Source of the DNA: Desulfotomaculum sp.
Lineage (GTDB): Bacteria > Bacillota > Desulfotomaculia > Desulfotomaculales > Desulfohalotomaculaceae
Reading direction: 5' to 3'
Length of the DNA stretch: 32,102 nt
Assembly: GCA_021129825.1 (NCBI GenBank)
Contig: JAJOKO010000002.1
Span: 1-32,102, forward strand
The notes under the pieces are model-generated. The model was not told the DNA's origin. It did no database searches and was given only the letters and a program-made list of their open reading frames with translations. Positions within the stretch are counted from its first letter, which is position 1, and each line of letters begins with the position of its first letter. The position numbers and the translations under genes are program-made. Positions 1 to 32,102 of this stretch are shown here, piece by piece.

Positions 1-54
1 TATTCTTTTTCTGATTATATCATATCTAAATTTTTTTTACCACAATTACCTTTA

Positions 55-266
55 AAGTGCGTGTTCGAAAAGTATGTTTGTGGTAAAAACCCCCCTCCCC
101 GCACCCTTCCCTTCGGGTGGGTACCCGCCCCTCCCACGAGGGGAGGGGAAATCAAGTCTCCTCCCCCTGGATGGGGGAGGGTAGGGTGGGGGTGTGTTTT
201 AAGGTCAATTGGGTTAATATGCAAATTTTAAATGTGATAAATGATACCCTTTTCGAACATGCACTT
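55..266. repeat. Family 2 palindromic/MITE-like element with terminal inverted repeats
   Basis: Left end GTGCGTGTTCGAAAAG (57-72), right end CTTTTCGAACATGCAC (249-264), reverse complements with one mismatch and extendable by AA/TT. GC-rich hairpins lie inside. The ORF 15..224 is a translation of this repeat. Confidence 0.85.
173..192 (+). other. Predicted G-quadruplex motif
   Basis: GGGGG-A-GGG-TA-GGG-T-GGGGG, four G-runs with loops of 1, 2 and 1 nt. Confidence 0.7.
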
Positions 267-279
267 AAAATATTTAAAA

Positions 280-308
280 TAGTCATTTAAAGTTTTTTAC
301 AGTATAAT
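280..308 (+). promoter_or_regulatory. Putative promoter of HD-domain gene
   Basis: TAGTCA (280-285), 17-nt spacer, TATAAT (303-308). Confidence 0.45.
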
Positions 309-324
309 ATAAAGGTCTGTAAAA

Positions 325-339
325 TGCGTGTTCGAAAAG
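325..339 (+). repeat. Isolated family 2 terminus
   Basis: TGCGTGTTCGAAAAG is identical to the left end at 58-72; no right end follows. Confidence 0.75.
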
Positions 340-348
340 GTGATCTGG

Positions 349-879
349 ATGTTCTATACTAGAATAAAACAATTTTTTTCAGCAATAAACAGTACTATAA
401 ATTCAAAAGACCAACACTTTATTTTACTGTATCTGAATCTTAAAGAACAAAAGCTTTTTTTTGATATGGATGTACCTACTCAAAAACATTGTTTAAATGT
501 TGCTTATACTTGCTGGGAATTATTGCAAAATCATCCTAAAATAAATAAAGAGGTGTTATTAAAAGCTGCTTTACTGCATGATTGCGGTAAAAAAGCAGGC
601 GAAGTAACCACCTTGCACCGGGTAGCTATTGTATTAAGCCAAGCTTTCATGCCTAACTTTGCCAAAAAAATGATCCAACAAGGTCAAACCAAGTCTGCTG
701 GCACATTAAGCAATGCCTTTTATATTCAATCAATTCATAGTAACCGGGGTGCAAAAATCGCTAAAAAAGCACAAGTACCTGCATCAATAATAACCCTGAT
801 AGAGCAGCATCATGATCATTTAAATAAAAATGCTCCCATGGAGTTGATTTTATTACAACAAGCAGATAATGCTAACTAA
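349..879 (+). CDS. Small HD-domain (HDIG-like) phosphohydrolase family protein
   Basis: AALLHDCGKKAGE HD motif; later EQHHDH. ATG at 349 is preceded by AAAAGGTGAT. The supplied ORF uses an upstream GTG at 328. Confidence 0.7.
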   Translation: MFYTRIKQFFSAINSTINSKDQHFILLYLNLKEQKLFFDMDVPTQKHCLNVAYTCWELLQNHPKINKEVLLKAALLHDCGKKAGEVTTLHRVAIVLSQAFMPNFAKKMIQQGQTKSAGTLSNAFYIQSIHSNRGAKIAKKAQVPASIITLIEQHHDHLNKNAPMELILLQQADNAN

Positions 880-1688
880 AAATAATCTTTAATCCGGTTA
901 ACCGAACTACTTGGCGCAGTAGCCGCTCCCAAGCGATTGCAAAATTTATGCTTTTCACCATGGTAGTCAGATCCACCTGTTGGTATCAAATGCCACTTTT
1001 GAGTTTGCCTGAAGTAATACTCCTGCTGCAGCCAAGTATGTCCCGGGTGCCATACTTCAATTCCTTTTAAATTATACTCAATTAACTCCGGTAAAATATC
1101 AGCACACTTACTAATTGCCGGATGCGCCAACACCGCCACTCCTTTAGCCCGGGAAATTAATTTTATTGCTTTTGCCGGACACATTTTTTCATAAGGAATA
1201 TAAGCCGGGCAACCAACCCCAATATATTTTTTAAAAGCTGCTTCGCGACTAGATACTATCCCTTTTTCTACTAAAGCATCAGCAATATGGGGACGCCCAA
1301 CAGAACCACTACCAGATATTCGTTGCACTTTGCTCCACTCTATATCTAAACCCATAGTTCTCAGCTTATCGATTATCAATTTTGCTCTTGATATTCTAAA
1401 TTTACACATTTCATCCAAAGTTGCTATTAATTCCGCATTGTTCATTTCTGCAAAATATCCTAAAATATGAATTTCACGCCGGTCATAATAACAACTCATT
1501 TCTACCCCGGCTAAAACCTCTATTTTTTTACCTTGGGCTGCTTGCCAAGCACCAACCAGACCATCCATAATATCATGATCAGTAATAGCAATAGTTTTTA
1601 ATCCTAATAATAAAGCCTTAGTTATTATTTCAACCGGGGTGTCCGTACCATCAGAAAAATTAGTGTGAATATGTAAGTCCGCTGACAT
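876..1688 (-). CDS. PHP-domain metal-dependent phosphoesterase (TrpH/YciV-like)
   Basis: N-terminal DLHIHTNFSDGTDTP, AITDHD, GVEMS, GGSDYHG motifs. Confidence 0.85.
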   Translation of the reverse strand: MSADLHIHTNFSDGTDTPVEIITKALLLGLKTIAITDHDIMDGLVGAWQAAQGKKIEVLAGVEMSCYYDRREIHILGYFAEMNNAELIATLDEMCKFRISRAKLIIDKLRTMGLDIEWSKVQRISGSGSVGRPHIADALVEKGIVSSREAAFKKYIGVGCPAYIPYEKMCPAKAIKLISRAKGVAVLAHPAISKCADILPELIEYNLKGIEVWHPGHTWLQQEYYFRQTQKWHLIPTGGSDYHGEKHKFCNRLGAATAPSSSVNRIKDYF

Positions 1689-1762
1689 AAAAAAATCACC
1701 CTGTCCGTATTAAATCATCCCTCGCAAGCAATCATCAGACCGCAAAAAAATGCTTATATCGC

Positions 1763-2845
1763 CTAGCTGGTTAACCTTTTTATTCTCTCGGTCGGACTGA
1801 TAATACTGGTCACTTTCACACCAAAATTTTCATTTACCACTACTACTTCACCTTCAGCAATCAACATACCGTTAACTAAAATTTCTACCGGTTCATTGAC
1901 CATTGATTCTAGCTCTACCAACGAACCAGGACCTATGTTCAACACTTCTTTAATTGGTCTTCTGGTACGCCCTAATATTACCGACACCTTGAGCGGAACA
2001 TCTAGAATTAAATCTAAATTTCGTGGTACTATCTGTTCTGTACTATTATTGCTAGTAACCTCCGGCTGAGATTGTTCATTAATATTTTCCACTTTAATAT
2101 TTTCCGCTTCGCTATTATCTAAACCTTTCAAAAGTTCTGCCGCTTTGTTTTTAGCTGTTTCCACACCCATGATTTGCATGATTTTAGTATCTACTAAATC
2201 ACCTATAGTCATTTGAAATGATACTATTACTAATTCGCTAGCATCATCGGCAGGTAATAATAATTTACTAATATCTGTTTTATCTTCATTGAACACTAAC
2301 GCAGTCGGTGTAGAAATATTAACTGGTTTACTAAATAATTGTGATAACGAAGTTGATGATGCTCCGATCATCATATTCATCGCTTCTGACGTGGCGCTTA
2401 TTTCCATCTCGGATAACTCTGTTGCTTCTGGTTTACCTGTGCCACCCATCATCAAATCAGCAATCACCAAGGCATCCGCTACCTTCAACATCAACATATT
2501 AAAACCTTTTAGACCAGCGGTAAATTCTACTTTAATTACCATATAAGGAACTGTAAAAGTTTCCAAAAGTTGCTTTTTAGTAATTACCTTTACTTGCGGA
2601 CTGGTAATAGCAACCCGGTGATTCAATAATTCCGAAAGAGTGGTCGCTGCCGCCCCCATAGAAATATTACCGACTTCTCCTAAAGCATCTATTTCTTCTG
2701 AAAGTAATTTTCCAAACTCTAATTCAGGTGATGCCATAGCCAGATTTTTAGTGCTATTTTCGCTTTTGTCTTCAACTGTATCCTGAGACTGATTACTCAT
2801 CAAAAGTTCAATTTCTTCTTGACTTAAAACTTTATCTTCTGCCAA
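1763..2845 (-). CDS. fliY: Flagellar motor switch phosphatase FliY (CheC-like plus SpoA domain)
   Basis: LSQEEIELLM N-terminus, EIDALGEVGNISMGAAATTLS CheC-type motif, C-terminal SpoA domain. Confidence 0.93.
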   Translation of the reverse strand: MAEDKVLSQEEIELLMSNQSQDTVEDKSENSTKNLAMASPELEFGKLLSEEIDALGEVGNISMGAAATTLSELLNHRVAITSPQVKVITKKQLLETFTVPYMVIKVEFTAGLKGFNMLMLKVADALVIADLMMGGTGKPEATELSEMEISATSEAMNMMIGASSTSLSQLFSKPVNISTPTALVFNEDKTDISKLLLPADDASELVIVSFQMTIGDLVDTKIMQIMGVETAKNKAAELLKGLDNSEAENIKVENINEQSQPEVTSNNSTEQIVPRNLDLILDVPLKVSVILGRTRRPIKEVLNIGPGSLVELESMVNEPVEILVNGMLIAEGEVVVVNENFGVKVTSIISPTERIKRLTS

Positions 2846-2849
2846 TTTT

Positions 2850-3827
2850 TTAGCCCTCCCCCGCCAAAGACGTCACTTGAATCGCTAATTTTTGACCAAT
2901 CCGCCCCGGTTGCACTTTGAATTTCAACTGATCTTGCACAAATAGTTCCAGATCATGCCCCTGCTGTCGATCCAGCATTAACACATCTCCAGCATGCAGC
3001 TCCAAAAAATCTTTGATTCTCAGCTTGCCGCACCCCACTAAAACACTCATTTCTATTCCTGAAGACTTAATCCAATGCTCTAGGGCCTTAACATCATCCG
3101 GTTCCGGTTGCTGTAACCCTTGCTTAAATTGATTAGAGGTGAATTTCGGTAACACCGGCTCTAAGAAATTATAAGATAAGCATAAATTTAATAAACCTTT
3201 ACTTTCTTCCACATCAGTAGCAAATGTAATCACCAGTACAATATCACTGGGTGCCAAAAGTTGGGTTAAATGCGGGTTGGTTTCTAACGCTACTATCGAA
3301 GGCTGCCCTTTAAAAATATCTTTCCAAACTATATCTAATTGGTTAATCATTTTTTCTAAAATCTTACGCGCTACCGACATTTCAATCTCGGTCAATTCCG
3401 CTGCCCGGTCAGGCATCTGGCCTTCGCCACCCATTTGTAAATCAACTAAAGGTTTTAAAAACTGGGCATTAGTTTCCATAATAGCATGCCCTTTATGTTC
3501 ATTAAAATTAAAAATAGTAAGCAATGTCGGGGTAACTACCGAACGAGCAAATTCTTCATACGTAACTTGACCTACAGAAGCTAACTCAATATCAATATTG
3601 GCATTCAATAAACCAGATAAAAAGTTAGTCAGCAACCGGGCGTACCCCCCGTGTAAAGCTTGCAATGTAACCAATTGCTCCTTGGTAAACTTATTCGGTT
3701 GCCGAAAATCATAAGGCTTTAACTTTTGACTTATTGCCTCTGCTTCTACTTGCTCCGCTGTTACTTCTCCTGATACCAACCCTTCTAATAAAGCATCGAT
3801 TTCAGCTTGGGAAAGCACATCCCCCAC
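2850..3827 (-). CDS. fliM: Flagellar motor switch protein FliM
   Basis: MGDVLSQAEIDALLEG N-terminus, PYDFRQPNKFTKEQ, C-terminal SpoA domain. Confidence 0.95.
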   Translation of the reverse strand: MGDVLSQAEIDALLEGLVSGEVTAEQVEAEAISQKLKPYDFRQPNKFTKEQLVTLQALHGGYARLLTNFLSGLLNANIDIELASVGQVTYEEFARSVVTPTLLTIFNFNEHKGHAIMETNAQFLKPLVDLQMGGEGQMPDRAAELTEIEMSVARKILEKMINQLDIVWKDIFKGQPSIVALETNPHLTQLLAPSDIVLVITFATDVEESKGLLNLCLSYNFLEPVLPKFTSNQFKQGLQQPEPDDVKALEHWIKSSGIEMSVLVGCGKLRIKDFLELHAGDVLMLDRQQGHDLELFVQDQLKFKVQPGRIGQKLAIQVTSLAGEG

Positions 3828-3928
3828 GTAGTTACCCTCCCTTTTTTAAATAAAATAAGTTTTGATTAAAAACCAAAATTTTCTACCTATACTGCTTGAC
3901 CTGCTACCCACTGCCCGACGACCGAATA

Positions 3929-4294
3929 TTACTTACCTAGCACTCGCTCAATAGTCTGCAAAATACGATCTTGCTGAAATGGTTTTACTACAAAATCTTT
4001 AGCGCCGGCTTGAATAGCTTCCATCACCATCGCTTGCTGTCCCATCGCGCTACACATAACCACATTAGCATTAGGATCAAATTCTTTAATCGCTTTGACT
4101 GCCTGAATGCCGTCCATTTCCGGCATAGTAATATCCATAGTGACCAAATCCGGTTGTTTTTCTTTATATAACTCCAATGCTATCGCACCATTTTCCGCTT
4201 CACCTACCACGTCATAACCGGCTTTAGAAAGGATATTTTTAATCATCATTCTCATGAAAGCAGCATCATCTACAATAATAATTTTTTTACTCAC
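3929..4294 (-). CDS. cheY: Chemotaxis response regulator CheY
   Basis: KIIIVDDAAFMR, VTMDITMPEMDG, KPF motifs. GTG at 4294 is preceded by GGAGGAAAAATCCA. The supplied ORF start at 4327 lies inside a repeat. Confidence 0.92.
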   Translation of the reverse strand: MSKKIIIVDDAAFMRMMIKNILSKAGYDVVGEAENGAIALELYKEKQPDLVTMDITMPEMDGIQAVKAIKEFDPNANVVMCSAMGQQAMVMEAIQAGAKDFVVKPFQQDRILQTIERVLGK

Positions 4295-4305
4295 TGGATT
4301 TTTCC

Positions 4306-4414
4306 TCCTATGAATTGATAGGGACATTCCCGGCGTTCAACTCTACAATAATTTTATCTTTAAACATAATTTTCTTAAAATTGAACGCTGGGTGTGTCCC
4401 TTATCCTATGAATT
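4306..4414 (-). repeat. Family 1 palindromic element, copy A, with 11-bp flanking direct repeat
   Basis: TCCTATGAATT at 4306-4316 and 4404-4414. Inside is GATAGGGACATTCC...GGTGTGTCCC with inner stem CGGCGTTCAA/TTGAACGCTG. Confidence 0.9.
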
Positions 4415-5038
4415 CGTAATTATTCCCAACGCTTTAAAAAGTACGTCTAAAGATTTATTTTTAGTAATGAAAAAAAAGTGACCTTTAATATGCTTCTGTT
4501 CTTCAAACAAAACTGTTTCTATCAACAAGATATGTTCTTCCACATAGCCGCCTTCTATCAATGAAGTACTCAAAACTGCCCCCAACATATCGTAAGCAAA
4601 CATCGGCACATTAGGAACCATTTTTAAATTAGCCATTGTGCCAATAGCCGCTAAAAAAGAACCGGTCAGCATATTACCTACTTCCTGAATTACAGATTGA
4701 CCCATTTCATCCATCTGGTTAGTGGTACCTGGCAGTAATCCCATCAGCATATCTACCAAATACCAAGCACTGGCTGCATTAAAAACAAATAAAACTTGTG
4801 CTGGCACTTCTCCCTCTACTCGTAAAGTCACACATGCTACTACTTCTTCTAGTCCACCAATTTTCTCCATCGCTTCTTCCATAGAAATGAATACTGCTTG
4901 GGGTACCTGCATATCCACTTTTTTATTGAGCATTTGAGCCAAAGACGTAGTCGCATTACCTAAACCAATATTACCAATTTCTTTCAATACATCCAAATGT
5001 ACATCTGTTAGCTTTTGATTATTTACAGTAGCACTCAC
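4406..5038 (-). CDS. cheC: Chemotaxis protein CheC phosphatase
   Basis: VLKEIGNIGLGNATTSLAQML and SVIQEVGNMLTGSFL, the two CheC active-site segments. Confidence 0.92.
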   Translation of the reverse strand: MSATVNNQKLTDVHLDVLKEIGNIGLGNATTSLAQMLNKKVDMQVPQAVFISMEEAMEKIGGLEEVVACVTLRVEGEVPAQVLFVFNAASAWYLVDMLMGLLPGTTNQMDEMGQSVIQEVGNMLTGSFLAAIGTMANLKMVPNVPMFAYDMLGAVLSTSLIEGGYVEEHILLIETVLFEEQKHIKGHFFFITKNKSLDVLFKALGIITNS

Positions 5039-5052
5039 TACCTAATCTCCTT

Positions 5053-5823
5053 TCATTTTTTTTGATAAAAACACGGGTAAATCTTTTCCAAACCAAATTC
5101 TGCATAATTAAAAATTGTTTCACTACCACCAATAAATAGATAGCCACCTGGATTTAATGATTCTGAAAATTGCCGGTTAATTTTATCCTGAGCCTCCCGC
5201 ACAAAATAAATCGTTACATTCCGGCAAAGAATTAGATCATATCCCCGTGGATAGTTATCAGCCAATAAATCATGTTGACGATACTTTATCTTGTTTTTAA
5301 TTTCCGGCTTAATCAAATATTTATTGCTTTGCTCTAAAAAATATTTTTTTAATCTTAATTTACTGATGTTTTTCACCGCATCCAGATTATATTCACCTTG
5401 TTGCGCTTTTTGCAAAATACTTTGGTCTAAATCTGTAGCATCAATTTTATAAGCACTTCCCGGCTTTAATTCATTCATGATTATAGCCAACGAATAGGGC
5501 TCGGCACCAATAGAACACGCCGCACTCCACATTTTCAAATCAACTGTTTTCGCCATTAATTCCGGCATGACCTTATCTTCCAATACTGCAAACATTTTAG
5601 CATCGCGGAAAAATTCAGATACATTAATAGTTAAATAATCTAAAAAATTATGATACTCTTTTCTATCATCGGTAATAATTTTGAAAAATTGACCGTAATT
5701 TGCTATTTTCTTTTTAACTAATAAATTATCTAAACGACGTTTTAGTTGCTTTTTTTTATAACTGTTGAGATCTAAACCAAATTTTTGATGTACTTGATTT
5801 TTGAAATCTAAAAATTCCATCAT
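5053..5823 (-). CDS. cheR: Chemotaxis protein methyltransferase CheR
   Basis: NVSEFFRDAKMFAVLEDKVMPEL, WSAACSIGAEPYSLAI, DLILCRNVTIYF. Confidence 0.93.
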   Translation of the reverse strand: MMEFLDFKNQVHQKFGLDLNSYKKKQLKRRLDNLLVKKKIANYGQFFKIITDDRKEYHNFLDYLTINVSEFFRDAKMFAVLEDKVMPELMAKTVDLKMWSAACSIGAEPYSLAIIMNELKPGSAYKIDATDLDQSILQKAQQGEYNLDAVKNISKLRLKKYFLEQSNKYLIKPEIKNKIKYRQHDLLADNYPRGYDLILCRNVTIYFVREAQDKINRQFSESLNPGGYLFIGGSETIFNYAEFGLEKIYPCFYQKK

Positions 5824-6309
5824 CTAAACCACCTTTAAAGAAGTGCCTACGGTACGGATAGTAAGCAAACCAGTACTTAAATCTAATATTATTGTCCGCC
5901 CGTGCTTGCCGCCTGTTTCGCTTGCTAAAATTTTAATACCACTTTCTTTTAATATTTTTTTAGTTGCTTCAGTATTTTGCTGACCAATATTCATCGTGAA
6001 TTTTTTGTCTAATCCAGAAAACATTTGAGCCCCACCTGCTAATTTGGCTTGTAACCGACCCAATATAACCCCTTTTCGTTGTAATTCTTTCAACATTAAT
6101 GGTATCCCGGTATCAGCAAACTTTGCCGGTTTAATTACACCGCTAAATCGCTTGCTATCCGGTAGCATGATGTGTAATAATCCACCTATTTTTACTTGCG
6201 GGTCATACAGAGTTAAACCTACACAAGACCCTAAGCCTAAAGTAATTATCTTGTTAGGATTATTCGCCGTTTTGTAATCCGCTATTCCTACTTGGATGTC
6301 TTTTAACAT
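5824..6309 (-). CDS. cheD: Chemoreceptor glutamine deamidase CheD
   Basis: TLGLGSCVGLTLYD, LLHIMLPDS, KFADTG, AKLAGGAQMF. Confidence 0.93.
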   Translation of the reverse strand: MLKDIQVGIADYKTANNPNKIITLGLGSCVGLTLYDPQVKIGGLLHIMLPDSKRFSGVIKPAKFADTGIPLMLKELQRKGVILGRLQAKLAGGAQMFSGLDKKFTMNIGQQNTEATKKILKESGIKILASETGGKHGRTIILDLSTGLLTIRTVGTSLKVV

Positions 6310-6374
6310 GTATTATAAAAGGTCTCGAAAAGCTGACCCACTAATACCCCCATTCACAAATATAATAACTTAAA

Positions 6375-6544
6375 ATCCTCTTACTGTGCGTGTTCGAAAA
6401 AGAGTACGATAGACCCAAGAAGTTCAAGGTGACTTGGTAATGGCGGGGTGAAACGTATAAATAATACGTAAGCGTCGCCATTACCAAGTCAACGCAGAAA
6501 TTCGCCGGGTATTTCGCACGGACTTTTCGAACATCCTCTTACTG
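6375..6544. repeat. Family 2 element flanked by 12-bp direct repeat
   Basis: ATCCTCTTACTG at 6375-6386 and 6533-6544. Ends TGTTCGAAAAA and CTTTTCGAACA. Internal 15-bp perfect stem 6431-6445/6476-6490. Confidence 0.88.
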
Positions 6545-7321
6545 GCGGATATTGTTAGCCATACCCCACATCTCATCAGCTGTTCTAATTGCCCGGGAAT
6601 TAAAAGCATAGGCCCGCTGGGCAGTGATCATTTGCACCATTGCTGCCGTTAAATCTACATTAGATCGTTCCAGATGATTCTGTCGAATTTCACCAAAATT
6701 ACCCGATGCCGGGTGTCCGGTTAATTTTAAACCGGCATCTTCAGTTTGTTTAAACATATTCTGACCAATAGACATCAAACCGGTTGGATTTTCAAAACGA
6801 TGTAGCATAATCTGAGCATCAATTTGTTCTTGTTCCCCGGCACTGTTAATGCCGGTGATTTTTCCGTCTGTACCAATTAATATTTCCTGTACATCCTCTG
6901 ATAATTTTACCCCGGGCAACTTATAACCAGCAGCATTCACCAAATACCCGTCTTTAGTCCGCGAAAACATCCCATCTCTAGTATATAAAGTTCCCCCGTC
7001 AGGTGCCACTAAACCTAAAAAGCCAGCCCCGTCAATAGCTACATCTAATGAGCGTTCTGTTGCTTTCAACATACCTTGGTTGAAAACTTTATCTAAACTA
7101 GCGACCTTTACCCCGTTACTTACTTCCGGCACTATGTTAGTATCCGGTAATACTGGCTTACCAGTATGCCCTATTTTTTGCCTAACTAATTCGCTAAATA
7201 CTATTCGATCTTTTTTAAAACCAGTAGTATTAATATTTGCTATGTTATTACCTACAGTAGCCATTTGCAGTTGCTGCGCCCACATGCCCGAACGTCCAGA
7301 CTGGATAGTTGATAACACCAA
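6539..7321 (-). CDS. flgG: Flagellar basal-body rod/hook protein, FlgG family (FlhP-like)
   Basis: NNIANINTTGFKKDR N-terminus; LERSNVDLTAAMVQMITAQRAYAFNSRAIRTADEM C-terminus. Confidence 0.88.
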   Translation of the reverse strand: MVLSTIQSGRSGMWAQQLQMATVGNNIANINTTGFKKDRIVFSELVRQKIGHTGKPVLPDTNIVPEVSNGVKVASLDKVFNQGMLKATERSLDVAIDGAGFLGLVAPDGGTLYTRDGMFSRTKDGYLVNAAGYKLPGVKLSEDVQEILIGTDGKITGINSAGEQEQIDAQIMLHRFENPTGLMSIGQNMFKQTEDAGLKLTGHPASGNFGEIRQNHLERSNVDLTAAMVQMITAQRAYAFNSRAIRTADEMWGMANNIRQ

Positions 7322-7375
7322 TTGCCACCTCCTGATTTATTTTAAAAGCAAAATAAAAGGTTCTAGGTTCTTCTT

Positions 7376-7417
7376 TTCCTAGTTCCTTTATCCTCGTTCC
7401 TCAATCCTTTATCCTAG
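7376..7417. repeat. Two 21-bp imperfect tandem repeat units
   Basis: TTCCTAGTTCCTTTATCCTCG / TTCCTCAATCCTTTATCCTAG, then partial TTCCTTG. Confidence 0.75.
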
Positions 7418-7434
7418 TTCCTTGTTTTTTGTCA

Positions 7435-8202
7435 TTATCTCAACGTCCCTACTTGACTAATAACCTTACCTAGTAATTCATTATGAGCTTGAATTAACTT
7501 TTTGGTAGCTTCGTAGCTTCGTAATGCTGCAATCATACCGGTCATTTCATTTACAACATCTACATTTGATTTTTCTACAAATCCTTGTCTTATTTGGGTA
7601 GTTACTGTTGCTAATTGTTCCAGTTCATCAGTTCTGGAAAAATAACCCTCCCCTGTTTTCTTTAATTGTTCTGGATTAGCAAACTCTGTAATCATTAGCC
7701 TGAATTGGTTTTCATCTGTCACTATTGTTCCATCAGGATTTACTGTAAATTCAGCTTGACCGAGTGGAATAGCTTTACCGGCAACATCCAATAATAAATC
7801 TCCCTGGGATGTAATCAAATAACCATCCCTGTCAATACTAAATGAACTGTTCCGACTGTACAACTGGCGGGGAGCACCTTGTTCAGAAGCAACCTGAACA
7901 GTATAAAAACCAGCACCATTCAAAGCTAAATCCAGATTATTACCAGTTTGGATTAACTGCCCTTGAGCTTGGTTTACAACTACTCTGGATATAACACTAC
8001 CCATATTAGTTTTGCCCACAATATTTATTCCATTAGTTTGCGGTCCTTGATGACCACGTAATACTTGACCAAAAGTTTGCGAAATAGCTTGTTCGCTTTT
8101 AAAACCAAGGGTATTAACATTAGTTAAATTACTGGTGATAGTATCTAACTTAGCTTGTTGCACTCCCATGCCGCTTAACGCATTATAGATGCCACCTAAC
8201 AA
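7435..8202 (-). CDS. flgF: Flagellar basal-body rod protein, FlgF family (FlhO-like)
   Basis: MLGGIYNALSGM, SNLTNVNTLGFKSEQ, EKSNVDVVNEMTGMIAALRSYE. Confidence 0.82.
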   Translation of the reverse strand: MLGGIYNALSGMGVQQAKLDTITSNLTNVNTLGFKSEQAISQTFGQVLRGHQGPQTNGINIVGKTNMGSVISRVVVNQAQGQLIQTGNNLDLALNGAGFYTVQVASEQGAPRQLYSRNSSFSIDRDGYLITSQGDLLLDVAGKAIPLGQAEFTVNPDGTIVTDENQFRLMITEFANPEQLKKTGEGYFSRTDELEQLATVTTQIRQGFVEKSNVDVVNEMTGMIAALRSYEATKKLIQAHNELLGKVISQVGTLR

Positions 8203-8222
8203 TAGATCATCACTCCTCTCCC

Positions 8223-9008
8223 CTATCCTTTTAATGCTTTTTTCAACCGTTTGATAGCCTGACTATGTAATTGACACACTCGCGATTCCGAAACTGCCAG
8301 CACTTTACCAATTTCTTTTAAAGTTAATTTTTCTTGATAATATAGCGCTAAAATCAATTTCTCCCGTTTATTTAAAGCCTCTACTGCTACTGCTAAAATT
8401 TTCGCATCTTCTGCCTTACTTATTTCTTCCAATGGTTCGAAACTATCCGGGCCCTCCACTAAATCACCCCGGCGCACAGCATCCCCCTCAGTGCTATACA
8501 CATCTTCATCCAAAGAATATACTTGACCAGAATTAACCGGACTGGTAATTTCCCTAAGCTCTGGCAACGAAATACCAGTTGCTTTAACTAAAGCTTTTTC
8601 GGTAACTTCTTGACCATTTTGTTGTAGTTTCAAATGAGCTGATTTGATCAGTTGTTGTTTTTGCCACACTGTCCGCGGCAACCAATTTTGGCGGCGCAAC
8701 TCATCCAACATTGCCCCCCTGATACGGTGATAAGCAAAAGATTCAAAAGCTACCCCTAAATCCGGATCAAATTTATCAACCGCTTCCATTAAGCCAATTA
8801 TTCCGCAACTTTCCAAATCATCTTGTTGCAAAAAAAACGGTACTTTCACCGCCAACCTACCAGCAATATTTCTAACCAAGGGTAAGTAATTTATAATTAA
8901 CTTCTCTCTGATAGCTGCAAACTCCTGCTTATTTAAAACACTAATCTTCCGGCAATCAAAAAATTGTGCCCATAAATCACCGGTTTCTTTCAAGGTATTT
9001 AATGGCAT
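8223..9008 (-). CDS. fliA: FliA/WhiG family sigma factor for flagellar genes
   Basis: YLPLVRNIAGRLA, DDLESCGIIGLMEAVDKFDP, RIRGAMLDELRRQNWLPRTV, LTLKEIGKVLAVSESRVCQLHSQAI. Confidence 0.92.
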   Translation of the reverse strand: MPLNTLKETGDLWAQFFDCRKISVLNKQEFAAIREKLIINYLPLVRNIAGRLAVKVPFFLQQDDLESCGIIGLMEAVDKFDPDLGVAFESFAYHRIRGAMLDELRRQNWLPRTVWQKQQLIKSAHLKLQQNGQEVTEKALVKATGISLPELREITSPVNSGQVYSLDEDVYSTEGDAVRRGDLVEGPDSFEPLEEISKAEDAKILAVAVEALNKREKLILALYYQEKLTLKEIGKVLAVSESRVCQLHSQAIKRLKKALKG

Positions 9009-9023
9009 GATTTCACTTCCAAT

Positions 9024-9788
9024 TTATTGTTTGCGAATTTGTTCCATCTGTTTAGCAAACACAAAAGCACAAAGACTATCTTCTAAGTTGCGATCAATAT
9101 CTAAAAACTTCAAGCTAGCTTGATACAATTTAGTATCTCCATCCGTTAAATTACAACGGATCACTGCTGTTTTTAAATTCATATTAATATTTTCTTTTTT
9201 TATAAATATTTTAAAATGGATATTTAATACTACGCCAGTTTCTAACTTCTCTTTAAGTATCATACGCATACCGCCACCGCTAATATCCAAAATAGTGGCT
9301 TTTTTCCAGTCGGTTTCCGGTTCCGGTAGATCTTTTTGGACACTCCCTTGCCGACGCCGGGTACGCTTGGCTGGTGCTGGCACTGTTACGTTGGAAAGTG
9401 TTTCGGGACTTGGAGCAACAGCATCAAACTGGCGATACTCTACATCCATCATCACTTCTACCCGCACAAAGCGGCGCAATTGGATTCTTTCAATATCTTC
9501 TAAAAAAGGTTCTTTTATTTTATATAGTCGTAAAGATTCTTCTTGATGTACTCCCAAGTAAGGGGCAGTAAATACAAAAGCAGCCCCACTGGTAATGTAT
9601 TTTAATCTGACTTGTTCATTACGCATCAACACCAGCGGGTCCTCTTTCTGGTACGGTGTAGTGATATAAAGTGTACTATTTTTGATATCCTGAATAACAG
9701 AGTAATACTCCGGTTCGTCCGGGCTGGTTACCCTGGTAATGGTAATACGTTGATTGATTTTATAGGCTTCAATATCAGCTGTACTCAT
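9024..9788 (-). CDS. ycgR: YcgR-like flagellar brake protein with PilZ domain
   Basis: YcgR-like N-terminal domain, RRFVR and DISGGG PilZ motifs, position inside the flagellar cluster. Confidence 0.85.
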   Translation of the reverse strand: MSTADIEAYKINQRITITRVTSPDEPEYYSVIQDIKNSTLYITTPYQKEDPLVLMRNEQVRLKYITSGAAFVFTAPYLGVHQEESLRLYKIKEPFLEDIERIQLRRFVRVEVMMDVEYRQFDAVAPSPETLSNVTVPAPAKRTRRRQGSVQKDLPEPETDWKKATILDISGGGMRMILKEKLETGVVLNIHFKIFIKKENINMNLKTAVIRCNLTDGDTKLYQASLKFLDIDRNLEDSLCAFVFAKQMEQIRKQ

Positions 9789-9801
9789 TTTCTCCCCCCT
9801 A

Positions 9802-10689
9802 TCAACTAAATAATTTGGTCAAACGACTAAAGAAACCAGCTATCCCGGTTTGATTATCAACACTACCTGACTGGCCAGTTACCGCTCGTTGCTGTTCAAG
9901 TGTTTCCACGCCGGCAAGCCGGTTGGCTATAGACTTAATGGCCTTACTGGCTAAACTATCAGGCTTAAATAACACAACCGGTTGCTGCGCTTTTACCGCT
10001 TGCACCAGCTTAGCATCTTCAGGGATTGTGCCTAAATGGTTTAATTTTACATTTGGCAAAAAGTGTGCCGCTGTTACCTGTAACTTCCGCATGGTATCGT
10101 CAGATTCCTGCTGATTTAGCACTTTATTTACAATTATATTTATTTTGTCATGTACATCATAACGAGCTAGTACCTTAATTATCCCGTAAGCGTCTACGAT
10201 AGCAGTCGGTTCGGGAGTAACTACCGTGATTACCTCTGATGCTGCGGCTACAAAAGCCAGTACGTTTTTATTAAGCCCGGCACCGGTATCTACCAACACC
10301 CAGTCCGTGCCTATTTCAAAATCATGCACCGCCTCCCTTAAATAATCAATAACCTCAATATCTAAATTAGCTAATTCCCATAAACCCGAACCACCAGATA
10401 TTAAGTTAACCTGGTTCGGTCCGGGAGTTAAAATATCCATCAATGACTTTTGATTATATAAAAAATCATAAATAGAATAGCGGGGTGCCAATCCTAATAA
10501 GACTTCCGCATTAGCTAAACCCAAATCAGCATCAAAAATTACCACCCGTTGATCTAAATCAGCCAAAGCTAAAGCTAAATTAACGGTTATATTGGTTTTA
10601 CCTACTCCACCCTTGCCGCTGGTAACCGCTATCACCCGGGGACCAGCGGTAATAATATTGTTTTCGGCCTTGATAATCAAAGCTTTCAT
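9802..10689 (-). CDS. flhG: MinD-like ATPase FlhG (FleN/YlxH)
   Basis: AVTSGKGGVGKTNITVNLALALA Walker A, DADLGLANAEVLLG; follows flhF. Confidence 0.93.
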   Translation of the reverse strand: MKALIIKAENNIITAGPRVIAVTSGKGGVGKTNITVNLALALADLDQRVVIFDADLGLANAEVLLGLAPRYSIYDFLYNQKSLMDILTPGPNQVNLISGGSGLWELANLDIEVIDYLREAVHDFEIGTDWVLVDTGAGLNKNVLAFVAAASEVITVVTPEPTAIVDAYGIIKVLARYDVHDKINIIVNKVLNQQESDDTMRKLQVTAAHFLPNVKLNHLGTIPEDAKLVQAVKAQQPVVLFKPDSLASKAIKSIANRLAGVETLEQQRAVTGQSGSVDNQTGIAGFFSRLTKLFS

Positions 10690-12066
10690 TTAATTAATAC
10701 CTCTAAAAATAAATTGGGCTAAATTACGCGGTTGCACTGTTGTCAGATCATCCGGAATCACCTGACCATCAGTGCAATAGCGCAAAGGCACCCCTGTCTT
10801 TAATACGATATTCAGCATTGAGCCTAATGTTTCCGTTTCATCTGTTTTAGTAAATATGCACCCGGTATACCGGGCAATCTGGAAATCTTTGATAATCCGC
10901 AATAAATCACGATCTTTAGTAGTGGCACTCATCACCAAATAAATTTGTTTCCACTCGTTAATCGCTTCTAAAAATCCTTTTATTTCTAATACTTGACCGG
11001 TGTTTTTAGAAGAACGCCCGACGGTATCTATCAAAACATAATCTTTGTCAGCATGTTTCTCTACCGCTTGGCGCAATTCCGCCGGGGTCATTACTACTTC
11101 TACCGGCACATCGATAGTATTACCATATATTTTTAACTGGTCAGCTGCACCATAACGATAAGTATAAACAGTAATTAAAGCAACCTTTTTAGCTTCTAAC
11201 AGCTTGAAACGGGTAGCTAATTTAGCCAATGTAGTAGTTTTACCTACTCCGGGTGGACCGATAAAAGCCAAGCATTTCACCCCAGATACTCCAGCCGCCC
11301 CACTATCAACGCTCTTATAAGCAGGCTCTACCAATTCTGTTATCCGGTTAATTAAAGCCACTTTCACCAAATCATCTTTAACTTTAGCAGCATCCGCTTC
11401 CTTTACATCTACTCCACCGTACTTGCTAATAATTTGCTCTAAATCTTCTACTAATTGTTTGGCAATCCCTTGATCAATATCCGCATCGACCAGTACCTGC
11501 AACCACCGCCGTTTAAAATGCGCATCGCCAGCTTTATTCATTTTTGTTAACTGGTGTTCTAGTGCCACCAACAAGCGGTCCTTTTCCTGCTGTTCTAAAG
11601 ATTTCATTGTTGCTGCTTTCAACAACGGCTTAAATTCCACAGCAGCTTGCCCACCGCTCTTATTGATGTTGCTAAACTCTGCCACCAAAGAGGTCTTGGG
11701 GGTATTTTCTACATTTGTCAACTTGCTCTTTTTTGGGAGTATTTGACTGGCACTAACCGTCCTTTGCAATTCAGCATCTGCCGTTAAATACAAATTAGTT
11801 TGCTTGTTTTTTAGCTGTTCTGCTACTACTGTCCGGCTGGGATTAATTAAATCCGGTGATGCTGCCTTGTTTTGCGGTAACGCCGGTGGTAAGGGCTGGT
11901 TTTTATCTAAAACCGCCGTTACCTCCAATTGCTTTTTGAAAAGACCAATTAAACCCGGTCCGTAAACTTTTTGAGTGTTTACAATCACCGCATCCGGTCC
12001 TAACTCTGTTTTAATTTGCTGCACTGCCTGGTGCATACTATTCACTAAATATTTTTTTATAATCAT
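10690..12066 (-). CDS. flhF: Flagellar SRP-type GTPase FlhF
   Basis: GPPGVGKTTTLAKLATRF, VLIDTVGRS, FTKTDETETLGS. Confidence 0.94.
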   Translation of the reverse strand: MIIKKYLVNSMHQAVQQIKTELGPDAVIVNTQKVYGPGLIGLFKKQLEVTAVLDKNQPLPPALPQNKAASPDLINPSRTVVAEQLKNKQTNLYLTADAELQRTVSASQILPKKSKLTNVENTPKTSLVAEFSNINKSGGQAAVEFKPLLKAATMKSLEQQEKDRLLVALEHQLTKMNKAGDAHFKRRWLQVLVDADIDQGIAKQLVEDLEQIISKYGGVDVKEADAAKVKDDLVKVALINRITELVEPAYKSVDSGAAGVSGVKCLAFIGPPGVGKTTTLAKLATRFKLLEAKKVALITVYTYRYGAADQLKIYGNTIDVPVEVVMTPAELRQAVEKHADKDYVLIDTVGRSSKNTGQVLEIKGFLEAINEWKQIYLVMSATTKDRDLLRIIKDFQIARYTGCIFTKTDETETLGSMLNIVLKTGVPLRYCTDGQVIPDDLTTVQPRNLAQFIFRGIN

Positions 12067-14156
12067 TACTCAGTATTCACCGTCCCCACTGCTTCCACTT
12101 CAATCCCTGTAGTCACTTCATTTAAAGATATCACTGCAGTACCCGGTAGATATCGCTCTAATAACCGTCTTAATGGTAATCTGATGCCTGGTGAACACAA
12201 TAATACCGGAGTAGCACCGGTATTTATTTTTTTCATCGCTTTTTGTAATTTCTCCAGTAAAATATTAGTTTGCTTGGGATCTAATGCCGGATACTGTCCC
12301 CATTGCGTTTGCTGCACTGAATCCGCCACCGCTTGCTCCAGTTTAGGATGTAGCGTAATTACCTGTATTTTTTTATCCGGAGTAGCATACATTTGGCAGA
12401 TAGTACGCGCTAACCCCTGCCGAACATGCTCGGTCAGAAAATCGGTATCTTTATTTATTCTGGCCCCGTCAGATAAATATTCTAAGATAGTAGCCAAATC
12501 TTTAATCGGCACCTGCTCTTTAAGTAAGTTTTGCATCACTTTTTGAATTTCACCCAGCGACAACAAATCCGGTACTAATTCTTCCACTACCGCCGGCGAT
12601 TTTTCTTTAACTACATTCAGTAATTCTTTTACCTCTTGACGACCCAATAATTCCGCCGAATACCGTTTGATTATTTCTGTTAAATGGGTAATTAAAACGG
12701 TACTGCAATCCACAACAGTTAAGCCATTTAATTCTACCCGCTCCCGCTCCGCTTCCTCCACCCACCAAGCCGGCAAATTGAAAGTGGGCTCGGTAGTAGC
12801 TATTCCCTTAATTTTATTAACATCGGCAGCACCAGTAGCATCCATGGCCAAATAATGACTAGGCATTAATTCCCCTTCAGCCACCTGCACTCCTTTGACT
12901 TTAATTAAATACTGGCTTTGATTCAACTGCATATTATCTCTAATGCGAATAGGACGCACTAAAACACCCAACTCATTAGCACACTGGCGCCGTACTGCTG
13001 CCAATCGTTGCAATAAGTCACCGCCTTGACTTTCATCTGTCAATACAATCAAATTGTACCCAATTTCAATTTCCAAAGCATCTACTTGGAAGTATGTAAA
13101 TACATTCTCCGGTTCTTTCTTTTGTTCCTGCATAGTTTCTGCTTTAACTTGCTGTTTTTTGACTTTTTCTTGTTTCTTTTCTTTATTTAAGACATATGCC
13201 GTGTAACCCATCGCTCCAGCCAAGCCCATAAACAACCAGCTAGGCATCCCCGGCACTAAACCTACTATAAAAAACAAACCGGCTGTCAAAACTAATACTT
13301 TCGGGAAATGAAAAAACTGCTGAGATAAATCTTCACCCAAACTTTTATCAGAAGTAGACTGGGTTACCAAAATACCGGAGGCAGTAGCAATTACCAAAGC
13401 TGGTATTTGCGTAACTAGCCCGTCGCCGATAGTAAGTTTAGTATAAGTAGATAAAGATTCACCCATGCTCATACCGTGCTCAACCATCCCAACAATAAAA
13501 CCGGCGGTAATATTAATAAAAATAATTACCAACCCGGCTATCGCTTCACCCTTTACAAATTTACTGGCACCATCCATTGAACCATAAAAATCAGCCTCAC
13601 GCTCTAAACGTTCCCTTTTCGCCCGGGCTTCATCTTCGCTGATTAATCCGGAATTAAGATCAGCATCAATACTCATTTGTTTGCCCGGCATGGCGTCCAG
13701 CGTAAAACGTGCCGCTACTTCCGATACCCGACCAGCACCCTTAGTGATTACCACAAACTGAATCAAAGTAATAATTAAAAATACCACTACCCCGACAATA
13801 TAGCTACCACCAACCACAAAAGTGCCAAAAGCTTGAATGATTTGTCCTGCCGATGCTTCACTTAAAATCAAGCGAGTAGATGATATATTTAAAGCCAAAC
13901 GATACATTGTTACTACTAGTAACAAGCTCGGAAATACAGAAAATTCCAAGGGTTCAGTCGTAAATAAGGTAATCAGTAAAATCATAAAACCTAAAGCCAA
14001 ACTAATCGCTAATAAAACATCCAACGCACTAGGACCTAACGGCACAATAATCAATAAAATAGTACCTACAATTAAGCCGGCTATAATAATATCAGTATTT
14101 CTAGTTAGGCTTTCCTGAACCTGTTTAGGACTAATCAAGGCCATGCTTGTTCTCAC
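12066..14156 (-). CDS. flhA: Flagellar export protein FlhA
   Basis: FSVFPSLLLVVTMYRLALNISSTRLIL, RFTLDAMPGKQMSIDADLNSGLI. Confidence 0.96.
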   Translation of the reverse strand: MRTSMALISPKQVQESLTRNTDIIIAGLIVGTILLIIVPLGPSALDVLLAISLALGFMILLITLFTTEPLEFSVFPSLLLVVTMYRLALNISSTRLILSEASAGQIIQAFGTFVVGGSYIVGVVVFLIITLIQFVVITKGAGRVSEVAARFTLDAMPGKQMSIDADLNSGLISEDEARAKRERLEREADFYGSMDGASKFVKGEAIAGLVIIFINITAGFIVGMVEHGMSMGESLSTYTKLTIGDGLVTQIPALVIATASGILVTQSTSDKSLGEDLSQQFFHFPKVLVLTAGLFFIVGLVPGMPSWLFMGLAGAMGYTAYVLNKEKKQEKVKKQQVKAETMQEQKKEPENVFTYFQVDALEIEIGYNLIVLTDESQGGDLLQRLAAVRRQCANELGVLVRPIRIRDNMQLNQSQYLIKVKGVQVAEGELMPSHYLAMDATGAADVNKIKGIATTEPTFNLPAWWVEEAERERVELNGLTVVDCSTVLITHLTEIIKRYSAELLGRQEVKELLNVVKEKSPAVVEELVPDLLSLGEIQKVMQNLLKEQVPIKDLATILEYLSDGARINKDTDFLTEHVRQGLARTICQMYATPDKKIQVITLHPKLEQAVADSVQQTQWGQYPALDPKQTNILLEKLQKAMKKINTGATPVLLCSPGIRLPLRRLLERYLPGTAVISLNEVTTGIEVEAVGTVNTE

Positions 14157-15238
14157 CTTTCATTTAACCTGTACACTGTAGCTAAAATTTCTGCCACCGC
14201 ATGATACAATTCTGGCGGTACTTCTTGCCCTATTTCAATATTATGATATAAAAACTGGGCTATTTCTTTGTTTTCCTGCACGGGCACATTATGTTGCCGC
14301 GCTATTTCCTTGATTTTTTGAGCCATCAGATCTGCTCCTTTAGCTACAACCACCGGTGCTACCATATCCGCATTTGCTTGTAGCGCACTATCTGTATTAT
14401 ATTTTAAAGCCACTGCATAATGAGTAGGGTTAGTTACTACCACTGTTGCTTTAGGCACTTCTTCTTTAATCGTATTCATTAATAAATCCCGCTGCCGCCG
14501 TTTAAGCCATGCTTTAATTTGCGGGTCACCCTCACTCTGTTTAAGTTCATCTTTAACCTCTTGGATGGTCATCCGCTGATTTTTAAGGAAATCATAACGC
14601 TGGAAAATCAGGTCTAAAATAGCAATAAATAAATAGGTTACCCCTCCCCAAAACAATACTATCAATAGTGCTTCAACCACTTGATGAAATATATACACTG
14701 GCGGTCCATAAAACAGTTTAAGCATTGGTCCATACTGCCCACGAGCTACTAAAAAAACTACTATTCCAATGACAGCCACTTTAAGCACCGACTTAAACAA
14801 TTCAAAAAGCGTCCGGGCACTAAACATTTTTTTGGTGCCTTGAATAGGATCAAGTTTTGAAAATTTCGGTTCAATTGCCTTCGGGGCAAATAAAAAACCA
14901 AATTGAATGATATTAGCCACAATAGCAATTAATACTAAGGTAATAAACAACGGCAACAATAAAGCAAATCCGGCGATAGTCATAGCAAAAAGAAGCTCCA
15001 CCGCCACCTCCGGCGTAGGTGGACTGGTAATATAGTTATGGAAATAATAATTCAACAACTCTTGAACCCCATAACCCAAATCTTCACGCATAACATAGAC
15101 ATAAGCTACGCCAACAACCAAACACATCGCCGCATTAAAGTCTGCACTTTTAGGTACTTGACCTTTATTGCGAGCATCCAATAATTTTTTGGGTGTAGCT
15201 GGTTCTGTTTTTTCTTGAGCACTGGAGGAAGGAGGCAT
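14153..15238 (-). CDS. flhB: Flagellar export switch protein FlhB
   Basis: EKTEPATPKKLLDARNKGQVPKS, VVTNPTHYAVALKY autocleavage motif. Confidence 0.96.
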   Translation of the reverse strand: MPPSSSAQEKTEPATPKKLLDARNKGQVPKSADFNAAMCLVVGVAYVYVMREDLGYGVQELLNYYFHNYITSPPTPEVAVELLFAMTIAGFALLLPLFITLVLIAIVANIIQFGFLFAPKAIEPKFSKLDPIQGTKKMFSARTLFELFKSVLKVAVIGIVVFLVARGQYGPMLKLFYGPPVYIFHQVVEALLIVLFWGGVTYLFIAILDLIFQRYDFLKNQRMTIQEVKDELKQSEGDPQIKAWLKRRQRDLLMNTIKEEVPKATVVVTNPTHYAVALKYNTDSALQANADMVAPVVVAKGADLMAQKIKEIARQHNVPVQENKEIAQFLYHNIEIGQEVPPELYHAVAEILATVYRLNER

Positions 15239-15239
15239 C

Positions 15240-16019
15240 TCAACTTAACTCCCTAATTAATATTAATAAATCTCGCTGCATTTGGTCAAATATAGTGGTA
15301 AATACCACGCCTAGTAACGGCAATAATATAGCTAAAGAAACCAAACCAAACATAATCTTAAAAGGAAAGCCGAGCATAAAAACATTCATTTGCGGTGCTG
15401 CCCGCCCCATTACACCCAAAGCCATATCCGTCATCAATAATGCTGCCACTACTGGCATCGCTACTTTTAAAGCCATGATCAGACTGTCCGCCAACACTCG
15501 CACAAAAAATTCTGTAGCCGAACCTGAAATTTCCGCCGTGCCCAGCGGCAATATTTGGTAACTATTTACTAGTCCCCAGATCAAACCATGATGACCATCC
15601 ATACTAAAAAAGGTAGCCAAAGTCACAAAATACAAAAATCTACCTAGTAGCGTATTAACCGAACCACTGGCCGGGTCCATCACTTGCGACATCGCAAACC
15701 CAATTTGAAAGTCAATCATTTGCCCGGCCATGCGCATAATATTAAAAATAATCGTACACATCAAACCCATCGCTAAGCCTACTGCTGTTTCACTAAGAAC
15801 CATTAAACCATAATCCCAGAAGCCACCAACCACGATTAACTCATTTTCCGGAACCAGCGGAAAAATTATAAGCGCCAATGTAAAAGCAAAACCGGCCTTA
15901 ACCAGCGGCGGTATTCCCCTGATAATAAAAATCGGACTGGTGATTAAAAAAGCTGAACAACGAATAAAAATTAACATGAAACTGGGTAATATTGCTATGT
16001 CTGGTAGCAAAATATTCAC
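15240..16019 (-). CDS. fliR: Flagellar export protein FliR
   Basis: Multi-spanning protein with FliR motifs (GFAMSQVMDPASG); gene order fliP-fliQ-fliR-flhB. Confidence 0.93.
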   Translation of the reverse strand: MNILLPDIAILPSFMLIFIRCSAFLITSPIFIIRGIPPLVKAGFAFTLALIIFPLVPENELIVVGGFWDYGLMVLSETAVGLAMGLMCTIIFNIMRMAGQMIDFQIGFAMSQVMDPASGSVNTLLGRFLYFVTLATFFSMDGHHGLIWGLVNSYQILPLGTAEISGSATEFFVRVLADSLIMALKVAMPVVAALLMTDMALGVMGRAAPQMNVFMLGFPFKIMFGLVSLAILLPLLGVVFTTIFDQMQRDLLILIRELS

Positions 16020-16029
16020 CTACCAATCA

Positions 16030-16299
16030 TCATCGTACAATTTGGGGGATGTGCTCATACACCCGGTAGGTAAATTCAATAATTACAGTCATCAACCAGC
16101 TGACCAAAATAAGCAAAGTAACAAATACCGCAATTATTTTAGGCACAAAAGCCAGCGTTTGCTCCTGAATTTGGGTAGTAGCTTGAAATATACCTACTAA
16201 TAATCCCACCAACATAGCCATACCCAAACCGGGACCGGCTAATATTATTACCATCATTAGTGCTTCCCGGCTAATATAAATAATGTCAGCTTGATTCAT
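16030..16299 (-). CDS. fliQ: Flagellar export protein FliQ
   Basis: 89 aa, two TM segments, GLLVGIFQATTQIQEQTLAFVPKI. Confidence 0.95.
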   Translation of the reverse strand: MNQADIIYISREALMMVIILAGPGLGMAMLVGLLVGIFQATTQIQEQTLAFVPKIIAVFVTLLILVSWLMTVIIEFTYRVYEHIPQIVR

Positions 16300-16312
16300 T
16301 TAAATAACTCCT

Positions 16313-16326
16313 TTTGCCTAGGCAAA
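16313..16326. repeat. 14-bp perfect palindrome in fliP-fliQ spacer
   Basis: TTTGCCTAGGCAAA. Confidence 0.7.
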
Positions 16327-16369
16327 CACACAGGTCTAGTCCTACACCTGACTGACGACCGAACTACCG

Positions 16370-17134
16370 TCAACCAAAACTTTGCATCAACGACTTAACC
16401 ACTAAATACCAACCGTCTACCATCACAAATAGCAAAATTTTAAAGGGTAATGAAATCATAATTGGTGGTAACATAAACATCCCCATAGACATCAGAGTAC
16501 TGGCTACTACCATATCAATAACCAAAAAAGGTACAAATATTAAAAAGCCAATTAAAAACGCTGTCTTTAATTCGCTAATAATAAAAGCTGGTGTCAACAC
16601 TGTCAAAGGCACGTCATCAATGCTGTACGGTTTTTCCATTTCAGCCAGTTCTAAAAATAAAGCTAAGTCTTTTTCACGAGTTTGAGCAGCCATAAAATCC
16701 CTTATAGGCTTAGCTGCCAATTCAAAAGCTTGTTGTTGATCAATTTCCTCATTTAAAAAAGGTTGCAGAGCAGTAGTATTAATTTCATTATATACTGGAG
16801 CCATAATGAATATTGTCAAAAACAAAGCCAGTCCTATCAAAATCTGTGTGGGCGGTGTTTGTGGTGTTCCCAATCCATGCCTCAAAAAAGCTAGCACTAC
16901 TATAATACGAATAAAGCAAGTAAACATCATTAAAAAAGCCGGAATAAACGATAAAAAAGATAATAACAGCAATAACTTAACAGTATCCGCCATTTTTTGC
17001 GGTTCATCAGTTGGTTGAATCGTTAATTCTATCGCTGGCAACGGTTCCGCCCAAGCCTGTACCGGTATGAAATTAAACACGAATATTACTGCTAAAAATA
17101 CTGTTATAAAAACAAATTTGAATCTGGCAAGCAT
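16370..17134 (-). CDS. fliP: Flagellar export protein FliP
   Basis: FTCFIRIIVVLAFLRHGLGTPQTPPTQILIGLALFLT; Lys-rich signal peptide. Confidence 0.96.
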   Translation of the reverse strand: MLARFKFVFITVFLAVIFVFNFIPVQAWAEPLPAIELTIQPTDEPQKMADTVKLLLLLSFLSFIPAFLMMFTCFIRIIVVLAFLRHGLGTPQTPPTQILIGLALFLTIFIMAPVYNEINTTALQPFLNEEIDQQQAFELAAKPIRDFMAAQTREKDLALFLELAEMEKPYSIDDVPLTVLTPAFIISELKTAFLIGFLIFVPFLVIDMVVASTLMSMGMFMLPPIMISLPFKILLFVMVDGWYLVVKSLMQSFG

Positions 17135-17203
17135 TTTTTACTCCTTTTTTATCCTCTAGGAAGGGTATCCTGTTTGCCTATCCTCTGAAACGATTGTCCG
17201 TCA

Positions 17204-17578
17204 TTATTTTGAAGGTTTTTTGAATTTGAGTTTCAATATTTTAGCAAAATCAATTATTTTCATGCTCTTTTGTTTATCCAAAACATCATTTTGTTCTAAA
17301 TCAATAGGCGGCGTTTCAAATTCTTTAATTAATTCAAAACTAGTTTCCGAATGAGCTAATAAGTAATATTTGCCGCCAATTTCTATTAAACTAAGCAACC
17401 CCTTAGACCCCAACGGCACCTGCTCAATCACTTTAATTGCAGAATGACGTCTTTTAGCCACACCAGCAGGATTCCAACGGCGGGCTAAACCATATTTGAT
17501 CACTAAATAAGCAAGTCCAGCAACTAATGGTAAAATAATTAACATTCTGAGAAACGCGTAGAAAATTTCTTGATCCAT
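17204..17578 (-). CDS. fliO: Flagellar biosynthesis protein FliO
   Basis: Single TM segment, VIEQVPLGSKGLLSLIEIGGKYYLLAHSE; upstream of fliP. Confidence 0.85.
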   Translation of the reverse strand: MDQEIFYAFLRMLIILPLVAGLAYLVIKYGLARRWNPAGVAKRRHSAIKVIEQVPLGSKGLLSLIEIGGKYYLLAHSETSFELIKEFETPPIDLEQNDVLDKQKSMKIIDFAKILKLKFKKPSK

Positions 17579-17600
17579 ATCATCTTCCTTAATTTAGATA

Positions 17601-18050
17601 TTATTTAGCAACTGTTTCTTGCTGGTGCTGTTTCTCCAAAAATTGTTTGTTGATTATCTCTGGATGCAGCATTTTACTTAAACGAATATTTAGCTTTTCA
17701 TTAATAACTAAGACTTCTGCTTGAGCACACAATTCCTCATTAACATAAACGTCTAAATTTTCACCGGCTACTCTAGGTAGTTCAATTACCGAATCAATAC
17801 CCAACTCCAATACTGCTCTTACTTTTAATTCCGTTTGACCTAATTCAGCACAAATTTCCAAAACAACATCTTCAAAATGACTTAAAGTTGATTTAACAGC
17901 CAACTGGTCATCCGCAATATTAATGGGCGGAAACACTACCGGTTTAATAATCTGCTTTTTTTCTGTACTGATCATCTCTTGATCCTCAATTCTTTTTGGT
18001 GCTTTATTCATTAAATCTTGGATTTCTTGGGGAGACATCATCATTATCAC
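17601..18050 (-). CDS. fliN: FliN-like motor switch protein (SpoA domain)
   Basis: MSPQEIQDLMNK; LKVRAVLELGIDSVIELPRVAGENLDVYVNEELCAQAEVLVINEKLNIRLSKM. Confidence 0.8.
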   Translation of the reverse strand: MIMMMSPQEIQDLMNKAPKRIEDQEMISTEKKQIIKPVVFPPINIADDQLAVKSTLSHFEDVVLEICAELGQTELKVRAVLELGIDSVIELPRVAGENLDVYVNEELCAQAEVLVINEKLNIRLSKMLHPEIINKQFLEKQHQQETVAK

Positions 18051-18509
18051 CTACTGAATTATATATTCGGTAAAATAAATTCTTGCTATTTCACCATGTT
18101 CTAGTCTAGCATTAATCACTTTGGTCATCGCTTTTTGAACTTTTTCGATGCTGTCCGGTGGTCGCACTTCTGCTAGTTCTTTGTTGCGTAATAAAACAAG
18201 TACTTCATGTTGCAAAATATGACTTTTTTCCTCTAATTCAATTGCTAATTCCGTGTTTTCTGCTTCAAACTCCATCATTGCTGTAAAACGCAAAAAACTT
18301 CTGCCATCCTTTAGATTAACCAACATACTTTCTCTTAACATTAGCGAAGTCATTGCAGGTGGTTCCGGTTCAGCATCTACCGGTGGCTTCAAAAACAAAA
18401 AATACGCTGCAATCGCTCCACCCACCAAAATTACTACAAGCAATAATATTATAATAATCATCTGCATCGGAAAACCGGACTTTTTTTCTTCTTTTTTTTC
18501 TTCAGCCAC
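18051..18509 (-). CDS. fliL: Flagellar basal-body-associated protein FliL
   Basis: Charged N-terminus, one TM, periplasmic FliL domain; start of the flagellar run. Confidence 0.88.
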   Translation of the reverse strand: MAEEKKEEKKSGFPMQMIIIILLLVVILVGGAIAAYFLFLKPPVDAEPEPPAMTSLMLRESMLVNLKDGRSFLRFTAMMEFEAENTELAIELEEKSHILQHEVLVLLRNKELAEVRPPDSIEKVQKAMTKVINARLEHGEIARIYFTEYIIQ

Positions 18510-18558
18510 TTTACCGATAACCCCCTTAAACTTTTTCAGAATAATAACTTACACTCGC

Positions 18559-18567
18559 ATTATATCA
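18559..18567 (-). promoter_or_regulatory. Putative extended -10 promoter upstream of fliL
   Basis: Minus strand reads TGATATAAT, an exact TGN-TATAAT extended -10; no good -35. Confidence 0.45.
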
Positions 18568-18570
18568 CAA

Positions 18571-18612
18571 AAAGAGATTAAAAGGCTAAAAAAATCTTTT
18601 CGTCTCTTTACC
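18571..18612 (-). terminator. AT-rich hairpin between addB and fliL
   Basis: AAAGAGATTAAAAG ... CTTTTCGTCTCTTT imperfect stem just after the addB stop region. Confidence 0.35.
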
Positions 18613-21600
18613 TCTTTATCACATTCTTTTTCTCACCCAACTTATGCCAAATTTCTTGTTTATCAACCGGCTTTAAATTTCGATAATCACACCCTTCTAC
18701 CTGCACATCAAATTGACACACTGGTTGAAAAACACAATATTGGCAAGACTTAAAATCCTTTAACCGGTACGGTTTGATAGCTGTTTCCCCCGCCATAATA
18801 GCAGTACCCGCTTTAGCTAGTATTTTGCGAACATGTTGCCGCAATACCGTTATTTGCTCACCGGTACATACAGAAGAACTACTGTAAAAAAACCGGGCTT
18901 GATCCGTTTGCTGCTCACCAACAACACTTGTTCCCCCTGCTTTCAACAAATCACCACCCGCTTTGGTGAGCGCCACCGGCAGCAAAGGCGAATAACCACT
19001 TTTGGTTTCACTGTCCATTAACTGAAAAGCAACTAAATCTGCTAACACTAAACCTTTCATTTTAAATTCTTTCAGGATTGCTGATTCAATTTGTTTATCG
19101 GACAGCGGAGCAGTAATCTTTAACAACGGGTCTTGTAATTGAAAATAAAGCAACCCCGCCGGTACCACTTGTTTTTCATCTACCGGTACATTCAATAGTT
19201 TATCGGCATAATTTAAAATTACATCTAAATAAGCAACTAGCTGTAATTTCAAACCATAGTAAACTTCTAATAAACTTAAACCAGCTCGACCGGATTTATA
19301 ATCAATCACCCGTAAGTAGTATTTACCATCTTGAGCACAACCGTCAACTCGATCGATCCGACCGGCCAGTTCCATCACACCACCATCTTCCAAAGTGATT
19401 TTCAAGGCCGGCAACACCCTGCCCCGGGTACTCGCACCCGATTTAAACGCTACTTCTAATCCCACTGGTTTAAATTTACCCCGCCGGGCATGTTCTGCCA
19501 ACACCAACGCCGACCGTTGTACTATTTTTTTGAATTTTTTAGTTAAATAACGGTAGCGAGCTGAACTGAGCAATATTTCACTTTGTAATTGTGGCACTAA
19601 ACCAGCAACTACCTCACTGCTAATATCAATAATTTCTTTTTTAGCTATTTTATCCCAATCTAAATTACGTTCTTGTAAATTATGAGCAAATTGTTCTAAA
19701 GCAGCATGAAAAAACTGTCCTAAATCAGGGTAACTCAATTGATATATTTGACGCTCCTTTAAACGCAACCCGTAGGACATAAAATGGGCAAAGGGACACG
19801 CTTGAAATTTTTCTAAACGTGAAATGCTGGCTCGCAGGGGGTTGCCATACAAATTACCGGCTAGAGCAGGCTTGATCGCTATTACCCGGTTACTAAAAAA
19901 TAATCCTTCAATTACTAAACGTAACCTCTCCAACCACTGGCTATCATTAAGCAACCAGTTATAAACAACCCACCAAACCGGGTCTGTTTTTTGCCCTTCT
20001 TTAACATAGCGTAATTGTTGAGACAAATAAACTAAAGCCCGGCGCGGGTGCATGCTAAAATTTAAACTGGTATTATCACTTGCTGTTTTTATGACCGGTG
20101 CTTCTAAATCGGTATTTTTTACCCGCAGTTCAGGAAACATCTTTTTAATTCTTTCAATTACTGGTGACGGTCTCAAAGCCTTCCCTTCAGCATCTGCCAA
20201 AGGATAACTTAAATACAGCCGGTCACTGGCTCTAGTTAAGGCAGTATAAACTAAAAATTGCTCCTCGTGCAGTTTTTCAACAATACCGGGTGCCAACTCT
20301 ATCCCTTTAGTTTTTAAGTACTGCCGTTCCGTTTCATTTAATAACCCGCTATTCACCTGTTTAGCCGGTAAAACACCATCGCCCACACCAGGCACAAAAA
20401 CAACTTTCAAATTAGCATTTCTGGATCGCTCCAGCGAACCAATAATTACTTGATCTAAACCGGGTGGGATTAAACCTAGTTTCATGTTTTCAAAACCAGT
20501 ATCAATTATTTTTATAAACTCCACTAGATTTTGTGATTTTTGACTGCCAGTTTCTGACCCGGTATTATCGGGAATAGTTTCAGCTAATTGATCTAAAAGA
20601 TCAATTAGCTCCTGCCAAATTTGGTTATGCTGCTGTCCTATCTCCAGTTGCCCTTGACCGGTAGTTTCTTCCGCCCACCGGCTTATTTTCTCTGCTACCT
20701 GCAATTCTTCCAACAATTCATACACCGCCCGGACTAACTCCAAAGTACCGGTCGCTTTTTTGATTTTAGCACCAAAAGCCACCAATTCAGCCACCGCCCG
20801 CCGGCGCACTTCATTCAGTGCTTCGCTTGTTTTTTCGTTTGAAACCTTTAAATCACCCTTTACACTACCCTGCCAAGGCTTTTGATCGTACCACCGGCGT
20901 CCTCTAATGCCATAAGCCAAAACAAAATTTTCTAAAATATTAACCTCATCCCGGTTAACATTGACCAAATCTGTTTTTAGATAGCGAAAAATAGGTTCGT
21001 AGTGCCAACCACTCTGTACTGTTTCTAGCGCAGCCCGAATTAACTCTACTAACGGGTGATGCACTACTGCCCGCTTGCAATCCATGAAAAAAGGGATATC
21101 ATAATCCGCAAAAATAGTTTCTAATAACAAATCGTAGTTACCAAAATCTCTTAATAATACTGCTATATCCCGGTAACGAAAACCCTGACGGCAAAGGTTG
21201 CTAATTTCCAACGCCACTACTTCCACTTCAGCTCGGTGATTTTGGGTAGCGGTAATTTTTATATTTTCAACTTCTTCGTCAAAAGGTGCTACTCTTAAAT
21301 CAAAAAAACATTTTTCTAAATAGGCTATATCGGCAGTGTGCTGAAAGCGATAAGGCACCGGTTGCTGCAATAAATGCGCTCTTTTCACAATAATATTGTT
21401 AGCTACCGCTAATTTCTGAATTTTAAAGTAAGTATTTTGCGTTTTGTTAAAGTGATCAGATAAGTAAACAATATTTGTTAGTGTGTTTTCCGGTAGTTTA
21501 TCAGCAACTGAATTGATGGGGACATTCCGCCGGGTACCCACCCCGAAAGGGAAGGGTGTTGCGGTGTGTCCACGCCCAGAGGGCACCCGCTCTAAAGTAA

Positions 21601-22402
21601 GCGTAATATTAACCTGACGTGCTGTTTGGCAGAGAGCTACCAGTACTTGCAGTTCTTGCGGGGTAAACCCGTTAAAACCGTCCAGCCAAATTTCAGCATC
21701 TTGAACCAGTGGTGCTAACGGTAATTTTTCAGCCAGCAAATTTAAATAATCATCCGGATCGGTATATTTACCGGCCAAGTATGCTTCCAAATCTTGATAT
21801 ACCAGTTGCAAATCTTTGAGTTTGGCTGCCAGTAAATAACTGGTTGTTTCTACTGACCCGGTTTTGTTTTCATTTTCAGATTCAAGTAACCAGTTTAAAT
21901 CTGCCGCTTTAATTTGATGCATTTTTAATTCTGAAATAGCACCAGCCAAACTTGCCACAAAACCAAACTGTTCGCTAGCAACACTAAAGAATTTTAATTC
22001 CGCCCGGCGATTTTCTAAGAACCGCCGTAATAACATATACTTACCCAGTTCACCAATATGTATTCTAGCCCCACCACCCACTTGCTGCAATACCTGCCTA
22101 GCCAAGCGGCGAAAACTAAACACTTGCGCCCGCATAGTGCCGTCTAAATTGATGGGGACATTCCGCCGGGTACCCATCCCGAAAGGGAAGGGTGTTGCGG
22201 TGTGTCCCCTATCCTCTAAATCAACAGTAGTAGCTAGTGCTTTTTCATTTTGAAAAGTAGCCTGTTCCGGCACCAATAATATTAAATTATTACCTACTCC
22301 TGGCACTGGTTGTTGCTGTAATTTTTCCCTGATGCTGTTTAAGCAGTAGGTAGTTTTACCGCTGCCAGCCCGACCAATTATAAACCGCAAGGGCATCTGC
22401 AC
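18608..22402 (-). CDS. addB: ATP-dependent helicase/deoxyribonuclease subunit AddB
   Basis: FIIGRAGSGKTTYCL, VPEQATFQ, MRAQVFSFRRLA, C-terminal GRIDRVDG...YLRVIDYKSG nuclease and CQYCVFQPVCQF Fe-S cysteines. Confidence 0.93.
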   Translation of the reverse strand: MQMPLRFIIGRAGSGKTTYCLNSIREKLQQQPVPGVGNNLILLVPEQATFQNEKALATTVDLEDRGHTATPFPFGMGTRRNVPINLDGTMRAQVFSFRRLARQVLQQVGGGARIHIGELGKYMLLRRFLENRRAELKFFSVASEQFGFVASLAGAISELKMHQIKAADLNWLLESENENKTGSVETTSYLLAAKLKDLQLVYQDLEAYLAGKYTDPDDYLNLLAEKLPLAPLVQDAEIWLDGFNGFTPQELQVLVALCQTARQVNITLTLERVPSGRGHTATPFPFGVGTRRNVPINSVADKLPENTLTNIVYLSDHFNKTQNTYFKIQKLAVANNIIVKRAHLLQQPVPYRFQHTADIAYLEKCFFDLRVAPFDEEVENIKITATQNHRAEVEVVALEISNLCRQGFRYRDIAVLLRDFGNYDLLLETIFADYDIPFFMDCKRAVVHHPLVELIRAALETVQSGWHYEPIFRYLKTDLVNVNRDEVNILENFVLAYGIRGRRWYDQKPWQGSVKGDLKVSNEKTSEALNEVRRRAVAELVAFGAKIKKATGTLELVRAVYELLEELQVAEKISRWAEETTGQGQLEIGQQHNQIWQELIDLLDQLAETIPDNTGSETGSQKSQNLVEFIKIIDTGFENMKLGLIPPGLDQVIIGSLERSRNANLKVVFVPGVGDGVLPAKQVNSGLLNETERQYLKTKGIELAPGIVEKLHEEQFLVYTALTRASDRLYLSYPLADAEGKALRPSPVIERIKKMFPELRVKNTDLEAPVIKTASDNTSLNFSMHPRRALVYLSQQLRYVKEGQKTDPVWWVVYNWLLNDSQWLERLRLVIEGLFFSNRVIAIKPALAGNLYGNPLRASISRLEKFQACPFAHFMSYGLRLKERQIYQLSYPDLGQFFHAALEQFAHNLQERNLDWDKIAKKEIIDISSEVVAGLVPQLQSEILLSSARYRYLTKKFKKIVQRSALVLAEHARRGKFKPVGLEVAFKSGASTRGRVLPALKITLEDGGVMELAGRIDRVDGCAQDGKYYLRVIDYKSGRAGLSLLEVYYGLKLQLVAYLDVILNYADKLLNVPVDEKQVVPAGLLYFQLQDPLLKITAPLSDKQIESAILKEFKMKGLVLADLVAFQLMDSETKSGYSPLLPVALTKAGGDLLKAGGTSVVGEQQTDQARFFYSSSSVCTGEQITVLRQHVRKILAKAGTAIMAGETAIKPYRLKDFKSCQYCVFQPVCQFDVQVEGCDYRNLKPVDKQEIWHKLGEKKNVIKR
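21511..21573 (-). repeat. Family 1 palindromic element, copy B (inside addB)
   Basis: AATTGATGGGGACATTCCGCCGGGTACCCACCCCGAAAGGGAAGGGTGTTGCGGTGTGTCC; encodes GRGHTATPFPFGVGTRRNVPIN. Confidence 0.9.
22143..22221 (-). repeat. Family 1 palindromic element, copy C (inside addB)
   Basis: Nearly identical to copy B; TCTAAAT at 22143-22149 and 22215-22221; encodes DRGHTATPFPFGMGTRRNVPINL. Confidence 0.92.
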
Positions 22403-22439
22403 TCACATCCAATTACTTTAATAATTTCAAATATTAGAT

Positions 22440-22491
22440 TGATGGGGACATTCCACGATTTTGTGGTGTGTCCCCTATCCTCTTGATACCA
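22440..22491 (-). repeat. Family 1 palindromic element, copy D (Fic remnant/addB junction)
   Basis: TGATGGGGACATTCCACGATTTTGTGGTGTGTCCCCTATCC; inner stem CCAC/GTGG. Confidence 0.9.
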
Positions 22492-22755
22492 TTTAATTAA
22501 GCCTGCCATTTCTCCGGATATTGATAAAAAATCAGGCGGAATGTGGGTTGCCCCGCTAATCATCACATTTTCTGTTCTGTATATTCCGGCATTTTGATCA
22601 TCAATGCCCTTTAAAATAAGCCGGTGCATATTTTTGATTTGCCATTCTGTAAAAGGCTCGTTTTTATTTACTATATCCTCTATATATAAAATAGCATCTT
22701 GATGGTTGATTACTTCCAGATGTTCTTTTAAAGTCTTACCACCATTGGTATCTCC
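22485..22755 (-). pseudogene. Truncated Fic-family protein remnant
   Basis: Reverse-strand translation GGKTLKEHLEVINHQDAILYIEDIVNKNEPFTEWQIKNMHRLILKGIDDQNAGIYRTENVMISGATHIPPDF...GLIKWYQE resembles the Fic N-terminal region. The HPFxxGNGR catalytic segment is absent. Confidence 0.7.
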
Positions 22756-22801
22756 TCTAAAAAACAGCAGTCCACAACCAACGCTGATTCTAATTTATTT
22801 T

Positions 22802-24184
22802 CTAATCCGGAAACATCTTGCCGGGGTTCAAAAGCCCTTCCGGATCTAACGCCTTTTTAATCCGCTTCATTACGTCCATACCGGCATCACCCATTTCCCA
22901 CGGCAAGTAACGGGATTTCGCCAAGCCAATACCGTGTTCGCCGGTTAATGTGCCGCCTAGTTCCAAGGCTTTTTTGAATATTTCATCCATCGCTTGATGT
23001 ACTCGTACCATCTCTTCTTTATCCTTGGTATCGGTTAAAATAGCGGGGTGCAGGTTGCCGTCCCCAGCATGACCGAGGGTACAAATAGTTACATTGTGCT
23101 TTTGAGCAATTTCGTTAATTGCTATTAACATCGTAGTTATTTCACTACGTGGTACAGTAGCATCCTCTATTATTATAGTTGGTTTAAGCTGTGCTAAAGC
23201 AGGAAATGCTGCCCGGCGGGCGGTCCAAAGTGCTTCCCGTTCCCGCTCATCTTTTGCTTTTTTGATGCTACCGTTATTTTGCTGCACTGTTTTAATCACT
23301 ATTTCTGCTTCTTGTTCTACCACTGCCGGAATACCATCTACTTCAATCAATAAAACAGCCTGCTTATCGGTAGGTAAACCGACCTTGGCAAAGTTTTCGA
23401 TCACTTGCACCGACATTTGGTCCATAATTTCCATGGTAGCCGGAATAACTTTGTTTTTAATAATCTCTTGAATGGCATTACCGGCATCGGCCAACCGTTC
23501 AAAGGTAGCCATCATAGTAGCACGCGCCTCCGGTGCCGGGATCAAACGCACTGTTATTTCGGTGATAATCCCCAGCGTACCCTCCGAACCGGTGAATAGC
23601 TTGACCAGATCATAACCGGTAACATTCTTAACTGTTTTACCGCCAATTTTAAGTACTTGACCATCTGCCAGTACTACTTCTAAACCCATGATGTAATGTT
23701 TAGTTACCCCGTATTTTAACCCCCGCAAACCACCGGAGCACTCGGCCACACTACCGCCCATCGTCGCAGTAGCTACCGAACCGGGGTCGGGAGGATAAAT
23801 TAGACCAGCAGGGGCTACCGCATTATCTAACTCCTGAATAATAACCCCCGATTGTACCACTGCCACCAAATTTTCAGCATCAACTTCTAAGATTTTAGCC
23901 ATTTTTAACAAAGATAACACTAAACCACCGTGGAGTGGCACCGTGCCACCACTAATGTTGGTGCCGGCGCCACGAGGATATACCGGAATTTTATATTTGC
24001 GAGCAATATTAATCACTTGCACTACCTCTTCAGTACAAGTAGGAGTAACCACTACAGCCGGCGTTTTTACCGGCATACCGGCAGTAGCATCAAAAGAATA
24101 GCAAGCCAGTTCTGCCGGTTTAGTAGTTATTTTATCTTGACCCAAGGTTTCTGCTAACTCTTTGAGCGCTTGTTGTATAAGCAT
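22802..24184 (-). CDS. glcD: FAD-binding glycolate/D-lactate oxidase subunit (GlcD family)
   Basis: VYPRGAGTNISGG, PDPGSVATATMGGSVAECSGG, LGHAGDGNLHP, GEHGIGL. Confidence 0.92.
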   Translation of the reverse strand: MLIQQALKELAETLGQDKITTKPAELACYSFDATAGMPVKTPAVVVTPTCTEEVVQVINIARKYKIPVYPRGAGTNISGGTVPLHGGLVLSLLKMAKILEVDAENLVAVVQSGVIIQELDNAVAPAGLIYPPDPGSVATATMGGSVAECSGGLRGLKYGVTKHYIMGLEVVLADGQVLKIGGKTVKNVTGYDLVKLFTGSEGTLGIITEITVRLIPAPEARATMMATFERLADAGNAIQEIIKNKVIPATMEIMDQMSVQVIENFAKVGLPTDKQAVLLIEVDGIPAVVEQEAEIVIKTVQQNNGSIKKAKDEREREALWTARRAAFPALAQLKPTIIIEDATVPRSEITTMLIAINEIAQKHNVTICTLGHAGDGNLHPAILTDTKDKEEMVRVHQAMDEIFKKALELGGTLTGEHGIGLAKSRYLPWEMGDAGMDVMKRIKKALDPEGLLNPGKMFPD

Positions 24185-24196
24185 TTTTTACCCCTC

Positions 24197-25456
24197 CTAA
24201 AAAATAACATCAAAAAACAGCGGCACATAAGTTACTATCAATAAAACAAAAATTAATGCCCCTATCAACGGGACTACCGCCCGGCTGATCTTACCAATAG
24301 AAATATTAGAAACAATACTGGCAATATATAAATTTATAGCCACCGGCGGCGTAATCATCCCAATAGCCAAACCCAGCATCATAATAATACCAAAATGAAT
24401 TAAATCTACTTCTAAAGCAATTACCAGCGGCAAAAAAATTGGGGTAAGAATAATTAAGGCTGATGCTGTTTCCATAAAGATACCAGTAAACAAAATAATC
24501 AAATTAATCAGTAAAAGGATTACCAACGTGTTTTCGGATAAAGATAGCACCGCCCCGGCAATCATATTCGGAATCTGCCACTTAGCTAAAACCCAGCTTA
24601 AAGCACTGGACGTAGCAATAATAAACATGATTACCGATGTGGTTACGGCAGAACGAATAACAATATTAAAAATATCTTGCCAACCCATATCCCGGTAAAT
24701 AAAAACAGCTACTATTAAAGCCCAATTCACAGCTATCACCGCTGCTTCAGAGGGGGTAAAATATCCGGAAAATATACCGCCTAAAATAATCACCGGGGTC
24801 ATCAAGCCCCAAATAGATCCTTTAAATGTTCGCCAAATATTTGCCGCTGAAAACGGCGTACCCTTAGGGTAGTTATTTTTATAAGCAATATACAGGGCTA
24901 TGCTCATTAAGGTTAACCCGATAAGTATCCCTGGAATAATCCCGTTCATAAAAAGTCGCGCCGCTGATTGCTCCGCCATGACTGCATAAATTATCATTGG
25001 TACCGAGGGCGGTATTACTATCCCGGCACATCCCCCGGCAGCAACCAGTGCCGCTGAAAAAGGAGGATCATACCCTTTTTTTCGTAACTCCGGTATCAAC
25101 GTGCTACCCACCGCTGCTGTAGTAGCTGCACCGGATCCGGAAATAGCGGCAAAAAACATCGAAGCTTTTACCGTCACCACCCATAACCCACCTCTTAAAA
25201 AACCTAAAAATGAATCTGCAAACTGAATCAATCTTTCGGATATTTTACCTTTTGCCAACAGATCACCGGCTAAAATAAAAAAAGGAATTGCTATCAACGG
25301 AAATGAATCGACACCGGCAAACATTCTCTGCGGCACAACCATAAGTGGTATCCCTTCACTGAATAATACTACTATGGTAGTGACACCAATCACCACAGCC
25401 ACCGGAATACCCAACAAAAGCAACATACAAAAAAGTACTACTAACAGTAATATCAT
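24197..25456 (-). CDS. dctM: TRAP transporter large permease subunit DctM
   Basis: Multi-TM protein; SGSGAATTAAVGSTLIPELRKKGYDPPFSAALVAAGGCAGIVIPPSVPMIIY. Confidence 0.94.
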   Translation of the reverse strand: MILLLVVLFCMLLLLGIPVAVVIGVTTIVVLFSEGIPLMVVPQRMFAGVDSFPLIAIPFFILAGDLLAKGKISERLIQFADSFLGFLRGGLWVVTVKASMFFAAISGSGAATTAAVGSTLIPELRKKGYDPPFSAALVAAGGCAGIVIPPSVPMIIYAVMAEQSAARLFMNGIIPGILIGLTLMSIALYIAYKNNYPKGTPFSAANIWRTFKGSIWGLMTPVIILGGIFSGYFTPSEAAVIAVNWALIVAVFIYRDMGWQDIFNIVIRSAVTTSVIMFIIATSSALSWVLAKWQIPNMIAGAVLSLSENTLVILLLINLIILFTGIFMETASALIILTPIFLPLVIALEVDLIHFGIIMMLGLAIGMITPPVAINLYIASIVSNISIGKISRAVVPLIGALIFVLLIVTYVPLFFDVIF

Positions 25457-25965
25457 TACTTTTTCACCTGCTTTTGCACATGGCTACTAAATTCCATACT
25501 CAAACCAGCCAAGGCGTGAATCAACATGATACCCATACTGGCAGTAATACCGAAATAAACGTACTGCATCGGTAACGACATCGCTGGAGAAATTTGAAAA
25601 ATCTGCAATTGAATCATTTGCCAGTTATAATAAAGCAGTACACCAAAAAAAATCATTGATATTAAATATTGGAAAGTGGTAAACCAAATCTTGATTTTAG
25701 CTTTGAGATTATTGACCGCAAAATTAATAACAATATGCGTGCCTCTTTTATAAGCCATGGTTGCTGCAAAAAAAGTAATCCATACCAAAAGATATCTGGA
25801 TAATTCTTCACTCCAAATCAAAGCATCAAAAAATACCCTAAAAATAATTTGTAAAGTAGTAGTGATCACTAAACCGACCATTAAAACAAACACCAACCGG
25901 GTTACTAACCAGTCCACCGATATGCTTAATTTATCTAGTGTTTTGAAAATAATGTCCATTAACAT
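25456..25965 (-). CDS. dctQ: TRAP transporter small permease subunit DctQ
   Basis: Four TM segments, WSEELSRYLLVWITFFAATMAYKRGTHI. Confidence 0.93.
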   Translation of the reverse strand: MLMDIIFKTLDKLSISVDWLVTRLVFVLMVGLVITTTLQIIFRVFFDALIWSEELSRYLLVWITFFAATMAYKRGTHIVINFAVNNLKAKIKIWFTTFQYLISMIFFGVLLYYNWQMIQLQIFQISPAMSLPMQYVYFGITASMGIMLIHALAGLSMEFSSHVQKQVKK

Positions 25966-25985
25966 CCTCCGGCAAAATTCGAAAA

Positions 25986-26029
25986 TTGCCGATTCTAAAA
26001 AAGCACAAAGACCTGTCTAGAATCGGCAA
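25986..26029 (-). promoter_or_regulatory. Intercistronic hairpin between dctP and dctQ
   Basis: 12-bp perfect stem TTGCCGATTCTA/TAGAATCGGCAA with 20-nt loop. Confidence 0.75.
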
Positions 26030-26051
26030 CCGTTATTTTCAGGATAACCTA

Positions 26052-27062
26052 CTATTGCTTCACTGCTTCAATTTCTTTAAGTAAATCACCAAATCGTTCT
26101 TGGTATTTTTCATAAACTGGTTGCACCGCTGCTCTAAACGGGGCTAAATCAGGTTCAATAATTTCCATCCCTTGTTCTTTTAGATAGGTTATTTGTTCTG
26201 TTATTTGTAGCGCATTCCATTCCCGGGCATATTCTGCTGCTATTTGAGCAGATTCAACTAAAATAGCTTGTTCTTCTGCCGAAAAAGAATCGAATAATCC
26301 TTTACCCATTAGAATAGTGACCGGAGCGTAGGTATGCCGGGTCATAGACATGTATTTTTGAGTTTCATATAATTTAAAAGCTTTGATAACATTAACCGGA
26401 TTTTCTTGCCCGTCAATCGTACCTTGCTGCAAAGCTGTTAAAGCCTCTGTCCAGGCCATCGGCACAGTATTAGCTCCTAAAGCTTGAAAGGTTTCGATAT
26501 AAACCGGATTTTCCATAACCCGGATTTTTAAACCTTCAATATCTGCTGGTGTATTAACCGGATGAACGGAGTTAGTCAAATTTCTAAAGCCACGTTCAGC
26601 AAAAGCCAATCCTTTTAGGTTAACAGTTTCTAATTTATCCAGTACTTTTTGACCTACTTCACTGTCAAGCACTTTATGTGCTTCTTCAGCATCAGCAAAA
26701 AGAAACGGCATATCAAAAATAGCTATCTCCGGTAAAAAATTAGCAATCGGCCCGTTGGTAATTACACCCATATCTACTGTGCCAATTTGCATACTTTCAA
26801 TTAACGTGCGTTCATCTCCCAAAACGGCATTAGGGTAAATTTTAACTTTAATTTGACCGTTAGTTTTTTGTTCTAGTAGTTCTTTAAACTTCACAGCAGT
26901 GACATGATAAATATCCTGTTCATTAACTACATGAGCCAGTTTAATTACCTGTGGTTCATCCTCTGTTACCGCTTGTTCTGCTTGCTGTTGACCACATGCC
27001 GTTAATAAAAGCATGGTTACCATCATACATGTGATTAAAGCCAGCATTCTAATTCTTTTCAT
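26052..27062 (-). CDS. dctP: TRAP transporter substrate-binding lipoprotein DctP
   Basis: Lipobox LLLTAC; VIKLAHVVNEQD, FRNLTNSVHPVNTPADIEGLKIRVMENPVY. Confidence 0.94.
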   Translation of the reverse strand: MKRIRMLALITCMMVTMLLLTACGQQQAEQAVTEDEPQVIKLAHVVNEQDIYHVTAVKFKELLEQKTNGQIKVKIYPNAVLGDERTLIESMQIGTVDMGVITNGPIANFLPEIAIFDMPFLFADAEEAHKVLDSEVGQKVLDKLETVNLKGLAFAERGFRNLTNSVHPVNTPADIEGLKIRVMENPVYIETFQALGANTVPMAWTEALTALQQGTIDGQENPVNVIKAFKLYETQKYMSMTRHTYAPVTILMGKGLFDSFSAEEQAILVESAQIAAEYAREWNALQITEQITYLKEQGMEIIEPDLAPFRAAVQPVYEKYQERFGDLLKEIEAVKQ

Positions 27063-27110
27063 TTGTAAAAAGCCCCCTTATTTTTTAAAGAATAATTAAT
27101 TTAATGCTCT

Positions 27111-27140
27111 ATTCTAACAATTTAATAGCACTAACGTCAA
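27111..27140 (-). promoter_or_regulatory. Putative promoter of the dctPQM-glcD unit
   Basis: Minus strand TTGACG, 18 nt, TAGAAT, about 50 bp upstream of dctP. Confidence 0.5.
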
Positions 27141-27158
27141 TTAAAAATATTCTAACAT

Positions 27159-28442
27159 TCACAGATCATCGTGAAAATTTTGATATGACTCTGCCAGCAA
27201 CTCTACAAGATGCCTTACCGGTTGAGACATTTTTTCTTGAGCCAAACCGTCACTTAACTGCATCCGGCAAGAACCACATGCAGTAATTACAGTAGCCGCA
27301 GTGGTAGATGCTATATCTGCCAATTTTCGTTTTAAGATCTTATAAGAGAGGTCATAATGCGTCAAACTAAAAGAACCCGCCCCACCGCAACAGCGATTCG
27401 GTTGTTTTAGCGGGTTAAATTTCAATCCTGGGATAGTTTTAATTATTTTCAATGGTTCTTGCACCGCACCTATCCCCCGACCAACATGACAAGGTTGATG
27501 ATAGGTTACTGTTTTATTAACCACACCCAAATTTTCTTTGTTTAATGGTTGTAAGTTAACTAGCAATTGAGAAAAGTCGTAAACCTTTTTAGCCAGTATT
27601 GCAGCTTTCTCACTATATTCCGGCACATCTTTTAATAACTCCGGGTAATGCTTTTTAAAAGCCTCTCCACAGGTACCGCAAACGGTTACTAGCGCATCTA
27701 CATCACACTGGCTGAAAATAGCTACTTGTGATTTAGCTATGTCCATAGTGGTAGCGGTATCGCCATGTAACAATACCGGCGTACCACAGCAATGTTGTTT
27801 TTTGGGAACAACTACTTCAATATTATTATGTGCCATCACCGTTAAGAAAGCCTGCCCGGTATTAGGATAGATGAAATTAGTAGTACAACCGCTAAAAAAA
27901 GCAACTTTACTCCGGGGATCAGTGACCTTGTTTATTGCCGGTAGGTTGAGCAAAAAAGGCTTGTCCGCCAATACAGGCATCACCCGGCGCAATTCTAAAC
28001 CGCTAACTGGATAACGAATATTCATACTATCCTCGCTACGTTTAAAAAACAAGTCCTGCGTTTTAGCCCCAATAGCCATACCGGCTTTAAACAAAGTTGG
28101 TTGGGCTAAACATTTAAAAAGTAGTTTTTTGGCTAATGGTAAACTGCGTTCTTTAGCTAGCATCACTCTGGCCGCTAGCACAATTTTATCCGGCGCTACT
28201 CCACTGGGACAACTACCGGCGCAAGCCTTACAAATTAGACAAGTAGTAAAAATTCGGGTTAAGTCCTTAGTAGGTTTTAACACCCCTTTTAATACCGCTG
28301 CCGCTAAATGTACTTTACCACGAGCCACCATATCCTCTGTCTTTGTTTCCTGGTAAAGAGGACAAACCGCTTGGCAATTGCCACATTTGATACATTTAAT
28401 TATTTCGTTTTCAATTTCCGGAAATTGCTTTAAATAGCTCAT
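27159..28442 (-). CDS. glcF: GlcF/LutA-type (Fe-S)-binding oxidoreductase subunit
   Basis: CIKCGNCQAVCP and CLICKACAGSCP clusters, CCG-domain HCCGTPV and NRCCGGAGSF. Start taken at internal MSYLKQF; the supplied ORF begins at 28466. Confidence 0.9.
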   Translation of the reverse strand: MSYLKQFPEIENEIIKCIKCGNCQAVCPLYQETKTEDMVARGKVHLAAAVLKGVLKPTKDLTRIFTTCLICKACAGSCPSGVAPDKIVLAARVMLAKERSLPLAKKLLFKCLAQPTLFKAGMAIGAKTQDLFFKRSEDSMNIRYPVSGLELRRVMPVLADKPFLLNLPAINKVTDPRSKVAFFSGCTTNFIYPNTGQAFLTVMAHNNIEVVVPKKQHCCGTPVLLHGDTATTMDIAKSQVAIFSQCDVDALVTVCGTCGEAFKKHYPELLKDVPEYSEKAAILAKKVYDFSQLLVNLQPLNKENLGVVNKTVTYHQPCHVGRGIGAVQEPLKIIKTIPGLKFNPLKQPNRCCGGAGSFSLTHYDLSYKILKRKLADIASTTAATVITACGSCRMQLSDGLAQEKMSQPVRHLVELLAESYQNFHDDL

Positions 28443-28462
28443 AGCTATAATCCCTTCACTTC

Positions 28463-29731
28463 TCACTGCTTTAAAATCGCCTTACTACCAATATCCTTAC
28501 GGCAATATCCGCCTTTAAACTTTATTTTACCCACCCCGTTATAGGCTTTAGCAATCGCTTCGGGGATATCATTACCGACCGAGGTCACTCCTAACACTCG
28601 CCCGCCATTGGTCACAATTTGCCCATCTTTTGCCGCTGTACCGGCATGAAACACTATTACATCTTTGGTTCCTATATCCAGACCGGTGATTAGATCTCCT
28701 TTGGTATACTTGCCGGGATAACCGCCGGCAGCCATGACCACGCATACAGAAACAGCTTGTTTCCATGCTATGTCCACTTGGTCCAAACGCTCATCAATCA
28801 CTGCTTCCATTATTGCCACCAAGTCAGTATCTAAAAGCGACAGCACCGGTTGGGTTTCCGGATCGCCAAAACGCACGTTATATTCCAATACTTTAGGCCC
28901 GTCAGCTGTGAGCATCAGCCCGGCATAAATTACCCCTTGATACTGCCAACCTTGGGCAGCCATGCCTTTAACAGTCGGTTCTAAAATATCCCTCATTACA
29001 ATTTCGTTCAACTCCGGCGTGTACAATGGTGTCGGAGCATAAGCACCCATGCCGCCTGTATTCGGTCCACAGTCATCGTCAAAGGCCCGCTTGTGATCTT
29101 GGGAGGCTAACATCGGAATAATGGTTTTACCGTCTGTAAAAGCTAATACACTGACTTCTTGTCCTACCAAAAATTCTTCAATTACTACCTGGTTACCGGC
29201 TTCACCAAATTCTTTGTCTACAATCACCTTATTCACCGCAGCCAAAGCATCAGCCGTATGCTGACAAATAAGCACCCCTTTGCCGGCAGCTAAGCCGGAT
29301 GCCTTCACCACCAGTGGACCACCTTTAGCTCGCACATAATCAGTCGCTTCATGAGCATTGGGAAATGCGGCATACTTAGCAGTAGGAATGTTATATTTAG
29401 CCATAAAATGCTTGGATAATGCTTTACTGCCTTCCAGTTGAGCCGCATTTTTAGTTGGACCAAAAATTCGCAAACCGGCAGCGGTAAATTGATCTACTAT
29501 CCCTGCCACCAGAGGCATTTCCGGACCAACTACCGTCAAATCCATCTTTTCTTTTTGAGCAAATCGAAGTAAACCGGCTACATCTGCTGCTTTAATATCA
29601 ACGCAAGTAGCTATTTGAGCAATACCAGCATTACCCGGCGCACAGAATATTTTTTCAACTTTAGGGCTTTGAGCTATTTTCCATACCAAGGCATGTTCCC
29701 GACCGCCCCCACCTACTACTAAAACTTTCAT
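28463..29731 (-). CDS. purD: Phosphoribosylamine-glycine ligase PurD
   Basis: MKVLVVGGGGREHALVWKI, QDHKRAFDDDCGPNTGGMGAYAP, EYNVRFGDPETQ. Confidence 0.97.
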   Translation of the reverse strand: MKVLVVGGGGREHALVWKIAQSPKVEKIFCAPGNAGIAQIATCVDIKAADVAGLLRFAQKEKMDLTVVGPEMPLVAGIVDQFTAAGLRIFGPTKNAAQLEGSKALSKHFMAKYNIPTAKYAAFPNAHEATDYVRAKGGPLVVKASGLAAGKGVLICQHTADALAAVNKVIVDKEFGEAGNQVVIEEFLVGQEVSVLAFTDGKTIIPMLASQDHKRAFDDDCGPNTGGMGAYAPTPLYTPELNEIVMRDILEPTVKGMAAQGWQYQGVIYAGLMLTADGPKVLEYNVRFGDPETQPVLSLLDTDLVAIMEAVIDERLDQVDIAWKQAVSVCVVMAAGGYPGKYTKGDLITGLDIGTKDVIVFHAGTAAKDGQIVTNGGRVLGVTSVGNDIPEAIAKAYNGVGKIKFKGGYCRKDIGSKAILKQ

Positions 29732-30373
29732 TCAGTAAATACCGCCTTTCTGATTCAGATCAGTAACAATACAGCAATTTGTTTTGGTATTAATCTCCGG
29801 TGGACCGACAACACCTAAAGATACGATCAATTTCATAGTTTCATTTACATTTATATCCAAATATTCTACTTCGTTTTCAGGAACATTAATTAGAAAACCA
29901 GTAGTGATATTTGGTGTAGTAGGAATAAACACAAAAATTCTTTTTTCGCCGTTAATCATAATATTATTATTAGTAATAAAACCAACGCTTTTTATTTCTT
30001 TTCCCGGAAACTGTACCAATACCGCCTGTTGAAAAGACTTTTTGTTTCCATTTAGCAGGGTGTTACTGGCTTCTTGAATTACTTTGTATACACTTTTTAC
30101 TACCGGGATTTTTTTAGCTAAATTATCTGTTATTTCCAATAGCTTCTTGCCTATAATATTGTTAGTAATCACACCTACTAAAAATATAAACAGAATTGTT
30201 GTCACAAATCCCAGACCAACTATTTTTTCACCAAACAATGCTTTTATTAATTCTGCTGTAATCCCATCTATAAACATAAATATCAAGTATAAAATCCAGA
30301 TCGTTAAAGTCAACGGTAATAATGCTGTCAAACCTGTTAAAAATATTCTTAGTATTTTCTTCACGAAAAACAC
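29732..30373 (-). CDS. DUF502-family membrane protein
   Basis: Two N-terminal TM segments, IPVVKSVYKVIQEASNTLL, FVFIPTTPNITTGFLINVPENEV. Confidence 0.8.
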   Translation of the reverse strand: MFFVKKILRIFLTGLTALLPLTLTIWILYLIFMFIDGITAELIKALFGEKIVGLGFVTTILFIFLVGVITNNIIGKKLLEITDNLAKKIPVVKSVYKVIQEASNTLLNGNKKSFQQAVLVQFPGKEIKSVGFITNNNIMINGEKRIFVFIPTTPNITTGFLINVPENEVEYLDINVNETMKLIVSLGVVGPPEINTKTNCCIVTDLNQKGGIY

Positions 30374-30408
30374 CTTCTAACTTTAATTAATTATAACTTA
30401 ACCAATAT

Positions 30409-32022
30409 TTAATGCTTAAAATGCCTGATGCCGGTAAACACCATCGCTAGCCCGTTTTCATTGCAGGCAGCAATAGATTCTTCATCCCGCACTGAACCAC
30501 CCGGTTGAATAATTGCTTTGATGCCAGCTTTAACCGCTACATCCACATTATCCCGGAACGGAAAAAAAGCATCCGATGCCAGTACTGCTCCGGCTACTTT
30601 TTCGCCGGCTTGCTTTAACGCTAGCTCTACTGAATCAACCCGGTTCATCTGCCCGGCACCAACACCAATAAGTTGCTTGTTTTTAGTAACCACAATAGCA
30701 TTGGACTTAACGTGTTTTACAACAGTGCACGCAAAAATAAGTTCCTCCAGTGCTTGTTTATTCAGCTGTTTTTCCGTTACTGTCCATAGTTCTTTGGGAT
30801 TCAGTAACTGGCGATTATTTTCTTGGATTAACAAACCACCGTTAACGCTACGTACTTCCACTAAATTGAAGGGGACATTCCGCGTGTTCTCTTGCGCGGT
30901 GTGTCCCTTTTCCACTAGATTATTGGTTTGTAGTGATAAATCCCCGGTTTTCAACAAGCGTAAATTAGATTTTTGAGTTAAGATATTCAGTGCTTGCTCA
31001 TCAAAATCCGGGGCAACGATTGCTTCTAAAAAAATAGCGTTCATTTTCTGAGCAGTAGCCGCATCCACCGGACGATTACAAGCCACAATGCCGCCAAAAG
31101 CAGATACCGGGTCACCATCCAGTGCTTTTTGATAAGCTACCTTCAACTCACCGGCACTAGCACAGCCACAAGGATTATTATGCTTAACAATTACCACTGT
31201 TGGTTCAGTAAATTCACGCCCTAACTCTAAAGCCGCATTGGCATCCAAAATATTGTTATATGAAAGTTCTTTACCATGTAATTGCTGGGCATTAGCTATA
31301 CACGCCCCAGACACTGTTGTTTGCCGGTAAAAAGCAGCTTGCTGGTGCGGATTTTCACCATAACGCAAAGTTTGTACCCGTTGGGCTGTTACACTTAATT
31401 CTGCCGGGAATATTTCCCCAGCTGTTTCGGTAAAATAATTAGCAACCGCACTGTCATAAGCAGCCACATGCGCAAAAGCCTCGCCAGCCAGTGCTAGGCG
31501 CAATTTGTGAATTGATGGGGACATTCCATGAAATGGTGTGTCCCCTGTCCTATTAAGTTCAGTTAATACTTCCGGATATCTATTGGGATTAACAACTACC
31601 AACACGTTTTGATAGTTTTTAGCTGCTGCCCGTACCATCGCCGGTCCGCCAATATCAATGTTTTCAAGGACCACTGCCAGTGTGGTGCCGGGCTTGGCAA
31701 TAGTTTCTCTAAAAGGATATAAATTGACTACCACTAAATCAATAGGAGTGATCTTTAATTCTTTAAGTTGATTTAAGTGTGCTTCGCTACGCAGTGCCAG
31801 TATGCCGGCATGCACGTTAGGGTGCAGTGTTTTTACCCGACCGTCTAAGATTTCCGGAAAACCGGTTACCTCTGATATGTACGTCACCGGCACTGCTGCC
31901 TTTTGTAGTGTTTTGGCTGTGCCGCCGGTAGATATAATTTCGATGCCCATAGCAACCAAACCACGACCAAACTCTACTAAGCCTTCTTTATTGGATACGC
32001 TGATTAGAGCCCGTTTAAGCAT
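30409..32022 (-). CDS. purH: Bifunctional AICAR formyltransferase/IMP cyclohydrolase PurH
   Basis: RALISVSNKEGLVEFG, EVTGFPEILDGRVKTLHPNVHAGIL, LRYGENPHQQAAFY, VKHNNPCG, DAFFPFRDNVD. Confidence 0.97.
   Translation of the reverse strand: MLKRALISVSNKEGLVEFGRGLVAMGIEIISTGGTAKTLQKAAVPVTYISEVTGFPEILDGRVKTLHPNVHAGILALRSEAHLNQLKELKITPIDLVVVNLYPFRETIAKPGTTLAVVLENIDIGGPAMVRAAAKNYQNVLVVVNPNRYPEVLTELNRTGDTPFHGMSPSIHKLRLALAGEAFAHVAAYDSAVANYFTETAGEIFPAELSVTAQRVQTLRYGENPHQQAAFYRQTTVSGACIANAQQLHGKELSYNNILDANAALELGREFTEPTVVIVKHNNPCGCASAGELKVAYQKALDGDPVSAFGGIVACNRPVDAATAQKMNAIFLEAIVAPDFDEQALNILTQKSNLRLLKTGDLSLQTNNLVEKGHTAQENTRNVPFNLVEVRSVNGGLLIQENNRQLLNPKELWTVTEKQLNKQALEELIFACTVVKHVKSNAIVVTKNKQLIGVGAGQMNRVDSVELALKQAGEKVAGAVLASDAFFPFRDNVDVAVKAGIKAIIQPGGSVRDEESIAACNENGLAMVFTGIRHFKH
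30857..30921 (-). repeat. Family 1 palindromic element, copy E (inside purH) with 11-bp direct repeats
   Basis: TCCACTAAATT (30857-30867) and TCCACTAGATT (30911-30921) flank GAAGGGGACATTCCGCG...GCGCGGTGTGTCCC; encodes KGHTAQENTRNVPF. Confidence 0.93.
31512..31549 (-). repeat. Family 1 palindromic element, copy F (inside purH)
   Basis: GATGGGGACATTCCATGAAATGGTGTGTCCCC; encodes GDTPFHGMSPSI, a different frame from the other copies. Confidence 0.88.
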
Positions 32023-32039
32023 TCGCTAGTTACCTCCTT

Positions 32040-32102
32040 TTATTTAAGAATTCTCTCGGAAAGTCTAACCCCACTATTTCTGTACCTTTCAAAGAAAGTT
32101 TT
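32040..32102 (-). CDS. Possible C-terminal end of an upstream CDS (partial)
   Basis: Open minus-strand frame to the window edge, ...KTFFERYRNSGVRLSERILK-stop. Too short to identify. Confidence 0.25.
   Translation of the reverse strand, partial: KTFFERYRNSGVRLSERILK

Follow-up and report, generated by a model that had tools for sequence, protein, structure and literature searches.

A short GC-rich core shared by three differently ended families of small repeats in a Desulfotomaculum sp. genome

Small palindromic repeats are usually listed as separate families, and the window analysed here (the whole stretch of 32,102 nucleotides, contig 5, positions 1-32102, from a fragmented MAG of 1.58 Mb in 171 contigs) raises the question of how families with different ends come to share an internal cassette. 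The first-pass annotation had reported the same GC-rich core in family 2, at 102-128, and in two family-1 copies, B and C; this is confirmed at three sites of the window, the location in family 2 being right and its end one base too far, as the shared unit (CACCC...ACCCG) spans 102-127 (Table 1). Specifically, at up to one mismatch, CACCCTTCCCTT occurs in the window only at 102-113 (+), 21547-21558 (-) and 22183-22194 (-), that is, three matches against 0.23 expected, a count reached by none of 100 shuffles. Relative to the copy at 102-127, copies B and C contain an extra T plus an extra G or A, and the core boundaries are ambiguous by a few bases at each site. Genome-wide, the gapped pattern CACCCTTCCCTT(T)CGGG(N)TGGGTACCCG has 33 matches and its reversed-pattern control has none. 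The core reads CGGG, then TACCC-A-CCC-GAA-GGG-AA-GGGTG, an unpaired foot and an imperfect stem-loop; by itself it folds weakly (z about -1.2), and it is gene-less.

Table 1. Positions of the core, its host elements and related repeats in the window
Feature	Position	Strand	Details
Left target-site duplication TTAAA	52..56	+	right TTAAA copy at 265-269
Family-2 MITE, 208 bp, GC-rich interior, core at P1	57..264	+	terminal inverted repeats GTGCGTGTTCGAAAA / TTTTCGAACATGCAC; folding z = -5.9
Shared core CACCCTTCCCTTCGGGTGGGTACCCG, 26 nt	102..127	+	33 exact copies in genome; inside family-2 MITE
P1 hairpin CCCCTCCCACGAGGGGAGGGG, directly 3' of core	128..148	+	core-less copies here: CCCCTCCCC-TTAAT-CCCCTCCCACGAGG
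P2 hairpin CTCCCCC-TGGAT-GGGGGAG	161..179	+	second core junction just 3'
Family-1 copy, other interior hairpin GGCGTTCAA...TTGAACGCT, between two chemotaxis/flagellar genes	4309..4414	+	
Family-2 MITE, 153-bp palindromic type, without core	6386..6538	+	direct repeat TTACT
Family-1 hairpin with core, copy B, in frame in addB	21508..21571	-	outer right clamp decayed
Core copy in family 1 CACCCTTCCCTTTCGGGGTGGGTACCC	21532..21558	-	genome pattern search
Family-1 hairpin with core, copy C, in frame in addB	22144..22215	-	folding z = -5.4
Core copy in family 1 CACCCTTCCCTTTCGGGATGGGTACCC	22168..22194	-	genome pattern search
Family-1 copy without core, interior ACGATTTTGT, empty-state comparison	22435..22485	-	
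Family-1 copy without core, in frame in purH	30857..30914	-	
Family-1 copy without core, in frame in purH	31503..31557	-	
Family-3 terminal repeat GAATTCTCTCGGAAA at contig end	32048..32062	+	

The surroundings of all 33 copies were fetched, and 1.1 Mb of the genome was then read as stretches. Listing the termini around each copy, as the first-pass annotation had proposed, reveals recognised repeat ends beside every one of them; a ubiquitous repeat that lies mostly outside the clamps is therefore not what this genome contains, since at least one clamp end accompanies each of the 33 exact copies. The core is carried by three clamp families (1, 2 and 3), the third absent from the earlier annotation, which had also missed that family 2 has two core junctions, P1 and P2, and that the core turns up, if rarely, in other genomes. 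Fourteen of the 33 copies, including the one in the window, are located at P1 with family-2 ends, and 15 at P2: four with a family-2 left end, one with a family-2 right end only, seven with both family-3 ends, two with one family-3 end, and one with a family-3 left and a family-2-like right end. Of the remaining four, three reside in family 1, and the last belongs to an inverted double core.

Families 2 and 3 have two hallmarks of MITEs, terminal inverted repeats and target-site duplication. Family 2 has GTGCGTGTTCGAAAA ends and 5-bp target duplications, while family 3 has GAGTACTCTCGGAAA ends and direct repeats of 4-7 bp, mostly 6-7; 38 family-2 and 9 family-3 paired elements with direct repeats were found, the repeats reaching at least 5 bp in 37 of the 38 listed family-2 elements. 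Direct repeats also flank core carriers of both families; these hosts therefore either transposed with the core aboard or later gained the core while keeping their ends. Like other bacterial MITEs, e.g., the Correia element (PMC10969869), both families are short and gene-less; they differ in that an interior cassette is common to different termini and in that no autonomous partner was found in the 1.1 Mb examined, where no terminal inverted repeat pair with a target duplication exceeded 379 bp. At least three interiors exist in family 2: one measures 97 bp, another is a palindrome of 153 bp, and the third is GC-rich and able to hold the core. The 199-bp copies of this family represent the 153-bp type enclosing a family-1 element. 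At 325-339 of the window a family-2 terminal repeat, TGCGTGTTCGAAAAGG, stands alone, directly upstream of a small HD-domain-like ORF (328-879, +) and overlapping its listed start.

Family 1 is a hairpin with the ends GGGGACATTCC…GGTGTGTCCCC that is inserted in frame in genes. Its ends are constant (GATGGGGACATTCC / GGTGTGTCCCCTATCC) and its interior is variable: it may be a short loop, the core, or a hairpin of the type GGCACTCACC...GGTGAGTGCC or GGCACTCAATTCAG...CTGAATTGAGTGCC, and some copies combine these. Lengths in this genome are 37-135 bp. Copy C adds about 24 amino acids to the addB product that are absent from 9 relatives, and the residues coded by copy B are likewise absent from relatives; as both segments are missing in nine AddB homologues, they are real in-frame insertions. 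The genes addB and purH were named from their own sequence and from relatives. Beyond two copies each in addB, purH and uvrC, family 1 is read through in frame in addA and dnaE and also in genes for a calcium ATPase, a MazG/YabN protein, a dihydroorotate dehydrogenase subunit, and others. In-frame insertion in genes and absence from homologues are features of the Rickettsia palindromic elements, which measure about 150 bp (PMC10969869), and family 1 resembles these in kind, being palindromic and in frame in addA, addB, uvrC, dnaE, purH and others. Conversely, it belongs to another lineage, is shorter, and has an interior that is replaced by several interchangeable hairpins.

Core-less counterparts of the core-bearing elements exist in families 1 and 2. 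Empty junctions read CCCCTCCCC-TTAAT-CCCCTCCC at P1 and CCCCCACC-CTACC-CTCCCCC at P2, with five bases at either junction where filled copies have 27-28, a comparison that implies no direction. The P2 junction of the window MITE is empty, with GGTAG at 180-184, and other copies hold the core there. In family 1 the interior ACGATTTTGT alternates with the core, and the addA copy (L031) has 26 bases in place of five. Each of the family-2 linker types AAATCAAGT, GGATTGAAT and GACTAAAT occurs both with and without the core, indicating that the presence of the core is independent of the lineage of the element. Moreover, the core is itself a host: in place of its loop TTC, a family-2 element at 4714-4971 of L053 has the GGCACTCACC hairpin, and a family-1 copy (L084) and the P2 of a family-2 element (L079) have the GGCACTCAATTCAG hairpin. 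Both hairpins are also present directly in family 1, and L132 contains a core within another core. The core-less copies, the shared linkers and the nesting hairpins support the earlier suggestion of nested insertion or exchangeable cargo, and the repeats resemble nested, exchangeable modules more than fixed sequences. A single genome thus contains core-bearing elements alongside their empty counterparts, several levels of nesting, and in-frame copies in genes for repair and replication, and the movement and merging of gene-less hairpins becomes directly testable. A further repeat type, sharing GTGTCCAGT...GGGTAAAGACTAGCC, occurs inside some core-bearing elements (L023, L029, L034).

Outside this genome the core is rare, as judged from a search of 59 relatives, none of which has it, and from a scan of 85,462 species at one genome each, which returned two further records. 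In the first (L048), the core lies directly 5' of another hairpin, TTCCCCTAAAAGGGGAA, in the arrangement seen at P1 and P2. In the second (L049, an Armatimonadetes MAG), it lies inside the frame of an IS256-type transposase, which has seven codons more than plasmid homologues; these homologues, of about 55-58% identity, served to judge the empty site because the transposase has no second copy in its genome. No additional cores were seen in the two genomes with the extra-T form of the query, a form that missed the T-less copy of L049 itself. Similarly, a phylum-wide search with CCCTTNCGGG... is a weak negative, as it demanded the extra base and recovered only 3 places of the genome under study, while plasmid BLAST returned only short matches, none better than E ~0.1, which fell mainly in the P2 block and never spanned the whole core. 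Being at most single-copy in the other genomes found, the bare core gives no sign of active amplification there.

The explanation that we favour, with a probability of roughly 60%, is that of a miniature mobile hairpin: the core would lodge in other hairpins, increase in number through MITE transposition and pass from element to element by exchange. A gene-less cassette of about 26 nt would settle in a loop or linker of another palindromic element, displacing some 3-5 host nucleotides; after entering a family-2 or family-3 MITE, it would be multiplied passively with each transposition of the MITE, and exchange among elements that share the GC-rich P1/P2 blocks would spread it further, while its own loop would take in further hairpins in the same manner. 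We infer that the core moves as a unit, presumably with the involvement of an enzyme, and that events followed this order. Counting against this explanation are the weak fold of the isolated core, its low copy number in the other genomes, and the distance of the two RAYT-type genes from any core or clamp.

Recombination might achieve much of this with an immobile core, in that C-runs common to the P1, P2 and core blocks would let gene conversion or template switching swap these blocks between repeat families, with dispersal left to the MITEs. Families 2 and 3 hold the core at the identical P2 junction, for which recombination of the whole GC block is an equally good explanation, and elements with mixed ends exist, a family-3 left end being joined to a family-2-like right end in L009 and to a family-2-type P1 block in L014. 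The loop of the P2 hairpin is found in both orientations, TTGAT and ATCAA, in otherwise like elements, as hairpin inversion would give, which the opposite orientations suggest. Yeast mitochondrial GC clusters (e.g., GC42) provide a precedent, since their units merge, shuffle and recombine (PMC4478555). Nevertheless, family 1 and the IS256 gene of another phylum hold the core without any P1/P2 block, and we regard recombination acting alone as unlikely, if worth serious consideration. One such pair of P2 loop orientations, ATCAA and TTGAT, is provided by L137 (3546-3750) and L050 (15174-15378).

A bolder version of the mobile-hairpin explanation, which we hold to be doubtful, would invoke a dedicated activity that replaces a few unpaired loop or linker bases of hairpins with other hairpins, concentrically. 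If so, outer clamps and inner cassettes would recombine freely, and the products would be tolerated in frame in essential genes. It is, instead, quite improbable that the core is a selected signal (a terminator, a protein-binding site or an RNA hairpin) kept in its carrier repeats: its copies are almost invariant in sequence and GC-rich hairpins could serve as terminators, but Rfam has no family matching the window, copies occur within coding sequence and in either orientation, and many otherwise similar elements, as well as the 59 relatives, do without it. Least probable of all is that short repeats were misjoined into false combinations during assembly, a reading invited by the many family-2 and family-3 ends that lie no more than about 50-100 bp from a contig end and by odd copies (L027, L034, L029) that begin at contig ends, and largely refuted for the key copies by the matching direct repeats around core-bearing elements, the window copy included, by the continuous addA, addB and dihydroorotate dehydrogenase subunit frames around family-1 copies, and by the presence of the core in two other assemblies.

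REP and REPIN sequences (PMC3733652, PMC3116915) share with the core an unpaired foot followed by an imperfect hairpin, and copies in repair genes, REPs occurring within DNA-repair genes of several bacteria (PMC3733652). The REP foot is, however, defined as GTAG or CGTC (PMC3733652), whereas that of the core is CGGG, and REPs flank a RAYT gene, unlike the repeats described here. Two Y1 transposase (RAYT-type) genes are present in the genome, and neither locus has a core or a clamp nearby; the RAYT of this genome was accordingly rejected as a mover of family 1 or of the core. Across seven relatives, a family-1 copy lies within ~1.5 kb at 1 of 25 RAYT loci, about the density expectation, so that the association of RAYT genes with these repeats is not above chance. 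No enzyme was linked to the core.

A close parallel in behaviour is that of the yeast mitochondrial GC clusters, which are also short GC-rich palindromes in an AT-rich genome, with high copy number and recombinational exchange; here, too, units merge, nest and swap. The likeness is one of kind: AG or ACT repeats border the yeast clusters, whereas the elements of this genome lie on a bacterial chromosome and have a cargo common to MITEs with terminal inverted repeats and 5-bp or mostly 6-7-bp duplications. These repeats offer a bacterial parallel to the yeast system. In the open-access literature we found no description of one cassette common to such MITEs and to in-frame palindromes, and in open-access PMC no published account of the core sequence.

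Lastly, relatives of family 1 are abundant in some genomes of the same order, with 131 matches in G024 and 22 in G048, where they have other interiors and form tandem 64-bp arrays. Tandem arrays of family 1 with a period of ~43-64 bp were observed in L088 (G000:C109; 834-937), L115 (3657-3743) and L177 (G024; 272-592), and at 1003-1092 of L143 an ABC-F type ATPase gene contains two tandem copies in frame, so that EGTHRSNTRNVPIN is encoded twice.
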